From: Aliarcobacter cryaerophilus
GTDB lineage: Bacteria; Campylobacterota; Campylobacteria; Campylobacterales; Arcobacteraceae
DNA: 64,000 bases
Assembly: GCF_014352935.1 (NCBI RefSeq)
Contig: NZ_CP060694.1
Span: forward strand, 1,488,001-1,552,000
Direction of reading: 5' to 3'
A program made the position numbers and the translations under genes. Below the pieces are notes generated by a model. That model had not been told where the DNA came from, made no database searches, and saw only the letters and a program-made list of their open reading frames with translations. Positions within the stretch are counted from its first letter, which is position 1. Every line of letters begins with the position of its first letter. This document shows positions 1 to 64,000 of this stretch, piece after piece.

Positions 1-1520
1 TCAAGCCTATTAATTGTTACAAAACTTTTTTCATCTGATTTAAAAAAAGATAAAATATGATTTTTTAAAATTTCCAATTTATCCAAAAGTAGTTTATTTT
101 CTCTATTTAAATCATCAATTTGAAGATTTACTCCGCTTGTTATCATATTTTCATCTACATCTTTTAGCATAAATCTTCCACTTATACTTAAATCAAAAGT
201 AGAGTTAATAGATGCTAAAAAAGAGTTTATCTCATCACTACTACAAGGAGGAGTTATAAATTTATAACTCTCCATAAATTTTACAATCTCTTTTATACTT
301 ACCAAAGAGTCATACAAATAGTTCAACTCAAATGGGTGCAGTCTTGATAGCTTTATTCTTCTTGTAAGCCTTTCTATATCGTAAATACTTGCTAATTCAT
401 TCTCTATTGGTGAGTGAAAATCATATAATTCTTTAGATAAATTGTATCTTCTTAAAAGCTCTTTTGAGTCTTTTATTGGATTTGTAATCCTCTCTTTTAA
501 AAGTCTTTTACCCATAGCAGTTGAAGTATTATTTATTAATCTTATTAGACTTAAATTATGCGTTGTATCTATAATATTTAACTGCTCTAAAGCATTGTTT
601 CCAATATATATGTATCTACTAACATCTAATTTTATTGGGTTTGATAGTTTTTGAATAATTGAACTATCATGAGCTATTACAAAGTCTATTAGAATTGCCA
701 ATGATTCTGTTGAAAGAGGAGATCTCTCCATATCAAGATGCTCTATTGGAGTTAGAAGTGACTCAATGCTAAAAACATTTTTAAAAAGTTCATTTTGATA
801 TGTAATTTTTGGTCTAAAGTTTCTTAAATGAAAACTTTTTAAATTTAACTCCAAATAGTCTATTATCTCTTTTTGATTAATATTTTTGTCTGCTAGAGTA
901 ACTATAATTTCGCTAGTTTTGTGCATATTCATATAATTAAAGACTTCATCTAGTGCAAAAAACTTATCTTCATTCGTTCCAAAAACTTCGTTGTAATAAC
1001 ACTTTGCTGTTGTTACATCAATAGCACTATAACCTATTAGATAATTTCCTCTTACTTGGTCAATTACAATTGAAGTTATAAAATTATCATCTTGCTCTAC
1101 TACAAAATCAAAATTTGTACCAGGACTTACAATAACATCCAAATATCTACTCACATTTGGAGGAGTTCCTTTTTGTCTTATTATTGCTATTGTATATTTT
1201 TGCTCAGCAATAATTCGTGCTAGATGTTTTTCAAATGAAATTGCTGGAACTCCAGCCATAATTGGATTCTCTTTTGAGTTTTCAAGTATTGATTTATTTT
1301 TTCTTGTTAATTGAATATTTAAAAGTTCTGCTATCTCTTTTGCTTTTCCTATCTTATCTTTTTCATTGTTTACTTCATAAACTTCAAAAAAAGTTCCAAT
1401 TTCCATGAGAACTAAGGCATTTTCACCATATTTTTTATCAAATAACTCTTGAATCTTAAAATATGTGATGGTTAGAAGTTCATTTCTATTTTCTAAAAGA
1501 GCTGTTACTTCTTCTTGCAC
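1..1520 (-). CDS. mutS: DNA mismatch repair protein MutS, N-terminal part (cut by window edge)
   Basis: The first 506 codons of a MutS-type mismatch recognition ATPase; the C-terminal ATPase domain lies beyond the window. The N-terminal mismatch-binding domain is clear: the Phe-x-Glu wedge appears as GTFFEVY (F44, E46), followed by LLNIQLTRKNKS and NPIMAGVPAISFEKHLARII, which align with the E. coli pattern GDFYELF...LTKR...PMAGIPYHA. The reading frame stays open to the edge, where SFVTINRL matches the end of the clamp region. The start is a GTG whose G is also the last base of the upstream gene's TAG, so the two are translationally coupled. The Phe-x-Glu motif indicates the MutS1 rather than the MutS2 type (family knowledge), but the ATPase cannot be inspected here. 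Confidence 0.88.
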   Translation of the reverse strand, partial: MQEEVTALLENRNELLTITYFKIQELFDKKYGENALVLMEIGTFFEVYEVNNEKDKIGKAKEIAELLNIQLTRKNKSILENSKENPIMAGVPAISFEKHLARIIAEQKYTIAIIRQKGTPPNVSRYLDVIVSPGTNFDFVVEQDDNFITSIVIDQVRGNYLIGYSAIDVTTAKCYYNEVFGTNEDKFFALDEVFNYMNMHKTSEIIVTLADKNINQKEIIDYLELNLKSFHLRNFRPKITYQNELFKNVFSIESLLTPIEHLDMERSPLSTESLAILIDFVIAHDSSIIQKLSNPIKLDVSRYIYIGNNALEQLNIIDTTHNLSLIRLINNTSTAMGKRLLKERITNPIKDSKELLRRYNLSKELYDFHSPIENELASIYDIERLTRRIKLSRLHPFELNYLYDSLVSIKEIVKFMESYKFITPPCSSDEINSFLASINSTFDLSISGRFMLKDVDENMITSGVNLQIDDLNRENKLLLDKLEILKNHILSFFKSDEKSFVTINRL

Positions 1521-1939
1521 TATTTTCGCACTCCTGTCCAATCTCTAATTTTTTCTCTATCTTCTTTTGAAAGTTCTGCTTCAATGTGAGCCCACGTATA
1601 AGCAGGAAGAGGCATTGATGAGTGAGCTGTTCTATAGATTGCTTTTAATTTTTCATTCTTTTGTGTTTGAGTATATTTTTCCCAATTTGAAAAATTCAAA
1701 GCATTTACACCTTCATTTGTATGATTTGTAACAACCCATGAAAAAGGTGCAACATTTGAATACCAAGGGTAATTAATCTTATTTGAATGACAATCATAAC
1801 AAGCTCTTACAAATATCTCTTTTATATCAGGAGGTAAAACTATCTCATATGTTTCATCTTCACTATATTCTACTTTTTGAGGTCTTATAAACTGCATCAA
1901 TAGAAAAACTACAAAACAAATTATCAAAGCTCTTTTCAT
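1520..1939 (-). CDS. Haem-binding-domain protein (single c-type haem, membrane anchored)
   Basis: A 139-residue protein with an N-terminal hydrophobic signal/anchor (about residues 3-18) and one CYDCH haem c attachment site (C47, C50, H51). WYSNVAPFSWVVTNHTNEG and the later SMPLPAYTWAH stretch are typical of the small 'haem-binding domain' family (Pfam Haem_bd), periplasmic monohaem proteins of unknown redox partner. It sits between a thioredoxin-like gene (3 bp away) and mutS (1-nt overlap), so it is probably co-transcribed with both. A link to periplasmic electron transfer is inference. Confidence 0.8.
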   Translation of the reverse strand: MKRALIICFVVFLLMQFIRPQKVEYSEDETYEIVLPPDIKEIFVRACYDCHSNKINYPWYSNVAPFSWVVTNHTNEGVNALNFSNWEKYTQTQKNEKLKAIYRTAHSSMPLPAYTWAHIEAELSKEDREKIRDWTGVRK

Positions 1940-1941
1940 TT

Positions 1942-2268
1942 TTAAAATACCATCTCATATAATCTTTTTAATTCACTATTAAAAATATCTAAACTAATAT
2001 TTCTACCATATCTTTTAAACTCTTTACCTTCAAAAAAGACCAAAATAGTTGGACTTGAAAAAATATTAAAGTGAGAAGTAATATCTAAATTTTGATTACT
2101 ATTAATATAATATTGTTTCATTTTAGAAAAATTAAGAGAAATATTCATCTCTACTTTTGGTTTTAAAACTTGACAAACACTACAGTTTGTAGCTCCAAAA
2201 TATAGCATTACAGCTTTAGAATTTTTTAAAATATCTAAAATTTCTTCTTTACTGTTTATTTCTATCAT
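1942..2268 (-). CDS. Thioredoxin-like protein (CSVC active site)
   Basis: 108 residues with a thioredoxin fold pattern. AVMLYFGATNCSVC carries a CxxC pair (C29, C32), and the cis-proline region appears as SSPTILVFFEGKEFKRYGR. There is no signal peptide, so it should act in the cytoplasm as a disulfide reductase or thiol carrier. The middle residues are SV rather than the GP of classical thioredoxin, so it is a thioredoxin-family variant, not TrxA. No good Shine-Dalgarno precedes the ATG. It starts just behind the leuA terminator T-run, so expression may depend on read-through from leuA or on a promoter I cannot identify. Confidence 0.82.
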   Translation of the reverse strand: MIEINSKEEILDILKNSKAVMLYFGATNCSVCQVLKPKVEMNISLNFSKMKQYYINSNQNLDITSHFNIFSSPTILVFFEGKEFKRYGRNISLDIFNSELKRLYEMVF

Positions 2269-2272
2269 AATT

Positions 2273-2300
2273 AAAAAAAAATAGGAGAAATCCTATCTTT
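2273..2300 (-). terminator. Rho-independent terminator of leuA
   Basis: On the minus strand, ATAGGA-TTTC-TCCTAT is followed directly by a run of eight or nine T. It begins immediately after the leuA stop codon and ends a few bases before the thioredoxin-like start. Confidence 0.8.
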
Positions 2301-3851
2301 TTATACCTGATGCCCACAATTTTTTGTAAGTCTATTTTTTTGAGATAGATATGAATTTAAAGCACCCAAATATGCATTTGCAGTTGCTTGCATTGTATCA
2401 ATACTCAAACCATGACCAACAAAAGATATACTGTTTTCAAAACATACTCTAGTTGTTACTTTTGCTAAAGAATCTTTTCCTTCACTTACAGATATAACTT
2501 TATAATCTTTTAATTCACCAGAGTATCCTGTAATTCTATCTATCGTTTTAAAAATAGCATCCATAGTTCCATCACCCAAAGCTGCATCTTTTATAATTTC
2601 ATCTTTATATTTTATAGATACAGCAGCCATTGGCATCCCATTAGAACAATCACTTATTTGCAATCCTACTAATTCATATATTTTATCGTGGTTTAAAGCC
2701 TCATCAGTTATTAACATTCTAACATCATCATCTGTTATATCTTTTTTCTTATCTGCTAAAGTTTTAAATCTTTCAAATGCTGCATTTAACTCATCATCAC
2801 TTACACTATCAAACCCTAATTGAGTAATTTTATCTTTAAATGCTGCTCGACCTGAATGTTTTCCTAAAATTAATGTGCTATCTTTAATAACTCCAACATC
2901 CTCTGGTCTCATAATTTCATAAGTCTCTTGATGTTTTAAAACACCATCTTGGTGAATTCCACTCTCATGTGCAAATGCATTTTTTCCAACTATTGCTTTA
3001 TTTTGTTGTGGTTCAACACCTGTAATAGTTGCAACTAATCTCGAAGTTGCATAAATTTCAGGAGTATTAATAGATGTATATAAATCACCAAATACATCTT
3101 TTCTCACCTTTATAGCCATAACAGCTTCTTCTAAAGCAGAGTTTCCAGCACGTTCTCCTAAACCATTTATTGTAACTTCAATTTGTCTAGCTCCATTTAC
3201 TACAGCAGCTAAAGTATTTGCAGTTGCTAATCCTAAATCGTTGTGATTGTGAACAGATATAATTGCTCTATTACCTGCAAATTCACTTAACTCTTTAACC
3301 ATTGCACCTAACTCTGTAGGTAATCTATAACCAACAGTATCTGGTAAGTTAATTGTTCTAGCACCTGCACCTATAACTGCATCCATCACCTCTTTCATAA
3401 AAGGAATTTCACTTCTTCCTGCATCTTCTAAAGAAAACTCAACATCATCTACGAAAGTCCTTGCATACTCTACTGCATGAACAGCTCTTCTTATAACTTC
3501 ATCTGGAGACATTTTTAATTTATATTTCATATGAATTGGACTTGTTGCTATAAATGTATGAATTCTATGTTTTGGCGCATGAGAAACAGCCATACCAGCC
3601 TGTTTTATATCATTTTCTATAGCACGACTTAACGAACAAATGCTAGCATTTTTTATAGTTTTTGCTATTTGACTAACTGCATCAAAATCTCCAGGACTTG
3701 CAGCTGCAAAACCAGCTTCAATAACATCAACCCCTAATTTTTCTAACTGTAAAGCAACTCTTAATTTCTCTTCTGTGTTCATAGAACAACCAGGGCTTTG
3801 CTCTCCATCTCTTAAAGTAGTATCAAATACAATAATTTTATTTTTATCCAT
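2301..3851 (-). CDS. leuA: 2-isopropylmalate synthase
   Basis: Catalyses acetyl-CoA + 2-oxoisovalerate to 2-isopropylmalate, the first committed step of leucine synthesis, in the cytoplasm. The 516-residue length is normal for bacterial LeuA. The N-terminal TIM barrel shows [13 protein letters not shown] (metal and substrate site) and the [20 protein letters not shown] block; [20 protein letters not shown] marks the linker. The last ~130 residues form the leucine-binding allosteric domain. It is preceded by an AAGG ribosome site and by a 97-nt spacer from a leucine-rich leader peptide, which suggests leucine-responsive control. leuB, leuC and leuD are not adjacent in this window. Confidence 0.97.
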
Positions 3852-3948
3852 AATATTTACCTTTTAATTTAACATTTGATTATATCTTTTTTTAAATAAA
3901 AAAAGAAAAACAGATTTTTTGGGAAACTTAAACTATAAAATTTATAAT

Positions 3949-4026
3949 TTAGAGTGAATATTTAAGAAGGAGTAGAGAGTTTACACTTTTTAGAAAATTG
4001 TTTTTTGAAATATTAAATATTTTCAT
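3949..4026 (-). CDS. Leucine leader peptide upstream of leuA (25 aa)
   Basis: A 25-codon frame with an ideal ribosome site (AGGAG, 7 nt before ATG) behind a good promoter -10. Its second half reads SVNSLLLLKYSL. Four consecutive leucine codons (CTA CTC CTT CTT) use three different codons, and further Leu codons stand at positions 12 and 25. It ends 97 nt before leuA. This is the architecture of an amino-acid attenuation leader such as leuL of enterobacteria, in which ribosome stalling at Leu codons senses charged tRNA-Leu. The CTCCTT of the Leu run can also pair with the leader's own AAGGAG. I see no strong classical terminator between leader and leuA, so the exact mechanism is open. Confidence 0.78.
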   Translation of the reverse strand: MKIFNISKNNFLKSVNSLLLLKYSL

Positions 4027-4055
4027 TTATACTCTCCTTTTTTAATTAGGTTGAA

Positions 4056-4061
4056 AGTATA
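4056..4061 (-). promoter_or_regulatory. Predicted -10 box of the leuA leader promoter
   Basis: TATACT on the minus strand, with an A/T-rich periodic upstream region as expected for epsilonproteobacterial sigma-70 promoters. It lies 30 nt before the leader-peptide ATG. A second TATAAT (about 3876-3881) lies between leader and leuA and could be an internal promoter. Confidence 0.5.
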
Positions 4062-4106
4062 ATTTAATTTAATTTATTTGTCAAGGATAATTTTTATTAT
4101 TTAGAA

Positions 4107-4138
4107 AATTTTTAGAAGCAAAATTGCTTCTAAAAATT
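4107..4138 (-). terminator. Strong terminator after ftsH
   Basis: A perfect 15-bp inverted repeat (AATTTTTAGAAGCAA / TTGCTTCTAAAAATT) with a 2-nt centre, starting two bases after the ftsH stop. The stem ends in A/T-rich tracts. It separates ftsH from the leuA leader unit. Confidence 0.75.
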
Positions 4139-4139
4139 A

Positions 4140-6167
4140 TTATTTTTCAGATTGATTATCATCTTTATTTTCTATTTGAGTTTTATCAGATTTAATATCT
4201 TCTTTCACATCACTTTTATCTAAACTATCGCTATGTAAATCTTCACCTTCAAAAACTATTCCACCATGTTCTTTTATAATCTCTCTAACTCTTTCACCTG
4301 TAATTACCTCTATTTCAAGTAATTCAGAAGTCATTTGTTCAATTGCATCTTTATTATCTCTTAAAGCTTGTAATACAACTTGATATCTTTCATTTAAAGT
4401 AGTTTTTACATGATCATCTAAATCTTTTGCCATAGCATCTGAGAAATCTTTTTGAGTTTGTCCACCTAAGAACTGATTTGTTCTTCTTTCTAGTACCATA
4501 AGCCCAGCTATATCACTCATTCCATAAATAGTTGCCATAGATTTGATAATATTTGTAGCTCTCTCTAAATCATTTCCAGCACCCGTACTAATCTCTCCTA
4601 TAAATACCTCTTCAGCAGCTCTTCCACCTAATAAAACATCAACTTCAGCTATTAGCTCATGTTTTTGCATTAAATATTTATTCTCTTCAGGAGTATTTAG
4701 TGTATATCCAAGTGCAGCTAAACCTCTTGGAACAATAGATACTTTATTTACTTTTTTAGCACCTTTTGTAATTTCAGCCATAACTGCATGTCCACTTTCA
4801 TGATAAGCAACAATTTTTCTCTCTTTTGGAGATATTCTTCTTGATTTTTTTTCAAGTCCAGCTATTTGTCTCTCAACAGCCTCTTTAAAATCACTTGGCT
4901 CTACTTCCTCTTTATTTGCACGTCCAGCTAAAAGAGCAGCTTCATTTATAATATTTGCTAAATCAGCACCAGCAAGTCCTGCTGTCATCTTTGCAACCTC
5001 TTTTAAATCTACATCTTTTGAAATTTTTACATCTTTAATATGAACATTTAAAATCTCAATTCTTCCTTCATAATCAGGTTTATCAACTAAAACTTGTCTA
5101 TCAAATCTTCCTGGTCTTAAAAGTGCTGGATCTAAAACTTCAGGTCTATTTGTAGCTGCAAGAACTATTACAGGAGCTGTTTCAGTAGAAAATCCATCCA
5201 TCTCTGCTAAAAGTTGATTTAAAGTCTGCTCTCTCTCATCATTTCCACCCATTGGTCCACCACTAGCTCTACTTTTACCAATAGCATCAATCTCATCAAT
5301 AAAAATAATAGCAGGAGCTACTTTTTTTGCTTGTTCAAATAGATCTCTAACTCTACTTGCACCTACTCCTACAAACATCTCAATAAATGCAGATCCTGAA
5401 ACAGATAAAAATTGAACATCAGCCTCTCCAGCAACTGCTTTAGCTAAAAGTGTTTTACCTGTACCTGGAGGACCTACAAGTAATACACCTTTTGGAATTT
5501 GAGCTCCAAGTCTTACATATCTATCTGGTGCTTTTAAGAAATCTACAACTTCTCTAACCTCTTCTTTGGCCTCTTTATTTCCAGCCATATCATCAAATTT
5601 TACATTTGGTTTTTCAGAATTTATCATCTTTTTAGATGAACCAATTCCAAGGATTCCACCACTTCCACCACCCATAGATTTTTGCATTCTTTTAACCAAA
5701 AACATCCAAATAGCAAAAAATAAAAATATTGGTAAAACCCATCCAAAAAGAATATCAGATAGAAGATTCTCTTCGCTTATTCCACCATAAGATATACCAC
5801 TTTTTTCCAACTCAGGAATTAATGTCTCATCAGGAACAACTCTTCTTGCTGTATAAGTAACTCTTTGCATTCCATCATTTTTACTAACAGCTCTAATTAG
5901 AGTATTTCCAATACCAACATACTCAATTTTTCCACTTACAATAAGTTTTTTTAACTCAGAATATGTAATTGTTTTGCTTACATTACTTCCATAAGCTTGA
6001 ATATTTGAATTTGTAGCATTTGTTTCACTATCAGGAAAAATTGCTTTAAATGCAAAAATTGTTACAAGCGAAAATGCAACAAATATCAAAAGTGGATTAT
6101 TGTTAAAAAAATTATTGTTATTATTTTGATTATTGTTTGGATTGTTATTTTGTTGTTTATTCATCAT
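4140..6167 (-). CDS. ftsH: ATP-dependent zinc metalloprotease FtsH
   Basis: Membrane-bound AAA+ protease that degrades misfolded membrane proteins and short-lived regulators. The sequence has an unusual Asn/Gln-rich cytoplasmic N-terminus (about residues 3-22), a first membrane helix, a periplasmic domain, a second helix near residues 140-160, the AAA module (Walker A GPPGTGKT near 230, Walker B IIFIDEID, SRH RPGRFDRQ) and the zinc site HESGH near 455. The ~45-residue tail is acidic and charged. The 675-residue length is normal. The N-terminus begins with two ATG codons; the first is taken. It is 14 bp downstream of prmA, an order also known in Helicobacter, so both are likely in one operon. 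Confidence 0.98.
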   Translation of the reverse strand: MMNKQQNNNPNNNQNNNNNFFNNNPLLIFVAFSLVTIFAFKAIFPDSETNATNSNIQAYGSNVSKTITYSELKKLIVSGKIEYVGIGNTLIRAVSKNDGMQRVTYTARRVVPDETLIPELEKSGISYGGISEENLLSDILFGWVLPIFLFFAIWMFLVKRMQKSMGGGSGGILGIGSSKKMINSEKPNVKFDDMAGNKEAKEEVREVVDFLKAPDRYVRLGAQIPKGVLLVGPPGTGKTLLAKAVAGEADVQFLSVSGSAFIEMFVGVGASRVRDLFEQAKKVAPAIIFIDEIDAIGKSRASGGPMGGNDEREQTLNQLLAEMDGFSTETAPVIVLAATNRPEVLDPALLRPGRFDRQVLVDKPDYEGRIEILNVHIKDVKISKDVDLKEVAKMTAGLAGADLANIINEAALLAGRANKEEVEPSDFKEAVERQIAGLEKKSRRISPKERKIVAYHESGHAVMAEITKGAKKVNKVSIVPRGLAALGYTLNTPEENKYLMQKHELIAEVDVLLGGRAAEEVFIGEISTGAGNDLERATNIIKSMATIYGMSDIAGLMVLERRTNQFLGGQTQKDFSDAMAKDLDDHVKTTLNERYQVVLQALRDNKDAIEQMTSELLEIEVITGERVREIIKEHGGIVFEGEDLHSDSLDKSDVKEDIKSDKTQIENKDDNQSEK

Positions 6168-6181
6168 TATTTATATCCCTC

Positions 6182-6988
6182 TTATTTTTTAAATACCATT
6201 GTTACCCACTCATTTTTGTGAATAATTTTTAGCTCTTTTAAATTAGAAAATTTACTTAAAACTCTCTTTTCATGCTTATCTAAAATACCAGAAACTATTA
6301 TAATTCCACCATCTTTTGTAGAATTTATCAAATCATCTGATATCATAACAAGAACATCTGCAATAATATTTGCTAAAACTACATCATATTTTTCTTTGGC
6401 AAAATTTACAGAACCAATCCAAGATTTATTTATCTTTTGATTATTTAAAGTAAAATTTGATTTTGTACTCTCTATACAAATTTCATCTGTATCACAGACA
6501 TCAACAACTGCACCTTTTTTTGCAGCTGCAATTGCTAAAATACCACTTCCTGTTCCAACATCTAATAGGCTATCACCTTTTTTTACAAACTCATCAATTG
6601 CTAATAAACAAGAAGAAGTTGTTTCGTGGTGTCCTGAACCAAAAGCAAGTGCTGGATCTATTAAAATATCAATTTTTCCCTCTTTTGCTTCACTCCATGA
6701 TGGTCGCACATAAAAGCTTCCAACTTCAACAGCTTGTATAGAGTCTTGATATTTTTTTATCCAATCTATACTCTCTTTTTTTTCACATTTTATATAACAT
6801 TTTGTATTTAATGCTTTTGCAAATTTTTCAAGTGGTTCCTGAAAATCTTCAAGATTCTCTTCGCTTCTAACAATTATTTCGCCATCATTTTCTTCAATTG
6901 CATCATCTGTAAGTGATAAAATTAGATTTAAAAACAGTTCATAATTATCTTCTGGTTTTATTAGTAATTCAAAATACTCTTTTGACAA
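6182..6988 (-). CDS. prmA: Ribosomal protein L11 methyltransferase
   Basis: SAM-dependent methyltransferase that modifies L11 of the 50S subunit. The 268 residues comprise an N-terminal substrate domain and a Rossmann methyltransferase domain with SAM motif I SLLDVGTGSGILAIAAAKKG, preceded by DPALAFGSGHHETTSS, a PrmA signature. NIIADVLV supplies the N-x-x-A type motif. The start is TTG, supported by AAGGA eight bases upstream; there is no better ATG in frame. It lies immediately upstream of ftsH and 69 bp downstream of dus. Confidence 0.95.
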   Translation of the reverse strand: MSKEYFELLIKPEDNYELFLNLILSLTDDAIEENDGEIIVRSEENLEDFQEPLEKFAKALNTKCYIKCEKKESIDWIKKYQDSIQAVEVGSFYVRPSWSEAKEGKIDILIDPALAFGSGHHETTSSCLLAIDEFVKKGDSLLDVGTGSGILAIAAAKKGAVVDVCDTDEICIESTKSNFTLNNQKINKSWIGSVNFAKEKYDVVLANIIADVLVMISDDLINSTKDGGIIIVSGILDKHEKRVLSKFSNLKELKIIHKNEWVTMVFKK

Positions 6989-7057
6989 ATAAAAATTCCT
7001 TTATATTTTTTTAAAAACTCAATATTCTATCTAAATAACTTTTTAATCAAATTAAAT

Positions 7058-7990
7058 CTAAAAAAAGCTCTCTATTAAATCTCTCATTATATTTTTGTCA
7101 CTAATTTGATTTACTAAATCTCTAAACTCATTTGCCCCTGTATAACCCTTTGAATAAGCGTGTAACAATTTTCTAAAAATTATAGCTCCATAGTCTCCAT
7201 GGAACTCAAGCATTTTGTCATAGTGTTCTAAAATAATCTCTTTTTTTATAGAATTATCAATATCTTCAAGCTCATGTTTTAATTGATAAAAAACCCAAGG
7301 TTTACCAATAGCACCTCGTCCTATCATAACACCATCAGCTTTTGTGTACTCTAAAACCTCTTTTGCTTTTTTATAATCTTTTATATCACCATTTGCAATA
7401 ACAGGAATTGAAATAGCCTCTTTCATCTGTTTAATTGCATCATAATCTACAGGTGCTTTATATTTTCCAGCTCTTGTTCTTCCATGAACTGATACAAAAT
7501 CAACTCCACAAGCTTCAACAGCTTTTCCAATTTCAACTGGAATTTTTTCATTAACTCCAAGTCTTACTTTTGCACTTGTGTACTCTTTTTTTGAGTATTT
7601 TTTGATAGTACTTAAAATCTCTTCAAGCTTTTTTAAATCACCTAAAAGATTAGAACCTGAACCATGAGAGAATACTTTAGGAGCAGGACAACCGCAGTTT
7701 AAATCAATTCCATCAATTCCTTCAACATCATTTAATATTTCAACTGCTTCTCTTACAAGTTGAGCACTATTTCCAGCAATTTGTACAAAATATGGGTCCT
7801 CTGAAGGAGACTTTTCTATCATCTTAAGTGTTCTTGCACTTTTATAAACCAAAGCATTTGAACTTATCATCTCTGAAATTGTAAGATCAGCTCCAAACTT
7901 TTTAACAACACTTCTAAAAGGTAAATCTGTATAACCAGCAAGGGGAGCAAGCACTATAAGAGGCTTGCTAAAATCTAATTTTTTTTTCAT
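7058..7990 (-). CDS. dus: tRNA-dihydrouridine synthase
   Basis: FMN-dependent enzyme that reduces uridines in tRNA D-loops. The 310-residue TIM barrel shows VLAPLAGYTDLPFR at the N-terminus, the catalytic cysteine segment GIDLNCGCPAPKVFSHGSG (family position in NCGCP), SVHGRTRAGKYK and GDIKD...DGVMIGRGAIGKPW for the flavin phosphate. It is two bases downstream of an unknown membrane-protein gene. Which Dus subfamily (A, B or C) it belongs to cannot be set by eye; the DusB-like length and motifs fit best. Confidence 0.93.
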   Translation of the reverse strand: MKKKLDFSKPLIVLAPLAGYTDLPFRSVVKKFGADLTISEMISSNALVYKSARTLKMIEKSPSEDPYFVQIAGNSAQLVREAVEILNDVEGIDGIDLNCGCPAPKVFSHGSGSNLLGDLKKLEEILSTIKKYSKKEYTSAKVRLGVNEKIPVEIGKAVEACGVDFVSVHGRTRAGKYKAPVDYDAIKQMKEAISIPVIANGDIKDYKKAKEVLEYTKADGVMIGRGAIGKPWVFYQLKHELEDIDNSIKKEIILEHYDKMLEFHGDYGAIIFRKLLHAYSKGYTGANEFRDLVNQISDKNIMRDLIESFF

Positions 7991-7992
7991 TC

Positions 7993-9003
7993 TTAGTTAT
8001 ACGACAAGCTTTCCAAACTATAATGTTTTCCAGCATCTTTTAGTTCAATTAGTGCTTTAAAAGGTGCGAAATCATTACCTTCTCTATTTGCTAAATTTTC
8101 TCTTAGTTTATCTTTCATCTCAAATTCACTCAAAATATATAAATATGCAACTGTAGCTTCTTCTTGTTCTTGTGAAATTTTTTCAAAAAGTTCTATTAAA
8201 ACATCTGGATTCAGACTATTTTTATATTTTTTAGCAAGTTGAATATAATCATCTTTTGAAAGTTTTATATTTTTAACAAGTTCTAAAATTTCGTTATTTT
8301 CAAATCCAAATTCACTATTTTCAATATTCTTTTCTAAAAGTTTAATTGTAAGTTCTTTATCAAGATTTACATTTTTGTAAATTTTTTTAATTGTTGTCAT
8401 ACTTTTTTCACTCAAAGATTTCAAAAATGCTACTTTTACAATATCACTATCATATTTTTCAGCTTTTTTTACAATATCAACGGCAAAATCAACTTGTGAA
8501 TTTATTTTATTTATTAAGTTCTGTTTTCCTAAAGATGATTTTTCATCAACTTTTAGATTTTTATCAACATAAATACCATTGTTTACATTTTGTATGGCAG
8601 CAACAGTTTTGTTTAATTCTTCATTTGTAGAACTAAATATCTCTTTTGGTACTTCAAGATTTAATTGAGTTAAAATATTTGCCAACTCTTTTTGTTTTCT
8701 TGTTCTAAAACCAATTTTATGCTCTTTATTTAGTAGTTTTAATTTAATTAATTCAACCATATTATCTAAATCACTATCTACTAATCTAAGTTTAAAATAG
8801 TTAATAAGCCCGTAAAAAATAATATGGATATAAGTTAAAAGACTTAAAAAAATTATAGGTAAAACAAACCAAACAGAAACAGGTAAAGTTTCACTAAAAC
8901 CAAATAAACTAAGAGTATATTCTCCAAGTTCTAAACTATGAACAAAACCAAACAATACTATTATTAAAAGTATTGTTGAGATTATATAACTTTTAAGACC
9001 CAT
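7993..9003 (-). CDS. Conserved membrane-anchored protein of unknown function
   Basis: 336 residues when started at the ATG of MGLKSYIISTILLI, which has AAGGA nine bases upstream. A longer frame reaches a TTG at 9048, but that start lies upstream of the TATAAT promoter box, so it is rejected. There are two N-terminal membrane helices (about residues 5-25 and 40-70), then a ~250-residue, highly charged, helical cytoplasmic part with no catalytic motif I recognise. Residues such as FRTRKQKELANILTQLNLEVP look like a helical repeat or scaffold. It directly precedes dus by two bases. Similar lineage-restricted proteins are common in Campylobacterota; I assign no function. Confidence 0.75.
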   Translation of the reverse strand: MGLKSYIISTILLIIVLFGFVHSLELGEYTLSLFGFSETLPVSVWFVLPIIFLSLLTYIHIIFYGLINYFKLRLVDSDLDNMVELIKLKLLNKEHKIGFRTRKQKELANILTQLNLEVPKEIFSSTNEELNKTVAAIQNVNNGIYVDKNLKVDEKSSLGKQNLINKINSQVDFAVDIVKKAEKYDSDIVKVAFLKSLSEKSMTTIKKIYKNVNLDKELTIKLLEKNIENSEFGFENNEILELVKNIKLSKDDYIQLAKKYKNSLNPDVLIELFEKISQEQEEATVAYLYILSEFEMKDKLRENLANREGNDFAPFKALIELKDAGKHYSLESLSYN

Positions 9004-9039
9004 CTTCTTTTTTCCTTTTTGAAGAGTTAATTGTGTTTT

Positions 9040-9045
9040 ATTATA
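9040..9045 (-). promoter_or_regulatory. Predicted -10 box upstream of the unknown membrane protein/dus
   Basis: A consensus TATAAT on the minus strand, about 37 nt before the chosen ATG. Its position inside the frame of the longer TTG-started version decides the start in favour of the internal ATG. Confidence 0.55.
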
Positions 9046-9061
9046 CAAAAAAGTTTATAAA

Positions 9062-9517
9062 TTACTTATGATATGGATGATTATTTATAATACTTAAAGA
9101 TCTAAATATCTGTTCTGATAGTATCAAAGTGGCAATTTTATGGGCAAATGTAAGATTACTTAGGGAAATTACACTATCACAAAGAGATAAAAACTCATTT
9201 TCAAAACCAAAAGCTCCACCTATGAAAAAATTTACCTCATTTTTATCTTCCAAAAGCTTAGAAAAACCAAAACTATCGACACTTTTACCTAAAACATCAA
9301 GAGCTATATTGTAACCTTTCAAATATGGTAAATAACTTTTTGTATATATTTTTTTTGATTCATTTTCTCCGATAGTTTGTGCTTTTGCTATATCTTTATT
9401 AAATATATAAAATATTTCAACTTTTGCATATTTACTAGACATTTTAATAAACTCTTTAATAAGTTTATCAAAATCATCATTACTTGGTTTTACTATTGAG
9501 TAAATGTTAATTTTCAT
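9062..9517 (-). CDS. rlmH: 23S rRNA (pseudouridine1915-N3)-methyltransferase RlmH
   Basis: SPOUT-class methyltransferase acting on 70S ribosomes at pseudouridine 1915 of helix 69. The 151 residues carry the hallmark FFIGGAFGFENEF glycine loop and the C-terminal FAHKIATLILSEQIFRSLSI...NHPYHK, whose terminal HxYHK is typical of RlmH. The gene overlaps the upstream thiE-like gene by 11 bp, so the two are translationally linked. Confidence 0.95.
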   Translation of the reverse strand: MKINIYSIVKPSNDDFDKLIKEFIKMSSKYAKVEIFYIFNKDIAKAQTIGENESKKIYTKSYLPYLKGYNIALDVLGKSVDSFGFSKLLEDKNEVNFFIGGAFGFENEFLSLCDSVISLSNLTFAHKIATLILSEQIFRSLSIINNHPYHK

Positions 9518-10118
9518 TTAAAATAGCACTTCCAACGCAATTAAATTTTGTATTTTTGATAATATCATCAACTTTTACACCACCAATAGCACAAACAGGA
9601 TGTTTAGACATTTTTGCTAAATATTGTAGTTTTTCACCCAAAATATTTGAAATATCTTTTGTATTTGTAGCTTTGTAAGCACCTAAACCAATCATATCAA
9701 GCTCAAAATTATTTGCTTCTAGAATTTCTAGTTCATTGTGAGTTGAGAGTCCTAAAAGTTTATTTTTTACTCTTTTTCGTAAAAGTTTTATAGCTAATTC
9801 TTTATATTTGTGTATCTTTAAAATATCATCTTGACCTACATGCAAACCATCTGCATAATCAATTAATTCTACTTTATCATTTACAATAATAGGAATATTT
9901 AGATTTTGTTTAAGAAAAATAAGATTTTGTTTTTGTAACTCTAAATCTGAAACTTTGTCTCTATACTGTAAAAGTTTTACATCATACTTTTTTAAAATTT
10001 CCAAAAAATTTTCAAGAGTTATATTTTTTTTTAAAAGAGTTTCGTAATCACACAAAACATAAAGATAGTTAAAAGCTTCAAGATTAAATCCCAAAGCTTT
10101 TTCTAAATTTGAAGACAT
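9507..10118 (-). CDS. Thiamine phosphate synthase / TenI-like protein
   Basis: A 203-residue ThiE/TenI-family TIM barrel. Visible are LLQYRDK (substrate pyrophosphate region), IPIIVNDKVELIDYADGLHV followed by GQDD, GLSTHNELE, and the C-terminal VCAIGGVKVDDI phosphate loop. ThiE joins HMP-pyrophosphate and thiazole phosphate; TenI is the related aromatase, and the two cannot be separated confidently by reading. An N-terminal extension of ~15 residues precedes the barrel. It overlaps accD by one base (TAATG) and rlmH by 11 bp, so it is part of an accD-thiE-rlmH operon rather than a thiamine operon. Confidence 0.82.
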   Translation of the reverse strand: MSSNLEKALGFNLEAFNYLYVLCDYETLLKKNITLENFLEILKKYDVKLLQYRDKVSDLELQKQNLIFLKQNLNIPIIVNDKVELIDYADGLHVGQDDILKIHKYKELAIKLLRKRVKNKLLGLSTHNELEILEANNFELDMIGLGAYKATNTKDISNILGEKLQYLAKMSKHPVCAIGGVKVDDIIKNTKFNCVGSAILNEN

Positions 10119-10984
10119 TAGCTAATTTTTTCTTGTCCAAAAATAGTTAATAAATCTGTAAGAGTTTTTTTCATATCTCTTCTATTTACAACCATATCAA
10201 TAGAACCTTTTTCTAGTAAAAATTCAGCTCTTTGGAAACCTTCAGGAAGATCAGTTCCAATTGTTTGCTTAATTACTCTTTGTCCAGCAAAACCGATTAA
10301 AGCACCTGGTTCTGCCATAATAATATCACCCAAAAATGCAAATGAAGCAGAAACTCCACCCATAGTTGGATCTGTTAATATAGATATATATGGAAGTTTA
10401 TAGCTATCGAGTTTTTTCAAAGCTGCAGATGTTTTTGCCATTTGCATCAAAGAAAAAGTTGATTCTTGCATTCTTGCACCACCTGATGCTGATACTATAA
10501 TAACTGCTTGTTTTTTTTCAATTGCTCGATTAACTGCTCTTACTATTTTTTCACCCTCAACACTACCTAAACTTCCACCCATAAATGCAAAATCAAAAAC
10601 TACAAGCTGAACACCAATTGAGTTAATTGTGCACTCACCACTAATCACACTTGATACTCTTCCTGTTTTTGCAAGTCCTTCTTCAACTCTTTTTTTATAA
10701 GAGAGTTTATCTACAAACTTCAAAGGGTCATTTGGTTTTAAATTTGTATCAAACTCTACAAAGCTATTTTCATCTGCAAGGATTTCTACTCTTCTTTTTG
10801 CCCCTATTCTCATATGAAATTCACATTTTGGGCAAACATTATCTTGATTTTCAACCTCTTTGAAAAACATCAAAGAGCTACAACTAGGACATTTTATCCA
10901 GTGACTTGGAGCATCTTTCTTTGTAGCTTGCTCTTTATTTTTGTTATCAAATGAAATTTTGCTAAATAGATTTTTTAAATCCAC
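10118..10984 (-). CDS. accD: Acetyl-CoA carboxylase carboxyltransferase subunit beta
   Basis: Beta subunit of the carboxyltransferase half of acetyl-CoA carboxylase, first step of fatty-acid synthesis; it partners with AccA (not in this window). The N-terminal zinc ribbon is intact (KCPSCSSL...NVCPKCEFHMR, two CxxC pairs), followed by the crotonase-like carboxyltransferase domain with SASGGARMQES and the GGVSASFAFLGDIIMAEPG block. The 288-residue length is normal. The start is GTG with GGAG eight bases upstream. It begins the accD-thiE-rlmH group. Confidence 0.96.
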   Translation of the reverse strand: MDLKNLFSKISFDNKNKEQATKKDAPSHWIKCPSCSSLMFFKEVENQDNVCPKCEFHMRIGAKRRVEILADENSFVEFDTNLKPNDPLKFVDKLSYKKRVEEGLAKTGRVSSVISGECTINSIGVQLVVFDFAFMGGSLGSVEGEKIVRAVNRAIEKKQAVIIVSASGGARMQESTFSLMQMAKTSAALKKLDSYKLPYISILTDPTMGGVSASFAFLGDIIMAEPGALIGFAGQRVIKQTIGTDLPEGFQRAEFLLEKGSIDMVVNRRDMKKTLTDLLTIFGQEKIS

Positions 10985-11030
10985 TACCTTTTCTCCTTTT
11001 TTTCTAAAGCAATATTATAGTTAAATCTAA

Positions 11031-12239
11031 CTAAATATTTTTAAATTTATCTAGTTCGTCTAATTTTTCCCAAGGATAATCAGGTTGTCCAACTTGACCA
11101 CGAGCTGCTACATCTGCATAAAGGAATGTTGTAGCACTTGGTTTATCTAGATTAAATTTTTCTGTAATCCATCTTGGTGTTAAAGGGAAATTTTCCATTA
11201 CAAATGCAGATAAAATATCATCATTATGTTTTGTATATGTTCCCATTGTATCAACAGCAACTGATGTTGGACGTGCTACACCAATAGCATATGAGATTTG
11301 TACAATCGCTTTTTTTGCAAGTCCTGATGCAACTATATGTTTTGCAATCCATCTTGCTGCATAAAGTCCACTTCTATCTACTTTTGTATAATCTTTTGAA
11401 GATTGAGCTCCACCACCAATTGGTGCATATCCTCCAAAACTATCAACAATCAGTTTTCTTCCAGTTAGTCCACTATCATGTAAAGATGAGTGATTTACAT
11501 ATCTTCCTGTTGGATTTATGTGAATAATTGTGCTATTTTTATCATAAAGTTTACTTGGAAGTCCAGAATTATCAATTAATTCTTGAATTATTGCTCTAAC
11601 TTCTTCTATTTTCATTCCTTCAACACAAGGTGCTGAAACAACAATTGTATGTATTTTTTGAGGAAGTCCATTTTCAAAATTCTCTTTTGTTCCATAATCA
11701 ACAGTAACTTGAGTTTTTATATCAACTCCTAGTTTTTGATTATTTTTTAAAGCATAATTATAAACTGTATCACATAATCTTCTTGCATATACTATTGCTG
11801 CAGGCATAAACTCAGCTGCCTCATTTGAAGCAAACCCAAACATAATTCCTTGATCTCCAGCTCCAATTTCTCCAGTTGTTTGATCAACACCTTGACTTAT
11901 ATCTGGGCTTTGTTGATTTAATAAAACTTGAACTTGTACATCATCTGGATGAAGTGCTTGCTCTTTTGTAAAAGCACTTTTTCCATCGTATCCAATTTTT
12001 GCTAATGCATCTTTTACTATTTTTTCATAATCATTTTGAGTTAATTTTGCATTTGATTTTACTTCACCACCAATAACAACATGCTTTCCAGCAACAAATA
12101 CTTCACTTGCAACTCTACTATTACTATCTTCAATAATAAGTCTATCAACTATACTATCAGCAATAATATCAGCACATTTATCAGGGTGACCAGGGCTTAC
12201 AACTTCACTTGTAAACAGATATTGAGATTTTTTTTCCAT
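11031..12239 (-). CDS. metK: S-adenosylmethionine synthetase
   Basis: Makes SAM from methionine and ATP. 402 residues when started at MEKKSQYLFTSE, which puts FTSEVVSPGHPDKCADII at the usual N-terminal position. Other signatures are GEIGAGDQGIMFGFA, HINPTGRYVNHSS and SKDYTKVDRSGLYAARWIAK. A longer in-frame start at 12305 would add 22 residues unlike any MetK and encoded by tandem repeats, so it is rejected as the main start. The ribosome site of the chosen ATG is weak because the repeats surround it. The enzyme is homotetrameric and cytoplasmic. Confidence 0.95.
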   Translation of the reverse strand: MEKKSQYLFTSEVVSPGHPDKCADIIADSIVDRLIIEDSNSRVASEVFVAGKHVVIGGEVKSNAKLTQNDYEKIVKDALAKIGYDGKSAFTKEQALHPDDVQVQVLLNQQSPDISQGVDQTTGEIGAGDQGIMFGFASNEAAEFMPAAIVYARRLCDTVYNYALKNNQKLGVDIKTQVTVDYGTKENFENGLPQKIHTIVVSAPCVEGMKIEEVRAIIQELIDNSGLPSKLYDKNSTIIHINPTGRYVNHSSLHDSGLTGRKLIVDSFGGYAPIGGGAQSSKDYTKVDRSGLYAARWIAKHIVASGLAKKAIVQISYAIGVARPTSVAVDTMGTYTKHNDDILSAFVMENFPLTPRWITEKFNLDKPSATTFLYADVAARGQVGQPDYPWEKLDELDKFKNI

Positions 12240-12241
12240 TT

Positions 12242-12304
12242 TTGTTTTCCATCCTTTGTTTTCCACAAGCTTTGCTTGCATTGTTTTCCATCTTTTGTTT
12301 TCCA
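12242..12304 (-). repeat. 24-bp direct repeat in the metK leader
   Basis: Two 24-bp copies (12242-12265 and 12281-12304) differ at one base. Each consists of two TTGTTTTCCA decamers (plus-strand reading) 14 bp apart. They are separated by 15 bp containing the small palindrome CAAGCTTTGCTTG. The 39-bp period equals 13 codons. They lie directly before the metK start codon, and each unit contains an ATGGAAAA sequence resembling the true start. Confidence 0.85.
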
Positions 12305-12351
12305 TTTAGTCTTTTTTGTAAAAAAATTAAATTAAAATTTAAAGAGTTCGA

Positions 12352-12381
12352 TTTTCCGTAACTTTTTAAAGTTACGGAAAA
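12352..12381. repeat. Perfect 14-bp inverted repeat between glmS and metK
   Basis: The arms TTTTCCGTAACTTT and AAAGTTACGGAAAA flank a 2-nt centre. It lies after the glmS stop and upstream of metK. On either strand the hairpin is flanked by T before and A after, the reverse of a normal intrinsic terminator, so it may be a terminator with its T-run inside the stem, a regulatory hairpin or a dispersed repeat. Confidence 0.7.
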
Positions 12382-12431
12382 AAGTTTTGTAGTGTAACTA
12401 AAAATTAATTAGTTTTCTTTTAAGTAGTTTA

Positions 12432-14234
12432 TTACTCAACAGTTACAGATTTTGCTAAGTTTCTTGGCATATCAACATCATTTTTAAGTCTTATTGATAT
12501 CTCCATAGATAAAATTTGAAGTGCTACTAACATCTCAAAAAATTCAAGCATATAGTGATCACACTTATTTATTTTTATAAAATCATCTGCAAGTTCAAAA
12601 TCAGCAGAAGATATTGCGCAAATTGTACTGTCCCTTGCACTTAACTCTTCCACATTTGATTTTATTTTATCATACAACATATTTTTTGGCATAAGTGCTA
12701 TTGTAAAAAGTTCTGGGTCTGCAAGAGCAATTGGTCCATGTTTCATCTCACCTGCTGGATAACCTTCAGCATGTAAATATGAAATTTCCTTAAGTTTTAA
12801 AGCACCTTCTAAAGCAAGGGGATAAAATACATCTCTTCCTATAAAGAAAAATCCATGACCGTGTAAATATCTTTTTGATAATCTTTTTGTTTTTTCATGA
12901 ATATTTTCATGAACTTTTAAAGCTTTTGGAACTTCTCTTAAAGTATTAACTTCATTTTCAAGTTTTTCCTTAGAAATAGTTTCTTTAATTTGTGCAAAAT
13001 ATAAACTTAACATCCATAAAACAACTGTTTGAGTAGAAAATGCTTTTGTAGAAGCTACTCCTTTTTCAATTCCAGCTCTTGTTAAAATTGTAAAATCTGC
13101 AACTCTTGTCATAGAAGAGTTATCAACATTACAAATTACCAAAGTTTTAAGACCTGCATTTTTTGCCATTTTTAAAGCTTCTAATGTATCAGCTGTTTCT
13201 CCACTTTGAGAGATTACAACAAATAGTGTATCTTTTGTCAATAGTGGCTCTTTATATCTAAACTCACTTGCAACTTCAACGCTACATTTTATTTTTGATA
13301 ATCTTTCAAACAGATATGAAGATGTAAGCCCTGCATGATATGAAGTTCCACATGCACAAATTTTAATCTCATTTATTCCATCTAATATTTTTGAATCAAT
13401 CTCATCAAAATTTATCTCACTATCTTTTACACGACCTAACATACAATCACTTACAACAACACTTTGCTCATAAATCTCTTTTTCCATAAAGTATCTAAAG
13501 CCATCTTTTTGAGCAAACTGTTTTGATGTTGGAAGTTTTGACCAAACAATATTTTTACTAAAAAACTCGATCCCATCTCTTGAAGCTACTCCCCCAATTT
13601 TATCATCAAGATATACAACATCATTTGCAAGTCCAATAAGTGCTGAATCTGAAGATGCAAAAAGTACTTCATCTTTTTCTATACCATGTCCAACAATCAT
13701 TGGACTTCCAAGTTTATAGAAAAATATTTTTTCTGGATCTTTTTTTGTAATTAATAAAATAGCATAAGCCCCTTCAAGTCTTTTTATAGTCTCTTGAAAT
13801 GCTTTTTTTGCATCATTTAATTTATTGTTGTAGTGCTCAAAAAGATGAACAATAACTTCTGTATCTGTTTGTGAAACAAAGTTGTGTCCTAAAGATGTTA
13901 ACTCATCTTTTAACTCTTTATAATTTTCTATTATCCCATTATGAACAACGTAAGAGTATTCACCTAAGTGTGGATGAGCATTAACTTCTGTTGGTTTTCC
14001 ATGAGTTGCCCATCTTGTATGTCCAATTCCTAAATTATATCTATCTTTATTATTTTGATTAACTTTTTCCTCAAGATTTACAAGTTTACCAACTGCTTTG
14101 AATACATCTATTTCATTTCCATGCAAAACAGCAATTCCTGCGCTATCATATCCTCTATATTCAAGTTCTTTTAAACCATCTAATAAAATCTTTGTTGTAT
14201 CGTATTTCCCTATGTAACCAACTATTCCACACAT
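12432..14234 (-). CDS. glmS: Glutamine-fructose-6-phosphate aminotransferase (isomerizing)
   Basis: Makes glucosamine-6-phosphate for peptidoglycan and LPS. The 600 residues comprise a class II glutaminase domain with the catalytic Cys exposed after Met removal (MCGIVGYIG, with HTRWATHGKPTEVNAHPH) and two SIS isomerase domains (CGTSYHAGL, VVISQSGETADT, STKAFSTQ). The C-terminus ends in the conserved DMPRNLAKSVTVE, where the family's lysine lies in the active site. It is 52 bp downstream of an IMPase-family gene and probably shares its transcript. No ribozyme-like leader is visible. Confidence 0.97.
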   Translation of the reverse strand: MCGIVGYIGKYDTTKILLDGLKELEYRGYDSAGIAVLHGNEIDVFKAVGKLVNLEEKVNQNNKDRYNLGIGHTRWATHGKPTEVNAHPHLGEYSYVVHNGIIENYKELKDELTSLGHNFVSQTDTEVIVHLFEHYNNKLNDAKKAFQETIKRLEGAYAILLITKKDPEKIFFYKLGSPMIVGHGIEKDEVLFASSDSALIGLANDVVYLDDKIGGVASRDGIEFFSKNIVWSKLPTSKQFAQKDGFRYFMEKEIYEQSVVVSDCMLGRVKDSEINFDEIDSKILDGINEIKICACGTSYHAGLTSSYLFERLSKIKCSVEVASEFRYKEPLLTKDTLFVVISQSGETADTLEALKMAKNAGLKTLVICNVDNSSMTRVADFTILTRAGIEKGVASTKAFSTQTVVLWMLSLYFAQIKETISKEKLENEVNTLREVPKALKVHENIHEKTKRLSKRYLHGHGFFFIGRDVFYPLALEGALKLKEISYLHAEGYPAGEMKHGPIALADPELFTIALMPKNMLYDKIKSNVEELSARDSTICAISSADFELADDFIKINKCDHYMLEFFEMLVALQILSMEISIRLKNDVDMPRNLAKSVTVE

Positions 14235-14286
14235 AAAAAGTCCTTAAATATTATTTTAAAAAATATAAGATTTTATCAAAAATTAA

Positions 14287-15060
14287 CTAAATATCTAGTT
14301 TACTTAGTAATTTATCATGAATTTTACCATTTGAGGCAACTATATATTTATCTTTAAACATATCAAAAGTAGTACCTCTAATATTTGTAATTCTCCCACC
14401 AGCTTCACTTAAAATTATAACTCCAGCACTAACATCCCAAGGTTTCAGATTCATTTCATAGTAACCTTCATAAACGCCTTTTGCAACCATACATAAATCA
14501 ATAGATGCACTTCCTAATCTTCTTAAATCTTGACACTCAGGTAAGATATTCTCAATTTTTTTTATCACATCTTTTAAATCTTTTGTATTTTCACCACTAC
14601 TATATGGAAAACCTGTGGCTAGAAGTGATTTTTGTAAATCATTTTGCAAACTTACTTTTATTTTTTTACCATTTAAAAATGCACCTTTTTTATGTTTTGC
14701 AAAATATAACTCATCTAAAATAGGATTATAAACTACACCAATATATGGCTTTTTATCTTTATAAACTCCAACAGAAATAGCAGTATGTGGTACACCATTT
14801 ACAAAGTTTGTAGTTCCATCTATTGGATCAATTATTATTGAATTCCCAAACTCTACCAAACTATTATCTGACTCTTCAGCTATAAGATTAAACTCTTTGA
14901 AATATTTAGAAAACTCTTTTTTTAGATAATTTTCAACTGCTAAATCATATTTTGTAACTAAATCTTTTTTTGCTTTAAATTTTACATCTTTATTTGAGTA
15001 GTAACCTTTTTTTAAAATTTTTCCAGCTTTTTTTATAATTTGAATAAGTTTCTTTTGCAT
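14287..15060 (-). CDS. Inositol monophosphatase family protein
   Basis: 257 residues of the Mg-dependent, Li-sensitive phosphatase family. Metal-site motifs are present: LIAEESDNS, then IIDPIDGTTNFVNGVPHTAI, and LKPWDVSAGVIILSEAGGRI near the C-terminus. Members include SuhB/inositol-1-phosphatase, fructose-bisphosphatase class IV, CysQ and histidinol-phosphatase; the exact substrate cannot be read off. Located upstream of glmS and divergent from the cysteine-cluster gene, with a 63-bp shared promoter region. Confidence 0.9.
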   Translation of the reverse strand: MQKKLIQIIKKAGKILKKGYYSNKDVKFKAKKDLVTKYDLAVENYLKKEFSKYFKEFNLIAEESDNSLVEFGNSIIIDPIDGTTNFVNGVPHTAISVGVYKDKKPYIGVVYNPILDELYFAKHKKGAFLNGKKIKVSLQNDLQKSLLATGFPYSSGENTKDLKDVIKKIENILPECQDLRRLGSASIDLCMVAKGVYEGYYEMNLKPWDVSAGVIILSEAGGRITNIRGTTFDMFKDKYIVASNGKIHDKLLSKLDI

Positions 15061-15123
15061 GATTTTCCTTAAATTTTTTGATATTTTATCTAATTCTTTT
15101 AAAATCTATGTAAAATTGCACAC

Positions 15124-15687
15124 ATGAAAAACTTTGTAAAACTTGAAGATAAAAATATTAAATTTGGTGATTGTAATAATTGCTTTGCTCATTGTTGTAG
15201 TGGAAGTTTTGGTTCTATTTTTTCACAAATTCTAAAAGAAGAGTTTGAAGATGTTTATAAAAACTTTCCTATTTTATTTATTTTTGGCTCTTTAGGTTTT
15301 GTAAAACCTGTAATTTTACTATCAAATGGTTTTGATTTTTGTCCACATTTAAAAGATTTCAGATGTACAATTTATGAGAATAGACCAAAGGTGTGTAGAA
15401 CTTATCCTTTAAGTCCAAATATAGATAATTTTATCTATATTGACAACTCATGTCCCGAATTAAACAAAGCAGATAATATCTTAAATTTTGAAGATGAGAT
15501 ATTTGAAAATTATCAAGAGAAATATATTAATACTCACTTTGAATTTGAAAAACTTAAAATTGAAGAGTTTGAAAAAATTTTATCTATAAAAGGAGTTGAT
15601 TTTTACAGATTTATTGGAGATGAAAAATCTAAATATTTAGATTTTCATAAACTCTCAATTAAACTATTAGAAAACTTTAAATTATAA
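15124..15687 (+). CDS. YkgJ-family cysteine cluster protein
   Basis: 187 residues with the spaced cysteine signature of the YkgJ/UPF0153 family: CNNCFAHCC near residues 19-27, CPHLKDFRCTIYENRPKVC in the middle and CPELN later. Family members are thought to bind a metal (zinc or Fe-S), but their function is not established. The ATG was chosen as the only start that keeps the cysteine cluster at the usual distance. It ends three bases from the convergent chemoreceptor stop, with no visible terminator between them. Confidence 0.82.
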   Translation: MKNFVKLEDKNIKFGDCNNCFAHCCSGSFGSIFSQILKEEFEDVYKNFPILFIFGSLGFVKPVILLSNGFDFCPHLKDFRCTIYENRPKVCRTYPLSPNIDNFIYIDNSCPELNKADNILNFEDEIFENYQEKYINTHFEFEKLKIEEFEKILSIKGVDFYRFIGDEKSKYLDFHKLSIKLLENFKL

Positions 15688-15690
15688 AAA

Positions 15691-17619
15691 CTATTTATCT
15701 TTAAATCTTTTTTTATTTACATCTTCAATAATAAGTTTTGAAATACTATTTGTAGATATTGCAATATCTTTTGTTTGAGACGTAACACTAGCATTTTGCT
15801 GTGTTTTTTGATCCAAAATAGCAACTGCATTGTTTATCTGTTCTATTCCTAAAAGTTGTTCTTTGCTTGAGTTTTCAAACTCTTTTATAAGCTCTATTGT
15901 CTGTATAATATCACTATTTAGTTCACTGTACCCATTTATCATACTATTTGCAATATGTTTCCCTTCATCTGCCTTTTGTGTTGCAATCTCAACTATATTT
16001 TTTATCTCATTTGCAGCTTGTGCACTTCTATTTGCAAGATTTCTCACCTCACCAGCAACAACTGCAAACCCTTTTCCCGCTTCTCCAGCAGTTGCAGCTT
16101 CTACAGCTGCATTTAGACTTAAAATATTTGTTTGAAATGCTATTTGGTCTATTACACTTATTGCCTCATTTATAGATGAAATTTTTATATTTATCTCTTC
16201 CATAGATGAAACAGTTTGATTTGCTAATTTTTCTCCATTTTTTGCTCTAGAAGTTACGCTTGAAGCTATACTTGCCATTTTCTCTACATTTTGAGTGCTA
16301 CTTCTTAAATTTGAAGTCATCTCTTCTAAAGAAGCAGCTGTTTCTTCAAGATTTGCAGCTGTACTAGTAGAACTTTCATTTAATTTTTCAACATTACTCA
16401 AAAGTATATTTGAACTTTCAGATAAAGTTTCTCCATTTTTTTTGTTTTCAATTAACATTTTTGTTATTGAATCTCCCAAAATATTAACACCATTTGCAAG
16501 TTTTAATATATGATTTGAAATTTTTGTTGTATCAACTCTATTTACATAATCATATTTACTATATTCATCTATTACTTTTAAAACATTCACAATATTCTTT
16601 TCTAATTCTTGTGCCATTTGATTCATAACAGATTTTAATTTTGATAGATTAATATCATCAACCTCTATATTTAATCTTTGAGATAAATCTCCTTTTTGGA
16701 ATTTTTCTAAAATATCTATTGTAGTTTCAATAAAAAGATTGTTATCATCTATCTCTTTTCTAGCAATCTCAATATTTTGATCAAGTATTTTTGACATATG
16801 ACCTATTTCATCTTTTGAATAATTCTTGATTCTATCAACTTTATTACTTTCATTATTTAAATATTTAAAAAATGACTCTAAAGTTGTTTGAAATATATTT
16901 AGTGGTTTTAGAATAATTTTATTTATAGATGGAACAATTATAGAAATCAAAACAATATTTAATAAAACTGTAACACAAATAGCTATCCAAAAAAGTATAT
17001 TTATATCTCTATTCATCTCTTCTTGTAATTCATTTATATCTTTTTCAATATCATCTGCATATATTCCAGTTACTAAAACCCAGTTAAATTCTGGAATAAA
17101 AATAGATGAAGCCATTTTTAACACAACCTCTTTTGTTGATGGATTTTCATAATGATAAGTTATATATTTTTGCTCTTTTGAAAATTTAATTAAATCTTCT
17201 CTAAAAGCATAACCTTTTGCATCAGGAGACTTTATATTTGTTTTTGTATTATTTAATTTTGGATTTGCTGGATGAAAAGCAAAATAGTAATCATCACCTC
17301 TTTGCTCATAAGCAAAAAAATATCCACTTTTATCATCTAAATATCTAACACCTGTTAAAAGCTCTATAACTTTTTGTTTTGCTAACTCTATATTTTGTTC
17401 TTTTTCAATAACTGTTTTTATAAGGGTTTGGGCAACTTCAAATTGATGTTGTATTAAGGACTCTTTCTCTTTTGTAATAGTAGTTTCAAACTTTTTTAAT
17501 GTATTATTTAAAGTGTTTTGTGTTTTTTCAAAATTAATTCCAGAAAGTACAAATATTCCTATAGTAAAAGGTACAATTGTTATTAAAAGTAACTTTATTT
17601 TTAGTGAATTTATATTCAT
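15691..17619 (-). CDS. Methyl-accepting chemotaxis protein with sCache sensor
   Basis: 642 residues. An N-terminal membrane helix (about 9-28) is followed by a periplasmic single-Cache domain (around residues 90-200; [20 protein letters not shown] and [16 protein letters not shown] are typical sCache_2), a second helix (about 208-232), HAMP-like helices, and a long cytoplasmic signalling coiled coil. The conserved hairpin tip reads [18 protein letters not shown] followed by [18 protein letters not shown]. It should sense small organic ligands and signal through CheA/CheW. It is monocistronic as far as can be seen, with its promoter in the 300-bp gap before the tRNA cluster. The ligand is unknown. 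Confidence 0.94.
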
Positions 17620-17923
17620 TATTATCCCCTTTTTGGTAGCGAATTTACATTTTATAAAATAAACTTTAAAGATAGATTAAACAATCTAATATTTGTTATA
17701 AGAAATATCTATTTATCTATATTTACACATTTTGAATATTAAAAATAGATATTGAATCAATTTTTTATAAATTACTTATTTAAATTAAGTGTTAATTAAT
17801 ATTTAATCAATTATAATTCCACTCCAATTTAAGAAATGTTTTGATTTATTAAATGTGATTAAAATATTAAGTTTATTTTAATTATTTTAAAGTATAATTT
17901 CAATCCTTTTTTAAGAGGTTTAT
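17620..17923. other. Intergenic region between chemoreceptor and tRNA cluster
   Basis: About 300 bp with no convincing reading frame; very A/T-rich. It contains TATAAT at 17893-17898, a fitting -10 for the tRNA operon 25 nt before tRNA-Gly. On the minus strand it must hold the chemoreceptor promoter, which I cannot pinpoint. Confidence 0.5.
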
Positions 17924-18000
17924 GCGGGAGTAGCTCAGTTGGCTAGAGCTTCTGCCTTCCAAGCAGACTGTCGCGAGTTCGAGTCTCGTCTCCCGCTCCA
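17924..18000 (+). tRNA. tRNA-Gly (anticodon TCC)
   Basis: A 77-nt cloverleaf with encoded CCA. The acceptor is GCGGGAG/CTCCCGC, the anticodon loop CTTCCAA in a TCTGC/GCAGA stem, and the T-loop GTTCGAGTC. First gene of a six-tRNA array. Confidence 0.97.
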
Positions 18001-18031
18001 CTTTTTTAAGTGTGTTCTTTATTTTTTTTAT

Positions 18032-18108
<77 letters not shown>

Positions 18109-18122
18109 ATTAATTTATGTAG

Positions 18123-18199
18123 GTCAAAGTAGCTCAGCTGGCTAGAGCGCTGGTCTCATAAGCCGGAGGTCGAGAGTTCAAGTCTCTCTTTTGACACCA
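18123..18199 (+). tRNA. tRNA-Met (CAT), elongator; tRNA-Ile2 not excluded
   Basis: A 77-nt tRNA with acceptor GTCAAAG/TTTTGAC (one G-T), loop CTCATAA and encoded CCA. The 1-72 pair is normal, so it is not the initiator. A CAT anticodon is shared by elongator Met and by Ile2, which is modified to lysidine; the sequence alone does not settle it for me. The anticodon stem has two G-T pairs. Confidence 0.88.
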
Positions 18200-18217
18200 T
18201 TTATATAAATTAAAAGT

Positions 18218-18294
18218 GCTGGTGTAGCTCAGTTGGCTAGAGCAGCTGATTTGTAATCAGCAGGTCGGGGGTTCGACTCCCTTCACCAGCTCCA
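18218..18294 (+). tRNA. tRNA-Thr (anticodon TGT)
   Basis: A 77-nt tRNA with acceptor GCTGGTG/CACCAGC, anticodon loop TTTGTAA in a CTGAT/ATCAG stem, and encoded CCA. Confidence 0.96.
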
Positions 18295-18318
18295 CTTTTA
18301 TTTTATTTGCATTCCTTC

Positions 18319-18393
18319 TGGGGTATCGCCAAGCGGTAAGGCAACGGTTTTTGGTACCGTCACTCGAAGGTTCGAATCCTTCTACCCCATCCA
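18319..18393 (+). tRNA. tRNA-Gln (anticodon TTG), copy 1
   Basis: A 75-nt tRNA beginning TGGGGTATCGCCAAGCGGT, the classical bacterial tRNA-Gln form. Anticodon TTG lies in an ACGGT/ACCGT stem; CCA is encoded. An identical copy is at 50967. Confidence 0.97.
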
Positions 18394-18448
18394 CTAAACT
18401 TATTTTCTTATATCTATTTTATCAAGAATTTAATTTATTGTTTTTTAT

Positions 18449-18525
<77 letters not shown>

Positions 18526-18648
18526 ATTTTTTATTATCTCAATTTTATAACAATCAATTTATAAACTAAAATATCATTACTTAACAAATATAAGTTATCC
18601 ATTTTCAATATTTTATAGTAAAATTTTAAAAATAGAAAAAGGAGATTT

Positions 18649-19050
18649 ATGTTAAATAAAAAGATTATTATTTCATTTTTAACATTTTGTTTATTAAGTT
18701 CATCTATTTATGCAAAACAAAGTGATGATGAAAGAGAAAGTAAAAAACGAGACTATAAGCATAGTAATTATCATAAAGATAAAGATTATAGTGATAAAAA
18801 AATAAAATCTGAAAAACAAAAAGATATTCCTCCTGGTTTACAAAAAAAAGTAGATAATGGTGGAACTCTTCCTCCTGGATGGCAGAAAAAAATAGAAAAA
18901 GGAGAAGTTGTAAATAGTACTATTTTGAGTAATGGTAGAATTGTTACAAGTAAATATCCGAAAATAAAAAATACGGAAGTTTATGAAGTAGAAAATAGAG
19001 TTTTTAGAATTTATAAAGATACAAAAGAGATTTTAGATATATTAAAGTAA
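18649..19050 (+). CDS. Small secreted CigR/RcnB-like protein
   Basis: 133 residues with a clear signal peptide (IIISFLTFCLLSSSIYA, cleavage near residue 22) and a strongly charged Lys/Asp/His-rich segment. Two repeats follow: IPPGLQKKVDNGGTLPPGWQ has the double PPG-x-x-K pattern of the CigR/RcnB family. The C-terminal ~45 residues form a beta-rich tail (EVYEVENRVFRIYKDTKEIL). Family members are periplasmic proteins linked to metal efflux modulation or virulence control, but the role here is unknown. It has an AAAAGGAG ribosome site and its own terminator, so it is probably monocistronic. Confidence 0.78.
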   Translation: MLNKKIIISFLTFCLLSSSIYAKQSDDERESKKRDYKHSNYHKDKDYSDKKIKSEKQKDIPPGLQKKVDNGGTLPPGWQKKIEKGEVVNSTILSNGRIVTSKYPKIKNTEVYEVENRVFRIYKDTKEILDILK

Positions 19051-19080
19051 TAAAAGTTGGTATAAAATACCAACTTTTAT
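19050..19080. terminator. Bidirectional terminator between CigR-like gene and pepA
   Basis: A perfect 14-bp stem (ATAAAAGTTGGTAT / ATACCAACTTTTAT) with a 3-nt loop and T-rich flanks, in the gap between two convergent genes. Confidence 0.85.
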
Positions 19081-19093
19081 TTAACTATATAAA

Positions 19094-20518
19094 TTATAAT
19101 TTTATTAAGTCTTTTATAAATTGAACAGCCATTCTAACACCTGTTCCACTTGCACCGTATGGATTATATCCCCAAGCTTTTTCTACAAATGCAGGTCCAG
19201 CTATATCGAAATGTATCCATCTGTTTTTATTCTCTTCATATATAAAATTATCTAAAAACATTCCAGCTGTTATTGCTCCACCGTATCTTGTATTTGAGAT
19301 ATTACAAACATCAGCAATTTCAGATTTTATACACTTTTTTAGATATCTATTAAAATCTAGTTTTGTAGCATACTCCCCTGAGTTTTCACAAGCTTCAAGG
19401 GCTTTTTGTTTTAAGCTTTCACTATTTCCCATAACTCCTGTTGTATATTCACCAAGTCCAACAACACAAGCACCAGTTAAAGTTGCAAAATCTAAAAGAT
19501 AGTCTATATTTTTAATCTCATCTTGAGCATAACATAAACAATCTGCAAGAACTAATCTTCCTTCTGCATCTGTATTTCTTACTTCTATAGTTTTACCATT
19601 TTTAGCTCTTAAAATATCATCTGGCTTATAAGCATTTCCACCAATCATATTTTCAACTGCTCCAATTATTACATGAACTTCAATAGGTAATTTTAATTTT
19701 GCAATAACTTTTATAGTATTTAAAACAGCAACTCCACCTGATTTATCAGCTTTCATAGTAATCATAAAATCAGCTGGTTTTAAAGATAATCCACCGCTAT
19801 CATAAGTTAAACCTTTTCCAACAAGTACAACTTTTTTAATAGCTTTTTTAGGTTTATATTTAAGATGTATTAGTTGTGATTCATGAACACTAGCTCTTCC
19901 AACACTATGCATTGACATCATTTTTTGCTTTTCTAAATCTTTTTCACCTAAAATTTCGCAATCAAGTTCAAACTCTTTTGCAATATTTTGTGCCTCTTTT
20001 ACAAAACTTTTTGGTGTAAAATCAGCAGGAGCAGTGTTTACCATATCTCTTGCACTATTTACTGCCTCACAAATAGTTTGAGACTCTTTTAAAATAGTAG
20101 TTAATTGAGAATCTTTATCATCAACAACAAAAGCTAACTCCTGTTTTTTATTACTTTTTTCACTTTTATAATTATCAAATGAATATGAACCTAAAATTGA
20201 TCCTTCAACTAAAGCTTTAAAATTATCTTTTAAACTATTATTTAATAAAAGTTTTACACTCTTATAGTTTGTTGAGTTAAATCTTTTAATTGCAGTTGCC
20301 ATTGCAATTGCTAAACTATCGTATGTAAACTCTTCAAAAGAAGCATATATTTTTTTACTTTGTGCCAATAAAACTGCTGTTTCATCTTTTACTTTAAACT
20401 CAAGATTTTCTAAAATCTCTCTATCCTTTTCACACTCAATTTGATTTAGATTATTTACTAAAACTATCTCTAAATCAAAATCTTTATTTTTTGATATTTC
20501 TAAAATATTAATTTTCAT
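19094..20518 (-). CDS. pepA: Leucyl aminopeptidase (M17)
   Basis: A 474-residue cytosolic dizinc/dimanganese aminopeptidase. The catalytic C-terminal half shows VGKGLTYDSGGLSLKP, MKADKSGGVAVL and the family signature NTDAEGRLVLADC. The N-terminal ~150 residues are divergent, as usual. Last gene of apt-trpB-dedA-pepA, overlapping dedA by 11 bp. Confidence 0.96.
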   Translation of the reverse strand: MKINILEISKNKDFDLEIVLVNNLNQIECEKDREILENLEFKVKDETAVLLAQSKKIYASFEEFTYDSLAIAMATAIKRFNSTNYKSVKLLLNNSLKDNFKALVEGSILGSYSFDNYKSEKSNKKQELAFVVDDKDSQLTTILKESQTICEAVNSARDMVNTAPADFTPKSFVKEAQNIAKEFELDCEILGEKDLEKQKMMSMHSVGRASVHESQLIHLKYKPKKAIKKVVLVGKGLTYDSGGLSLKPADFMITMKADKSGGVAVLNTIKVIAKLKLPIEVHVIIGAVENMIGGNAYKPDDILRAKNGKTIEVRNTDAEGRLVLADCLCYAQDEIKNIDYLLDFATLTGACVVGLGEYTTGVMGNSESLKQKALEACENSGEYATKLDFNRYLKKCIKSEIADVCNISNTRYGGAITAGMFLDNFIYEENKNRWIHFDIAGPAFVEKAWGYNPYGASGTGVRMAVQFIKDLIKL

Positions 20519-21209
20519 TCATTACCCTTTTTTCAATTTTTTTTGTTGCTTTGTTAAAATAATATATAATTCCTCCACCAAAAATAGCTGCTATTGGAAT
20601 TGCTAAATACCAGTGCTCTTTTGCCCAGTGAAGTACAACCATAATCTGATTTCCAAAATACCAAACAGGAACGATTGTAATAGCAGCCCAACACCAAGCA
20701 CTTATTAAATTTATAAATGCAAATTTTCTTGCATCATATCTTGTAAGTCCTATAGAAATTGGAATAATTGTTCGCATACCATACATATATCTTTGAGTAA
20801 AAATTATTGGCCAACCATGTTTTTTTAAAAGTAAATGGGCAAATGCAAACTTTCTTCTTTGCCCTCTTAATCTTTTTAAAACTCCATCTTTATTGAATCT
20901 ACCAATATAAAAATATACTTGATCTCCAGCAAATCCACCAAGACCTGCAATAAAAATAGCTAAAAATAGATTCATAGAACCATCATGAGCCATAAGACCA
21001 GCCATAATTAAACCCATCTCACCTTCTAGCATACTCCATACAAAAAGTATCACATAACCATACTGTTTTAAAAGATAAATAAATTTCTCTTCAAACCCAT
21101 CAACAGGTGCATTGTATAGATTATAAAAAAGAAAAGATAAAAATGTTATCAATCCGACTGCAAAAATCTTTCCCGTATATGGCTGAATTTTCCTAAAAAG
21201 TTCTCTCAT
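20508..21209 (-). CDS. DedA-family (VTT domain) membrane protein
   Basis: 233 residues with several membrane helices. The SNARE-associated/DedA core includes GYVILFVWSMLEGEMGLIMA, FAGDQVYFYIGRF and the GWPIIFTQRYMYGMRTIIPI segment with conserved Arg. DedA proteins are envelope lipid carriers or flippase-like factors (including undecaprenyl-phosphate recycling); the substrate here is unknown. A second DedA homologue is encoded at 58870. Confidence 0.9.
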   Translation of the reverse strand: MRELFRKIQPYTGKIFAVGLITFLSFLFYNLYNAPVDGFEEKFIYLLKQYGYVILFVWSMLEGEMGLIMAGLMAHDGSMNLFLAIFIAGLGGFAGDQVYFYIGRFNKDGVLKRLRGQRRKFAFAHLLLKKHGWPIIFTQRYMYGMRTIIPISIGLTRYDARKFAFINLISAWCWAAITIVPVWYFGNQIMVVLHWAKEHWYLAIPIAAIFGGGIIYYFNKATKKIEKRVMNEN

Positions 21210-21217
21210 TTTTATCC

Positions 21218-22444
21218 TTAGTCAAAATTTAGTAGGCTTTTTGCCTGTATCATATCTTTATCACCTCTACCTGATAAACACACTATTACTAATTTATCTT
21301 TTAATTTATCTTTTGCTTTTTTTAAATATGCAATTGCATGAGCTGATTCAAATGCTGGAATAATTCCCTCTTTTTGACTTAACCAAACAAAAGCATCAAG
21401 TGCCTCTTTATCAGTTATATTATCATATGCAACTGTTTTATTATCTTTGTGAAAACTATGTTCTGGTCCAACTCCTGGATAATCAAGACCTGCACTAATA
21501 CTATGGGCTTCTAAAACTTGTCCATCTTCATCTTGAAGTAAATATGAACACTGCCCATGTAAAATTCCAGGAGTTCCTTTTGCTAAACAGCTTCCATGTT
21601 TAGGCGTATCAAGTCCTAAACCACCTGCTTCAATTCCAACACAAGTAACACTTTTATCTTCTAAAAAATGAGAAAACATACCAATAGAGTTTGATCCTCC
21701 ACCAATACAAGCAACTACATAATCAGGAAGTCTATTCTCTTTTTCTAAAATCTGTTTTCTTGATTCATAACCAATTACTGCTTGAAAATCTCGAACCATC
21801 ATAGGGTATGGATGAGGACCTGCAACTGTTCCAATTATATAAAATGTATCTCTTGCGTTTGTAACCCAATATCTAATTGCATCATTCATTGCATCTTTTA
21901 AAGTTTTACTTCCACTTTCTACTGCAACAACTTTAGCACCTAAAAGTTTCATTCTAAATACATTTAACTCTTGTCTTTGTACATCTTTTGCACCCATAAA
22001 AACAGTACACTCAAGTCCAAGCAAAGCTGCAATTGTTGCAGTTGCAACTCCATGTTGCCCAGCTCCTGTTTCAGCTATTACTTTTGTTTTTCCCATTTTT
22101 TTTGCTAGTAATCCTTGAGCTATTACATTATTAACTTTATGCGCACCTGTGTGATTTAAATCTTCTCTTTTTAAATAGATTTTAGAACCAATCTCATCAC
22201 TTATATTTTTTGCAAAATATAGTGGATTTTCACGTCCAACATAATCTTTTAAGTAATAGTTTACCTCAGCCCAAAACTCTTTATCAAATCTATATTTACT
22301 ATAAGTAGCTTCAAGCTCTTTTAAAATAGGCATCAATGTTTCAGGAACATACTGTCCTCCAAAAATTCCAAACTCTCCACCAACACCAAACTCTCCATTT
22401 GAATTTGGATCAAATATACTTTTTTTTGGGATATAGTTACTCAT
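21218..22444 (-). CDS. trpB: Tryptophan synthase beta chain (orphan copy)
   Basis: 408 residues, full length. [13 protein letters not shown] contains the PLP-binding lysine; [10 protein letters not shown] binds the phosphate of [15 protein letters not shown] is the conserved N-terminus. It converts indole and serine to tryptophan, normally with TrpA. No trpA or other trp gene is next to it; it is between apt (4-bp overlap) and dedA. Either the trp genes are scattered or this is a second, stand-alone TrpB. Its N-terminus carries a near-duplicate [14 protein letters not shown]. Confidence 0.95.
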
Positions 22445-22995
22445 ATTTCTAGCACCGCATAAACTTTAGTTTTTTCTTCAAGTTTGGCTTTTCCAGGCAA
22501 TATAGAAAAATTCAGAATAAAACAAGCTTCAACTAAAGAGGCATCTAATTTTTCTATCAAATTAGCAGCTGCAACTGCTGTTCCACCACTTACAACCAAA
22601 TCATCCATTAAAAGAACTTTTGGTTTTTTTATATCTCTAAAAGCATCAAAATGAACTTCAACCTCATCAAATCCATACTCAAGTTCATACTTTTCACATA
22701 AAGTTGTACTTGGGAGTTTCCCTTTTTTTCGTATTGGTACAAAACCAATTTTAAGTCTTGAAGCAAGAGCTGCTCCAAATAAAAATCCTCTTGCTTCAAT
22801 TCCTGCTATAAAATCTAAATTATATTTTTTATATCTATCTTCAAGATGGTTCATAAGTAGTTCAAATGCATCTTTATTATTTAAAAGTGTTGTAATGTCT
22901 TTAAAGCTAATACCTGGTTTTGGAAAATCCTCAACTGTTCTTATAGAGTCTATTAAAAGCTTTTTTTCATCATCTGTTAAAATATCTTTACTCAA
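22441..22995 (-). CDS. apt: Adenine phosphoribosyltransferase
   Basis: Salvages adenine with PRPP to AMP. 184 residues with [20 protein letters not shown] as the PRPP-binding motif, [15 protein letters not shown] and [10 protein letters not shown]. The first gene of the operon with trpB, which it overlaps by ATGA. Confidence 0.95.
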
Positions 22996-23045
22996 AGTTT
23001 TCCCTTTTATATTGAAAATCGAATTATTTTAGCTAAAATAAAATT

Positions 23046-23885
23046 ATGTTACAGTTTAAAATCAAACTATTTAGCAATTTTATGAAAGTTTTGTTAACAC
23101 TTTTTCTTTTTATAAATTTTGCTTTTGCATTAAATTTACAAAAACCTTCAACTTATGAAGATTCTATTGATATTTCAAATTGGTATATGAGTGAAAAATT
23201 AGATGGTATTAGAGCATATTGGGATGGGAAAGAGTTATTTTCTAAAAATAAAAACAAAATATTTGCTCCATCTTGGTTTACAAAAGATTTTCCACCATTT
23301 CCTTTAGATGGTGAATTATGGACAAAAAGAGGTGATTTTGAAAATATTCAAAGTATTGTTTTAAGTCAACAAGAGTCAAAAGATTGGGAAAATATAACTT
23401 ACAATATTTTTGAAATTCCAAATGTAAATGGAAATTTTAAAACTAGACTTGATTTTTTAGAAAATTATTTAAAAAAAAATCCAAATAGATATATAAAAAT
23501 TATTCCTCAAATAGTTTGCAAAGATAAAAACCATTTAAATAAATTTTTAAAAGAACTATTAGAAAATGGTGCAGAAGGAGTGATTATAAAAAATCCAAAT
23601 TTATCTTATGAAACCGGAAGAACGAATAACTCTTTAAAAGTAAAAGAGTTTCTTGATGATGAGGGGAAAGTCATTGCACATAATTTTAATAAAGATGGTT
23701 CATTTAAAAGTTTAAAAATAGAATTAAAAAATAAAACTATATTCAATTTAGGTGGTGGATTTAAAAAAGAAGATAGATTAAATCCACCAAAAATTGGGCA
23801 ATTTGTAACTTTCAAATATTATGGTTTAACAAAAAATGGTAAACCAAAATTCGCTTCATTTTTAAGAGTTAGAGAAGTTGAATAG
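23046..23885 (+). CDS. Secreted ATP-dependent DNA ligase (LigE-like)
   Basis: 279 residues (267 if started at the internal ATG at 23082, which leaves a compact signal peptide, VLLTLFLFINFAFA). All ligase motifs are present: motif I EKLDGIRAYW (adenylated lysine of K-x-D-G), motif III PLDGELW, motif IV GAEGVIIKNP, motif V LKVKEF, and a minimal OB domain (GQFVTFKYYGLTKNGKPKFA). This matches the small, periplasm-targeted ATP-dependent ligases of proteobacteria, distinct from NAD-dependent LigA. A role in repairing or joining imported DNA has been proposed for the family. Neither start has a good ribosome site. Confidence 0.9.
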   Translation: MLQFKIKLFSNFMKVLLTLFLFINFAFALNLQKPSTYEDSIDISNWYMSEKLDGIRAYWDGKELFSKNKNKIFAPSWFTKDFPPFPLDGELWTKRGDFENIQSIVLSQQESKDWENITYNIFEIPNVNGNFKTRLDFLENYLKKNPNRYIKIIPQIVCKDKNHLNKFLKELLENGAEGVIIKNPNLSYETGRTNNSLKVKEFLDDEGKVIAHNFNKDGSFKSLKIELKNKTIFNLGGGFKKEDRLNPPKIGQFVTFKYYGLTKNGKPKFASFLRVREVE

Positions 23886-23888
23886 TAT

Positions 23889-24056
23889 TTAATCCTCCGT
23901 TGCTTCGTGAATTGATTTTTTTACATCTTTTACAACTTCAGTTGTTGTATCTTTTGTAGCTTGCCAAGCTGTTTTACTATCTTGTTTTACTCCACTCCAA
24001 GTTGCACATCCTTGAAAAAATATTATAAATATTAATAATAATATACTTCTAAGCAT
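23889..24056 (-). CDS. Small lipoprotein (55 aa)
   Basis: A 55-codon gene with AAAGGA nine bases before its ATG. A hydrophobic signal ends in a lipobox, IIFFQGCATWSGVKQ, giving a lipid-modified Cys17, followed by a short Lys/Thr/Asp-rich helix (QATKDTTTEVVKDVKKS). It resembles the entericidin/small outer-membrane lipoprotein type in size only. It converges on the ligase gene, with three bases between the stop codons. Confidence 0.75.
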   Translation of the reverse strand: MLRSILLLIFIIFFQGCATWSGVKQDSKTAWQATKDTTTEVVKDVKKSIHEATED

Positions 24057-24173
24057 CTCTTATCCTTTTATATAAATAAAATTTCATATAAATTTATAGC
24101 AAATTTTTGTATCAAATAAGATTAAATTTATTTGGGTACAATTTCCCAAAAATTAGCCAATTTAAGGATTTTT

Positions 24174-25325
24174 ATGAATAAAAGTTTAGAAACTATGCTA
24201 TGTCATTTAAAAGATTTTGCACCTTTTAAAGAGCCTACAAACTCTTCACACTTTCCAATATACAACACAGCAACTTTTGATTTAAAAAACCAAAATGGCG
24301 ATAAAATATATGATTATACAAGAAGTGATAATCCTACAAGAGCTACACTTGAAAACTTTTTTGCTTTTGCTGAAAATGGATATGGAGCTGTTTGCACTCA
24401 CACAGGAATAGCAGCTGTTTCACTTCTTTTTGAAACTGTTTTAAAAGCAAATTCATCTATTTTAGTTGAAGCTGATTGTTATGGTGGAACATTTAGGCTT
24501 TTAAAAGTTTTTAAAGAAAAATATAATATTAATGTAAACTTTACAGATTTTACAGATTTAAATATGCTTGAACATATTTTAAAAACTAATAATATAGATT
24601 TAGTTCTTTGTGAAAGTCCTACAAATCCAGGCTTAAAAATAATAGATTTAAAAGAGATATCTAAACTTTGTAAAGCACACAATTCTCTTTTTGCAGTTGA
24701 TAACTCACTTGCAACTTTTATTAGTCAAAAACCTCTTGATTTAGGAGCTGATTTTTCACTCTTTTCTACAACTAAATTTATAAGTGGTCACGGAAGCGTA
24801 ATTGCAGGTGCTATTGTTGCAAAAACTAAAGAGAACTCAGAAAAACTTCACTACTACTCAAATGCCTTAGGAAGAAACCAAAATCCTCTTGATGTTCATC
24901 TAATATCACTTGGAATTAGTAGCCTAAAAGTTAGAATGAAAGCAAGCGAAAAATTAGCAAAAAAATTTGCTAAATGGCTTGAAGAACAAGATTTTATAGA
25001 AAAAGTTACATTTCCAGCACTTAAATCACATCCACAAAGAGCTTTAGCAAAAAAACAGATGAAAATAATTCCTAGCGTTTTTTGTGCTGATTTTAAAAGT
25101 GTAGAACTAGCAGAAAAATTTATAGAAAATGCAAAAATATTTGGAGAAAAATGCTCTTTTGGAAGTGCTGATAGTAGAGTTGAAATACCATCTAAAATAT
25201 CTCATGCATCTTTTTCAAAAGAGGAGTTAAAAGCAATTGGAATATCTGATAGTACAGTACGATTTTCTATTGGATTTGAAGATTTAAAAGATTTAAAAGA
25301 GGATTTATTAGAAGCCATAAAATGA
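24174..25325 (+). CDS. Cys/Met-metabolism PLP enzyme (cystathionine gamma-synthase/beta-lyase type)
   Basis: 383 residues from the ATG that follows AAGGA by five bases; a TTG further upstream is rejected. A fold-type I PLP enzyme of transsulfuration: YNTATF, DYTRSDNPTRATLE, CTHTGIAAVSLL, ESPTNPGLKIIDL, VDNSLAT, and the PLP lysine in FSTTKFISGHGSVIAG. The C-terminal SCSFGSADSRVEIPSKISHA-like block differs from the usual SLGG. It should act on cystathionine, homocysteine or O-acyl-homoserine. Overlaps the next gene by four bases; the two probably work in one pathway. Confidence 0.9.
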   Translation: MNKSLETMLCHLKDFAPFKEPTNSSHFPIYNTATFDLKNQNGDKIYDYTRSDNPTRATLENFFAFAENGYGAVCTHTGIAAVSLLFETVLKANSSILVEADCYGGTFRLLKVFKEKYNINVNFTDFTDLNMLEHILKTNNIDLVLCESPTNPGLKIIDLKEISKLCKAHNSLFAVDNSLATFISQKPLDLGADFSLFSTTKFISGHGSVIAGAIVAKTKENSEKLHYYSNALGRNQNPLDVHLISLGISSLKVRMKASEKLAKKFAKWLEEQDFIEKVTFPALKSHPQRALAKKQMKIIPSVFCADFKSVELAEKFIENAKIFGEKCSFGSADSRVEIPSKISHASFSKEELKAIGISDSTVRFSIGFEDLKDLKEDLLEAIK

Positions 25326-26821
25326 TAAAAGAGTCTATTTTTAAACCAATCTCTTGTGGTGAGACGTTACCAGTAAATAATATTCATGCAGTTTCTACAT
25401 CTATGCCAACACTTCAAGATGTAATTGATTATGAGGAACAAACACCGCAGATTTTAGAAAAAATAACAGTTGCATATCCTAGATTTATAGTTCATCCTTA
25501 TCTTAAAAAACTAGCAATTTATTTAAAATCAAAATATAAAGTTAGTGATAATTATGAACTTATTCTTCTTAGCAGCAAAAAGGCAGTAAAAGTTGTAAGC
25601 TCTAGATTTTATATAAATAATCCAATAGATATTGATGAAGATTTTGGTGTAATTATGGTTTTAAAAGGAAGACAGTACCAAAAAGTTTTAAAATTTATTC
25701 AACATGTTGGGTACAATTTATCTTCAAGATTAGCTGAAGATTATCTATATAATCTTGGAAAAATTTCAAATATTCACAAAGAAGAGCTTACAGATAAAAC
25801 AAAAGCAAAAGATATTCTAATTTCAACTTTATCAAGCGCCTATAATCAACCATCAAAAAATATTTGCCTAACTCCTTCAGGAATGAATGCAATGTATTGT
25901 GTTTTAAAAGGAATTAAGAATATTCAAGCAAAAAATGGGAGAACTATTTTAGTTCAACTAGGATGGCTATATCTTGATACTATGAATATTGTAAATCACT
26001 ATTTTGAAGAGAGTAAAATATTTTATGATGTTACAAATCTTGATAACTTGGAGAATTTTTTAAAAGAGAATGGATTAAAAGTTTCAGCAATCGTTACAGA
26101 AATTCCTACAAATCCACTTGTGCAAACAGTTGATTTAGAAAAACTTAAAAATCTTTGTGATACTTATAATATTCCTTTGGTTATAGACTCTACTTTTGCA
26201 ACGCCATATAATCTTAATTTAAACTCTTATGCTGATATTTATGTTGAATCATTGACAAAATTTGCTTGTGGAAATGCAGATGTTTTAATGGGTGCAATTA
26301 TTTTAAATAAAAACTCAAAAATCTCACATATTTCACAAGAGTTTTTTAAACACTGTGATGAACCATATATAAAAGATATTCAAAGATTGGCTTTAGAAAT
26401 ACAAGATTATAAAAATAGAGTTAAAAAAATATCTTCAAATACAAAAAAATTAGTCGAATATTTTCAAAAATCATCTTATATAGATGAAATTTTTTACTGT
26501 TTAAGTCCAAAATATAAAGAGAATTATGAAAAACTTGTGATTGATGAAAATAGTCTATGTGGAATAATATCAATCACCTTTAAAAAAGATTTCCAAAAAG
26601 TTTATGATAATTTAAACTTTCCAAAAGGTCCAAGCCTTGGAACTGAATTTACTCTTCTTATGCCCTATACATATTTAGCACACTATGATTTAATAGTAAG
26701 TAAAGAGGGTAAAGAGTTTTTAGAAAAAATAAATCTTCCTATAAAGCTTCTTAGAATATCTGTTGGAGTAGAAAATATAGATGAGATTATAAATGAGTTT
26801 GAGAAATTAAATACTATTTAA
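25322..26821 (+). CDS. Long cystathionine gamma-synthase-like PLP enzyme with N-terminal extension
   Basis: 499 residues, about 110 more than bacterial MetB. The C-terminal two thirds are a Cys/Met PLP enzyme: LTPSGMNAMY, TEIPTNPLVQTVDL, VIDSTFATPYN and the PLP lysine in VESLTKFACGNADVLMG, then KGPSLGTEFTL. The extra N-terminal part (INNIHAVSTSMPTLQDVIDY, then YPRFIVHPYLKKLA) resembles the conserved N-terminus of fungal cystathionine gamma-synthases (HAVSVSLPTW..GYEE...YPRFF.H), from memory of that family. The ATGA overlap with the preceding PLP gene indicates translational coupling and possibly a shared complex. Confidence 0.82.
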   Translation: MIKESIFKPISCGETLPVNNIHAVSTSMPTLQDVIDYEEQTPQILEKITVAYPRFIVHPYLKKLAIYLKSKYKVSDNYELILLSSKKAVKVVSSRFYINNPIDIDEDFGVIMVLKGRQYQKVLKFIQHVGYNLSSRLAEDYLYNLGKISNIHKEELTDKTKAKDILISTLSSAYNQPSKNICLTPSGMNAMYCVLKGIKNIQAKNGRTILVQLGWLYLDTMNIVNHYFEESKIFYDVTNLDNLENFLKENGLKVSAIVTEIPTNPLVQTVDLEKLKNLCDTYNIPLVIDSTFATPYNLNLNSYADIYVESLTKFACGNADVLMGAIILNKNSKISHISQEFFKHCDEPYIKDIQRLALEIQDYKNRVKKISSNTKKLVEYFQKSSYIDEIFYCLSPKYKENYEKLVIDENSLCGIISITFKKDFQKVYDNLNFPKGPSLGTEFTLLMPYTYLAHYDLIVSKEGKEFLEKINLPIKLLRISVGVENIDEIINEFEKLNTI

Positions 26822-26835
26822 GGTTTAAAAAATAG

Positions 26836-27396
26836 ATGATAAAACAAGCATTTAAAAACAATATTAATAATATTTCAACACTTATTTATGATGCAATTCA
26901 CAGTGTTGCAAATACTTTAACTGGTGAGAATGAAGATAAAAAAATTTTAGAAACTTTGGATTATTATATAAAAATGGATGTTTGTAGGCTTAGTTATAAC
27001 AATATTTATACTTATATTATAGATAATCAAAATGTTGGTATTTTACTAGCTTATAGTTCAAATGATGTAAAAAAGCTAGATAAGCCAATGCTTGAGCACT
27101 TAAGAAGAAAAAATATTTTTTTAGATTCATTTGAAAAAGAGTGTTTTGAAGATGAATTTTATATAGATACTGTTAGTGTAAGTCCTAGCTTTCAAGGAAG
27201 AGGAATAGCAAAAGAGTTATTTAGTTTTGCTGAACAAAAAGCAAAAGAGTTAGATTTAAAAAAACTCTCACTTTTAGTTGATTTTGAAAATCCAAAAGCA
27301 AAAGCTTTGTATGAAAGATTAGGATTTAAAGATAATGAAATTCTAAAAGTTTCAGGAAGTAACTTTTATCATATGATAAAGCAATTAGATTTATAA
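26836..27396 (+). CDS. GNAT-family N-acetyltransferase
   Basis: 186 residues with a C-terminal GNAT core. IDTVSVSPSFQGRGIAKELF is the acetyl-CoA pyrophosphate loop (Q-x-x-G-x-G/A), followed by LSLLVDFENPKAKALYERLG. It is 14 bp after the PLP gene and 13 bp before the ABM gene, so probably in the same transcript. The substrate is unknown. Confidence 0.88.
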   Translation: MIKQAFKNNINNISTLIYDAIHSVANTLTGENEDKKILETLDYYIKMDVCRLSYNNIYTYIIDNQNVGILLAYSSNDVKKLDKPMLEHLRRKNIFLDSFEKECFEDEFYIDTVSVSPSFQGRGIAKELFSFAEQKAKELDLKKLSLLVDFENPKAKALYERLGFKDNEILKVSGSNFYHMIKQLDL

Positions 27397-27409
27397 AAAA
27401 GGAAAAATT

Positions 27410-27730
27410 ATGTCAAAAAGAGTTTATTGTATAGCTTCATTTGAAGCAAAAGATGGTTTAAACGAAGAGTTATTTAAAGTACTACAATCTTTAGAACCAC
27501 AAACTATAAGAGAAGATGGTTGTATTCAATATATTGTTACAAAACATATAACTCATCCAAATGCAACTGGAAAAAGCTTTCCAATAGTATTTAATGAAAT
27601 TTGGGAATCAAAAGAGGCTTTTGAGCTTCACTGCAATAAACCTTATATAAAAGAGTTTTTTCATAAACATTGTATGCTAGAAGATGGACTTGTAAAAGAT
27701 TTTAATGTTTGTGTTTATAGTGATGAATAA
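27410..27730 (+). CDS. Antibiotic-biosynthesis-monooxygenase (ABM) domain protein
   Basis: 106 residues forming one ferredoxin-like ABM domain (YgiN type): YCIASFEAKDGLNEELFKVL, EDGCIQYIVTKH, FNEIWESKEAFELH. Members are dimeric quinol monooxygenases or small-molecule-binding proteins. AAAGGAAAAA gives a good ribosome site. Last gene of this plus-strand group, followed by a terminator. Confidence 0.85.
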   Translation: MSKRVYCIASFEAKDGLNEELFKVLQSLEPQTIREDGCIQYIVTKHITHPNATGKSFPIVFNEIWESKEAFELHCNKPYIKEFFHKHCMLEDGLVKDFNVCVYSDE

Positions 27731-27740
27731 AGAAATATTT

Positions 27741-27770
27741 AAAATAGAGCTTAATTTAAGCTCTATTTTT
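27741..27770. terminator. Bidirectional terminator between ABM gene and znuA
   Basis: AAAATAGAGCTT and AAGCTCTATTTT form a 12-bp stem with a short A/T loop and T-runs on both strands, between convergent genes. Confidence 0.85.
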
Positions 27771-27775
27771 TAAAA

Positions 27776-28684
27776 TCATTTATAACTTTTTGCAATCTCG
27801 TTTGCTACAAAAAGCATATTATTGTACCAATCATCACTTAATGGATTTATAGATACTACATTTGCACCAACATTTTGTGAAATTGTTTTTGCACTTTTTT
27901 GTGAAAATTGAGGTGCTACAAATACTATTTTTATATTATGTTTTTTTGCTTCTTCTACTAACTGAAGTAACTCATTTGGTTTTGGCTCTTTCCCTTCAGT
28001 CTCAATAGATATTTGCTCAATATCATATCTTTTTGCAAAATATCCCCAAGACGGATGAAATACCATAAAAGCAGAGTCTTTATAAGGTTTTAATATATTT
28101 TTTATCTCATTATCCAAATTATCTAGCTCTTTTACAAACTCTTCATAATTAGCTTTATAAAAATGACTATTTTCTTCATCTATTTTAACCATTGCTTCAT
28201 AAATATTTTTTGCTTGAATTTTTACACTTATTGGGTCTAACCAAATATGTGGATCAAGTCCATCATCTTCATGAGAGTGTCCATTTTTATCTTCATGTTT
28301 ATGATTAGAATGATTATGTTTTTTGTGCTCATCTTCTTCATCATGATGAGTGTGTTCAACCATAGCAATTTTTTCTACTCCAATAGTTGTATCAACAAAA
28401 ATTGTACTTTTTGCATTTTGTTTAAATCTCGTAATCCAAGCTTTTTCACTAGGTTCTCCTATCATAAAATATGCTTTTGAATTACCTAAAGATTTCATTT
28501 GAGATGCTTTTGGCTCAAAATTGTGAGGAGAACTACCTGGTTTTACCATAACATTAATATCAAACTTATCTTTTACTATTTTTTCTACAAAATATTTTTG
28601 TGGTAAAATTGTAACTGTTAACTCCTGCTTTGAAGCAAATAAAATTGTTGTAAACAACATAAAAATTAGTAAATAATTTCTCAT
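27776..28684 (-). CDS. znuA: Zinc ABC transporter substrate-binding protein
   Basis: A 302-residue periplasmic metal-binding lipoprotein-like or secreted SBP of cluster A-I. It has a signal peptide (YLLIFMLFTTILFASKQ). Metal ligands are SPHNFEPKAS (first His), DPHIWLDPI (second), FMVFHPSWGYFA (third) and NPLSDDW. The loop before the second ligand is extremely His/Asp/Glu-rich (HTHHDEEDEHKKHNHSNH and on), the hallmark of zinc rather than manganese SBPs. The permease and ATPase genes are not in this window. Divergent from a Fur-family regulator across two palindromes. Confidence 0.94.
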   Translation of the reverse strand: MRNYLLIFMLFTTILFASKQELTVTILPQKYFVEKIVKDKFDINVMVKPGSSPHNFEPKASQMKSLGNSKAYFMIGEPSEKAWITRFKQNAKSTIFVDTTIGVEKIAMVEHTHHDEEDEHKKHNHSNHKHEDKNGHSHEDDGLDPHIWLDPISVKIQAKNIYEAMVKIDEENSHFYKANYEEFVKELDNLDNEIKNILKPYKDSAFMVFHPSWGYFAKRYDIEQISIETEGKEPKPNELLQLVEEAKKHNIKIVFVAPQFSQKSAKTISQNVGANVVSINPLSDDWYNNMLFVANEIAKSYK

Positions 28685-28711
28685 ATTTATCCTTTGTATT
28701 TAAATATATTA

Positions 28712-28726
28712 TGCAACTAGGTTGCA
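28712..28726. promoter_or_regulatory. Palindromic operator 1 (znuA side)
   Basis: TGCAAC-TAG-GTTGCA, a perfect 6-bp dyad with a 3-nt centre, 28 bp upstream of the znuA start. Similar to the element 50 bp away. A likely Zur/Fur-type operator by position; binding is inference. Confidence 0.65.
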
Positions 28727-28761
28727 AATTTTTTTGACATTCTAAACTTTTTATTCTTTAA

Positions 28762-28776
28762 TGCAACTTAGTAGCA
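28762..28776. promoter_or_regulatory. Palindromic operator 2 (Fur-family gene side)
   Basis: TGCAACTTAGTAGCA, an imperfect version of the same dyad, 30 bp before the Fur-family start and just upstream of a TAGAAT -10-like sequence. The first eight bases (TGCAACT) match operator 1 in the same orientation. Confidence 0.6.
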
Positions 28777-28805
28777 CTTAATTAAATTTTAGTTAGAATA
28801 AATTT

Positions 28806-29168
28806 ATGATAAAAGAAAATTTTTCAAATATAAAACTTACAAGTGCCAGAAAATCTATCTTGGATATACTTATAAACTCAAGTAAACCATTAAGTTATGA
28901 AGATATAAAAGATAAAATATCTATGGATAAAGCAACTTTTTACAGAAATATCACGATTTTTGAAGAAGAAAATCTTATAAACTCTTTTGAGTCAAATGAT
29001 AAAAAAAGATATTTTGAAATAAAAGATATTGAGCATTCACACTTTATTTGTAACAACTGTTCAAATATTGAGTGTATTTTTGAAAAACCAAACTTTCTTT
29101 TACAAGATTATAAAATTGAAAATATTATCCTAAAAGGAAAATGTAAGGAGTGCAATAAAAATGGCTAA
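28806..29168 (+). CDS. Fur-family metal-responsive regulator (Zur-like)
   Basis: 120 residues, slightly short. The winged helix has LTSARKSILDILINSSKPLS and recognition helix MDKATFYRNITIFEEENLI. The dimerisation domain has FEIKDIEHSHFICNNCSNIE and a final GKCKECNKNG, giving two CxxC pairs for structural zinc. Because it diverges from znuA across two matching palindromes, a zinc-sensing (Zur) role is the simplest reading, but a Fur or PerR role cannot be excluded. The stop overlaps the nhaA start by eight bases, placing the regulator at the head of the nhaA-P1B ATPase operon. Confidence 0.88.
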   Translation: MIKENFSNIKLTSARKSILDILINSSKPLSYEDIKDKISMDKATFYRNITIFEEENLINSFESNDKKRYFEIKDIEHSHFICNNCSNIECIFEKPNFLLQDYKIENIILKGKCKECNKNG

Positions 29169-30426
29169 AATACTTTCCGCTAGCTACTTAAGAAAAATTG
29201 TAAATATAAAGAATCAATACAAATTTATAAGAAGCTTTATATCAACTGCAACTTTAAGTGGAATTCAGCTCTTTTTGGTGACAGTTTTGGCTGTTTATAT
29301 AGCAAACTCTATGTTTGCTCCACAATATTTTGAACTTTTAAAAACACATTTTAGCTTCTCTTTTGGAACACACACTTTTTCTATGAGCCTTCAGCACTGG
29401 ATAAATGATGTTTTAATGGCACTATTTTTCTTAGTTGTTGGTCTTGAAATAAAAAGAGATATGCTAGTAGGTGAGCTTTCAAGTCCAAAAAAAGCATCAT
29501 TTCCTATAATTGCAGCACTTGGAGGGATGATTATTCCAGCAATATTGTATCTAAGTGTAAATCAATCTCATCCAACAGGATTTGGAATTCCTATGGCTAC
29601 AGATATTGCTTTTGCCTTAGGAATTTTAATGCTTTTAGGAAAAAGAGTTAGTCTATCTTTAAAAGTATTTTTAGTAACTTTAGCTGTTGTAGATGATTTA
29701 GGAGCAATAGTTGTAGTTGCAATATTTTATACAAGTGAACTTCATTATGACTTTTTACTTTATTCAGTTTTAACATATTTTATTCTTATGATTTTTAACT
29801 ATTTTAATCTAGTACGTGTTATGCCTTACCTATTTATTGGTATTTTTCTATGGATTTTTATACATAGTTCTGGTATTCACTCTACAATAGCTGGAATTCT
29901 TCTAGCTTTTGTAATTCCTTTAAAAGCAAAAAATACAACAGTTGAAGAGATTGAAGAGCATAACTCAAAAAGTCCACTTTTGAGAGTTGAACATGCACTT
30001 CATAACTTTAGTGCATTTATTATAATGCCTGTTTTTGCATTTGCAAATGCAGGTGTTGAACTAGATTTTGCAAGTGTTATAGAGAATAAAACAATTGTTC
30101 TTGGAGTATTTTTAGGTTTACTTATTGGTAAGCCTATTGGAATTTTAGCTTCAACTTATCTTGCAACAAAATTTAAAATTAGTGAAAAACCAGCAAATGT
30201 AACTTGGAGTGAAATTTTAGCAGTTGGATTCTTAGCAGGAATTGGATTTACTATGTCAATTTTTATCTCTGTTTTAGCTTTTGATGATCCACATATTGTA
30301 AGTGCGGTAAAAATTGGTATTTTTGCTAGTTCAATTAGTGCTGCAGTTATTGGAGTTATTTTTCTTCTAATTGTGGGGAAAAAAGAGACACAAAAAGAGT
30401 TTCTAGAAGGTCTAAATGATAAATAG
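29161..30426 (+). CDS. nhaA: Na+/H+ antiporter NhaA
   Basis: A 421-residue inner-membrane antiporter. The signature motifs are PMATDIAFALGILMLLGKR (discontinuous helix) and LAVVDDLGAIVVVAIFY, which carries the two adjacent ion-binding aspartates; FGLEIKRDMLVGEL-type loop and FAGIGFTMSIFIS near the C-terminus also match. It exports sodium and regulates pH. The gene overlaps both neighbours: the Fur-family regulator by 8 bp and the HMA2-like gene by 11 bp. Such coupling to metal genes is unusual. Confidence 0.95.
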   Translation: MAKILSASYLRKIVNIKNQYKFIRSFISTATLSGIQLFLVTVLAVYIANSMFAPQYFELLKTHFSFSFGTHTFSMSLQHWINDVLMALFFLVVGLEIKRDMLVGELSSPKKASFPIIAALGGMIIPAILYLSVNQSHPTGFGIPMATDIAFALGILMLLGKRVSLSLKVFLVTLAVVDDLGAIVVVAIFYTSELHYDFLLYSVLTYFILMIFNYFNLVRVMPYLFIGIFLWIFIHSSGIHSTIAGILLAFVIPLKAKNTTVEEIEEHNSKSPLLRVEHALHNFSAFIIMPVFAFANAGVELDFASVIENKTIVLGVFLGLLIGKPIGILASTYLATKFKISEKPANVTWSEILAVGFLAGIGFTMSIFISVLAFDDPHIVSAVKIGIFASSISAAVIGVIFLLIVGKKETQKEFLEGLNDK

Positions 30427-30730
30427 TGAAACTATCATAAGAATTTCTAGTTATTTCACAATTATTGCACATACTCCTGGAAGATTAAGAGTTAGAGTAA
30501 ATCCAAAAATAGTCAATGAAGCAGAGAATATATCTTTAGATGATATTACAAATCTTCCAAAAAAAATATCTGGTATTGAAGATATTAAAATAAATAAAAT
30601 TATAGCTTCTGTTACAATTATATATAATCCTACTATTTTTAAGCCAAAACTATGGGAAGATTTGATAAAAAATGAAAATATAGATGAAATAACACAAATT
30701 ATAAATAATCTATCAAAGGAGGCTATATAA
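30416..30730 (+). CDS. HMA2-like domain protein
   Basis: 104 residues with a single ferredoxin-like heavy-metal-associated-type (HMA2) fold. IIAHTPGRLRVRVNPKI contains the H-x-PGR-x-R-x-R motif seen in these proteins, followed by ISGIEDIKINKIIASVTIIY. It lacks the CxxC of classical HMA domains and has no cysteine at all, so it is not a copper/zinc chaperone of the usual kind. The ATG lies inside the nhaA end with AAGG upstream. It overlaps the ferritin-like gene by one base. The HMA2/P1B-6 association is known from ferrosome-type clusters; its role here is inference. Confidence 0.75.
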   Translation: MINSETIIRISSYFTIIAHTPGRLRVRVNPKIVNEAENISLDDITNLPKKISGIEDIKINKIIASVTIIYNPTIFKPKLWEDLIKNENIDEITQIINNLSKEAI

Positions 30731-31416
30731 TGCCCATAGATTACAATATTTTAATTAAAAAAAGAGTTGATTTAAATTCAAATATAAATATTGATGAGCA
30801 GATTTTACAAATCGCTATTTATGATGAGTTTAAAGCTTACGAAACTTATAGCAAAATAATTGAAACTTTTGGAAATATAGATCCATTTATCAATATTAAA
30901 GAGTCTGAAGCAGTACACTATAGTATGCTTATAAAATTAGCAGAAAAATATAGTGTAGAAGTTCCAATAAATGACTGGAAAGATAAAATAGAAATCCCAA
31001 ACAACTTAATAGAGTGTTATGAATTGGGAGTTGCAGCAGAGATTGAAAATATTGCTATGTACAATAATCTTTTAATAAATTCAACAAAAAGTGATATTAC
31101 AGATGCACTTTTTAGACTTCAAGCTGCCTCTTTTAACAATCATTTACCAGCTTTTAGATCTTGTGTAATAAATTACTACAATAGCTTTCACTCTTCTTCA
31201 AATAGTAGCGAAGATATTATGCAAAAAATGCAAGAGTACCAAGAGATTGTAAATAATCTTATGAATGGAAATATAGATGAAAATACAATTTCAAATCTTA
31301 GTTCAAAACTATTTTCAAATATAAGTTTTCAATTTTTAGGTGGCGCTGTTAGTGGAGCTGCAATTGTAGCACTTTTAAATCAATTTTTAGAAAATCAAAA
31401 TTCAAACAAGGAGTAA
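30730..31416 (+). CDS. Ferritin-like protein with C-terminal membrane/Gly-zipper segment
   Basis: 228 residues. The first ~150 form a four-helix ferritin-like/rubrerythrin-type domain (DUF2202-like). Candidate di-iron ligands are in YDEFKAYETY (E33, E38), KESEAVHYSMLIKLAE (E60, H63) and ELGVAAEIENIAMY (E98, E104, E106). After a Ser/Asn-rich linker, the C-terminus is a hydrophobic glycine-rich helix, FQFLGGAVSGAAIVALL, followed by a short polar tail, which should anchor the protein to a membrane. That tail is unusual for this family. It has a perfect AAAGGAGG ribosome site. A role as ferroxidase or iron sensor on the membrane of an iron organelle is inferred from context. Confidence 0.72.
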   Translation: MPIDYNILIKKRVDLNSNINIDEQILQIAIYDEFKAYETYSKIIETFGNIDPFINIKESEAVHYSMLIKLAEKYSVEVPINDWKDKIEIPNNLIECYELGVAAEIENIAMYNNLLINSTKSDITDALFRLQAASFNNHLPAFRSCVINYYNSFHSSSNSSEDIMQKMQEYQEIVNNLMNGNIDENTISNLSSKLFSNISFQFLGGAVSGAAIVALLNQFLENQNSNKE

Positions 31417-31419
31417 AAA

Positions 31420-31695
31420 ATGGCATTACCATTTATAGCTGGTTTAGCTCTTGGAGCTTTAGGAGTTGTTGCTTATAAAAATAGAGATATCATTAAAAAA
31501 AAGGGTGAAAATATTTTTAAAGATGCAAAAGAAAAAGGTGAAATTTTAAAAAAAGATATTGAAACAAAAATTTCACAAACAAAAAAGAAGTTTGAAAAAG
31601 AAGATACAAAAAAAATAGTTGAAAAACCAAAAGCTACAAAAAAAACATATTCAAGAAAGCCAAAAACTACTGAAAATAAAGAGGCAAATTTATGA
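31420..31695 (+). CDS. Small membrane protein with basic coiled tail
   Basis: 91 residues: one short N-terminal glycine-rich helix (ALPFIAGLALGALGVVAYKN), then a Lys/Glu-rich helical tail (KKKGENIFKDAKEKGEILKK and on) ending in a Lys/Thr-rich disordered end. The layout resembles YtxH-type small proteins. I do not recognise a specific family. It lies three bases after the ferritin-like gene and overlaps the next by four. Possibly a membrane-bending or anchoring component; no function is shown. Confidence 0.7.
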   Translation: MALPFIAGLALGALGVVAYKNRDIIKKKGENIFKDAKEKGEILKKDIETKISQTKKKFEKEDTKKIVEKPKATKKTYSRKPKTTENKEANL

Positions 31696-32036
31696 AAAAT
31701 ATAAATACAGGAACACCTAGAAATGTTTTAGGTCATGTAATAAGTGGTGCAATAGCAAGTGCTGTTATTAGTGGTGCAATAAATTACAAGAAATATCAAA
31801 ACGGTCAAATAAAAAAGTGTGAAGCAATAAAAGATACTACAAAAAAAGCAACTCAAGGTGCTATTGTTACAGGAAGTGCTATTGCTACAACGAACTATAT
31901 TGGTGAAGGAAACTATCTTAGAGCTTTAACATCAGCTTCTATTGGAATGGCTGGAATTTATGCATTAGAAATAATTGAAGAAAAACTAGAGCAAAAATAC
32001 TTAATAAACCAAAATCTAGAATTAGAGGAAAACTAA
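31692..32036 (+). CDS. Small Gly-zipper membrane protein
   Basis: 114 residues with two or three glycine/alanine-zipper helices: VLGHVISGAIASAVISGAI, QGAIVTGSAIATTNYIG and LTSASIGMAGIYALEIIEE, then an acidic C-terminus. Glycine-zipper helices pack closely in membranes and recur in magnetosome- and ferrosome-associated proteins (general knowledge). No catalytic motif. The ATG overlaps the preceding stop, and the next gene follows directly. Confidence 0.7.
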   Translation: MKNINTGTPRNVLGHVISGAIASAVISGAINYKKYQNGQIKKCEAIKDTTKKATQGAIVTGSAIATTNYIGEGNYLRALTSASIGMAGIYALEIIEEKLEQKYLINQNLELEEN

Positions 32037-32037
32037 A

Positions 32038-32406
32038 ATGGCTAATAACAATCAAAATTTTAATCAATATAACACAGATATAAATAGTACAAGAAATAGC
32101 AATCAAAATGGGCTAAATATAAACCAAAATCCATACATCAATAGTGGTGTAAATCAAAATTTTATAGGACAAAATCCGAATAATCAAATACAAAACCAAT
32201 CAAGCTCTTTTTTAAATGGGGATTTTATAAAAGGTGCATTAATTGGAGCAGTAGCAACTTATATTTTAACAAATAAAAATGCTCAAGAGAGTATTTTTGA
32301 AACAATAAACAAAGTAAAAAATCTTGCAACTGCTGGCTTTGAAGAGCTAAAAGAGAGAATTGAAGATGCAAAAGCAGCTTCAAAAGTAAATGAACAAGAG
32401 TTTTAA
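32038..32406 (+). CDS. Asn/Gln-rich YtxH-like membrane protein
   Basis: 122 residues. The first 60 are a low-complexity Asn/Gln/Ser-rich segment, then one glycine-zipper helix (FIKGALIGAVATYILTNKNA) and an amphipathic helical tail (VKNLATAGFEELKERIEDAK). The helix-plus-charged-tail half is YtxH-like. The Asn-rich N-terminus is likely cytoplasmic and disordered. One base separates it from the previous stop, and it is five bases before the P1B ATPase gene. Confidence 0.7.
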   Translation: MANNNQNFNQYNTDINSTRNSNQNGLNINQNPYINSGVNQNFIGQNPNNQIQNQSSSFLNGDFIKGALIGAVATYILTNKNAQESIFETINKVKNLATAGFEELKERIEDAKAASKVNEQEF

Positions 32407-32411
32407 AAATA

Positions 32412-34529
32412 ATGAATAAAAAATTTATAAAAGTTCATCAAATAGGACTTAGAGCTAGATATAAGCTTGAAATACTAAAAGATAATTTTATAGATGAAGA
32501 TATTTTAAAAGGTTATTTTAATAATTTTAGTGAAATACAAAGTATAAGAGTAAATAAAAAAGCATATTCAATAATATTTGAACTCAAAAAAGATATCTTT
32601 CAAGATATAGAAAAGAGATTAAAAACCATTACTTTAGAAAATCTCTTAAAATCTGCATCAAAAAGTGAAGCTAGTGTTTGTGTATCTTGTACATCAAACA
32701 AAGAGCCATCTATAAAAGGAACTCTACTTGCAACTACTGCTTTGGTTGCCGAAAGATTGGTTACAAATAATAGTTTAAAAGCTGCTATTACAAGCGTTGC
32801 TTCAGTTCCTCTTCTAATTGATGGTACAAAAGAGCTTTTTAATGATGGTTTAACTTCTCATGTACTTGAAGCAGCAGCTGTAGCTATTTCTATTTATAGA
32901 AAAGATTATCTTGCAGCAAACTCAACAAATGCTATGTTAGAGCTTGGTGAATATATAGAAGAAACTACTGTTCATAAAAGTGATGATTTACTAAAAGAGC
33001 TAGCTCGCCCAAATATTGAAGAAGCTTGGGTTGAAAGAAAAGTAGATGGAAAAGTAGTAGAAGTTTTAGTAAAAACAGCTGAACTAAAAGTAGGTGATAT
33101 TGTAGTAGTTGGAGCAGGAAGTACTATTGCAATAGATGGTCATATAATAGATGGAGCAGGTACAATTAACCAAGTATCAATGACTGGAGAGGCAGAACCA
33201 ATAGCAAAATATAGAGGAGATAGAGTAATATCTGGAACTATTGTCGAAGAAGGAAGATTTAGAATTTGGGCTGAGCAAGTTGGTGCAAATACGGCAACTC
33301 AAAGAATAAAACATTACATAGAAAACTCTTTAAATGAAAAGTCATCTGCTCAGCTAAAAGCAAATCGACTTGCAGACAAGCTAGTTCCTGTTACTTTAGG
33401 ATTAGCAACCGCTGCTTATATTTTTACAAAAGATTTTCAAAGAGTTGCATCTGTACTTCAAGCTGATTACTCTTGTGCTTTAAAACTTGCAACTCCTGTT
33501 GCTTTTAAATCTACAATTTCAAAAGCTGGTCATAGTGGAATTATGATAAAAGGTGCAAAATCTATTGAAGCACTAAGTAGTGCTGATACCTTTGTTTTTG
33601 ATAAGACAGGAACTCTTACAAGTGGTGAATTAGAAGTTATAAGTGTTGATTCCTATGATAAAAATTGGAGTGAAGAGAAGCTTTTAAATCTTACAGCTTC
33701 AACAGAAGAGCACTATTTTCATCCTGTAGCTGAAGCTGTTGTAAAGGCAGCAAAAGAGAGAGGTTTTGTACATATGCATCACGAAGAGGTTCAATTTATA
33801 GTAGCCCATGGTGTAAAAACAGAAATAAAAGGTAAAAATGTAGTAATAGGAAGCAGACATTTTTTAGAAGATGATGAAAAAATAGATTTTTCTTCATACA
33901 AAAAAGATATTGAAAACTCTTTAAAAAAGAGTGATACTTTACTATATGTTGGATATGATGGTAAACTTTTAGGAACTATTGGACTTAGTGATGAGTTACG
34001 AGAAAATACAAAAGAGAGTATAAAAAGATTAAAATCTCTTGGTGTAAAAAATATTGTAATGCTAACAGGAGATACAAAAACAAAAGCTTTAAAAATTGCT
34101 GATGAGTTAGGTATTAATGAGGTAAAAGCCGAACTTTTACCTCAAGATAAAGCAAATATTGTAAAAGAGTTGATGCAAGAGGGTAAAAAAGTTGCTTTCA
34201 TTGGAGATGGTATAAATGATGCTCCTGCTCTTATATCTTCTCATGTTGGAATTTCAATGAGTCGTGGAGCTGATATAGCAAAAGCAACTGCTGATATTAG
34301 TCTATTAAAAGATGATATCGCTGCTGTTGTTGAAGCAAAAGAGTTTGCAAATAAAACCATGAATTTGATAAATACTAACTTCAATGCAACTGTTGGAATA
34401 AATAGTGCAATTCTTTTAGGTGCAACTTTTGGTCTATTCTCTCCTATTGTAACAGCTGTATTACACAATGGAACAACAATAGGATTACTATTAAATTCGA
34501 TAAAAGGGGTAAAATTAGCTAAAAAATAG
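32412..34529 (+). CDS. P1B-type (P1B-6-like) metal-transporting ATPase
   Basis: 705 residues. The N-terminus is a degenerate HMA2-like domain (VHQIGLRARYKLEI) with a CVSC pair at C90/C93 before the membrane part. The actuator is MTGEAEPIAKYRGD; the phosphorylation site is FDKTGTLTSG (D397); the N-domain has EEHYFHPVAEAV; the hinge is MLTGDTKTKA and FIGDGINDAPAL. The membrane metal site reads DYSCALKLATPVAF (S354, C355), so the usual CPC is replaced by YSC/SCA. That matches the P1B-6 subgroup, which includes FezB of ferrosomes and has been linked to iron. The metal and direction are inferred, not shown. It follows the small membrane genes by five bases and lacks a strong ribosome site. Confidence 0.9.
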   Translation: MNKKFIKVHQIGLRARYKLEILKDNFIDEDILKGYFNNFSEIQSIRVNKKAYSIIFELKKDIFQDIEKRLKTITLENLLKSASKSEASVCVSCTSNKEPSIKGTLLATTALVAERLVTNNSLKAAITSVASVPLLIDGTKELFNDGLTSHVLEAAAVAISIYRKDYLAANSTNAMLELGEYIEETTVHKSDDLLKELARPNIEEAWVERKVDGKVVEVLVKTAELKVGDIVVVGAGSTIAIDGHIIDGAGTINQVSMTGEAEPIAKYRGDRVISGTIVEEGRFRIWAEQVGANTATQRIKHYIENSLNEKSSAQLKANRLADKLVPVTLGLATAAYIFTKDFQRVASVLQADYSCALKLATPVAFKSTISKAGHSGIMIKGAKSIEALSSADTFVFDKTGTLTSGELEVISVDSYDKNWSEEKLLNLTASTEEHYFHPVAEAVVKAAKERGFVHMHHEEVQFIVAHGVKTEIKGKNVVIGSRHFLEDDEKIDFSSYKKDIENSLKKSDTLLYVGYDGKLLGTIGLSDELRENTKESIKRLKSLGVKNIVMLTGDTKTKALKIADELGINEVKAELLPQDKANIVKELMQEGKKVAFIGDGINDAPALISSHVGISMSRGADIAKATADISLLKDDIAAVVEAKEFANKTMNLINTNFNATVGINSAILLGATFGLFSPIVTAVLHNGTTIGLLLNSIKGVKLAKK

Positions 34530-34605
34530 ATTTTAATAATAGTTATCAGTTTTGTTTAAGAAATTAAATAATACAATTCTTTTAATTTATTAAAGGATAT
34601 ATTTT

Positions 34606-34725
34606 ATGCCATTTTTATTACCATTAGCGACTTTAATCACAGGTGTTTTGACAGTTAAAACTGTAAATAAAACTATAAAAACTTATGAAAGAAGAAAAAA
34701 AAGAGATGAAAGAGCTAAAATTTGA
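34606..34725 (+). CDS. Micro-protein with one membrane helix (39 aa)
   Basis: A 39-codon gene with AAAGGATA eight bases before ATG. It encodes PFLLPLATLITGVLTVKTV, then a strongly basic tail (TYERRKKRDERAKI). Its N-terminus resembles that of the 91-residue protein in the same cluster (short hydrophobic glycine helix, then basic tail). The last ~40 nt overlap the next gene in another frame. A TACAAT box at 34572-34577 may serve as a separate promoter. Confidence 0.6.
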   Translation: MPFLLPLATLITGVLTVKTVNKTIKTYERRKKRDERAKI

Positions 34726-34954
34726 TTTAGAACTTCAAAAAGAAGTTGCAAAAATTGGAATGAGTGCAACTTTAGGTGCAACTGTTGTAACTTCAATGTT
34801 TATGAAAAATAAAATTGCCAAAAATACTCATATTATTGCAGGTGTTGCATTTTGCGGTTTTGCACTATGGCATCACATGCTTTACCAACCAAAAAAATCA
34901 AAAAAAGAGAATGAAAAAAATATTATAAATCCAACAAAATCTTCAATAAAATAA
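34685..34954 (+). CDS. Small two-helix membrane protein
   Basis: 89 residues from the first ATG. The alternative ATG six codons later (MKELKF) is equally possible, since both lie inside the overlapping 39-codon gene. Two hydrophobic helices, about residues 24-40 (IGMSATLGATVVTSMFM) and 48-67 (HIIAGVAFCGFALWHHML), are followed by a Lys-rich tail. Possibly translated by coupling with the nested upstream gene. No family is recognised. It is the last gene before pyrH and probably belongs to the P1B ATPase cluster. Confidence 0.62.
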   Translation: MKEEKKEMKELKFDLELQKEVAKIGMSATLGATVVTSMFMKNKIAKNTHIIAGVAFCGFALWHHMLYQPKKSKKENEKNIINPTKSSIK

Positions 34955-35014
34955 ACTAAGTTTTTGTTAATCATATTTTAGATAGAATGCAAAAATTATT
35001 GAAGGATAAAATAG

Positions 35015-35722
<708 letters not shown>

Positions 35723-35753
35723 TTCAAAATAGATTTTAAAAAGGATATTAAAA

Positions 35754-35972
35754 ATGGAAAGATTAGAAGAGAGAATTTCAAGAGCTTTAAAACAAGTTGA
35801 TAATGATAGATATGTTTTAGCAATTGCAGTTGGACAAAGAGCAGATGAATTAAGCAAAGGTGCAAAACCACTTTTAAGCCAAAATACTCAAAAAATGAAA
35901 TATACAGATATTGCAATTGATGAAATAGCAAGTGGATTGCTAAAAATCAACGGTTTTACTGATAAAAAATAG
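35754..35972 (+). CDS. rpoZ: RNA polymerase omega subunit
   Basis: 72 residues: MERLEERISRALKQVDNDRY followed by VLAIAVGQRADELSKGAKPL, typical of omega proteins of Campylobacterota, with the conserved RA-x-E-L-type segment (QRADEL). It is upstream of spoT, an order shared with many proteobacteria, and has an AAAAGGATATTA ribosome site. Confidence 0.93.
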   Translation: MERLEERISRALKQVDNDRYVLAIAVGQRADELSKGAKPLLSQNTQKMKYTDIAIDEIASGLLKINGFTDKK

Positions 35973-35992
35973 ATCTCTACTTAGTAGATTTT

Positions 35993-38146
35993 ATGAATTT
36001 ATTCTTCAAAGAGCTACAACTAGTAAATACAATTGAAGGGGCAATAAAAGAGCTTGAAAAGCAAATTGATATTAGCCCTAAACTAAATGGGATTATTGAT
36101 TTTATTATCGAAGCTCATGAGGGTCAATTTAGAAAAAGTGGTGAACCCTATTCGGTTCATCCAATTCTTGTAGCAACAATAACTAGTACTTTTTCAAAAG
36201 ATGAAGATGTTATTGCAACTGCACTTCTTCATGATGTTGTAGAAGATACACCCTTTACATTAGAATTTGTTGAAGAAAAATGGGGTAAAAATGTCTCTAA
36301 TATGGTTAAAGGTCTTACAAAAGTAGCAGATATTAGAGAAGAAAATTTTATTACTTCAAAAGATTCAAGCGATACAAAAATAGTTCAAGCAGCACTTACA
36401 TTTAGAAAAATGCTAATAGCATCAATAGATGATCCACGAGTTTTAATAGTAAAACTATGTGATAGACTTCATAATATGCTTACTCTTGCTGTTTTACCAC
36501 AACATAAACAAAGAAGAATAGCTGAAGAGACTCTGGTTGTTTATGTTCCAATTGCCAATAGACTTGGTATTTCAACACTTAAAAATGAGTTAGAAGATTT
36601 AGCATTTTTCTATATTTATCCAGATGAGTACAAAAAAATTGATGATTTTTTAAAAGAGAATGAACAAGCTATGCAGCTTAGTTTCAATACTTTTATTGCT
36701 ATTACAAAAAATTTATTAGAAAAAAATGGTTTTGAAGAGAATGAGATAAAAATATACTCAAGAATTAAACATCACTATTCAATATATTTAAAAATGCAAA
36801 GAAAAGGTATTACTATAGAAGAGGTACTTGATCTTTTTGCAATTAGAATCTTAGTTCCAAGCGATATAGATTGCTATAAGGCATTAGGACATATTCATTT
36901 AGAATTTAAACCTTTAGTTTCAAGATTTAAAGATTATATAGCAACACCTAAAGAAAATGGTTACAAAACTATTCATACAACAGTTTTTTATAATTCAAAA
37001 ATATATGAGATTCAGATTCGTTCATTTGATATGAATAGTGTTGCAGAGTATGGAATAGCAGCTCACTGGGCATATAAAAATGGAGAAAAAAATAGCTCTT
37101 CAAGTTCAAATCTTAATTGGTTAAAATCTTTGGAGTTCTCTAATGACAACATAGAAGAGTTCTATAATGAAACAAAAGAAAATTTGTTTAACGATGAAAT
37201 TATAGTTTATTCACCAAAAGGTGAAGTTTTTATCCTGCCTATTGGTTCAACTGCTTATGATTATGCTTTTGCGGTTCATACAAATGTTGGAAAAAAAGCA
37301 ATTTCTTGTTATATAAATAAAATTAAAAAACCTCTTTTAACAGTTTTAAAAAGTACAGATATTATACAAATTGAGCTAGGAAATGAACCAATCATAAGAT
37401 GTTCTTGGATAGATATGGTAAAAACTTCAAGAGCAAAAAAACAATTAAAATTTTTATGTATGCAAAGACAAAGAGAGATAGATGAACTTGCTGGAAAAAA
37501 TATTATAAATACTATATTTTCTAGATATTATAATGATATTTTAGAACATTATCCAGTAAAAGGTCTATATAAGGTACCAACAAATTTACCTTTTTTAAAA
37601 AATGCAAAACAAATTGTAGAGAAAAAAGTATTAAAAGAGAAAGGAATTATGGGAAGATTTAAAATCTTCACAAGCAAGATAAAAGAGTTTAAATTTGACA
37701 ATATGCTTATTTATTCTAACTTTAATATAAATTCTGTATCATTTGACCACTGTTGTCATCCAAAATTTGGAGATGATATTATTGCATTTAGAAACTCTCA
37801 CAATGCAATAATTCACCATAAAATGTGTGATAAAGCTTATTCTAAAATAAAAGAAAATGAACAAATGTTGTATTGTGAATGGGCAAAAAACTCTGTTTTT
37901 CAATACAAAATGCTAATAAGTATTCCAAATACAAAAGGTGAATTAGCAAAAGTTTTAGCATATCTTTCTAAAAGCGATTTTTATATCTTAGCTTGTAATT
38001 TTGGGCGACAAAAACACTCATATATTCAATATTGTGATATAGAGTTTGAGATAAATAATTCAAATGTAGATGAAGTTAGACAAATTGTTGAGAAAAATAT
38101 AAAAGTTATAGATTTTATGTCAAAAAAAGACGCATATAATAAATAA
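35993..38146 (+). CDS. spoT: Bifunctional (p)ppGpp synthetase/hydrolase
   Basis: A Rel/Spo homologue of 717 residues controlling the stringent response. The HD hydrolase domain (VHPILVA, LLHDVVEDTPF, KLCDRLHNML) is intact, so hydrolase activity is expected. The synthetase domain shows YSRIKHHYSIYLKMQRKG, DLFAIRILV and KENGYKTIHTTVF. A TGS domain follows (VYSPKGEVFILPIGSTAYDY), then a zinc-finger/helical part (DHCCHPKFGDDI) and a C-terminal ACT domain (LISIPNTKGELAKVLAYLS). The single long RSH is normal for this class. The ATG overlaps nothing and lies 20 bp after rpoZ. Confidence 0.96.
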   Translation: MNLFFKELQLVNTIEGAIKELEKQIDISPKLNGIIDFIIEAHEGQFRKSGEPYSVHPILVATITSTFSKDEDVIATALLHDVVEDTPFTLEFVEEKWGKNVSNMVKGLTKVADIREENFITSKDSSDTKIVQAALTFRKMLIASIDDPRVLIVKLCDRLHNMLTLAVLPQHKQRRIAEETLVVYVPIANRLGISTLKNELEDLAFFYIYPDEYKKIDDFLKENEQAMQLSFNTFIAITKNLLEKNGFEENEIKIYSRIKHHYSIYLKMQRKGITIEEVLDLFAIRILVPSDIDCYKALGHIHLEFKPLVSRFKDYIATPKENGYKTIHTTVFYNSKIYEIQIRSFDMNSVAEYGIAAHWAYKNGEKNSSSSSNLNWLKSLEFSNDNIEEFYNETKENLFNDEIIVYSPKGEVFILPIGSTAYDYAFAVHTNVGKKAISCYINKIKKPLLTVLKSTDIIQIELGNEPIIRCSWIDMVKTSRAKKQLKFLCMQRQREIDELAGKNIINTIFSRYYNDILEHYPVKGLYKVPTNLPFLKNAKQIVEKKVLKEKGIMGRFKIFTSKIKEFKFDNMLIYSNFNINSVSFDHCCHPKFGDDIIAFRNSHNAIIHHKMCDKAYSKIKENEQMLYCEWAKNSVFQYKMLISIPNTKGELAKVLAYLSKSDFYILACNFGRQKHSYIQYCDIEFEINNSNVDEVRQIVEKNIKVIDFMSKKDAYNK

Positions 38147-38160
38147 AGGTTTAATAAAAT

Positions 38161-39369
38161 ATGGAAAATAAAATAAAAGAAGCGATAGACGAAATTCAAA
38201 GAGGAACTGCTGAGATTATTGATATTGAAGCTATTACAAAATTAATAAAAAAATATTTTGAAACAGGTGAAAATTTCTATGTAAAAGCAGGATTTGATCC
38301 AACAGCTCCTGATATTCATCTAGGACATACAGTTTTAATACAAAAATTAGCAACTTTTCAAAAATTTGGAGGAGTAGTTCAATTTCTAATTGGAGATTTT
38401 ACTGCAACTATTGGAGACCCAACTGGAAAAAATGAAACAAGAAAAGTTTTAAGTAGAGATGATGTATTGGCAAACGCTGAGACTTACAAAGAGCAAGTTT
38501 TTAAAATCTTAGACCCAAATAAAACGCAAGTTGTTTTTAATAGTACTTGGTTAAATGAACTAGGAACAGCTGGACTTATAAATTTAGCTTCAAACTTGAC
38601 AGTTGCAAGAATGTTAGAACGTGATGATTTTTCAAAAAGATATAGTTCAAACACTCCAATTGCTGTAAATGAATTTTTATATCCCCTACTTCAAGGTTAT
38701 GACTCAATTGCTTTAAATAGCGATGTAGAACTTGGTGGAACAGATCAAAAATTTAATCTACTTATGGGTAGAACTTTGCAAAAAGCATATAACTGTAAAA
38801 AACAACAAGCGGTTTTAATGATGCCAATCCTTGAAGGTCTTGATGGTGTTCAAAAGATGTCAAAATCATTAGGTAACTATATTGGTGTTACAGATCTTCC
38901 TTTTGATATGTTTGGAAAAGTTTTATCAATTTCAGATGAACTTATGTGGAGATACTTTGAGCTTCTTTCAAGTAAAAGTTTAAAAGAGATTGAAGAGATA
39001 AAAAAAGGTGTAGAAAATGGAACAATGCACCCTAAAAAAGTAAAAGAGGATTTAGCAGCTGAGATAGTTGATAGATTTCATGGAGTTGGTGCTGGAGCTT
39101 TAGCAAAAGCTGAATTTGAAAAAGTTTTTGCCAAAAAAGATATACCAACTGATATACCTGAATTTATTTTTGAAGGTGAGATTTGGATTTGTCAAGCTAT
39201 GTTAGATTCAAAATTAGTTGATTCAACTTCACAAGCAAGAAGAGATATAAATTCAAATGCGGTATCGATTAATCAAGAGAAAATAAGCGATGATAAGTTA
39301 AACTTAACATCTGGCGAATACATTTTGCAAAAAGGCAAAAAAAGTTTTGCAAAAATAATAATAAAATAG
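38161..39369 (+). CDS. tyrS: Tyrosyl-tRNA synthetase
   Basis: 402 residues. Class I signatures are [17 protein letters not shown] (HIGH equivalent HLGH) and [13 protein letters not shown] (KMSKS). A C-terminal S4-like RNA-binding domain is present ([18 protein letters not shown]). This is the TyrRS-z-type arrangement with KMSKS rather than KFGKT. In the spoT transcript; the neighbour to the right is a flavoprotein 12 bp on. Confidence 0.96.
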
Positions 39370-39381
39370 AAGAGGCTAATT

Positions 39382-40461
39382 GTGAAAATAGGAAAATATG
39401 AGATAAAACATCCAATAATTCAAGGTGGTATGGGTGTTGGAATAAGTTGGGATCAATTAGCTGGACATGTTAGTCTTGAAGGCGGTTTAGGAGTAATTTC
39501 AGCAGTTGGCACAGGATACTATAAAAAACTTAGCCCTAAAGTAAATATTGTTATGAAAAAAGATAAACCTAAAGAGGTTTTAAATTTTTATAGTAAAGAT
39601 GCTTTAAAAGAGATTTTTGATAACGCTAGAAAAATTTGTGGAAATTTGCCACTTGCTTGTAATATTTTATATGCTATAAATGACTATGGAAGAGTTGTAC
39701 GTGATGCATGTGAAGCAGGTGCTAATATAATAATTACTGGTGCTGGAATTCCAACAAATATGCCTGAATTTACAAAAGATTTCCCAGATGTTGCACTTGT
39801 TCCAATTGTATCAAGTGCAAGAGCTTTAAAACTTATTTGTAAAAAATGGCAAAGATACAATAAAATACCAGATGCTGTAATAGTTGAAGGACCTTTAAGT
39901 GGTGGTCATCAAGGTTTCAAATATGAAGATTGTTATAAAGAAGAGTTTCAACTTGAGAATATTGTAACTCCTGTTATTGAAGAAGCAAAAAACTGGGGTA
40001 ATATTCCTGTTATTGCAGCTGGTGGAATTTGGGATAAAAAAGATATTGATAAGTTTATATCTCTTGGTTGTGCTGGAGTTCAAATGGCTACTAGATTTAT
40101 AGGAACTTTTGAGTGTGATGCTGATCCTAAATTCAAAGATGTTTTACTAAATGCAAAAGAAGAAGATATTGTTTTAATGAGTTCTCCAGTAGGTCTTCCT
40201 GCACGTGGAGTTAAGACAAATCTTCAATTCTCAATAGAAAACCATACTGCACCAAAAGTTCAATGCATCTCAAATTGTGTTGCACCTTGTAATAGAGGTC
40301 ATGAAGCAAAACTAGTAGGATATTGCATCGCTGATAGATTAGGAGCCGCATACAAAGGTGATGTAGAAACTGGTCTATTTTTCTCTGGTTCAAATGGATA
40401 TAAAATTGATAAGATAATCTCTGTTAAAGAGTTAATGGAAAAATTAACTAAAGGAGAGTAG
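39382..40461 (+). CDS. Nitronate monooxygenase-like FMN protein
   Basis: 359 residues, FMN-dependent TIM barrel of the NMO/2-nitropropane dioxygenase family: HPIIQGGMGVGISWDQLAGH, EGGLGVISAVG, PVIAAGGIWDKKDI, GCAGVQMATRFI. A cluster CISNCVAPCNRG near the C-terminus is typical of the epsilonproteobacterial members. It detoxifies nitronates or acts as an enoyl reductase-like protein; the physiological substrate is unknown. GTG start with AGAGG upstream. Its last codons contain the ribosome site of the following amidase gene. Confidence 0.9.
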   Translation: MKIGKYEIKHPIIQGGMGVGISWDQLAGHVSLEGGLGVISAVGTGYYKKLSPKVNIVMKKDKPKEVLNFYSKDALKEIFDNARKICGNLPLACNILYAINDYGRVVRDACEAGANIIITGAGIPTNMPEFTKDFPDVALVPIVSSARALKLICKKWQRYNKIPDAVIVEGPLSGGHQGFKYEDCYKEEFQLENIVTPVIEEAKNWGNIPVIAAGGIWDKKDIDKFISLGCAGVQMATRFIGTFECDADPKFKDVLLNAKEEDIVLMSSPVGLPARGVKTNLQFSIENHTAPKVQCISNCVAPCNRGHEAKLVGYCIADRLGAAYKGDVETGLFFSGSNGYKIDKIISVKELMEKLTKGE

Positions 40462-40463
40462 TT

Positions 40464-42257
40464 ATTTTAACTAAATTCTTTATTTGCCTTCTACTTATTA
40501 TCAATATATCTTTTGCCTCTAGCTTGGAACAGCAGTACAAAGAGGCAAGAATAGAGTTTTTAAAATCTTCATTAAGAAAAGATGACAATCAAAAAATAGA
40601 TGATTTAAAAAAAATTATTGAACTAGGGAAAAAGTTAAATAAAGATGTAAGACCTGATGAAAAAAAATTAGCTGTTTTAAATAAAAGTATTAAAGTAATA
40701 AATAACAAAAATATAGAGTCAGCTCAAACTTCTTCAAATAATAAGCAAAATAAAGAGAAACAATCAAATCTTTTATACTCTATAAAAAATGTAACTACTT
40801 CAAACAACTCAATAGTAGTTGATTTTAATGTTGATATAAAAGAAGATGATATTAAATTTTTTGAGCTAAAACCTTCTCCTTTATATAGAGATGTTTTTGA
40901 TATCAAAGGTTATTTTAAAGATGCCTTAGCTACAAAATTAGCAATTCAGGGTGTTGAACAAATTACAATAGGTCAGTTTCAACCTGATGTTTTAAGAATT
41001 GTAATTTCAGGCAATAATAATCCAGAAACATCTTATAAAATAACAAAAAGACAACTAATAATAGATGTAAATAGTAAACAATCAACAAAAAAAGATGAAC
41101 AAATAAAAGAGATTTCAAAACAAAAAATTGAACCTAATTCAAATATTCAAGAGATGGTTGATTTGAAAAACTCTATTCGTTCTATTTCATCAAGTGGAGA
41201 TAAGATTACTATCCAGTTTAACAAAAAAATATCACAAAAAGATTTAAAATATTCTACTCTTAAGCAAAATGGAAATTTTGAATATATTTTTGATATTAAT
41301 GGAAAATATAGTTATATTGAACCTACAAAACTAAATTTAAATAGTATAGATAAAGTTATTACTACAGAAAATAAAAATAGCGTTAGAATAAGATTAATAA
41401 ATAAAAATAATCCTAAAATTAAATATATTTTAAAATCAAATGAGCTAACTATTGAAGTTTTAGAAACTCAAAGTGAAAAAGTAGAAGTTGCTAAAAACAG
41501 TAGTGATTCAAACAGTAAAACTAATCTTCCTACAAAAGTTTCAAAACAAGTTCAAAATACGACACCCAAAAATGCTATAAATAAAACAATAGTTATAGAT
41601 GCAGGACATGGTGGAGATGATGTTGGTGCAGTTGGACCAAATAAAGAGTATGAAAAAGTTATAAATTTAGAAGTAGCAAAATATCTTGATAATATATTAA
41701 AACAAAGAGGGTACAAGGTATATTTGACTAGATCAACTGATAAATTTATTAAAGTTATGGATAGAACTATTTTAGCAAATGAAAAAAATGCTGACCTTTT
41801 TATCTCAATACATACAAACTCTATGCCAAAAGAGAAAGCTAGTAGTACAAGCGGTATTGAGACATTTTTTCTAAGTCCTGCAAGAAGTGAAAGAGCAAAA
41901 AAAGTTGCTGCTTTAGAAAATAAAGATGATATTAGAGAGATGAGTGAAAGTTCAAAAAATGTATTTTTAGAGAGCTTAAATCGTCCAAGAATTACAGCCT
42001 CTCATAAATTTGCAATAGATGTTCAATCAGGGCTTTTACAAGCAGCTAGAACAAAATATAAAGATGTAAGAGATACAGGTGTAAAAGAGGGACCATTTTG
42101 GGTTTTAGTTGGTGCTCAAATGCCATCTATTCTTATTGAACTAGGATTTATATCTCATCCTGTTGAAAGTAAAAGATTATATGACAAAGATTATCAGCAA
42201 GTACTTGCAAATGGTATTGCTAATGGAATAGATTCTTACTTTCTAAAAAATCCTTAA
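40464..42257 (+). CDS. N-acetylmuramoyl-L-alanine amidase with AMIN domains
   Basis: Cleaves peptidoglycan stem peptides during cell division. 597 residues from a predicted AUU start. With it the protein begins with a signal peptide (LTKFFICLLLIINISFA, cleaved before SSLEQQY), and AAGGAG stands 7 bases upstream. No ATG, GTG or TTG in frame allows a signal peptide; the first TTG (40524) is after the cleavage site. Two AMIN-like domains (about 100-185 and 225-310, each with VDFNVDI/IQFNKKI-type strands) precede an Amidase_3 domain: VIDAGHGGDDVGAVGPNKEY (zinc His, Glu), FISIHTNSMP (His), LIELGFISHP (catalytic Glu). The end overlaps the convergent Nudix gene by 38 bp. Confidence 0.9.
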   Translation: MLTKFFICLLLIINISFASSLEQQYKEARIEFLKSSLRKDDNQKIDDLKKIIELGKKLNKDVRPDEKKLAVLNKSIKVINNKNIESAQTSSNNKQNKEKQSNLLYSIKNVTTSNNSIVVDFNVDIKEDDIKFFELKPSPLYRDVFDIKGYFKDALATKLAIQGVEQITIGQFQPDVLRIVISGNNNPETSYKITKRQLIIDVNSKQSTKKDEQIKEISKQKIEPNSNIQEMVDLKNSIRSISSSGDKITIQFNKKISQKDLKYSTLKQNGNFEYIFDINGKYSYIEPTKLNLNSIDKVITTENKNSVRIRLINKNNPKIKYILKSNELTIEVLETQSEKVEVAKNSSDSNSKTNLPTKVSKQVQNTTPKNAINKTIVIDAGHGGDDVGAVGPNKEYEKVINLEVAKYLDNILKQRGYKVYLTRSTDKFIKVMDRTILANEKNADLFISIHTNSMPKEKASSTSGIETFFLSPARSERAKKVAALENKDDIREMSESSKNVFLESLNRPRITASHKFAIDVQSGLLQAARTKYKDVRDTGVKEGPFWVLVGAQMPSILIELGFISHPVESKRLYDKDYQQVLANGIANGIDSYFLKNP

Positions 42258-42663
42258 TCTCTGATACTAATTTTTTTTGCATTGACTTTATCTTTGGAAG
42301 CTTTTTTAATGAAAAGAATTTTACTTTTGAATTTTCCCAAGAGAGATATTCACTTTTTAAAGTATTTCCATTAAAATATCTATCCATATTTTCAATATTT
42401 GAAGAGTTTACAAGCCAAACTCCAATATCTTTTTCTTGATTTATCTGCTCAAAATACTCTTCAAAAAGTTCAATATCTATAGAGATTGAACTCTCTTCAA
42501 AGAACTCTCTTTTTGCACACATAAAAGCAGTCTCATTTTTTACTTTTGTACCTTTTAGACATCCCCATTTATTATTGCTTGCAACATCTAAACACAAAAG
42601 AATTTTAACACCTTTTTTTGTTACAATATATGGAACTATTCCATAAGTTTTTGTATGACTCAT
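42220..42663 (-). CDS. Nudix hydrolase
   Basis: 147 residues with a Nudix box GTKVKNETAFMCAKREFFEE followed by SSI. The spacing G-x5-E-x7-R-E-x-x-E-E is exact, but the usual final glycine is Ser. It resembles Ap4A hydrolase/RppH-type proteins; the substrate is unknown. It is 11 bp downstream of the LptF/G gene and converges on the amidase, sharing 38 bp at the 3' ends. Confidence 0.88.
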   Translation of the reverse strand: MSHTKTYGIVPYIVTKKGVKILLCLDVASNNKWGCLKGTKVKNETAFMCAKREFFEESSISIDIELFEEYFEQINQEKDIGVWLVNSSNIENMDRYFNGNTLKSEYLSWENSKVKFFSLKKLPKIKSMQKKLVSEIKDFLESKNLFH

Positions 42664-42674
42664 TATTTTAAATC

Positions 42675-43742
42675 CTATATAGTTTTTATTCTAGATTGAT
42701 AAACATAGATGGCTGCTATAAACCAAATAATTAAAGGTAATAATAAAGATAACTCTGGATTTAAAACACCAGAACTTGTAATTTTAAATAAAAAGAAAAA
42801 AACTCCCCAAACAATTAAAGTTCCAAAAATACCAAAAGATACAAAAATTCCTAATCTAAAAAATCTACTATTTAAAGAACTATATGCAAATACTAAAAAA
42901 AGAAGTGGAATTATAAAAAATGGAACAAATAGCTGATTATATATATTTCCTCTTATTTTTGAAGTGTTTACACCTTGTTTTTCTAATAAAAACATAGCAT
43001 TTATAGCATCTAACAATGAAGAATCATTTCTTGCTTCATATACATTATCCAATATCTTTGGTTGAAATCCATCTAATGTATTTAAAAATTTTTCATACTT
43101 TATTGTAAGTTTAGAGTTCATATCAAGCTCTTTTGGTTTTGTAGTAATCTTTGCATCTACAATATACCATTTATTATTTTGAAAATATGCTTTTTGTGCA
43201 ACAATTGTTTCAACTACATCTTTTCCATCTACTTTAAAAATATGTATATTTTCTGCTCTTTTTTCTAAAGGAAAAAGCTTTTGGAAATAGACAAAATTAT
43301 CATTATATTTCAAAAATATATCACTTTTTGTACTTGAGAAGTACTCATTATCTAAAATCTTCTTTTTTTGTTCATAAGAGTATGCCAAAGGTGTCATTTG
43401 TAAAAATATTAAAACTACTAAAAATATTAAACCTAAAGATAATATAGGTAAAAATATATCTCTTCTTCCAGCTCCTAAAGAGTAAAATGCAACATACTCA
43501 TTATTTTTAATAAATGTTATTAAAGTTGAAATCCAAGCAAAAACAATTGAAAGAGGAAGAGTTAAAGTTAGTGTAAAAAATGCATTATAAAAGATATATA
43601 ACAACTGTAAGTTTGCTGATTGAGGTATAGATTTAAAATTTTGTAAAAAGTCAATTCCCACAAAAAATATCTCTAAAGATAGTAAAATTATAATAAAATT
43701 TTTAAGATACTTTTCAATTATATATTTTGTTAAAATACTCAT
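42675..43742 (-). CDS. LptF/LptG family LPS export permease
   Basis: 355 residues with the YjgP/YjgQ layout: three membrane helices at the N-terminus (about 12-35, 50-75, 90-120), a periplasmic beta-jellyroll domain, and three at the C-terminus (from about residue 270). With LptB it forms the ABC transporter that extracts lipopolysaccharide from the inner membrane. Which of LptF or LptG it is cannot be told by reading. The start overlaps pth by four bases. Confidence 0.88.
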   Translation of the reverse strand: MSILTKYIIEKYLKNFIIILLSLEIFFVGIDFLQNFKSIPQSANLQLLYIFYNAFFTLTLTLPLSIVFAWISTLITFIKNNEYVAFYSLGAGRRDIFLPILSLGLIFLVVLIFLQMTPLAYSYEQKKKILDNEYFSSTKSDIFLKYNDNFVYFQKLFPLEKRAENIHIFKVDGKDVVETIVAQKAYFQNNKWYIVDAKITTKPKELDMNSKLTIKYEKFLNTLDGFQPKILDNVYEARNDSSLLDAINAMFLLEKQGVNTSKIRGNIYNQLFVPFFIIPLLFLVFAYSSLNSRFFRLGIFVSFGIFGTLIVWGVFFFLFKITSSGVLNPELSLLLPLIIWFIAAIYVYQSRIKTI

Positions 43743-44302
43743 ATAGACTGCTTTAATGTAAATTTAGCCTTAACTTCATCAATACTAAGCTCTTTTAAAG
43801 CTTCAACACAAGAAGCAACATGTGGAATGATTTTGTTATTTAACTCTTCAAACTCTGCTTTACTAAAATCACTTAAAACATAGTTCGCAACATCTTCTTT
43901 ATCTTTTGGTTTTCCAATTCCAACTCTAACTCTTATATACTCTTTTGTAATATGGCTATCAAGAGATTTCAAACCATTGTGCCCACCATGACCTCCACCT
44001 ATTTTGAATTTCACAGTTCCAAAAGGTAAATCTATATCATCATGAATAATAATAATATTTTCTAAATCAACTTTATAGTAATCCATAATATTTTTTACAG
44101 CAATTCCTGAATTATTCATATATGTAGTTGGTTTAGAAAATAGATTATATCCTGCTTTTAAAAGAGTTGATTGAAAGTTTGAGTTATTTATAGAAGTAGT
44201 ATTAAGATTTTTAGTCATAAAATCTACGACTAAAAATCCAACGTTGTGTCTTGTATTTTGGTATTTTTCACCAATATTTCCAAGACCAACAATTAAATAC
44301 AT
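43739..44302 (-). CDS. pth: Peptidyl-tRNA hydrolase
   Basis: 187 residues: LIVGLGNIGEKYQNTRHNVG with catalytic His region, KPTTYMNNSGIAV, IIIHDDIDLPFGTVKFKIGG and GHNGLKS. It releases tRNA from peptidyl-tRNA. It is 9 bp after rplY, a common ctc-pth pairing. Confidence 0.96.
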   Translation of the reverse strand: MYLIVGLGNIGEKYQNTRHNVGFLVVDFMTKNLNTTSINNSNFQSTLLKAGYNLFSKPTTYMNNSGIAVKNIMDYYKVDLENIIIIHDDIDLPFGTVKFKIGGGHGGHNGLKSLDSHITKEYIRVRVGIGKPKDKEDVANYVLSDFSKAEFEELNNKIIPHVASCVEALKELSIDEVKAKFTLKQSI

Positions 44303-44311
44303 AGGTTTTAA

Positions 44312-44848
44312 TTATTTAGCTTTAATTACACCAACGATTGGAACTCGTGGGTCTAAATAACAATCAACATTTTCTGGAAGTGTAATATCTCTTAAAAGAA
44401 TATTATCTCCTGTATCCAAATTTGTAACATCTAAAGTGATGTTATTTGGTAAATTTTCAATTGTACATTTAACTGGAATTCTTCTAGTATGTAACATTAA
44501 AAGACCTTTATTTTTAAGACCTTTTGCACTTCCTGTTGCTACAACTGGGATAAAATATGAAGCTCTAACACCTTTTTGAGCAACCATTAAATCAACATGC
44601 AATAAATCAGAAGTAATAGGGCATTTTTGGTACTCTTTTACAACTACACTTAAAACTTTTCCATCTACTTTAATATCAAAAGCTAGTGTAGTTTTATTTT
44701 TTAAAAACTTAATATACTCATTTCTTTTGAATGCTGCAGATATGTTCTCCATACCTTTTCCATAGATATTTGCAATTAAATATCCATCTTTTCTTAAAGC
44801 TTTTACAGCTGGTTTAGTTATACTATCTCTTACGATACCCTCTAACAT
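44312..44848 (-). CDS. rplY: 50S ribosomal protein L25 (CTC form)
   Basis: 178 residues with an N-terminal L25 domain ([20 protein letters not shown]...ANIYGKGM) and a C-terminal TL5/CTC beta domain ([20 protein letters not shown]). It binds 5S rRNA. First gene of rplY-pth-lptF/G. The divergent folD promoter shares the 185-bp upstream gap. Confidence 0.95.
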
Positions 44849-45033
44849 TTTAGTCCTTTGTTTTAATTTTAAATTGAACGCGGATTATATTTAAAATTTA
44901 CTAAATATTAGGTTAAATTATAAGTTATATTTGTAAGCAATAAGATATCTCAATATGCTAAAAAATATTTTAATTCAATTTTAGATACAATCTAATCTAA
45001 AAAATTTAAATAACTTAATTATAAGGTAAAAAA

Positions 45034-45894
45034 ATGGTACTACTAGATGGGAAAATTTTATCAGCAAAGATAAAAGAAGAGGTAAAAGTTGAAGTTACTC
45101 AAATTGTAAAAGAGAAAAATATAACTCCAGGACTTGCAGTTATTCTTGTAGGAAATGATGCAGCAAGTGCAACTTATGTTGCAAGTAAAGCAAAGGCTTG
45201 TAAAGATGCTGGAATTTACTCAGTTGTACATGAAATGCCAGAGAGTATAACTCAAGAAGAGTTACTTGAAACTATAAATATGATGAACAATAATCCAAAA
45301 CTTGATGGTATTTTAGTACAACTTCCACTTCCAAAACATATAGATACGACGACTGTGTTAGAAGCAATTAATCCATTAAAAGATGTTGATGGTTTCCATC
45401 CATACAATGTTGGAAGAATGGTTTCTAATCTTGATTCATTTTTACCAGCAACTCCTTTTGGTGTTATGAGAATGTTTGAAGAGCATAATATTGAATTAAG
45501 TGGAAAAGATGTTGTAGTTATTGGAAGTAGCGATATTGTTGGAAAACCTATGGCATCACTTTTAATAAATAAAAAAGCAACAGTTACAGTTTGTAATAGT
45601 AGAACAAAAGATTTAAAAGCCCACACTTCAAAAGCTGATATTGTAATTATTGCTGTTGGTGTTCCATATCTACTAAAAGAAGATATGGTTAAAGATGGTG
45701 CTGTTGTTATTGATGTAGGAATTAATAGACTTGATACTGGTAAACTTGTTGGTGATGCTGATTTTGAAGGACTTAAAAATAAATGTTCACACCTAACACC
45801 AGTTCCAGGTGGAGTAGGACCTATGACAATTGCAATGCTTTTAAAAAATACAATAAAAGCTTCTAAACTAAGAGATAAAAGAGAATCAAAATAG
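45034..45894 (+). CDS. folD: Methylenetetrahydrofolate dehydrogenase/cyclohydrolase
   Basis: A 286-residue bifunctional folate enzyme. Signatures are ATYVASKAKACKDAGI (catalytic Lys/Tyr region), DGILVQLPLPKHID, GRMVSNLDSFLPATPFGVM and VVVIGSSDIVGKPMASLL for NADP, with PVPGGVGPMTIAMLL near the end. Starts a plus-strand operon with lepB and rpiB (lepB follows directly). Confidence 0.97.
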   Translation: MVLLDGKILSAKIKEEVKVEVTQIVKEKNITPGLAVILVGNDAASATYVASKAKACKDAGIYSVVHEMPESITQEELLETINMMNNNPKLDGILVQLPLPKHIDTTTVLEAINPLKDVDGFHPYNVGRMVSNLDSFLPATPFGVMRMFEEHNIELSGKDVVVIGSSDIVGKPMASLLINKKATVTVCNSRTKDLKAHTSKADIVIIAVGVPYLLKEDMVKDGAVVIDVGINRLDTGKLVGDADFEGLKNKCSHLTPVPGGVGPMTIAMLLKNTIKASKLRDKRESK

Positions 45895-46677
45895 ATGTTA
45901 AAAAAAATTTATAACTGGTCATCATCTTGGACTGGTACAATAGTAATTGTACTTACAATTATATTTTTTGTTGCTCAAGCCTTTGTAATTCCTAGCGGAA
46001 GTATGAAAAATACACTTTTAATAGGTGATATGCTTTTTGTTAAAAAATTCTCCTATGGAGTTCCAACTCCTACAATTCCTTGGATTGAAGTAAAAGTTTT
46101 ACCAGATTTTAAAGGAAATGGACATTTAATAGAAGGTGAGAGACCAAAAAGAGGTGATATCGTAGTATTTAGATATCCTCATGATCCAGATATTCACTAT
46201 GTAAAAAGAGCAGTAGCTACAAGTGGAGACACTATATTTTTAAAAAATAAAATTTTATATCTTCACCCTAAAGAGGGAAATGATTTTGTAAAAACTGAAT
46301 TTAAAGATTATGAAACTATTGATATAGATGGAAAACTTTTTGTTGTAAGTCCATACGAAAAAGAGCATAAAGGAATTCATAATGATCCAAATGTCACTAG
46401 AAATCTAATAGCTCCAAAAGAATTATTTGATATGCAAGAGATTGTTATACCAGAAGATGAAACATTTATGATGGGAGATAATCGTGACCACTCAAATGAT
46501 TCAAGGTTTTGGGGAAGTGTACCTTACAAATATATAGTTGGAAAACCTTGGTTTATCTATTTTTCTTGGGATGATGATTACAAAATTAGATGGGATAGAG
46601 TTTTTAGAACTGTTGAAAGTTTAGAAAAAGATATTGATACAACAGCTGAAATTAAGCATGAGGAAGGAATTTATTAA
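45895..46677 (+). CDS. lepB: Signal peptidase I
   Basis: A 260-residue inner-membrane peptidase. One N-terminal helix (TIVIVLTIIFFVAQAFVIP) is followed by the Ser nucleophile in PSGSMKNTL (S36), Lys region HYVKRAVATSGD and the box DNRDHSNDSRFWG. It cleaves signal peptides from secreted proteins such as the ZnuA and ligase proteins encoded nearby. It starts directly at the folD stop and overlaps rpiB by one base. Confidence 0.96.
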   Translation: MLKKIYNWSSSWTGTIVIVLTIIFFVAQAFVIPSGSMKNTLLIGDMLFVKKFSYGVPTPTIPWIEVKVLPDFKGNGHLIEGERPKRGDIVVFRYPHDPDIHYVKRAVATSGDTIFLKNKILYLHPKEGNDFVKTEFKDYETIDIDGKLFVVSPYEKEHKGIHNDPNVTRNLIAPKELFDMQEIVIPEDETFMMGDNRDHSNDSRFWGSVPYKYIVGKPWFIYFSWDDDYKIRWDRVFRTVESLEKDIDTTAEIKHEEGIY

Positions 46678-47132
46678 TGAAATATTTTATCGGTGCAGAT
46701 CATGCTGGAATTGAAATAAAAGCATTTGTAAAAGATTTGTTTGAGCAAAGAGGACATGAAGTTGAAGATTTAGGTCCATATAATAAAGATAGAGTTGATT
46801 ATCCTGATTTTGCAGCAAAAGTTTGCAAAAAAGTTTTAGAAAATAGTGGTTCAATGGGTATTTTAATTTGTGGAAGTGGAATTGGAATGAGTATGGCTGC
46901 AAATAAATTTGATGGAATAAGAGCAGCTCTTTGTCACAATGAATACAGTGCAAGAATGGCTAGAAAACACAATGATGCAAATGTACTTTGCTTGGGTGAA
47001 AGAGTAAGCGGTGAAGGTATGATTGAAGCTATTATAAAAGCTTGGGATAAAGCAGAATTTGAAGAGGGAAGACATACACAAAGGGTTGAAAAAATAAACG
47101 CTTTAAGTAAAATTGGAAATTGTAGAGCATAA
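46677..47132 (+). CDS. rpiB: Ribose-5-phosphate isomerase B
   Basis: 151 residues of the RpiB/LacAB family: FIGADHAGIEIKAFVK at the N-terminus, ILICGSGIGMSMAANKFDGI with the catalytic Cys, RAALCHNEYSARMARKHNDA. It interconverts ribulose-5-P and ribose-5-P. TAATG overlap with lepB indicates coupling. Confidence 0.96.
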   Translation: MKYFIGADHAGIEIKAFVKDLFEQRGHEVEDLGPYNKDRVDYPDFAAKVCKKVLENSGSMGILICGSGIGMSMAANKFDGIRAALCHNEYSARMARKHNDANVLCLGERVSGEGMIEAIIKAWDKAEFEEGRHTQRVEKINALSKIGNCRA

Positions 47133-47159
47133 TTTAATTTTATATACAAGGAAAATATT

Positions 47160-47291
47160 ATGGCTGATTGGCAAGTTTATTTGATGATGACTGCAATTGT
47201 TGCAGCTATGTTACTTGGAAAAAAACTTATGTTTTTTGATAGTAACAAAAAAAAGAGTGATGATAAAAAAATCAATAAGGATGAAAATTGA
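47160..47291 (+). CDS. Micro membrane protein (43 aa)
   Basis: 43 codons with AAGGAAAATATT directly before the ATG. One helix (WQVYLMMTAIVAAMLLGKKL) is followed by a Lys/Asp/Asn-rich tail (SNKKKSDDKKINKDEN). Its stop overlaps the TTG start of the HD-domain gene, and its 3' end supplies that gene's AAGGA ribosome site, so the two are coupled. Function unknown. Confidence 0.7.
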   Translation: MADWQVYLMMTAIVAAMLLGKKLMFFDSNKKKSDDKKINKDEN

Positions 47292-48517
47292 TAAATCCAA
47301 AAATTATCGAATATATATTTTCAAGTGCATCTATTCAAAGGTGGAATGATTATCCAAGAATGGTTGATTTAGTAGAACTTGACAAACAAGCACATAAATT
47401 TATAATTGCTTATTTTATAGCAAAACTTGAAGATGATATAAATTTTACACATCTAATAGAAGCTGGAATTTTTGAGTTTTTAAGAAGAGTTGTTGTTACA
47501 GATATTAGACCTGATGTTTTTAGAAAAGCTTTACAACAAAAATCAAAAGAGATTAACAGCTGGGTTGTAGGTAAACTAAAAAGCTCTATAGAAAATATTG
47601 AGAATGGAAACTTTTTACAAAAATTTGAAGAATTTTTAAATGATCCAAATATGTATAAAAAAGAGAGATTTATATTAAAAGCAGCTTCATATTTATCTAC
47701 AAAATGGGAATTTTCAATAGTTTATCAAACAAGTCAATTCTTAAGCGATATTGAGGAAGTTAAAAAAGCTGTTGATGCTGAAATTGAAGATTATTATGAG
47801 TTAATTGGGGTAAGAAAAATAGCTCTAAATAAAAAATTAGCAAAAATAGTAGATTTAAGTGGAAGATTGAGATTTCAAAAAAGATGGGCTCAAACTCCAA
47901 GAATTCCTGAAACTTCAGTTTTAGGACATATGCTAACAGTTGCCCTATTTTCATATTTTTACTCTTTAGAAGTAAAAGCTTGTGACAAAAGATTACAAAA
48001 CAATTTTTTTACAGCGCTATTTCATGATTTACCAGAAGCTTTAACAAGAGATATTATAAGCCCTGTAAAATATAGTGTAGATGAACTTTCAGAGATAATT
48101 GCTGAATATGAAGTTGCAAAAATAGAAGATGATATTTTGCCAAATATTCCTATAAATATCCAAGAAGAGTTCTCTTATATTCTAGGGATTTCAAAAGGTA
48201 TAAAAGAGGAGTTTGCAAATAAAGTAAAAATAGATGGGAATATCACAGAAGTTGATGATATAAATAAGTATAATCTTGATAAATATGAAGCCATAGATGG
48301 TTTAGCTCTTAAACAGTGTGATAAATTATCTGCTTTTGTTGAAGCATCTTTATCTATATCTCATGGAATAAAAAGTAAAGAGCTAATCAGTGGTAAAAAA
48401 GAGATTTTAAAAGGCTTAAAAGAGATAAATGGGGTTGATTTTAAACAAATAGCTCTTGATATTGACAGTGAGTTTGGAAGTAACGGACAGATTCAAACAA
48501 CTTTAGATTTTGAATAA
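47288..48517 (+). CDS. HD-domain phosphohydrolase-like protein
   Basis: 409 residues. The HD core lies in the second half: PETSVLGHMLTVALFSYFYS (His), FFTALFHDLPEALTRDIISP (His-Asp), and KQCDKLSAFVEA (final Asp), resembling YfbR-like nucleotidases. The ~190-residue N-terminal half is all-alpha and specific to this lineage. TTG start with AAGGA six bases upstream, coupled to the micro-gene. Substrate unknown. Confidence 0.85.
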   Translation: MINPKIIEYIFSSASIQRWNDYPRMVDLVELDKQAHKFIIAYFIAKLEDDINFTHLIEAGIFEFLRRVVVTDIRPDVFRKALQQKSKEINSWVVGKLKSSIENIENGNFLQKFEEFLNDPNMYKKERFILKAASYLSTKWEFSIVYQTSQFLSDIEEVKKAVDAEIEDYYELIGVRKIALNKKLAKIVDLSGRLRFQKRWAQTPRIPETSVLGHMLTVALFSYFYSLEVKACDKRLQNNFFTALFHDLPEALTRDIISPVKYSVDELSEIIAEYEVAKIEDDILPNIPINIQEEFSYILGISKGIKEEFANKVKIDGNITEVDDINKYNLDKYEAIDGLALKQCDKLSAFVEASLSISHGIKSKELISGKKEILKGLKEINGVDFKQIALDIDSEFGSNGQIQTTLDFE

Positions 48518-48545
48518 TCTTTTATTTTATAGAGTATTTATATAA

Positions 48546-50060
48546 GTGTTATTAACTGCTGAGCAAGAAGAGATTGTAAATAGTTCATTAGACTCATTTA
48601 AAATAAATGCAGTTGCAGGAAGTGGTAAAACAACAACTCTTCTTGAGTATGCAAAAAAAAATTCAAACTTAAAAATTTTGTATTTAGCTTATAATAAATC
48701 TTTACAAATTGCTCTAAATGAAAAATTAAAAGATTATCATTTACCAAATCTTCATATAAGTACAATTCACTCTTTAGCATACAATAAAACAGAAGCTTAC
48801 AAATACAAACTAACACCTGAATTAAAAACAAATATCCTAGAAAAACTAATCATAAATCATGAATTTCAAGATAATAAAAAGAGCTACTACCCTAGTTTAG
48901 AATATACAACTATTTTAAAAAACCTTATAAATTTTTACTGTAATTCAAATCTAATAGAGCTTGATTTAAAACTACTTGAAGAGTTTAAAAAGCAAAATGA
49001 TTTTGGGGTAAAAATCTTAGATATTTTAAATAAAAAAGAGAAAAAACTATTAGAGCATTTAAAATTAACTCTTAGCTCTATGAAGTTAGGAAAAATAGAT
49101 GCTATTCATGACTTTTATCTAAAAATGTTCTATCTAAATAAAAAAATATCTTCAAATCTCAATTATGATTTAATTTTAATTGATGAAGCACAAGATATAA
49201 GCGATGTGATGATAGGAATAATTGAGAATCAAAAATGTAGAAAAATATATGTTGGAGATAGTTTTCAACAAATTTATAGTTTTAGATATGCTTCAAATGC
49301 ACTTAATAAAATATATTTACCATCTTATGAATTAACTTTTAGCTTTAGATTTTCAAATAGTTATGCAAAGTTTTTACAATCTTATTTAAACTCTCTTTAT
49401 ACTTTAAATGGTTCAAAAAATATTTTTTTAAATGGAGTTGATGATAATAAATTAACTACAAAAGTTGGAAGGGAGTTTTTAGATTTTAATAAACAATTTA
49501 CAATAATTTCTAGAACAACTTTTGGCTTAATTCAAGAGTTAATAAAACATATCCATAACAAAAAAAAGCTATTTTTTGAAGGTGGTTACAACTCTTACTC
49601 TTTTATGAATCAGACTGTGTACTCTATTTTTTATTTAAAAAATAGGAAAAATGACAAAATAACTATTGATGAAATAAAAAATTTTGATACAATTTTTGAA
49701 CTTGAGACATTTGCAAAAGAGACTAAAAATCAAGACTATCTAAATATTATTAGATTTGTAAATAGTTATGGTGATAATATTTTTGAGATAAATAAGAAAA
49801 TTAAAGAGTATTTAGTTCCAAATAAAGATGAAGCAGACATTATCTTCACAACAGCACATAAAGCAAAAGGTATGGAGTATAATCAAGTAATTATGACAGA
49901 TGATTTCATCACAAAAAAAGATATCTTAAATAGAAAAAAAAGTCTTAGTTTTGCTTCAATTTGTGAAGAGTTGAATATTTATTATGTAGCAGCTTCAAGA
50001 GCCAAATTTTCTATAAGTTTAGCTGATTTAAAACTTGATTACAAAGAAGAAAAAGATTAA
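48546..50060 (+). CDS. UvrD/Rep-family DNA helicase (short)
   Basis: 504 residues of superfamily 1A, shorter than UvrD or Rep (about 670-720). Walker A is NAVAGSGKTTTLLEYAKK; motif Ia ILYLAYNKSLQ; motif II LILIDEAQDISD; motif III GDSFQQIYSFR; motif V TTAHKAKGMEYNQVIM; motif VI YVAASRAK. The 2B subdomain is reduced. GTG start. It follows the HD protein by 28 bp and is probably a repair or recombination helicase; the specific role is unknown. Confidence 0.88.
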   Translation: MLLTAEQEEIVNSSLDSFKINAVAGSGKTTTLLEYAKKNSNLKILYLAYNKSLQIALNEKLKDYHLPNLHISTIHSLAYNKTEAYKYKLTPELKTNILEKLIINHEFQDNKKSYYPSLEYTTILKNLINFYCNSNLIELDLKLLEEFKKQNDFGVKILDILNKKEKKLLEHLKLTLSSMKLGKIDAIHDFYLKMFYLNKKISSNLNYDLILIDEAQDISDVMIGIIENQKCRKIYVGDSFQQIYSFRYASNALNKIYLPSYELTFSFRFSNSYAKFLQSYLNSLYTLNGSKNIFLNGVDDNKLTTKVGREFLDFNKQFTIISRTTFGLIQELIKHIHNKKKLFFEGGYNSYSFMNQTVYSIFYLKNRKNDKITIDEIKNFDTIFELETFAKETKNQDYLNIIRFVNSYGDNIFEINKKIKEYLVPNKDEADIIFTTAHKAKGMEYNQVIMTDDFITKKDILNRKKSLSFASICEELNIYYVAASRAKFSISLADLKLDYKEEKD

Positions 50061-50145
50061 AAATAGTATTTTTATAAATTATAGAAAATGAAATATGATA
50101 TAATTTCCGACTTAAAAACTATAGCAAAAAAATAAAAGGATAAAT

Positions 50146-50895
50146 ATGCAGTACTTTGGAGAGATACAAACAAAATATGAAGAGGTATTTTTAACACAAA
50201 GTTATATGTATTTCAAAAAAGATGAAGATGAAAATATTAGTGCAAAAGATTTAAAAAATTTAATAAAAACAAAAGATGATAGAAAAAAAAATATTATAGG
50301 AACTGTATTTATATATAACCCAGTTGTTACACCTATTGGATTTGATTCAAATAAATTTTTACTAGAGCAAGATTTCAAAGCTTTTGATGAATTAATAGAA
50401 CTAAAATGTGAAGGTTATATAACTATTTTCAAACAAGCTATGAAAGATAGTTGCAAAGGAAAAATAGTAGAGATAAAAAATTTATTTAATCTAATAGAAG
50501 GGCACATTGACTCAAGCACTCTTTTATCAAAATTTAATGAAGATTTAGAAAAATATAACTCAAATCAAAATACAGAATTTGATAGAGATATTATGTATTT
50601 AGATGCTCAAAATTATCTTCCTTTTGGAAAATTTGTCTATTTTTGTTGGGGTGATAAAATAAATCCAAAAGAGTTCTCAAATATATCAGATTATGCAAGA
50701 ACTATCTATGAAAATTGTGTAAAAAGCGGAAAAAAAATAGCATTTGCTTACAAAAAAGAGAAAACTGTTGATGAATCAATAAAATATCTTCAATTCTCAA
50801 ATCCTATGCAAAATCATAAAAATAAGAATTCAATCTCTTTTGCTATTAAAAGGTCTTTTGATACTTTTCCTCCTACTCCTGCTTTTTATGAATAA
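50146..50895 (+). CDS. Protein of unknown function
   Basis: 249 residues, soluble, no signal peptide or membrane helix. It is rich in Lys/Asp/Phe. The stretch GKFVYFCWGDKINPKEFSNI and the ending SFDTFPPTPAFYE look structured, but I recognise no family. An AAAAGGATAAAT ribosome site and TATAAT at 50099-50104 give it its own promoter; a strong terminator overlaps its stop. It could be a lineage-specific gene or an anciently acquired accessory gene. It stands directly before the second tRNA cluster. Confidence 0.7.
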   Translation: MQYFGEIQTKYEEVFLTQSYMYFKKDEDENISAKDLKNLIKTKDDRKKNIIGTVFIYNPVVTPIGFDSNKFLLEQDFKAFDELIELKCEGYITIFKQAMKDSCKGKIVEIKNLFNLIEGHIDSSTLLSKFNEDLEKYNSNQNTEFDRDIMYLDAQNYLPFGKFVYFCWGDKINPKEFSNISDYARTIYENCVKSGKKIAFAYKKEKTVDESIKYLQFSNPMQNHKNKNSISFAIKRSFDTFPPTPAFYE

Positions 50896-50918
50896 TATTC
50901 ATAAAAAGCATATTTTTT
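50881..50918 (+). terminator. Strong terminator at the end of the unknown gene
   Basis: A perfect 13-bp stem (GCTTTTTATGAAT / ATTCATAAAAAGC) with loop AAT, followed by ATATTTTTT. It overlaps the last codons and stop of the gene and insulates it from the tRNA cluster. Confidence 0.88.
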
Positions 50919-50966
50919 AGCTAATTTTAATAATTAAGATTATACAATACCGTCCACTTAAATTAA

Positions 50967-51041
50967 TGGGGTATCGCCAAGCGGTAAGGCAACGGTTTTT
51001 GGTACCGTCACTCGAAGGTTCGAATCCTTCTACCCCATCCA
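50967..51041 (+). tRNA. tRNA-Gln (anticodon TTG), copy 2
   Basis: 75 nt, identical to the gene at 18319 including encoded CCA, in a different genomic location. Confidence 0.97.
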
Positions 51042-51063
51042 AAAATTTAAGTTCTTTTATTAT

Positions 51064-51148
51064 GGTGAGGTTGGAGAGTGGTCAAATCCTGCGGACTGTA
51101 AATCCGCCGCCTACGGCTTCGAAGGTTCAAATCCTTCTCTCACCACCA
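51064..51148 (+). tRNA. tRNA-Tyr (anticodon GTA)
   Basis: An 85-nt class II tRNA with a long variable arm (CCGCCTACGGCTTCG), acceptor GGTGAGG/CTCTCACC, loop CTGTAAA and encoded CCA. Confidence 0.96.
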
Positions 51149-51165
51149 CTTTTAAAATATATCAT

Positions 51166-51241
51166 GGCTCGATAGCTCAGTCGGTAGAGCAAAGGATTGA
51201 AAATCCTTGTGTCGACAGTTCGATTCTGTCTCGAGCCACCA
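51166..51241 (+). tRNA. tRNA-Phe (anticodon GAA)
   Basis: A 76-nt tRNA with acceptor GGCTCGA/TCGAGCC, loop TTGAAAA in an AGGAT/ATCCT stem, and encoded CCA. Confidence 0.97.
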
Positions 51242-51315
51242 CTTCAAAAAATCACAAATCATATTTAAATAATCATTAGCTATAATATTTCTTTAAAATA
51301 TTATCAAGGATTTTT

Positions 51316-51825
51316 ATGTCGAAAATTGGAATAATTGTTGCTAGTTCAAATAACAACCAAAAACTAGCTATTGAACTTCAAAAAATAGCAATTGAGCTAA
51401 ACTATGATAGTGAAATTATAAATTTAGTTGATTACAATCTACCTCTTTATAGCACAATTGAGGAGGAAAAAAATGGAATTCCTGAGTCTGTTTTGGATTT
51501 AGCTACACGAATAATTGATTTAAAAGCATTTATTATTGTAGCTCCTGAGTATAACGGTGTTATGCCACCTGTTTTAAATAATGCAATGGCTTGGACATCA
51601 AGAGCAACAAAAAACTGGAGAGATGCTTTTGATGATAAGATAGTGGCATTAGCAACACACAGTGGTGGTGGAGGTCAAAAAGGTCTTCAAGCTATGAGAA
51701 TTATGTTTCAACATTTAGGTGCAAATATTTTAGCAAGAGAGATTTTAACAACTTATGATAAACCTCTAAACAAAAATAGTGCTATAGCAATCTTACAAAA
51801 CCTTACAAAATTATCAAGAGCATAG
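51316..51825 (+). CDS. NADPH-dependent FMN reductase family protein
   Basis: 169 residues with a flavodoxin-like fold: IGIIVASSNNNQKLAIELQK (phosphate loop), VDYNLPLYS, APEYNGVMPPVLNNAMAWTS and ALATHSGGGGQKGLQAMR. It matches the azoreductase/NADPH:quinone or chromate reductase family. The ATG has TCAAGGATTTTT upstream. Monocistronic, between the tRNAs and a terminator-like hairpin. Confidence 0.9.
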   Translation: MSKIGIIVASSNNNQKLAIELQKIAIELNYDSEIINLVDYNLPLYSTIEEEKNGIPESVLDLATRIIDLKAFIIVAPEYNGVMPPVLNNAMAWTSRATKNWRDAFDDKIVALATHSGGGGQKGLQAMRIMFQHLGANILAREILTTYDKPLNKNSAIAILQNLTKLSRA

Positions 51826-51843
51826 GGATTTTATCCTTATGCT
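51819..51843. terminator. Hairpin between FMN reductase and GGDEF/EAL gene
   Basis: A 10-bp stem (AGCATAGGGA / TCCTTATGCT, one G-T) with a TTTTA loop between convergent genes; the flanking T-run is weak. Confidence 0.6.
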
Positions 51844-51855
51844 AATTTGCTTATT

Positions 51856-53562
51856 TTAATCTTCTATTTTATCGCTAGGTTCGTGTATATAATAACCTTG
51901 AACATAATCGACACCTAAATATTTAACTTTTTCTAAAATCTCTTTACTTGATACAAACTCTGCAATAGTTTTAAATCCTTGATCTTTAGCAAAATTTATA
52001 ATCATAGTAATTATATTTTCATTTCCTTTACTTACTAAAACATCTTTTATTAAAGATCCATCAATTTTAATATAATCAGCATCTAGTTTAATCAAGTACT
52101 CAAAATTAGAGTATCCGCTTCCAAAATCATCTATTGCAATTTTACAACCTAATTTTCTAATAGTAGAAAAAAATCCATTTATTAGATTAAAATCATCAAT
52201 CTCTTCACTCTCAACAATTTCAAAAACAACTCTATTACCAATATTTAACTCTTTTATTTTTTCTATTACATAGTTGGAAATCTCTTCATTTGAGATATCT
52301 TCAAATGTAAAATTTATTGAAAATTCAAATTCTTTATCTTTAAAATATTCAAAACTACAATCTATTATTTTTTTTGTAAGTTGTAAATATTGACCAGATT
52401 TTTTTGCAATATCTAAAAAGAAAAATGGAGAGACAATTTTTCCAGAATCATTTAATCTCATTAGACATTCATATTTTTCTATTTTATTTGTTTGTAAATT
52501 ATATATCGCTTGATAATATGGAATAATATCGTTATTTTCTAAAGCTTTTTTAATCTTTAATGTCCAAAAAATATTCTTTTCATAATCTTTTTCTATCTCT
52601 AAACTTCTATCATAAATAATCTGATTTGGGTTTGTTTTTGAATACTTTCTAATTACATTTGCCGTTTCAAGAAGTGAGTTTTTTGGCTCAAAAGAGAAGG
52701 TATAATTAATAGAAACAAATACTTCTCTACCTTTTGCTCTAATTGCTTTAGAAGATATTATTTTTGAAATCTCTTTAATATTTTTGATAAAATCAATCTT
52801 GCTCGCATTTGAAGCTAATATCGCAAAAACATCTGAAGTTAGCCTATAAACACTATAGCTTGGTTTTTTAATAACTAACTCTTCTATTCTTTTAGCAACC
52901 AATTTTAAAATATAATCTCCTATTTTATAACCAAAAAAGTCATTTACATCACTAAAATTTTTTATATCTAATATTGATATACTTAAGTTCTCTTGTTTAC
53001 TTATATCTTCAATAAGTTTGTATCTACTTCCTATTTCAGTCAGATAATCTTCTCTTAAAATTCTATTTAATTTTTCTGTTTTTAAAACTAAATCTGTAAT
53101 TTCATGCCTTATTGCAACGTATTCAAAAATCTCTCCATTTTCATCAAATATTGGAGATATTGTAGTATTTATATAGTAGAATGTTCCATCTTTCTTTTTA
53201 TTTTTTAAATTTCCTCTCCATATATTTCCACTTTTTATAGTTTTCCATAAATTTCTAAATATTTCTGAATCTTCTTCACCTCTTAAAATATTATGAGGTT
53301 TTCCTATAATCTCTTCTCTTTTATATTGTGAAACCTCACAAAATGTATCATTTACATATGTAATATTTCCTTTTAAATCGCTATTTGAAATAATATTTGA
53401 TGATTTTGTAGCTTTGTTATATTGTCTTAATATATTTGATTTTCTTTGAAGTTCTTTTTGTTCAGATTTTAATTTTCTTAAGCTGAAATGTTTTATTATT
53501 AAAAAAGCAAGTAAAAAAATTATTGTAAGAAAAAGTGAGTACTCTAAAATTGTAAATCTCAA
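51856..53562 (-). CDS. PAS-GGDEF-EAL protein (degenerate GGDEF, EAL likely active)
   Basis: 568 residues. An N-terminal membrane helix (about 5-25) is followed by a PAS domain (about 48-160; SDLKGNITYVNDTFCEVSQY), a GGDEF-like domain with its signature replaced by LTSDVFAIL, and an EAL domain. EAL residues are kept: YECLMRL (Glu of E-x-L), SINFTFEDIS (Asn), FEIVESEE (Glu), AIDDFGSGYSNFEYL (Asp-Asp) and YIKIDGSL (Lys), with IAEFVSSKE near the end. It should therefore hydrolyse c-di-GMP rather than make it. The promoter lies in the 177-bp gap before pdxH. Confidence 0.92.
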   Translation of the reverse strand: MRFTILEYSLFLTIIFLLAFLIIKHFSLRKLKSEQKELQRKSNILRQYNKATKSSNIISNSDLKGNITYVNDTFCEVSQYKREEIIGKPHNILRGEEDSEIFRNLWKTIKSGNIWRGNLKNKKKDGTFYYINTTISPIFDENGEIFEYVAIRHEITDLVLKTEKLNRILREDYLTEIGSRYKLIEDISKQENLSISILDIKNFSDVNDFFGYKIGDYILKLVAKRIEELVIKKPSYSVYRLTSDVFAILASNASKIDFIKNIKEISKIISSKAIRAKGREVFVSINYTFSFEPKNSLLETANVIRKYSKTNPNQIIYDRSLEIEKDYEKNIFWTLKIKKALENNDIIPYYQAIYNLQTNKIEKYECLMRLNDSGKIVSPFFFLDIAKKSGQYLQLTKKIIDCSFEYFKDKEFEFSINFTFEDISNEEISNYVIEKIKELNIGNRVVFEIVESEEIDDFNLINGFFSTIRKLGCKIAIDDFGSGYSNFEYLIKLDADYIKIDGSLIKDVLVSKGNENIITMIINFAKDQGFKTIAEFVSSKEILEKVKYLGVDYVQGYYIHEPSDKIED

Positions 53563-53739
53563 TATATTCCCTTCTTTTAAGCTAATTCAAAATTGAACTT
53601 CGATTATACTATAATATTTTAAAATAATTATTATTTTTCATTACTTTAGAAAAAAACAAAGATAAAGAGGTTTTAAATAAATAAGATATAAAATACAACT
53701 CTACATTAAATATCTATTATTTTATAAAAAGGAACAATT

Positions 53740-54378
53740 TTGGATTTAACAACTATAAGAGGAAAATACACTACAAAAAATTTTGATATAAAAGATTTGA
53801 ATAAAAATCCTTTTAAGCAGTTTGAAGTTTGGTTTAATGATGCACTAAATGAAAATCTTTTAGAACCAAATGCATTTTCACTAGCAACAGTTGGTTTTGA
53901 TATGATGCCTAGTATTAGAACTGTTTTATTAAAATATTTTGATAACGAAGGTTTTGTTTTTTTTACAAATTATGAAAGTAAAAAAGCAAAACAAATAGAA
54001 CAAAATCCAAAAGCTGCTGCACTTTTTACATGGTTAGCATTAGAAAGACAGATAAAAATAGAGGCAAATATTGAAAAAATATCAAAAGCTGATTCTCTAA
54101 AATATTTTTTAAGTCGTCCAAAAGGTAGTCAGCTTGGAGCATGGGTTTCAAGACAGAGTGAAACTATTAGCTCAAGGGCTTTATTGGAGCAAAAGTTTGA
54201 TGAGATGAAAAGAAAATTTTTAAATAAAGAGATACCATTTCCATCTTTTTGGGGTGGTTATATTTTAAAACCTATAAGAATTGAATTTTGGCAAGGTGGT
54301 GAAGATAGACTTCATGACAGATTTTTGTATGAACTAAAAGAAAATAGTGAATGGACAATATCAAGATTGGCTCCATAA
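53740..54378 (+). CDS. pdxH: Pyridoxamine 5'-phosphate oxidase
   Basis: 212 residues, FMN-dependent final step to pyridoxal 5'-phosphate, the cofactor of the PLP enzymes also encoded here. Signatures are FVFFTNYESKKAKQIEQNPKA, LSRPKGSQLGAWVSRQSE and the C-terminal IEFWQGGEDRLHDRFLYE with RLAP end. TTG start preceded by AAAAGGAACAA; no in-frame ATG fits. Confidence 0.95.
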   Translation: MDLTTIRGKYTTKNFDIKDLNKNPFKQFEVWFNDALNENLLEPNAFSLATVGFDMMPSIRTVLLKYFDNEGFVFFTNYESKKAKQIEQNPKAAALFTWLALERQIKIEANIEKISKADSLKYFLSRPKGSQLGAWVSRQSETISSRALLEQKFDEMKRKFLNKEIPFPSFWGGYILKPIRIEFWQGGEDRLHDRFLYELKENSEWTISRLAP

Positions 54379-54380
54379 AT

Positions 54381-55280
54381 ATGTTAAAAAATAAAATTTC
54401 ACCTCAGAAAAAAGCAACAATAATATCTTCAAGTGTTGCAGCAATTTTGACTTTAATTAAGCTTGCTTTAGGAATTATTAGTGGTTCTGTTGCTGTTTTG
54501 GCTTCTGCTATTGATTCTGTTTTAGATATGTTTGTCTCAATTTTTAACTACTTTGCAATTTTAAATTCAGAAAAGCCAGCTGATAAAAAATTCAACTATG
54601 GAAGAGGTAAAATAGAGGCTTTAGCTCTATTTGTTGAAGGTATTGTAATAACAATTTCTGGTTTATATTTACTTTATGAAGCTATAAAAAAAGCCTTATA
54701 CAATGAGACTTCTTCATATCTTGATATATCTATTTATGTTATGATAATTTCATTAGTAATAACAATATCTTTAGTTATTTACCTAAATAGCGTTGCAAAA
54801 AAAACAAACTCTATGGTAATAAAAGCTGATGCCTTGCATTATAAAACAGATGTTTTAAGTAATCTTGCAGTTTTATGCTCTTTGATTTTAGTTCATTTTA
54901 CAAGTATAGAGATATTTGATGTAATTATAGGGGTTATAATAGCTTTTTATATTATCTATTCAGCATTTTCAATTATAAAAAAAGGTGTTTTAGTTTTACT
55001 TGATGCTTCTATTGATGATGATTTGGTTTTAAAAATAGAAGATATCTTAAAGAGTAATACAAATTTAAGTAACTTCCATTTATTAAAAACAAGAGAAGCT
55101 GCAAATAGAACATTTGTTGAAGTTCATATAGTTTTTAATACTCAACAAATTACTCTTATGGAAGCACATAAAATATGTGACAATATAGAAGATCGTATAA
55201 AGCTTATTGATAAAGATAGAAATTGGATTGTAAATATTCATCTTGACCCATATGATGACTATTTAAAAGATGAAATGTAG
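54381..55280 (+). CDS. Cation diffusion facilitator family transporter
   Basis: 299 residues from the ATG two bases after the pdxH stop; a start 30 bp earlier inside pdxH is possible, but its extra residues are just read-over of the pdxH end. Six helices. Metal-site motifs are VLASAIDSVLDMFVSIF (D-x-x-x-D) and IKADALHYKTDVLSNLAVL (H-x-x-x-D), followed by a cytoplasmic ferredoxin-like domain (FVEVHIVFNTQQITLMEAH). It exports Zn2+, Fe2+ or Mn2+ in exchange for protons; the FieF-like D-D/H-D set fits iron/zinc. Metal unproven. Confidence 0.9.
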   Translation: MLKNKISPQKKATIISSSVAAILTLIKLALGIISGSVAVLASAIDSVLDMFVSIFNYFAILNSEKPADKKFNYGRGKIEALALFVEGIVITISGLYLLYEAIKKALYNETSSYLDISIYVMIISLVITISLVIYLNSVAKKTNSMVIKADALHYKTDVLSNLAVLCSLILVHFTSIEIFDVIIGVIIAFYIIYSAFSIIKKGVLVLLDASIDDDLVLKIEDILKSNTNLSNFHLLKTREAANRTFVEVHIVFNTQQITLMEAHKICDNIEDRIKLIDKDRNWIVNIHLDPYDDYLKDEM

Positions 55281-55306
55281 ATAAAATTTATTTTATTAAA
55301 CTATAT

Positions 55307-55348
55307 AAAATACAATAGAAGTTTTAGAAGAACTCTATTGTATTTTTT
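55307..55348. terminator. Bidirectional terminator between CDF and GGDEF genes
   Basis: A stem of AAAATACAATAG / CTATTGTATTTT, extended by AGTT/AACT past a single bulge, with T-rich ends on both strands. It overlaps the last codons of the GGDEF gene. Confidence 0.8.
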
Positions 55349-57459
55349 CCTTGTTTTTTTGCACTATACATTGCTGTATCAGCTTGTTTTATTATATCTT
55401 GAACACTAACACTTGAATCACTAAATAGTGTAATTCCAATACTAGGTGTTGAAACATTTACATGTCCTTGTATATGAGTTATGCTATTTAATGCATCTTT
55501 TATCTTCTCTGCTAAAAAATTTATATTTCTTCTAGCATCTGCTATATTATTTCCTAAATTATCTAGTAACACTATAAACTCATCGCCACCAATTCTAGAA
55601 ACTGTATCTTCTTCTCTTACACACTCTTTTAATTTTTTAGCAACTGTAATTAAAAGGACATCTCCAATATCGTGTCCTAAAGTATCATTTACCTCTTTAA
55701 AATTATCCAAATCTATAAAAATAAGACCACCAAAAATATTATGTCTTACTGTTTTTGTAATTGCTCTTTCTATTCTATCTGTTAAAAGGAGTCTATTAGG
55801 AAGTCCAGTTAAATTATCATGAGTTGCTTGATACTCTAAAATTTTCTCTTTATCTTTTTGCTCACTAATATCCATATAATGAGCAAGATAATTTGTTATG
55901 TTGTCATTCTCATCTCTTATTACAGAGATTGTTGCTCTTAAAGCAATAATCTCTCCATTTGATTTTCTATTATATAAATCACCTGTCCAAGTCCCATTTA
56001 TTTTTAAATCATTCCACAATTTATCTATTAAAGCTTTATCTTGATGAGCTGTTTTAAAAATTCGTGGATTTTGCCCCAATAACTCATCTTTTGAATAAGA
56101 CAAAATTTTACAAAATGCTTGATTTACCTTTATTATTATATTTTTATCATCAGTAATTAGCATAGGAGAAGATGAATCAAAAGCATAAGATGAAAGTTTT
56201 AACTCATTATCTTGCTTCATTCTTCTATCTTCATAATCAATTTTTTCTAAACAGTTTGTAATATCAAGAACTAGCTTATCAAAAAGTATCTCAGCTTCAC
56301 TATCAAAAAAGTCTAATTCATTTGAATATAAAATTAATACAGCAACAACTTTATTAAATTTTTTTATTGGGAAAGTTGCCATTGAATTTATATGAAGCTC
56401 ATTTGCCTTATTGTAAAAAACTGATACATTTTCAGCTTTAAAATCATTTATTACAATATTAGACTCTCTTTTTATTGTTTTTGATATTATATTTTCTTGT
56501 GAAAAATCTGCAAATTTATCTGCGTGTTTTATTATAATATCTTTATATTCAGATTTTTTAGCAATAATTTGTCTATTTTCTAAATCATAAATAAAATTAA
56601 AAGTAAGACTCTTACTATCTCCTAAAAGTTCACTAATATCAAAATATAAATCATCTTTATTTAATGTCTTTGATAAAAACTTATTTGTATGATTCAGAAG
56701 TTCATAAATATTTTTATGTTTTTGTATCTTTGAAAAAGACTCTTGTTCTTCAAAAATTATTCTTCTTAAAATAAAAAATAGTGGTAGTAAAGTAAAAATA
56801 CAGAAGAAAAAGAAAAGATAACTCAAAATTTTCTCAAATTTAACTTTTTCTTCAATCTCTTTTAGTTCTGTTGATAAAGAGTAAAGTGTAAAATTAAAAC
56901 TATTTGATAGTTTCTCAATACTATTTTTACCAACAATAATATCTTCTAATTTCAAAAGTTCTTGCTGAAAATTACTACTTTGTATCTTAAATTTTAATAA
57001 AAAAAGAGTATCTACTAAAGAGTTATGGATATCATTATAATATTTTTTTATACTGTTGTCATCTATTTCATCTTTTAAAACTTTTTTTCTAAACTCTTCA
57101 AGACTAAAAAAAGATAATTTTAGAGTTGATAAATAATCTTTCCATTCAGATTTCCATGGTAAAGTATCAATTAAACTATTAAATTTAATTATTTTTTGAT
57201 TTGTGCTATTTTGTTGCTCAAGCAAAGCATCCAATTTTGAAGAATCTTTAATAAAATCAAGAGATAAAATTTTCTCTTTTTCTAAAGATAAAATAACATT
57301 TTGTGCCTCTTTTAAGTAATCAATTCTAATTTCATTTTTTTTAAAATCATTTAAAGTATCAACTTTTTCCATTACTGTAATAAAACTAAAATACAAAATC
57401 CCAAGCACTGGAATAGTAAAGATTAGGACTATTTTTGAAAATAAACTATTTTTAAACAC
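55324..57459 (-). CDS. Membrane diguanylate cyclase (GAF-PAS-GGDEF)
   Basis: 711 residues. Membrane helices near 8-28 and 212-235 enclose a ~180-residue helical periplasmic sensor. Then comes a GAF-like domain (about 245-400), PAS (about 420-540; MLITDDKNIIIKVNQAF and GTWTGDLYNRKSNGE), and GGDEF with an intact site (VSRIGGDEFIVLLDN) preceded at the right distance by REED, an RxxD product-inhibition site. It should synthesise c-di-GMP in response to an unknown signal. Confidence 0.93.
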   Translation of the reverse strand: MFKNSLFSKIVLIFTIPVLGILYFSFITVMEKVDTLNDFKKNEIRIDYLKEAQNVILSLEKEKILSLDFIKDSSKLDALLEQQNSTNQKIIKFNSLIDTLPWKSEWKDYLSTLKLSFFSLEEFRKKVLKDEIDDNSIKKYYNDIHNSLVDTLFLLKFKIQSSNFQQELLKLEDIIVGKNSIEKLSNSFNFTLYSLSTELKEIEEKVKFEKILSYLFFFFCIFTLLPLFFILRRIIFEEQESFSKIQKHKNIYELLNHTNKFLSKTLNKDDLYFDISELLGDSKSLTFNFIYDLENRQIIAKKSEYKDIIIKHADKFADFSQENIISKTIKRESNIVINDFKAENVSVFYNKANELHINSMATFPIKKFNKVVAVLILYSNELDFFDSEAEILFDKLVLDITNCLEKIDYEDRRMKQDNELKLSSYAFDSSSPMLITDDKNIIIKVNQAFCKILSYSKDELLGQNPRIFKTAHQDKALIDKLWNDLKINGTWTGDLYNRKSNGEIIALRATISVIRDENDNITNYLAHYMDISEQKDKEKILEYQATHDNLTGLPNRLLLTDRIERAITKTVRHNIFGGLIFIDLDNFKEVNDTLGHDIGDVLLITVAKKLKECVREEDTVSRIGGDEFIVLLDNLGNNIADARRNINFLAEKIKDALNSITHIQGHVNVSTPSIGITLFSDSSVSVQDIIKQADTAMYSAKKQGKNTIEFF

Positions 57460-57512
57460 TAACCTCTCCTTTTAAATGTATTATATTTTTAGATATTATC
57501 ATATTTCTTTTA

Positions 57513-58880
57513 TTATTTTTCATAAGCTCTATAAAATTTACCCTTTATTTTTGTATTTTGTAACTTTTCTAAAACAAAAGGTAGTTTTTCTTTTTTTATT
57601 GCTACATATGAACAAAAATCAAATAAATCAATTGTTCCAATATCTTCTTTATCTAAACCAATTCCAGCTGTTAAAGCTCCTAAAATATCACCTTTTCTCA
57701 ATTTTTGTTTTTTACCACCATTTATAAAAATTGACCTAAAGATAGAATCAATTTCAAAATTATTATCAAAAACAATCTCTTTTTCATCTTCAAATACAAT
57801 ATCAGGAAAATGCTCTTTTATCTCTAAGGCACTTTTGGCTTCATTTGGTAAAACAAAAGTAATAGCAACTCCACCTTTTCCAGCACGTGCAGTTCTTCCA
57901 ATACGATGAGTATGTATTTTGTAGTTTAAAGCTAAATCATAGTTTATTACTAAATCTATATTATTTATATCAATTCCCCTACTTGCAACATCACTTGCTA
58001 TTAAAACTGGATAACTTTTATTTGAAAATATAGTAAGAGTTTCATCCCTCTCTTTTTGGTCTAAATCACTATGAAGCGTAATTGCATCTATATCTCTTTC
58101 AAAAAGTGAATCTGCTAACTCTTCACAAGTTACCCTTTGATTACAAAAAATTATTGTGCTATTTGCTTGATACTTTTTTATCAATTTTTCTATTAAATTA
58201 TCTTTTAAATCTCTTGAATTTACTTCATAAAAAACTTGTTTTATAATATTTTGTTCTTCATCTTCAACTTCAATATTAACTGGATTATTTAAAAACTCTA
58301 AAGCTAAATTTTTAATCTCATTTGAAAATGTTGCAGAAAAAAGAAGAGTTTGTCTTTGTTTTGGTAAAAGTGAAGATACTTTTGAAATATCATCAAAAAA
58401 TCCCATATCTAACATTTTATCTGCTTCATCTAAAACAAAAGTATTTATATTTTCTAGTTTTAAATTTCCTTCATTTATATGCTTCAATACTCTTCCAGCA
58501 GTTCCTACAACAATATGAGCTTCATGACTCAAGGAAACAACTTGTGGTTTATAAGGAACTCCTCCACATAGTGTTAATACTTTTATATTTGGTGTAGATC
58601 TTAGAACTTCTCTAATAGTTTGAGCTATTTGAGTTGCTAACTCTCTTGTTGGAGCTAAAATCAAAGATTGAACTCTATATTTTTTCTTATCTAAGTTATT
58701 TATAATTGGTAAACAAAAAGCTAAAGTTTTCCCACTTCCTGTTTTTGCTCGAGCTATAATATCTTTTTTTTCTAAGCTATATTTTAAACTATTTTCTTGA
58801 ATAGGAGTTAATGTTTTATATCCTAAACTTTCAAGATTTTCTATTAAATTTTTTTCTAAATTTAAATCTCTAAATATCAT
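57513..58880 (-). CDS. dbpA: DEAD-box RNA helicase DbpA
   Basis: 455 residues. The helicase core has the Q motif GYKTLTPIQENSL, ARAKTGSGKTLAF (motif I), APTRELATQ, VLDEADKMLDMGF (DEAD), LFSATF (SAT) and THRIGRTARAGKGG (motif VI). A short C-terminal DbpA-type RNA-binding domain follows (RKGDILGALTAGIGLDKEDI), which binds 23S rRNA hairpin 92 in the family. Overlaps the dedA-like gene by 11 bp. Confidence 0.94.
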   Translation of the reverse strand: MIFRDLNLEKNLIENLESLGYKTLTPIQENSLKYSLEKKDIIARAKTGSGKTLAFCLPIINNLDKKKYRVQSLILAPTRELATQIAQTIREVLRSTPNIKVLTLCGGVPYKPQVVSLSHEAHIVVGTAGRVLKHINEGNLKLENINTFVLDEADKMLDMGFFDDISKVSSLLPKQRQTLLFSATFSNEIKNLALEFLNNPVNIEVEDEEQNIIKQVFYEVNSRDLKDNLIEKLIKKYQANSTIIFCNQRVTCEELADSLFERDIDAITLHSDLDQKERDETLTIFSNKSYPVLIASDVASRGIDINNIDLVINYDLALNYKIHTHRIGRTARAGKGGVAITFVLPNEAKSALEIKEHFPDIVFEDEKEIVFDNNFEIDSIFRSIFINGGKKQKLRKGDILGALTAGIGLDKEDIGTIDLFDFCSYVAIKKEKLPFVLEKLQNTKIKGKFYRAYEK

Positions 58881-59430
58881 TTTTGTTAATCTTTCTTCTC
58901 TTTTTTGGTCTAAAACTAATAATCAAAATAGTAAGTACAATAATAACTGTAAAAAGACCAACATATTTAAAATTATCAGCATACTCAAGTAAAAATGAAC
59001 CTGCAATATAACTAGCATATCCTATAACACAAGCCCATAAAATAGAAGCTATTGAGTTAATAACAGTAAATTTAAATGAACTATAATCAGACAAACCCAT
59101 AACAAGAGGAACTAAAGTTTTAATTCCATAAATATATTTTTGAATAATTATTACAAAAAAGCCGTATTTTCTAAATAAAAGTTGTACAAGTGCAACTTTT
59201 CTTTTATGATTATTCATCATATTTTGTGCATAATTTTTATTATTTTTTGCCATAAAAAACAGAAACTGACTACCAACAATATTTGCAACTGCAGCAACAA
59301 TAACTGTAATATAAATATTTAAAGTACCATCAAATGAAAAAGCTCCAGCAATTGCAAGAGCCAAAAAACCACCACCAAATGAATATAAAAAAAGAGCTAT
59401 ATAGCCCCAATCTTGAATAAACTGTTCCAT
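58870..59430 (-). CDS. DedA-family (VTT domain) membrane protein, second copy
   Basis: 186 residues with GYIALFLYSFGGGFLALAIA and VGSQFLFFMAKNN, then GFFVIIIQKYIYGIKTLVPL, the VTT-domain segment corresponding to the RYMYGMRTIIPI of the homologue at 20508. A paralogue of that protein but shorter. It probably moves lipid-linked substrates in the inner membrane. Starts a dedA-dbpA pair. Confidence 0.86.
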   Translation of the reverse strand: MEQFIQDWGYIALFLYSFGGGFLALAIAGAFSFDGTLNIYITVIVAAVANIVGSQFLFFMAKNNKNYAQNMMNNHKRKVALVQLLFRKYGFFVIIIQKYIYGIKTLVPLVMGLSDYSSFKFTVINSIASILWACVIGYASYIAGSFLLEYADNFKYVGLFTVIIVLTILIISFRPKKRRKINKNDI

Positions 59431-59543
59431 AACTTTCCTATGTTTTACTAATTTTTTATTTTATCTAAATCTTGTTTGATTATAGCTATAATCTAAATTT
59501 AGTATAAATTTTATACAATAAAAAAATTTATTTAGGAGACTTT

Positions 59544-60329
59544 ATGAAAAAAACAGTTTTGCTGTCATCAATCTTATTAACATCTATTTTTGCTTTTGAC
59601 TTAAAGAGTATTGCAACAGAAGTTGGAAAAAATATACCTTCAACTACTAATCAATCACAAAATAAATCAAACTTAGACAATAGTACAATTTCTAGCGGTT
59701 TAAAAGAGGCTTTAAAAAGTGGTGTAACATTTGCTACAACTCAACTTGGAAAAAAAGATGGTTATTTAAACAATAAAGATGTAAGAATTCCTCTTCCTCC
59801 TAATCTAGCAAATGCTGAAACTCTTATAAGAAAAGCTGGTGGAGATAAAATGGCTGATGATTTAATTAAATCTATGAACAGTGCTGCATCGCAAGCTGCT
59901 CCAAAAACTGCTGATATTTTTATGGATGCTATTTCAAAAATGAGTTTAACTGATGCACAAAAAATTCTAAATAGTGGAGAAAATGGAGCAACAGATTATT
60001 TCAAAAAAAATACAACAGACTCTTTGAAAAAAATGATTAAACCAATTATTCAATCTAGTATGAAAGATAACAATGTTGCACAATATTACGATATGGCAAA
60101 CAGTTTTTATCAATCAAGTGCAAAAACACTATTAAATAATAGTGCTATTTCAGGTTTAGCAAAAAATTTAGGAGTAAATACAGATAACTCTAGTGATAGT
60201 TTAGATGATTTTGTTACACAAAAGGCTATTGATGGTCTTTTTACTATGATAGGTGAAAAAGAGGCTGGTATTAGAGCAAATCCTATTGAACAAACTAGTT
60301 CAATTTTAAAACAGGTATTTGGAAAATAG
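59544..60329 (+). CDS. DUF4197 family periplasmic protein
   Basis: 261 residues with a signal peptide (TVLLSSILLTSIFA, mature from about FDLKSI). It matches the DUF4197 family: SGLKEALKSGVTFATTQLGK, VRIPLPPNLANAETLIRKAG, AAPKTADIFMDAISKMSLTD, FKKNTTDSLKKMIKPII and DGLFTMIGEKEAGIRANP. Family function is unknown. TTTAGGAGAC ribosome site; a terminator follows the stop. Confidence 0.88.
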   Translation: MKKTVLLSSILLTSIFAFDLKSIATEVGKNIPSTTNQSQNKSNLDNSTISSGLKEALKSGVTFATTQLGKKDGYLNNKDVRIPLPPNLANAETLIRKAGGDKMADDLIKSMNSAASQAAPKTADIFMDAISKMSLTDAQKILNSGENGATDYFKKNTTDSLKKMIKPIIQSSMKDNNVAQYYDMANSFYQSSAKTLLNNSAISGLAKNLGVNTDNSSDSLDDFVTQKAIDGLFTMIGEKEAGIRANPIEQTSSILKQVFGK

Positions 60330-60335
60330 AATATA

Positions 60336-60383
60336 TTTAAACTAGCAAAAGTTATTCAAAATTTAACTTGAAGCTAGTTTAAA
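60336..60383. terminator. Bidirectional terminator after the DUF4197 gene
   Basis: TTTAAACTAGC / GCTAGTTTAAA (11 bp) encloses an inner AAGTTA / TAACTT stem. It overlaps the end of the minus-strand neighbour. Confidence 0.7.
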
Positions 60384-60944
60384 ATAGTTGTTTAAAGCAT
60401 TCTTTTTTACTAAACTAATATTTAAATCAAAATGATTATTTTCATTTTTCTCAAAATTACAATTATATGATTTTTCAAAATTTCTTAAAAGATTTTCATA
60501 TAATTCACCTTTTGTATCAACTATAAAAATCTCTTTGTTCATTTCATAAATGTAGATTAAATATAGATTAAACTCATTGTTTACTCTATAAATATTAAAC
60601 TCATAATGAGTATGGCTTTTTTTCTCTAAATTTTCAAAACTATATACTTTTAGTTCATCTTTTAGAATATTTAAAAAATATGAAAATGGTTGTGAATTCC
60701 ACATAACATCATTTAAAGTATGAATATATTCTAGAAAAATATTGTTTGCTTTTAGTGTATAAGCTTCGTAAACATAAGGGTCATGCCTTACTTTTATAAC
60801 AATATTATAAAGTGTATATTTATAATAACTATCTGTAGAGATTTTAAATTTTAAATCATTTTCTTCAACACTAAAATATGGTATAGATAGTTTTGTAACT
60901 TTTTTAAAAATAAATTTAAAAAGGTCAAATATAGTACGAAACAT
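60363..60944 (-). CDS. Protein of unknown function
   Basis: 193 residues, rich in Phe, Tyr and Asn, no signal peptide or membrane helix. Stretches such as YTLYNIVIKVRHDPYVYEAY and FNIYRVNNEFNLYLIYIYEM suggest a beta-rich fold. I recognise no family. Located between two terminators, so probably monocistronic. Confidence 0.65.
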   Translation of the reverse strand: MFRTIFDLFKFIFKKVTKLSIPYFSVEENDLKFKISTDSYYKYTLYNIVIKVRHDPYVYEAYTLKANNIFLEYIHTLNDVMWNSQPFSYFLNILKDELKVYSFENLEKKSHTHYEFNIYRVNNEFNLYLIYIYEMNKEIFIVDTKGELYENLLRNFEKSYNCNFEKNENNHFDLNISLVKKNALNNYFKLASS

Positions 60945-61023
60945 ATTTTTAGCTCCTGATGATTTTTGTAACTTTAGCTAAAAATAGAGTATTGTGCAAG
61001 TATTGTTTTGTTTATATTTTAAT

Positions 61024-61050
61024 AAAAAATCCAGAAAAATCTGGACTTTT
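61024..61050 (-). terminator. Terminator of htpG
   Basis: On the minus strand AAAAAG-TCCAGA-TTTT-TCTGGA-TTTTTT, a 6-bp GC-containing stem with T-run, three bases after the htpG stop. Confidence 0.85.
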
Positions 61051-61053
61051 TAT

Positions 61054-62961
61054 TTACATAGCAAGAGATGTTATTTTTGTAAGTCTTTTTGCAAATGCAA
61101 CTTTATCACTTACATCTACACCTTCACTAATTTTTGCAAGGTCAAGTAAAATCCAAGATACATCTTCTATTAATTCATCATTTGTTGAAGATTGAAGTTT
61201 TTTTACTATTTCGTGATTTGGATTAATCTCTAAAATAGGTTTGATTTCTGGTGCTTCTTGTCCCATTGCTCTAAACATATGAGCCATTGCGGCCATTTGT
61301 GCATCCCCAGCATCTTTTGTAATACAAGAAGCAAAACTATCAAGTCTAGAAGTAATTTTTACATCTTTAACTTCGCTACCTAGTTTATCTTTTATTTTTG
61401 AAACTATATCTTTAAACTCTTCTTCTATTTTTTGTTTCTCTTCTTCATTTACTTCAACTTTTGGAGCTTGTGCTGTTGTAATATCAGTAAATTGCCACTC
61501 TTTAAATGCACCAATTGTTGGTGTTATAATCTCATCTATCTCTTTATCATCTAAAATTAAAACTTCGATATTGTTTTTCTTATAACTTTCAAGTAATGGA
61601 GAGTTTCTTAATACTTTTTCATTATCACCAACAATATAGTAAATAGCTTTTTGTTCACTATTTGCTCTTTGTTTATAATCTTCAAGAGAAGTTAATTTTT
61701 TCTCATCAGCAGTAGATTTGTATCTTAAAAGCTCTAAGATTGACTCTTTATTTGTATAATCTTGATAAACTCCCTCTTTTAAAGCACGATTATATTGAGA
61801 GATAAATTGTGAGTATTTCTCTTCATCTTTTGATAATTTTTTAATCTCACTTAAAATCTTTTTAACACTACTTTGTTTGATATTTGCTAAGATTCTATTC
61901 TCTTGTAAAATCTCACGGCTAACATTTAGAGGTAAATCTTCACTATCAATAATCCCTCTTACAAATCTTAAGTAAGTTGGTAATAGTTCTCTATCATCAT
62001 CTGTTATAAATACTCTTTTTACATATAGTTTAATTCCACTTTGATAATCTGCTCTATACATATCCATTGGAGCAATTTTAGGAATGTAAAATAGTGTTGT
62101 ATATTCGTTTACCCCTTCAGTTTTTGTATGTATTGTAAGAAGTGGATCTGAACTATCTTGAGAAATTGATTTATAGAAGTTATTATAATCTTCTTGTTTT
62201 AATTTAGCTTTTGCTTGAGTCCAAAGTGCTGTTGCTGCATTTATTTGCTCATGTTTTCTCTCAGTTTTTTTAACTGCTTCTTTTCCTGCTTTTTTATCCT
62301 CTTCACTTAACTCTTCTGTCACTTCTTCGTCATAATTTAAGAAAATTGGATAAGCAATATGATTTGAATATTTTTCAACTATATTTTTAATTCTATATTT
62401 ACTTGCAAACTCACTTACCTCATCATCTTTTAATTTGATATAAATAACTGTTCCATTTGTCTCTTTTGTACAAGGTGCTAAATCAAACTCTCCAGTTCCA
62501 GTTGAACTCCATTTATAAGCTGTATCTTCTCCAGCTTTTTTAGAGATTACATCAACTTTTTCTGCAACCATAAATACAGAATAAAATCCAACCCCAAATT
62601 GACCAATTAAGTTTGAATCTTTTTTTGCATCACCTGTTAGTGCTTCAACAAAAGATTTAGTTCCAGATTTTGCAATAGTACCAATAGAGTTTATCATATC
62701 CTCTTCATTCATACCAATACCATTATCCACAATAGTTAAAGATTTATCTTTTTCATCAAAAGATATATTAATTTCACCTTTCCAAGAAGCAAAGCTCTCT
62801 TTTAATTTATCATCTGTAAGTCTTAAATAATTTAACTTATCAATAGCATCGCTTGAGTTTGATACAAGCTCTCTTATAAAAATCTCTTTATTTGAGTATA
62901 AAGAGTGTGTCATTAGGTGAAGTAGTTGCCCTACTTCTGTTTGAAATTGATGTTTTGCCAT
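61054..62961 (-). CDS. htpG: Molecular chaperone HtpG (Hsp90)
   Basis: 635 residues, normal for bacterial Hsp90. The N-terminal GHKL ATPase has HLMTHSLYSNKEIFIRELVS, NSSDAIDKL, VDNGIGMNEEDMI and FGVGFYSVFMVA. A middle domain (RVFITDDDRELLPTYLRFVR, DSEDLPLNVSREILQ) and a C-terminal dimerisation domain with AQMAAMAHMFRAMG follow. A charged linker (EEVTEELSEEDKKAGKEAVK) is present. AAGGAG ribosome site. Heat-shock control is indicated by a CIRCE element about 95 bp upstream. Confidence 0.97.
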   Translation of the reverse strand: MAKHQFQTEVGQLLHLMTHSLYSNKEIFIRELVSNSSDAIDKLNYLRLTDDKLKESFASWKGEINISFDEKDKSLTIVDNGIGMNEEDMINSIGTIAKSGTKSFVEALTGDAKKDSNLIGQFGVGFYSVFMVAEKVDVISKKAGEDTAYKWSSTGTGEFDLAPCTKETNGTVIYIKLKDDEVSEFASKYRIKNIVEKYSNHIAYPIFLNYDEEVTEELSEEDKKAGKEAVKKTERKHEQINAATALWTQAKAKLKQEDYNNFYKSISQDSSDPLLTIHTKTEGVNEYTTLFYIPKIAPMDMYRADYQSGIKLYVKRVFITDDDRELLPTYLRFVRGIIDSEDLPLNVSREILQENRILANIKQSSVKKILSEIKKLSKDEEKYSQFISQYNRALKEGVYQDYTNKESILELLRYKSTADEKKLTSLEDYKQRANSEQKAIYYIVGDNEKVLRNSPLLESYKKNNIEVLILDDKEIDEIITPTIGAFKEWQFTDITTAQAPKVEVNEEEKQKIEEEFKDIVSKIKDKLGSEVKDVKITSRLDSFASCITKDAGDAQMAAMAHMFRAMGQEAPEIKPILEINPNHEIVKKLQSSTNDELIEDVSWILLDLAKISEGVDVSDKVAFAKRLTKITSLAM

Positions 62962-63056
62962 AAAAAATCTCCTTTTTTATATATTATAAATTTTTAAATT
63001 TTCAAAAAGGAATTTTATCAAACCTTTATTAAACTTGGCTAAAGTTTTTTATTTTT

Positions 63057-63083
63057 TTAGCACTATTATATATTGAGTGCTAA
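63057..63083. promoter_or_regulatory. CIRCE operator (HrcA binding site) upstream of htpG
   Basis: TTAGCACTA, nine bases, GAGTGCTAA. This matches the CIRCE consensus TTAGCACTC-N9-GAGTGCTAA with a single mismatch. The minus-strand TATAAT at 63065-63070 lies mostly in the spacer and fits as the htpG -10 box, so HrcA binding would cover the promoter directly. Confidence 0.85.
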
Positions 63084-63204
63084 AATAAAATTTTCTTAAG
63101 TTTTATTTATACTCTTATTTATAGTTTTATATTATATTTATAATAATTCATATAGAATAAAAACTTTATTTTTAAATTGAAAAAATAATTCTTTAGGAGA
63201 GATT

Positions 63205-64000
63205 ATGGAGTTCAAAAAACCAACTATTTTAGTTGTTGATGATATGACAACAACACTACTTTTAATTCATGATCTACTAAAAGATACATACGAAGTAAAA
63301 ATTGCAAAAAGCGGCACAAAAGCTCTTGAAATTTTAGAATCACCAAATGATATAGATTTGATTCTTTTAGATATTGAGATGCCTGATATTAATGGTTATG
63401 ATGTTTGCAGAAAAATAAAAAACAATGAAACTATAAAAAATATTCCAATAATTTTTATAACAGGAAGAACAAGTCAAGAAGATGAAGAGTATGGATTAAA
63501 CTTAGGAGCTATTGACTATATTACAAAACCATTTAACAAAGCAATTGTAAAACTAAGAATAAAAAACTATCTTGATTTAAAAATTAAAAATGATATGCTT
63601 GAAAAATTATCTATGTATGATGGTTTAACAAATATTAGAAATAGAAGATTTTTTGATGAAACTTTTGAAAAAACATTCAATGAAATAAAAAGAGATAAAA
63701 AATCTTTAGCTGTTTTGATGATAGATATAGATTTTTTCAAACCTTATAACGATAACTATGGTCATGGACAAGGAGATGAGACTTTAAGAAAAGTTGCAAA
63801 AGCTCTCGAAAAAACTATAAAAAGAGCATCTGATTTTGTTGCTCGTTATGGTGGTGAAGAGTTTGTAATTTTATTAAAAGATATAAACAAAGATGGTGTT
63901 GAAGCAGTTGCAAATAATCTTTTAAATGCTGTTCGAGAATTAAAAATCACTCATGAATTTTCAAAAATAGAAAACTATGTAACAATTAGTATTGGAGCAT
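63205..64000 (+). CDS. Response regulator with GGDEF domain (PleD/WspR-like), cut by window edge
   Basis: The first 265 codons. A receiver domain shows VVDDMTTTLLLIHDL (acidic pair), ILLDIEMPDINGYDVC (phospho-acceptor Asp), FITGRTSQ and DYITKPFNKA (Lys). A GGDEF domain follows with GGEEF in ARYGGEEFVILLK and RASD five residues before it as an intact RxxD inhibition site; IDIDFFKPYNDNYGHGQGDE binds metal and nucleotide. A phosphorylation-activated diguanylate cyclase is expected. Divergent from htpG. The frame is open at the window end. Confidence 0.93.
   Translation, partial: MEFKKPTILVVDDMTTTLLLIHDLLKDTYEVKIAKSGTKALEILESPNDIDLILLDIEMPDINGYDVCRKIKNNETIKNIPIIFITGRTSQEDEEYGLNLGAIDYITKPFNKAIVKLRIKNYLDLKIKNDMLEKLSMYDGLTNIRNRRFFDETFEKTFNEIKRDKKSLAVLMIDIDFFKPYNDNYGHGQGDETLRKVAKALEKTIKRASDFVARYGGEEFVILLKDINKDGVEAVANNLLNAVRELKITHEFSKIENYVTISIGA

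Follow-up and report, generated by a model that had tools for sequence, protein, structure and literature searches.

An open reading frame check on the window (the whole 64,000-nucleotide stretch of Aliarcobacter cryaerophilus DNA analyzed here) placed ten packed plus-strand genes at positions 28806-34954, and the ten genes of the original prediction, several of them overlapping, were each found where it had located them. The zur-type gene and nhaA overlap by 8 bases, and nhaA and the HMA2 gene by 11 bases. The genes and associated elements are as follows.

27776-28684, minus strand: znuA, zinc-binding protein gene (PF01297, E 2e-65), divergent from zur
28712-28726, unstranded: putative Zur box TGCAACTAGGTTGCA, conserved
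28762-28776, unstranded: putative Zur box TGCAACTTAGTAGCA, the second of two, 30 bases 5' of zur
28806-29168, plus strand: Zur-type regulator, 120 aa, first gene of the read-through operon; lineage-local, non-core
29161-30426, plus strand: NhaA Na+/H+ antiporter (TIGR00773, above cut-off); lineage-local, non-core
30416-30730, plus strand: HMA2-domain protein (PF19991), 104 aa; has HxPGRxRVRV, lacks CxxC
30730-31416, plus strand: Fer, predicted ferritin-like four-helix bundle (approximately residues 20-156), followed by a glycine-zipper tail at the C terminus
31420-31695, plus strand: Gz1, 91 aa, N-terminal GLALGALG glycine zipper; its position between Fer and Gz2 is conserved
31692-32036, plus strand: Gz2, 114 aa, glycine-zipper membrane protein resembling MamC (NCBIfam MamC, E 2.5e-5)
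32038-32406, plus strand: Gz3, YtxH-like, 122 aa, one FIKGALIGA zipper segment
32412-34529, plus strand: FezB-type P1B ATPase of 705 aa; N terminus HMA2-like; TM4 ADYSCALKLATP; DKTGTLT
34535-34549, plus strand: Fur-box-like palindrome TAATAATAGTTATCA, 5' of the 39-aa ORF and fezC
34606-34725, plus strand: hydrophobic peptide ORF, 39 aa, overlapping fezC
34685-34954, plus strand: FezC-like, DUF4405-type putative heme cytochrome, 89 aa (weak PF14358 match)

The conserved unit is smaller than this ten-gene run. Seven genes, in the order HMA2-Fer-Gz1-Gz2 (MamC-like)-Gz3 (YtxH-like)-ATPase-FezC, recur in dozens of Campylobacterota genomes, and because the order is fixed across so many genomes, the set is far beyond chance. 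The same unit is carried on an Arcobacter plasmid, the copy of which delimits it; nhaA and the Zur-type regulator lie outside. The ATPase was present in 135 of 397 sampled Campylobacterota genomes, about a third, spanning at least seven families, and when conserved neighborhoods were compared across the phylum, the small genes traveled with it. The HMA2 protein is kept beside the ATPase phylum-wide, Gz1 to Gz3 occur in nearly all Campylobacterota cassettes, and Gz3 is found in every one, including the minimal ones (L097-L099), as well as in distant fez clusters. Homologues of Gz2 and Gz3 also occur in other clusters, the same slots being filled in Azospirillum, Vibrio, Cereibacter, and others. 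With phmmer, matches to the 39-aa ORF appeared at the equivalent position of at least 10 Arcobacteraceae loci.

The ATPase and its small partners

Pfam and NCBIfam both classify the ATPase as a heavy-metal P1B type, with a heavy-metal/cadmium-family label in NCBIfam. The replacement of CPC by SCALKLATP that had been noted in this protein is present in its TM4 segment, ADYSCALKLATP, which reads DYSCALK. A tree was built with relatives from HMA2/zipper clusters, CPC pumps, and clostridial ATPases; because validated FezB sequences were outside this comparison, the link to proven ferrosome makers runs through layout and relatives. In this tree, the ATPase falls within a 34-row D[YF]SCA clade (99% SH-aLRT) separate from the CPC pumps, and its clade mates are non-CPC ATPases of HMA2/glycine-zipper clusters, including that of the six-gene Azospirillum cluster, as the original prediction of a ferrosome-type pump had anticipated. 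The two other P1B pumps of the genome fall in CPC clades, apart from the ATPase of this locus. The SCALK motif and the separate clade thus place the enzyme outside the CPC-type Cu/Zn/Cd P1B pumps, and a Cu/Zn efflux reading of the ATPase was set aside on motif and tree.

The HMA2 protein scored 29.9 bits against PF19991 (HMA_2), 0.1 under the cut-off of 30. Its structural model gave no strong fold match (best Z, 5.2), which leaves Pfam as the basis for assigning it to HMA. Gz2 scored 24.5 bits against NCBIfam MamC, well short of the family cut-off of 100; its similarity to the magnetosome protein MamC is remote, extending over approximately 80 residues, and, unlike the setting of MamC, the cassette holds no magnetosome genes. 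Gz2 homologues in Vibrio and in the Arcobacter plasmid clusters nevertheless match MamC too, and plasmid homologues of Gz3 carry a YtxH annotation. The HMA_2, MamC, and DUF4405 matches all lie under curated cut-offs.

The last gene, the identity of which the original prediction had missed, resembles FezC, a ferrosome heme cytochrome (PMC10979944). Its match to PF14358 (DUF4405), with an E value of 0.0054, is below the curated cut-off; of the two histidines of this putative heme-binding protein, H48 is kept in 47 of 48 sequences and H62 in all 48. Like the FezC/DUF4405 cytochromes (PMC10979944), it is a short two-histidine membrane protein within a fez cluster. Unlike some of its relatives, it is an 89-aa stand-alone protein encoded at the 3' end of the cassette, whereas the DUF4405-type domain is fused to HMA2 in Azospirillum and to an SpoIIAA-like domain in some other relatives.

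The ferritin-like protein Fer

Fer matches DUF2202/rubrerythrin in Pfam and NCBIfam. In the PDB, its sequence found only marginal matches. The AF2 model has a pLDDT of approximately 97 across residues 10 to 150 and superimposes on bacterioferritins with a Z of approximately 17 and 2 Å over approximately 134 residues. As modeled, the head of Fer is a four-helix bundle of the ferritin-like superfamily with one putative ligand set per helix, i.e., E33, E60xxH63, E104, and H138, and it thereby shares the E, ExxH, E, H arrangement of bacterioferritin and DUF2202 proteins. It differs from them in its glycine-zipper tail and in the absence of the fourth carboxylate: a complete 4-Glu/2-His diiron ferroxidase site was not found in Fer, where residue 135, at the usual fourth ExxH carboxylate position, is F or Y (F135 here). 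Fer also differs in its occurrence with FezB only in the Campylobacterota sample; all 123 genomes with Fer have the ATPase, and Fer occurred in 0 of 262 ATPase-negative genomes (Fisher P = 2e-89).

The tail of Fer matches those of the Pro/His/Met-rich proteins that fill slot 2 in other fez clusters, and for this reason Fer looks like a head swap on a common tail. That other clusters place an unrelated head on the same tail also bears on what Fer might do. It may be purely structural, a scaffold or nucleator with weak or no ferroxidase activity, a role compatible with the ferrosome reading and one to which we give slightly less than even weight. The missing fourth carboxylate points this way, as does a Campylobacter-like clade in which most ligands are lost while the fold slot and the GxxxG tail persist. 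Against it, the alignment shows E33, E60xxH63, E104, and H138 retained in Arcobacteraceae and several other families.

Regulator, nhaA, and cassette relocation

The first gene had been taken for a Fur-type regulator, and it does match FUR in Pfam, with no equivalog call in NCBIfam. Since it is divergent from znuA and shares a box with the znuCB promoter, its sequence context indicates that it is most likely Zur: TGCAACTAGGTTGCA has two perfect matches in the genome, the second of them 5' of znuCB. A role as an iron regulator was dropped on account of these znuA and znuCB boxes, and a terminator-like hairpin at 28712-28726 proved to be the putative Zur box itself. The proposed coupling of nhaA and a Fur-type gene as a feature of the system did not hold either, as the zur-nhaA pair is present without the cassette in most congeners; nhaA, being lineage-local, was set aside as a system part. 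Congeners with intermediate arrangements reveal two successive steps: relocation of the cassette to a site behind nhaA, then loss of its own Fur-like regulator.

Elsewhere, the cassette keeps iron-related company. A Fur or Fur-like gene adjoins many cassettes, and feoAB adjoins those of L061, L062, L068, and L070. Fur-like boxes (at least 11/14) lie 5' of HMA2 in relatives (22/38 versus 41/179, P = 4e-5), with control promoters in iron-rich cassette neighborhoods carrying such boxes too. No Fur-like box was found 5' of HMA2 in the fused lineage. The palindrome TAATAATAGTTATCA matches at 12 of 14 positions here, whereas L058, L059, L061, and L070 have a 14/14 box at the corresponding site; in this AT-rich genome, 12/14 boxes showed no genome-wide enrichment, and TAATAATAGTTATCA alone is not significant.

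In the source lineage, the arrangement of genes and boxes suggests that the cassette now probably lies behind a zinc-responsive switch. Coupled as it is behind zur-nhaA, the greater part of it would probably be transcribed from a Zur-controlled promoter, with fezC perhaps retaining a Fur-type promoter of its own. An undetected promoter inside nhaA could instead keep the cassette under Fur, leaving the Zur coupling without effect; this would be compatible with the ferrosome reading, and we hold it to be less likely than not. The Fur-like box of fezC and the consensus promoter-like sites within nhaA would fit such a promoter, although these sites are no more frequent than in shuffles, and both the gene overlaps, which favor a single transcript, and the lack of a Fur-like box 5' of HMA2 speak against it.

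Comparison with known systems and interpretation

A six-gene fez operon is carried by Rhodopseudomonas palustris CGA009 and reportedly also by Shewanella putrefaciens. R. palustris forms ferrosomes from six fez genes, RPA2333-2338 (PMC12016538). Compared via relatives, the locus is compact like that operon and shares its expected HMA2 and small zipper proteins as well as a FezB ATPase. The six-gene Azospirillum cluster, which has a ferrosome-operon layout, agrees with the R. palustris operon in gene number and kinds of parts; unlike the R. palustris-type operon, the locus adds Fer. The fezAB genes of Clostridioides difficile, which are Fur-linked, encode the membrane protein FezA and the transporter FezB (PMC12574912). 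The cassette resembles this pair in combining a membrane protein with a FezB-type transporter and, in relatives, in a putative link to Fur, but it comprises seven genes, including those for MamC-like, YtxH-like, Fer, and FezC proteins, and the sampled clostridial ATPases branch apart from that of the locus.

As judged from its genes, the locus is very probably a fez-type ferrosome locus with a layout characteristic of Campylobacterota. The grouping of the ATPase, the traveling small genes, and the FezC-like gene support the ferrosome-type set that had been predicted. As the pump of such a system, FezB would load Fe(II) into a compartment whose membrane would be shaped and lined by the HMA2 protein together with Gz1, the MamC-like Gz2, and the YtxH-like Gz3. 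FezC would carry electrons across this membrane and so set the redox state of the iron, while Fer, anchored by its tail, would bind and possibly oxidize iron at the growing mineral.

Metal export is the usual task of P1B pumps, Fer is ferritin-like, and a compartment cannot be shown by gene content alone; it is thus conceivable, if improbable, that the locus detoxifies iron without an organelle, with Fe(II) exported from the cell by the ATPase, Fer acting as an iron buffer on the inner membrane, and the zipper proteins serving as pump accessories. Against this, three conserved glycine-zipper proteins, one of them MamC-like, and FezC agree with the fez parts list, and in R. palustris six fez genes give rise to ferrosomes. 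Less probable still is an ordinary Cu, Zn, Cd, or Co efflux operon mislabeled through its HMA2 domain, with Zur control pointing to zinc. The NCBIfam cadmium-family label and the Zur-like lineage-specific promoter would suit it, but the ATPase lacks CPC and lies outside the CPC clades, its neighbors in other genera include iron genes (feoAB and fur), and zinc-efflux genes would be unexpected downstream of a zinc-uptake repressor.

Relative to known fez loci, the novelty is a built-in ferritin-like protein, predicted to be membrane-anchored and recurring phylum-wide. More tentatively, and with doubt outweighing belief, we propose that the ferrosome reading extends to a distinct Campylobacterota ferrosome, in which a ferritin head, tethered to the membrane by a tail that Pro/His/Met-rich proteins use elsewhere, works in or on the organelle, and that in the present clade zinc and Zur have taken over the control of organelle building from iron and Fur. 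If organelle building is indeed under Zur, zinc starvation would switch on iron storage.

To our knowledge, ferrosomes, which are minute iron stores enclosed by a membrane, have been shown in few bacteria only, and none of the papers searched linked "ferrosome" with Campylobacterota. The present analysis places a complete, conserved fez-type set in about a third of the sampled genomes of this phylum and on a plasmid. One operon here joins both bacterial solutions to iron storage, ferritin and ferrosome, and the Fur-to-Zur relocation offers a putative regulatory switch that can be traced through its intermediates. Fer, in turn, gives a direct test of the role of the variable head protein in fez clusters.

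Gene content and phylogenetic placement of the locus

All ten plus-strand open reading frames (ORFs) of the original prediction were present in the window as described, with overlaps of 8 bases between zur and nhaA and 11 bases between nhaA and the HMA2 gene. The host is an Arcobacteraceae-type bacterium with a 2.02-Mb genome in one contig. Family scans returned FUR, NhaA, DUF2202/rubrerythrin, and heavy-metal P1B ATPase matches, together with an HMA_2 match slightly below the cut-off, a remote MamC match, and a weak DUF4405 match. An alignment of the last gene product and its FezC-like counterparts in 47 further rows shows two histidines, kept in 47/48 and 48/48; ferrosome FezC is a DUF4405-like heme cytochrome (PMC10979944).

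In a 107-row ATPase tree without validated FezB sequences, all D[YF]SCA ATPases formed a single clade (99% SH-aLRT) that contained the window ATPase, in line with its proposed assignment. Within this clade, the window ATPase belonged to a Campylobacterota group, followed by Azospirillum, Sinirhodobacter, and Pseudothauera. The two CPC pumps of the host genome fell elsewhere in the tree, as did the other CPC pumps. Among the matches listed, FezB-type clusters with HMA2 and glycine-zipper (Gz) homologues occurred in Hahella, Desulfarculaceae, Rhodobacter, Cereibacter, Vibrio, and others, and Azospirillum plasmids carry six genes in the order HMA2(+FezC domain)-HMA2-Gz1-Gz2-YtxH-ATPase. In Rhodopseudomonas palustris, ferrosomes are built from six fez genes, RPA2333-2338 (PMC12016538). 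Judged from sequence, by motif, clade, parts list, and layout, the window locus is probably a fez-type ferrosome locus. Our literature search found no joint mention of ferrosomes and Campylobacterota, although an earlier listing in the Grant 2022 supplement is possible.

By homology, from which compartment, topology, and metal are all taken, FezB would load iron into a membrane compartment whose membrane would be lined by glycine-zipper proteins, FezC would move electrons across the membrane, and the tethered ferritin-like protein Fer would bind or oxidize iron.

A second P1B ATPase (703-774 aa, TM4 MSCPCATVLA, HMA2-like N-terminal NRVRLKS motif) lies near the cassette in many genomes, mostly directly upstream, and forms a separate long-branched clade.

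Loci with the second P1B ATPase upstream of HMA2
L064, L065, L066, L071, L073, L074, L077, L078, L081, L084, L089

In L065, L073, L074, and L117, the 3' gene encodes a FezC-like protein of ~200 aa, with a C-terminal SpoIIAA-like (PF11964) domain in L065 and L117. Elsewhere in the window (24132-26821) is a tandem pair of overlapping genes for PLP-dependent Cys/Met-metabolism-type enzymes (397 and 499 aa).

Spread of the cassette and architecture of Fer

The expected conservation of neighborhood was evident, as the order HMA2-Fer-Gz1-Gz2-Gz3-ATPase-FezC was near-constant in 50 fetched loci; three loci of one family (L097-L099) have a minimal HMA2-Gz3-ATPase set. Close relatives of the ATPase were found in 64/104 genomes of the window's family and in 135/397 genomes of the phylum (28/68 genera); two families, f11 and f10, appear to be Campylobacteraceae- and Helicobacteraceae-like, respectively. 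The nearest named relative of the window cassette is on Arcobacter plasmid CP129951.1, and because this plasmid carries the full seven-gene set, lacking nhaA and the regulator, the cassette is mobile. Both CP129951.1 and a second Arcobacter plasmid, CP134847.1, come from chicken meat and encode FezB-type ATPases. A contig labeled as a gammaproteobacterial MAG (L117, JADGDG010000031.1) bears a complete Campylobacterota-type cassette with an ATPase nested in the Campylobacterota clade, reflecting either transfer or a misbinned contig.

At a threshold of 1e-10 in the 397 phylum genomes, all 123 genomes with Fer were among the 135 ATPase carriers, and Fer was absent from 262/262 ATPase-negative genomes (Fisher p 2e-89, uncorrected for relatedness). 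AlphaFold2, run with 33 sequences, gave a confident bundle for Fer residues 1-155, which aligned to bacterioferritins (VIA-align) with Z ~17 and ~2 A over 134 residues. Every helix has a putative ligand (E33; E60xxH63; E104; H138); across these helices the fourth ExxH carboxylate was not found. A Campylobacter-like clade (L078, L079, L082-L084, L088, L103) has lost H63 and H138 and kept the C-terminal GxxxG tail, and Pseudothauera also has a divergent Fer. When 8191 ORFs were searched with a tail-only profile, the best non-Fer matches were proteins holding Fer's position, slot 2, in other fez clusters: Desulfarculaceae L114 (2e-8), Cereibacter L107 (2e-4), and, more weakly, Rhodobacter L118 (0.006). 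Since the tails match and the heads of the L107 and L114 proteins, rich in Pro/Gly/Met/His, are unlike that of Fer, the likeliest architecture of Fer is a ferritin head joined to a fez tail.

Iron context, a probable Zur, and proposed relocation of the cassette

Divergent feoA-feoB adjoins the cassette in L061, L062, L068, and L070, and fur lies downstream of fezC in these loci and L069, likely as the orthologue of the window genome's main Fur; a separate Fur-like paralogue is upstream of many cassettes. In L058-L063, a conserved 125-130-aa protein with a zipper-like N terminus (SALVGAVATK) is encoded divergently from the cassette's Fur-like gene. Fur-like boxes occur at ~-70 to -90 ahead of HMA2 in many loci, scoring >=11/14 in 22/38 compared to 41/179 control promoters (p 4e-5; controls iron-gene-rich). 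A 39-codon hydrophobic ORF (window 34606-34725) overlapping fezC is kept between fezB and fezC in Arcobacteraceae; the gap ahead of this ORF and fezC has a Fur-like box that is perfect in four Arcobacteraceae loci and scores 12/14 in the window. Sites scoring 12/14 showed no enrichment in the window's genome.

The regulator was correctly placed in the FUR family, but its divergent neighbor znuA and a palindrome shared with znuC-znuB point to Zur rather than an iron regulator. This palindrome, TGCAACTNNGTTGCA, has two perfect genome sites, in the znuA/regulator gap and immediately ahead of znuC-znuB, and was kept at 21/21 congeneric zur loci examined. The regulator was found in 15/15 genomes searched, most with znuA-zur-nhaA lacking the cassette, which, if present, lies elsewhere beside its own Fur-like gene; coupling to nhaA and the Fur-type gene is not supported as a feature of the system. 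In two congeneric genomes (G013, G030), a Fur-like gene and the cassette lie between nhaA and pyrH. This Fur-like gene is missing from the window's clade, in which HMA2 overlaps nhaA. The most parsimonious course would be that the cassette was first inserted, next lost its regulator, and finally became coupled to zur-nhaA; zinc control of the cassette is predicted for this clade from sequence. The ferritin-like head and, in the window's clade, a probable switch to Zur distinguish the locus.

Zur-type palindromes with one mismatch also precede a gene for a small Cys-rich (zinc-ribbon-like) protein (L209:2935-2949) and a serS-like gene (L208:2865-2879), possible further Zur targets.

Follow-up and report, generated by a model that had tools for sequence, protein, structure and literature searches.

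The window, by which we mean the whole 64,000-nucleotide stretch of Aliarcobacter cryaerophilus DNA that was analyzed, contains a co-directional block of seven genes that looks like a ferrosome (fez) operon, ferrosomes being organelles that store iron. The second gene of this block encodes a ferritin-like protein of 228 residues. The features of the protein and its neighbors are as follows.

30416–30730, + strand: first gene of the fez-like block, an HMA_2-like small protein of 104 residues (Pfam HMA_2, 29.9 bits, cut-off 30)
30730–31416, + strand: ferritin-like protein gene, 228 residues, ATG start (Pfam DUF2202, model and fold matches)
30778–31197, + strand: ferritin-like four-helix domain, residues 17–156 (model, fold alignments, ligand conservation)
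30826–30828, 30907–30909, 30916–30918, 31039–31041 and 31141–31143, + strand: codons of the ligands E33, E60, H63, E104 and H138, in that order
31321–31380, + strand: C-terminal Gly-zipper segment, residues 198–217, with G205 and G209 (motif, profile, conservation)
31420–31695, + strand: g91, a small protein bearing a Gly-zipper segment of this type at its N-terminus (motif FIAGLALGA)
31692–32036, + strand: g114, a small membrane-type protein with weak MamC similarity (NF038051, E 2.5e-5, 24.5 bits, cut-off 100)
32038–32406, + strand: g122, a small protein that also bears a Gly-zipper segment of this type (motif FIKGALIGA)
32412–34529, + strand: FezB-like P1B-type ATPase, 705 residues (TIGR01525, 488 bits, cut-off 346)
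34685–34954, + strand: after a gap, an 89-residue DUF4405-like membrane protein, possibly a FezC-like heme-binding segment (DUF4405 E 0.0054, 17.7 bits, below the cut-off of 26.7)

The metal ATPase that a preliminary description of this DNA had placed beside the ferritin-like gene is thus present, as the P1B-type enzyme listed above. It carries a TM4-type motif, DYSCALKL, with no CPC, and its DNA signature lies at 33465–33487. The protein also passes the threshold of the cadmium-family model TIGR01512, and it was included in a phylogenetic tree together with FezB candidates, recognized by sequence, of Desulfovibrio and alphaproteobacterial type. The HMA_2-like gene occupies the same place in all Arcobacteraceae and other Campylobacterota loci compared, and the DUF4405-like gene does so in many relatives. 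A second P-type metal ATPase, only distantly related to FezB, immediately precedes the HMA_2 gene in many relatives (loci L032–L035, L037, L040, L043, L087–L090, L097, L106, L108, L109, L111 and L173). Separately, the similarity of g114 to magnetosome MamC, well under the model’s cut-off, hints that ferrosome and magnetosome proteins may be connected.

Upstream, a short Fur-family gene and NhaA (28806–30426) overlap each other as well as the first fez-like gene, and all of them may therefore lie on one transcript in this strain; NhaA is also found upstream of the block in L003–L005, L016 and L023. The gap between a ZnuA-like gene on the − strand and the Fur-family gene on the + strand (28685–28805) holds a palindrome, TGCAACTAGGTTGCA, at 28712–28726, with a similar second copy near 28761, which is probably the operator of the Fur-family regulator. 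A search of the 64-kb window for the classical Fur box, using the E. coli consensus and allowing up to three mismatches, gave no matches, and Rfam returned nothing at gathering thresholds over 28000–36000. A scan for promoter-like sequences found 28, below the mean of 36.4 in shuffled sequence.

The 228-residue protein had been described beforehand as a di-iron-type four-helix ferritin-like domain, and this assignment holds. Pfam DUF2202 (PF09968) matches it at 24.0 bits, exceeding the gathering cut-off of 22, and at 22.3 bits (cut-off 22) in the search of the genome. The AlphaFold2 model, computed from 28 family members, consists of four long helices (residues 21–47, 53–73, 93–117 and 121–157) that form a bundle with block pLDDT mostly 93–98 up to residue 150, and of a helix at 206–226 that lies outside the bundle, with pLDDT about 40–53. 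A model of the Thauera homologue, from 6 sequences and with a mean pLDDT of 73.8, likewise has a bundle and a separate, uncertain tail. The best Foldseek match of the A. cryaerophilus model is MJ0754 (3q4n, E 3.3e-5), and VIA-align superposes the model on bacterioferritin (9h1u_J) with Z 17.1 and rmsd 2.1 over 136 residues, and on MJ0754 (3q4n_A) with Z 16.2 and rmsd 2.6 over 133 residues; families missing from the fold-match list were not counted as evidence. In a sequence search of the PDB, MJ0754 was the sole credible relative, and a match to the ribonucleotide reductase 9d3x (E 0.0072) was dismissed as a chance hit. By fold alignment, and by the ligand columns held in common with five DUF2202 cousins, the four-helix fold and metal-site residues of MJ0754 are present in the 228-residue protein. 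More broadly, DUF2202 proteins such as MJ0754 (3q4n/3q4r) and plasmid homologues encoded beside feoB or peroxiredoxin genes have the same fold and the ligands E33, E60, H63, E104, N107 and H138. The likeness to ferritin and bacterioferritin lies in the four-helix fold, at Z about 16–17. Unlike them, the 228-residue protein has no listed match to Pfam Ferritin (PF00210) at E up to 1, carries F or Y where helix D would have the ExxH glutamate, and bears a tail. The one gene matched by PF00210 in the same genome is another one, a separate true ferritin.

In alignment A1, which comprises 28 of the available family sequences, E33, E60, H63, E104 and H138 are invariant, as they are in the five soluble, plasmid-borne DUF2202 cousins. 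The ligand list proposed earlier therefore stands for E33, E60, H63 and E104, had missed H138, and is probably wrong for E98. This last position was rejected as a ligand: members with every other ligand intact have A, Q, L or T in its column, and it is not conserved in the soluble cousins. For this reason, E104 is the likelier ligand, and H138 is to be added. Helix D lacks the ExxH glutamate in the site-keeping members shown, which have F or Y at position 135.

The metal site is far from universal in the wider family. Of 67 aligned members, 35 have the full set of five ligands, 11 have three or four and 21 have fewer than three, so that the set is incomplete in 32; individually, E60 is retained in 38, H63 in 40, H138 in 45 and E104 in all 67. 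Tailless copies of 146 residues and the gene of L200, cut by the end of its stretch, were excluded from these 67. Mapped onto a FezB tree of 117 proteins, which was obtained by a quick search and has several long branches, the ligand state changes at least 8 times and the presence of the gene at least 4 times. Proteins shorter than 600 residues were excluded from this tree (118 rows in the first round, 117 in the final one), as was L200; L206–L245 were scanned for the gene and left out of both the tree and the ligand counts. The largest ligand-lost group (f3, 18 rows) has R, K or Q at position 60, G, A or F at 63, and Y or N at 138; it may belong to Campylobacteraceae, although a plasmid search for this group gave only Arcobacter, Azospirillum and Vibrio. 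Another group on the tree, f2, probably corresponds to Helicobacteraceae, because Helicobacter sp. MIT 00-7814 (L133) falls beside L104. When 16 ligand-lost members were combined in a profile, it continued to match both the domain (96%) and the tail (98%). Loss of the metal site seems to have happened several times, usually with the protein retained; judged from these alignments, the site is dispensable and the tail mostly is not. The ferroxidase-like chemistry suggested in the preliminary description is weakened accordingly, since many orthologues in the same operon slot have lost ligands, and the repeated loss of the site suggests that the tail-borne subunit has a structural job as well.

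The C-terminal Gly-zipper segment was expected to stand apart from the domain, and the placement of helix 206–226 outside the modeled bundle agrees with this. Its hydrophobicity is moderate: the KD-19 maximum of the protein is 1.86, at residues 198–216, ranking 14th among 64 ORFs of the window. Over 52 family sequences, the mean KD-19 is 1.65 for the tail versus 0.85 for the domain. The strict motif F..G[AL]..GA occurs in 3 of the 64 window ORFs, the 228-residue protein, g91 and g122, all of one operon, and on this ground the tail is probably a shared ferrosome module. Across 60 loci, the motif is present in 39 of 57 g122 proteins, 10 of 54 g91 proteins and 1 of 660 other ORFs. A search for the tail in homologues beside the ATPase, which had been proposed with the original observation, found more than chance would give: the motif is present in 18 of 59 orthologues, and G205 and G209 are kept in 67 of 67 aligned members, a count that favors tail-bearing copies, as these members were picked with profiles including the tail. 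When the tail profile was compared with the single sequences of g91 and g122, probabilities of 71 and 72% were obtained, versus at most 7.5% for 150 unrelated hydrophobic control segments. Kinship with g114 was unsupported (2.9% and 9.7% in two profile comparisons), and a shared tail is for that reason claimed only for the 228-residue protein, g91 and g122. The tail appears related more weakly to Pro-rich proteins of the Ferrimonas/Vibrio/Cereibacter type (44.5%) and to betaproteobacterial tails (64%). Unlike the 228-residue protein, the five soluble DUF2202 cousins have no Gly-zipper tail and stop 12–48 residues past H138, without the motif. The simplest reading of these sequences is a DUF2202 domain fused to a fez tail. 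Four degenerate copies are without the motif, which speaks against a strict need for the tail.

The first six genes are found in the same order in 50 of 50 Arcobacteraceae loci, the A. cryaerophilus one included (the contig of L047 ends before the ATPase), and in 40 of 40 loci from other Campylobacterota. L001 was dropped from the former set as a duplicate of L002, and the proteins of L042, L030 and L047 were shortened by the start-codon rule used. Among 397 Campylobacterota genomes, the FezB DNA signature is present in 131 (a reversed-pattern control gave 0 among the matches listed) and the family of the 228-residue protein, at E ≤ 1e-10, in 122. In all 122 protein-bearing genomes, the signature lies on the same contig and strand, 1796–3024 bp downstream; none of the 397 has the protein without the signature. 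Nine further genomes bear the signature: five have a more degenerate copy in the slot (L254–L258), and L252, L253, L259 and L260 have fez operons with no copy of the gene detected in the slot. L256, L257 and L258, which are related genomes, have a degenerate slot copy of 146 residues without ligands or tail.

Beyond this phylum, a FezB-motif scan of named genomes yielded at least 120 stretches, biased to GC-rich species and many of them not covering the slot. The gene is clearly in the same fez slot in 21 of the 120 stretches listed; a further copy is broken (L194), and another is truncated where its stretch ends (L200). Among the matches listed, it is seen in Thauera, Pseudothauera, Aromatoleum, Rhodocyclus, other Rhodocyclaceae and Dechloromonas, and also in Azotobacter beijerinckii, Azomonas, Helicobacter, Hydrogenimonas and others. 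The protein is thus found in fez operons of beta- and gammaproteobacteria, namely Zoogloeaceae/Rhodocyclaceae and Azotobacter/Azomonas. The broken copy, in Candidatus Dactylopiibacterium carminicum (L194, 2349–3050), seems to be split into two overlapping frames, and FezB is open there. Operons of Azospirillum, Magnetospirillum, Aeromonas and Rhodoblastus that cover the slot contain no ferritin-like gene, and in Ferrimonas and Vibrio the slot holds a Pro-rich protein with a related tail. Two Arcobacter plasmids carry the block, with a ferritin-like protein 75% identical, the gene order having been read on one of them; the whole block can therefore move between strains. These plasmids are L055 (CP129951) and CP134847, 133-kb, from Arcobacter of chicken meat.

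Fez operons were reportedly described by Grant in 2022 and Pi in 2023, in Rhodopseudomonas palustris, Shewanella putrefaciens, Desulfovibrio magneticus and Clostridioides difficile. Such operons are marked by HMA_2 and small Gly-rich membrane-type proteins, and a six-gene order with these proteins is present in all loci compared. By homology, the block appears to resemble fez operons in its FezB-like P1B ATPase, its HMA_2 protein, its small Gly-rich membrane-type proteins and possibly its DUF4405-like protein (DUF4405 below cut-off). Ferrosomes and fez genes are already known (PMC12016538, PMC10979944, PMC12574912 and PMC12748827): ferrosomal FezB is called a putative transporter of ferrous iron, and FezC is DUF4405-like (PMC10979944). 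Six fez genes are reported for R. palustris (PMC12016538), the same number as in a six-gene block of Rhodoblastus acidophilus that has no ferritin-like gene. Unlike the fez operons reported for the species above, the A. cryaerophilus block has an extra DUF2202 ferritin-like gene in second position, which was probably added to a six-gene fez operon of the Rhodoblastus kind. Unlike magnetosome clusters, it has no other magnetosome gene noted beside the MamC-like g114. Among the papers covered by our literature search, none joins ferrosomes with Arcobacter, or DUF2202 with the term ‘ferritin-like’, and two (PMC12574912 and PMC10669011) contain both ‘ferrosome’ and ‘ferritin-like’; the founding ferrosome papers may already mention the gene.

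Three other explanations bear on how the protein is understood. It could be mainly a structural or assembly factor of the ferrosome, with the ferritin fold as a scaffold and the metal site incidental or vestigial. This would account for the many orthologues that keep slot and tail after losing E60, H63 or H138, for the third or so of aligned members (21 of 67) with fewer than three ligands, and for the repeated changes of ligand state on the FezB tree. It fits poorly with E104, which no aligned member has lost, and with the full five-ligand set seen in all aligned Arcobacteraceae members and across Campylobacterota, Zoogloeaceae and Rhodocyclaceae, a persistence that indicates lasting selection on the site in the lineages keeping it. 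On balance, we regard a mainly structural role as rather unlikely.

A different view would make the block an ordinary heavy-metal efflux operon, for Zn, Cd, Co or Fe, whose ferritin-like protein protects an exporter in the plasma membrane. NCBIfam does place the ATPase in the general heavy-metal P-type subfamily TIGR01525 and above the cut-off of TIGR01512, and the upstream genes include one for a ZnuA-like protein and one for a Fur-family regulator. We nevertheless hold efflux to be improbable: TM4 reads SCALK in place of CPC, the ATPase is accompanied by four or five conserved small Gly-rich membrane-type proteins, a DUF4405-like gene (below cut-off) follows it, and the layout matches the Rhodoblastus six-gene block, whose gene count is like that reported for R. 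palustris fez (PMC12016538). As to the C-terminal helix, the moderate KD-19 value and the uncertainty of the model at the tail would also suit an oligomerization helix of a soluble ferritin-like assembly in place of a membrane element. Ferritins have a short fifth helix that could serve as a precedent. Such a helix is very improbable here, given that g91 and g122, proteins without a ferritin domain, contain segments homologous to the tail, that soluble DUF2202 cousins do without it, and that about 40 residues separate the bundle from the zipper.

We thus consider it fairly likely that the gene encodes a ferritin-like subunit of a fez operon, held at the membrane near FezB, handling Fe(II) and oxidants and serving as a scaffold where the ligands are gone. 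This reading draws on the seven-gene block, the almost invariable pairing with a FezB-type ATPase, the DUF2202 domain with intact ligands and the tail homologous to g91 and g122. No N-terminal export signal is visible in the 228-residue sequence, and the domain would therefore be expected in the cytosol and not in the organelle lumen. The C-terminal tail would insert into the ferrosome membrane, or pack on it, with the other Gly-zipper proteins, and would hold the ferritin-like domain on the cytosolic side, with FezB and the HMA_2 protein as neighbors. In that position, the domain may bind Fe(II) and buffer it or hand it to the FezB pump; it may also, or instead, consume O2 or H2O2 near the Fe(II)-rich organelle in a rubrerythrin-like manner. 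The likely role is thus that of a cytosolic-face ferrosome subunit that handles Fe(II) and oxidants and is partly structural; in lineages that lost the ligands, the protein would persist mainly as a tail-borne assembly or scaffold subunit. A more general scenario, which we offer tentatively and at slightly less than even odds, is that ferrosomes use the shared Gly-zipper tail for targeting or packing, that some lineages fused a ferritin-like domain to it to form a hybrid store at the cytosolic surface, and that several of these later reduced the domain to a metal-free pseudo-ferritin.

Ferritins and ferrosomes are usually treated as alternative ways of storing iron. In this family, a membrane-bound iron store seems to have taken up the ferritin fold, and, if this is true, a ferritin fold encoded in a ferrosome operon on a common tail would join the two. 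The tail itself would then be a concrete candidate for a ferrosome-targeting signal, and the lineages that kept the ligands, lost them or have no gene would offer a natural experiment on the role of the metal site. Ferrosomes are also predicted in many Campylobacterota, a third of the genomes sampled, which fits the question of a 2025 review whether other bacteria have ferrosomes (PMC12574912).

Follow-up and report, generated by a model that had tools for sequence, protein, structure and literature searches.

Three small membrane proteins of a ferrosome-type gene cluster in Aliarcobacter cryaerophilus and their probable role in a membrane scaffold

Ferrosomes are small compartments in which bacteria store iron, and magnetosomes are magnetic compartments of other bacteria; both are bounded by a membrane. 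To our knowledge it is an open question how the membranes of ferrosomes get shaped and filled. Six fez genes are reported to underlie ferrosome formation in Rhodopseudomonas palustris CGA009 (PMC12016538), and C. difficile is reported to require FezA and FezB (PMC12574912). The ferrosome cytochrome FezC is described as a DUF4405-like protein that binds haem b (PMC11334425). The magnetosome protein MamC is described as having two membrane helices that flank a mineral-interacting loop, in which two acidic residues face the lumen (PMC6206293). A search of the open-licence literature returned no paper linking the ferrosome to MamC, Arcobacter, YtxH, the glycine zipper or DUF2202.

Here we describe a gene cluster in a 64,000-nucleotide stretch of the Aliarcobacter cryaerophilus contig NZ_CP060694.1, which we call the window, and compare it with these systems.

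The cluster and its relation to fez loci

The cluster reads HMA, ferritin-like protein, s91, s114, s122, FezB-like P1B ATPase, s39 and FezC-like cytochrome (Table 1). The genes s91, s114 and s122 are open reading frames of 91, 114 and 122 amino acids, all on the forward strand and directly 5' of the P1B ATPase gene, which begins after a gap of five bases behind s122 and thus behind the block 31420-32406. The first-pass annotation had pointed out these three consecutive small reading frames, and they are genuine genes whose order is kept in relatives. The whole cluster is a tight same-strand run with overlaps or gaps of at most five bases as far as the ATPase and a gap of 76 bases beyond it. 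The HMA protein narrowly misses the cut-off of the Pfam HMA_2 model, with 29.9 bits against 30 (E-value 6.1e-7).

Table 1. Features of the cluster and its upstream region, in window coordinates.
Feature	Description	Position	Strand	Basis
operator-like palindrome	15 bases, TGCAACTNAGTTGCA type	28712-28726
operator-like palindrome	15 bases, same type	28762-28776
fur-like	short Fur-family regulator	28806-29168	+	Pfam FUR 5.3e-16
nhaA-like	NhaA-like antiporter	29161-30426	+	name assumed from the sequence, no family search
hma	HMA_2-like metal-binding-type domain, 104 aa; first of the core	30416..30730	+	Pfam HMA_2
ferritin-like	DUF2202 protein with C-terminal GxxxG membrane helix at about residues 200-222	30730..31416	+	Pfam DUF2202
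s91	N-terminal Gly-zipper helix, then long Lys-rich tail	31420..31695	+	invariant G8/G12
s114	small helical membrane protein, probable distant MamC relative	31692..32036	+	hhalign, AF2
s122	head rich in Asn/Gln and bearing NPY; then Gly-zipper helix FIKGALIGA and an amphipathic C-terminal part	32038..32406	+
NPY motif	N31-P32-Y33 of s122	32128-32136	+
ATPase	FezB-like P1B ATPase, TM4 stretch VLQADYSCALKLATPVAF	32412..34529	+	TIGR01525
s39	39-aa single helix with basic tail; outside the Gly-zipper helix type	34606..34725	+
s89	FezC-like half-cytochrome, DUF4405-like, probable b-type haem protein	34685..34954	+

In a survey of 104 genomes of the family (ATPase at E<=1e-80, s114 at E<=0.01) the ATPase was found in 64, and s114 in the same 64. 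From these positive genomes we fetched 60 loci outside the window, leaving out three genomes (split over contigs, at a contig edge, for room) and the second copy of one genome. The ferritin-like, s91, s114, s122 and ATPase genes are each present in 60/60 of these loci, with the core order kept in all. The hma gene was found in 59, the remaining locus being cut by the contig end. Less constant are the 89-aa gene, present in 53 of the 60 loci, a Fur-family gene (49 loci) and the 39-aa gene (47 loci).

Among 397 sampled Campylobacterota genomes (ATPase at E<=1e-150, s114 at E<=0.001), 135 carry the ATPase and 128 carry s114, all 128 within those 135, i.e. s114 was found only where the ATPase is also present. 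Outside the family, 40 loci were fetched out of 97 positive genomes. All 40 contain hma, s91, s122 and the ATPase, and likewise s114, which is fused to s122 in one of them; 37 of the loci have the ferritin-like gene and 38 have the 89-aa gene. With these few gene absences, the core order is kept in nearly all of the 40 loci. The closest named relative lies on an Arcobacter plasmid, with an ATPase that is 82% identical. A 133-kb plasmid of Arcobacter sp. DSM 115972 (L152) bears the entire cluster, which may therefore move between strains.

Two further observations concern ATPase genes. At one locus (L081) the FezB-like gene is split in two reading frames of 308 and 324 aa, either a broken gene or a sequencing error. 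In 7 of the 60 family loci (L108-L111, L113, L114, L116) and 9 of the 40 loci outside (L261, L262, L264, L275, L278, L281, L283, L285, L298), hma is preceded on its own strand by the gene of another P1B-type ATPase, which has an SCPC motif.

The ATPase of the window matches TIGR01525 with 488 bits against a cut-off of 346. It is 47.7% identical over 675 aa to the ATPase of a Rhodopseudomonas six-gene cluster, and the TM4 stretch VLQADYSCALKLATPVAF is identical in both. It is accordingly of the FezB type, probably of class P1B-6. The collection was scanned with the piece of the ATPase around the fourth membrane helix and the best 80 of 428 relatives were kept; together with five plasmid loci these make 85 loci, 80 of which have s114 homologues. 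The five s114-negative loci are that of Cereibacter (L156), where the neighbour of the ATPase is too divergent for the s114 model, and four on contigs with 3.4-8.5 kb of stored sequence.

Six genes are found in Rhodopseudomonas sp. BR0M22 (L175), Azospirillum, Paramagnetospirillum caucaseum and Aeromonas, in the order HMA2 protein with a FezC-like C-terminus, HMA, s91-like, s114-like, s122-like and ATPase. Judging from gene number and genus, the Rhodopseudomonas-type six genes are presumably the published RPA2333-2338. The 89-aa protein of the window aligns with the C-terminal part of the HMA2 protein from Azospirillum (probability 87.8) and matches the Pfam DUF4405 model with an E-value of 0.0054, which is under the cut-off; 8 of 18 alignment members match at E<=0.01. 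Its residues H49 and H63 are histidines in 92/92 sequences. As a side observation, the FezC-like protein of one locus (L111:9101-9736) carries a fused SpoIIAA-like domain (71 bits in Pfam), and the same fusion is suggested for L109, L110, L113 and L261-L264 by similar length alone.

The window thus holds a FezB-type P1B ATPase, a DUF4405-like cytochrome with conserved histidines, weak by Pfam and with haem predicted, and small accessory genes in a conserved order with FezB. Because of the homology to the six genes, the FezC-like DUF4405 half and the identity of the ATPase including its TM4, we read the locus as ferrosome-type. On sequence grounds we regard it as one form of an already known type of organelle gene cluster, linked to proven fez genes by way of an R. 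palustris relative and the secondary literature.

Contiguous with the cluster on its upstream side are the short Fur-family gene and the NhaA-like gene, whose product we take to be NhaA; a divergent ZnuA-like gene adjoins them. The pair of short regulator and nhaA is present in 7 of the 60 family loci. Many relatives have a larger Fur gene adjoining the cluster, which is absent at the cluster of the window; both regulators, the larger Fur and the short one, are present in L069 and L070. The genome has two further Fur-family genes. Between the ZnuA-like and the short Fur-family gene lie two 15-base operator-like palindromes, and a matching pair is found in 7/7 fetched loci that share this arrangement. 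Counted over the whole window with 3 mismatches allowed, such palindromes are not above chance. A promoter scan gave fewer promoter-like matches than the shuffled mean, and a terminator scan gave 5 terminator-like matches against a mean of 2.2, none of them convincing for the cluster.

A position behind a short Fur-family regulator and NhaA and near a ZnuA-like gene would also suit a plain metal-export operon, and P1B ATPases are mostly exporters. The ATPase would then move iron or some other transition metal out to the periplasm and no organelle would form, the HMA and ferritin-like proteins would be cytosolic buffers and the small proteins would be subunits of the ATPase. We consider this quite unlikely, as the genes correspond in homology and in content to the six-gene cluster that is reported to make ferrosomes in R. 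palustris, and a FezC-like cytochrome and a MamC-related membrane protein would be unusual in export operons.

Glycine-zipper helices and the ferritin-like protein

A strict GxxxG motif is present in the helices of s91 (MALPFIAGLALGALGVV), s122 (GDFIKGALIGAVATYIL; moderately hydrophobic, Kyte-Doolittle 1.35) and the C-terminus of the ferritin-like protein (FQFLGGAVSGAAIVALL), and missing in those of s114 (VLGHVISGAIASAVISG) and the 39-aa protein (MPFLLPLATLITGVLTV). A glycine zipper had been proposed for all three small proteins; it is borne out for s91 and s122, but s114 has no strict GxxxG. In the background of the same genome GxxxG is found in 36 of 410 TM-like segments (9%; 370 background ORFs), and among background short proteins with one or two TM-like segments in 2 of 59. 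The first-pass annotation had named a lack of helix conservation as a refuting outcome, and this outcome did not occur. The helices are conserved: G8 and G12 of s91 as well as G66 and G70 of s122 are glycines in 101/101 sequences each, and both glycines of the ferritin-like motif in 97/98. In s91 they are fixed despite a mean column identity of 38% overall. The motif goes beyond chance here because these glycines never vary, while its mere presence is modest evidence. In the proteobacterial loci GxxxG lies in the most hydrophobic stretch of 77/77 s91-like and 83/83 s122-like proteins, among those assigned.

We compared the helices by profile-profile alignment. The C-terminal ferritin helix and the helices of s91 and s122 match one another pairwise with probabilities of 93.5, 87.0 and 84.5; the E-values are 2.2e-7 for ferritin with s91, 4e-6 for ferritin with s122 and 6.9e-6 for s91 with s122. 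For each of the three pairs, none of 100 column-shuffled controls reached the score. In a further hhalign comparison s91 was found to be related to s122 with an E-value of 6.6e-6. The first helix of s114 (s114a) matches the ferritin helix (probability 84.5, E-value 6.9e-6), more weakly the s122 helix (55.5, 1.2e-4) and hardly the s91 helix (10.9). The helices of the 89-aa protein reach at most 14.9 against the Gly-zipper helices. For the 39-aa helix the probabilities range from 0.2 to 30.4, including 0.5 and 2.4, with the 30.4 obtained against s91. The helix style that the first-pass annotation had seen in all of these proteins is therefore common to the ferritin C-terminus, s91, s122 and in part s114a, and does not extend to the 39-aa protein, which we rejected as a Gly-zipper member for want of a GxxxG and of a clear profile match.

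The aligned stretches span 19-23 columns. Together with the frequency of GxxxG among TM-like segments of the genome and its absence from s114, this shortness leaves room for convergence, where the helices would be small-residue anchors that form separate homodimers or nothing, with no joint assembly. That the glycines are fixed while the rest of s91 diverges, that no shuffled profile reached the observed scores and that s114 and s122 occur as gene fusions all argue the other way, and we regard separate anchors as rather doubtful. The approximately 20 helix columns by themselves fit descent and convergence alike; either way, to judge from the alignments, one helix face is strongly constrained in three proteins of the operon.

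The soluble parts of s91 and s122 differ. The otherwise variable Asn/Gln-rich head of s122 contains the NPY motif, conserved across 97 to 98 of 101 sequences and repeated in some relatives. The Lys-rich tail of s91 might, as a guess, be an amphipathic helix that coats the membrane; one weak match to an apolipoprotein domain was found among 22 alignment members.

The ferritin-like protein meets the gathering score of Pfam DUF2202 with 24 bits against a cut-off of 22. In the AF2 model, residues 11-150 form a block with a pLDDT of at least 88 and the four-helix ferritin fold, which aligns to bacterioferritins with Z 17.1 and rmsd 2.0 over 134 residues (residues 19-156); the C-terminal helix is modelled at low confidence (<50). 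We assigned E33, E60, H63, E104 and H138 as presumed iron ligands on the basis of the alignment; the full set is present in 71 of 98 sequences. Outside the family they are all kept in 12 of 37 and changed in 25 of 37, and the GxxxG helix stays. The anchor is thus under firmer conservation than the iron-binding residues, which speaks for a structural role of the group as a whole.

s114, s122 and the relation to MamC

The AF2 model of s114 consists of helices 12-36, 42-71 and 75-113 with a mean pLDDT of 88. Its fold gave no hit at E<=0.001 against viral structures, and its sequence gave nothing meaningful against PDB sequences. In the NCBIfam MamC model, 20 of 22 s114 alignment members match at E<=0.01, the best with 6.3e-10; the window protein itself scores 24.5 bits (24.6 in the genome search), below the cut-off of 100. 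True MamC proteins, which pass this cut-off, were taken from L238 and L239, reached via Paramagnetospirillum caucaseum and Magnetospirillum sp. SS-4. These two organisms each have a fez-type cluster (L165 and L176) in addition to a true mamC (L238 and L239).

With hhalign, the 22 s114 sequences match MamC with a probability of 90.7 and an E-value of 1.2e-6 over 89 columns, and 100 s114 sequences with 95.4 and 1.8e-8. The score of 41.6 for s114 with MamC was reached by none of 1,090 controls, whose maxima were 22.6 (200 shuffles), 29.9 (200 block shuffles, the best overall), 16.1 (2 reversed MamC) and 27.5 (688 hydrophobic ORFs).

The likeness might nevertheless be one of composition between Gly/Ala-rich hairpins, with no common descent. 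Of 14 control genomes, 5 also yield matches to the MamC model at E<=0.1 that stay below its cut-off, a single-sequence BLASTP of s114 against MamC is non-significant (E-value 0.13), and the proteobacterial s114-like proteins do not match MamC (probability 0.7; 0/16 match the model). On the other hand, no control reaches the observed score, an independent set of 39 distant s114 alone still matches MamC with a probability of 93.5 and an E-value of 2.3e-7, and the match of 89-91 columns includes the loop. The other small proteins of the cluster also behave differently, with probabilities of 2.3 for s122 with MamC, 0.6 for s114 with s122 and 17.1 for s114 with s91. We consider composition alone to be unlikely. 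By profile-level descent, s114 is likely a relative of MamC that stands outside MamC proper.

A direct link from the proteobacterial s114-like proteins to MamC was rejected. The connection passes through the Campylobacterota proteins, which match the proteobacterial s114-like set with a probability of 96.4; adding proteobacterial sequences to the alignment lowers the match of s114 with MamC to 87.6.

We placed the acidic pair of the MamC loop on the alignment by our own reading, by which D48 of s114 aligns with one of the two residues; this position is D in 57 and E in 5 of 100 sequences. The second position is K52 in the window and mostly R, K or L in the family, so s114 does not have the pair. 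Its loop is net basic with 7 K/R and 2 D/E. Under the positive-inside rule this points to the cytosolic side, in contrast to the loop of MamC.

The comparison with magnetosome proteins made in the first-pass annotation is thus right in that s114 is related to MamC at profile level, whereas the cluster is of the ferrosome kind. We rejected the label of a magnetosome cluster, as the genes present are those of fez clusters and s114 neither reaches the cut-off for MamC nor has its acidic pair.

The genes s114 and s122 are joined in a single reading frame in 7 loci, 6 of 79 proteobacterial ones and one (L279) among the 40 Campylobacterota loci outside the family, and in 0/60 family loci. Their fusion in two phyla suggests that both proteins work side by side.

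A possible shell and comparison with known systems

Gene order, co-occurrence, the invariant GxxxG, the helix similarity, the fusions and the MamC homology lead us to the view that the products of the three genes probably make up a small scaffold in the membrane of a compartment of the ferrosome type that stores iron. We infer the following mechanism. The FezB-like ATPase would pump ferrous iron into vesicles derived from the inner membrane, and the FezC-like half-cytochrome would carry electrons across the vesicle membrane. The common GxxxG helix face would hold the ferritin-like protein, s91 and s122 together, perhaps also to the ATPase, and the soluble parts, i.e. the ferritin domain, the Lys-rich tail and the Asn-rich head, would coat the vesicle. 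The MamC relative s114, which would pair with s122, would belong to the same shell and may touch the mineral.

More tentatively, and as a possibility that we favour less, ferrosomes and magnetosomes may share a membrane protein family, with s114 as the counterpart of MamC that together with s122 organises vesicle membrane and mineral. If true, a mineral-organising shell would be older than, or common to, ferrosome and magnetosome, and the ferritin-like protein would be docked to this shell via the same GxxxG face. What emerges is a set of three protein families, two invariant glycines as a contact that can be mutated, a pair of partners backed by fusions and a possible component common to both organelles. 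It also places ferrosome-type clusters across much of the Campylobacterota, with a membrane-anchored ferritin-like protein as an extra part.

Four known systems resemble parts of the cluster. YtxH-like proteins (Pfam: PF12732) likewise have a short Gly-rich helix followed by an amphipathic part, and the s122 orthologues of the Arcobacter plasmid and of Azospirillum are annotated as 'YtxH domain-containing'. The small proteins of the window do not match YtxH at E<=1, let alone at the gathering score, and the few relatives that do, 3/22 and 2/22 alignment members, match weakly; the YtxH-like label first given to the small proteins is accordingly weak and membership was rejected at the Pfam level. 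The ferritin-like protein shares family and fold with the DUF2202 protein MJ0754 (PDB: 3q4n), with a sequence match of E-value 1.2e-5, a structural Z of about 16 and 23-24% identity in the structural alignment, and differs from it by the additional C-terminal GxxxG helix. With MamC (Mms13), s114 shares profile-level homology over the helices and the loop and one aligned acidic position that is mostly D, but it differs in its score below the cut-off, the basic loop, the mostly R, K or L residue at the second acidic position and the ferrosome-type context.

The closest system is the R. palustris-type six-gene fez cluster. Both have HMA proteins followed by s91-, s114- and s122-like proteins in that order, a FezB-like ATPase with the same TM4 stretch and a FezC-like cytochrome. 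The FezC-like half is fused to an HMA protein at the start of the cluster in the six-gene type, whereas here it is a separate gene after the ATPase, and a membrane-anchored ferritin-like protein and the 39-aa protein are added.
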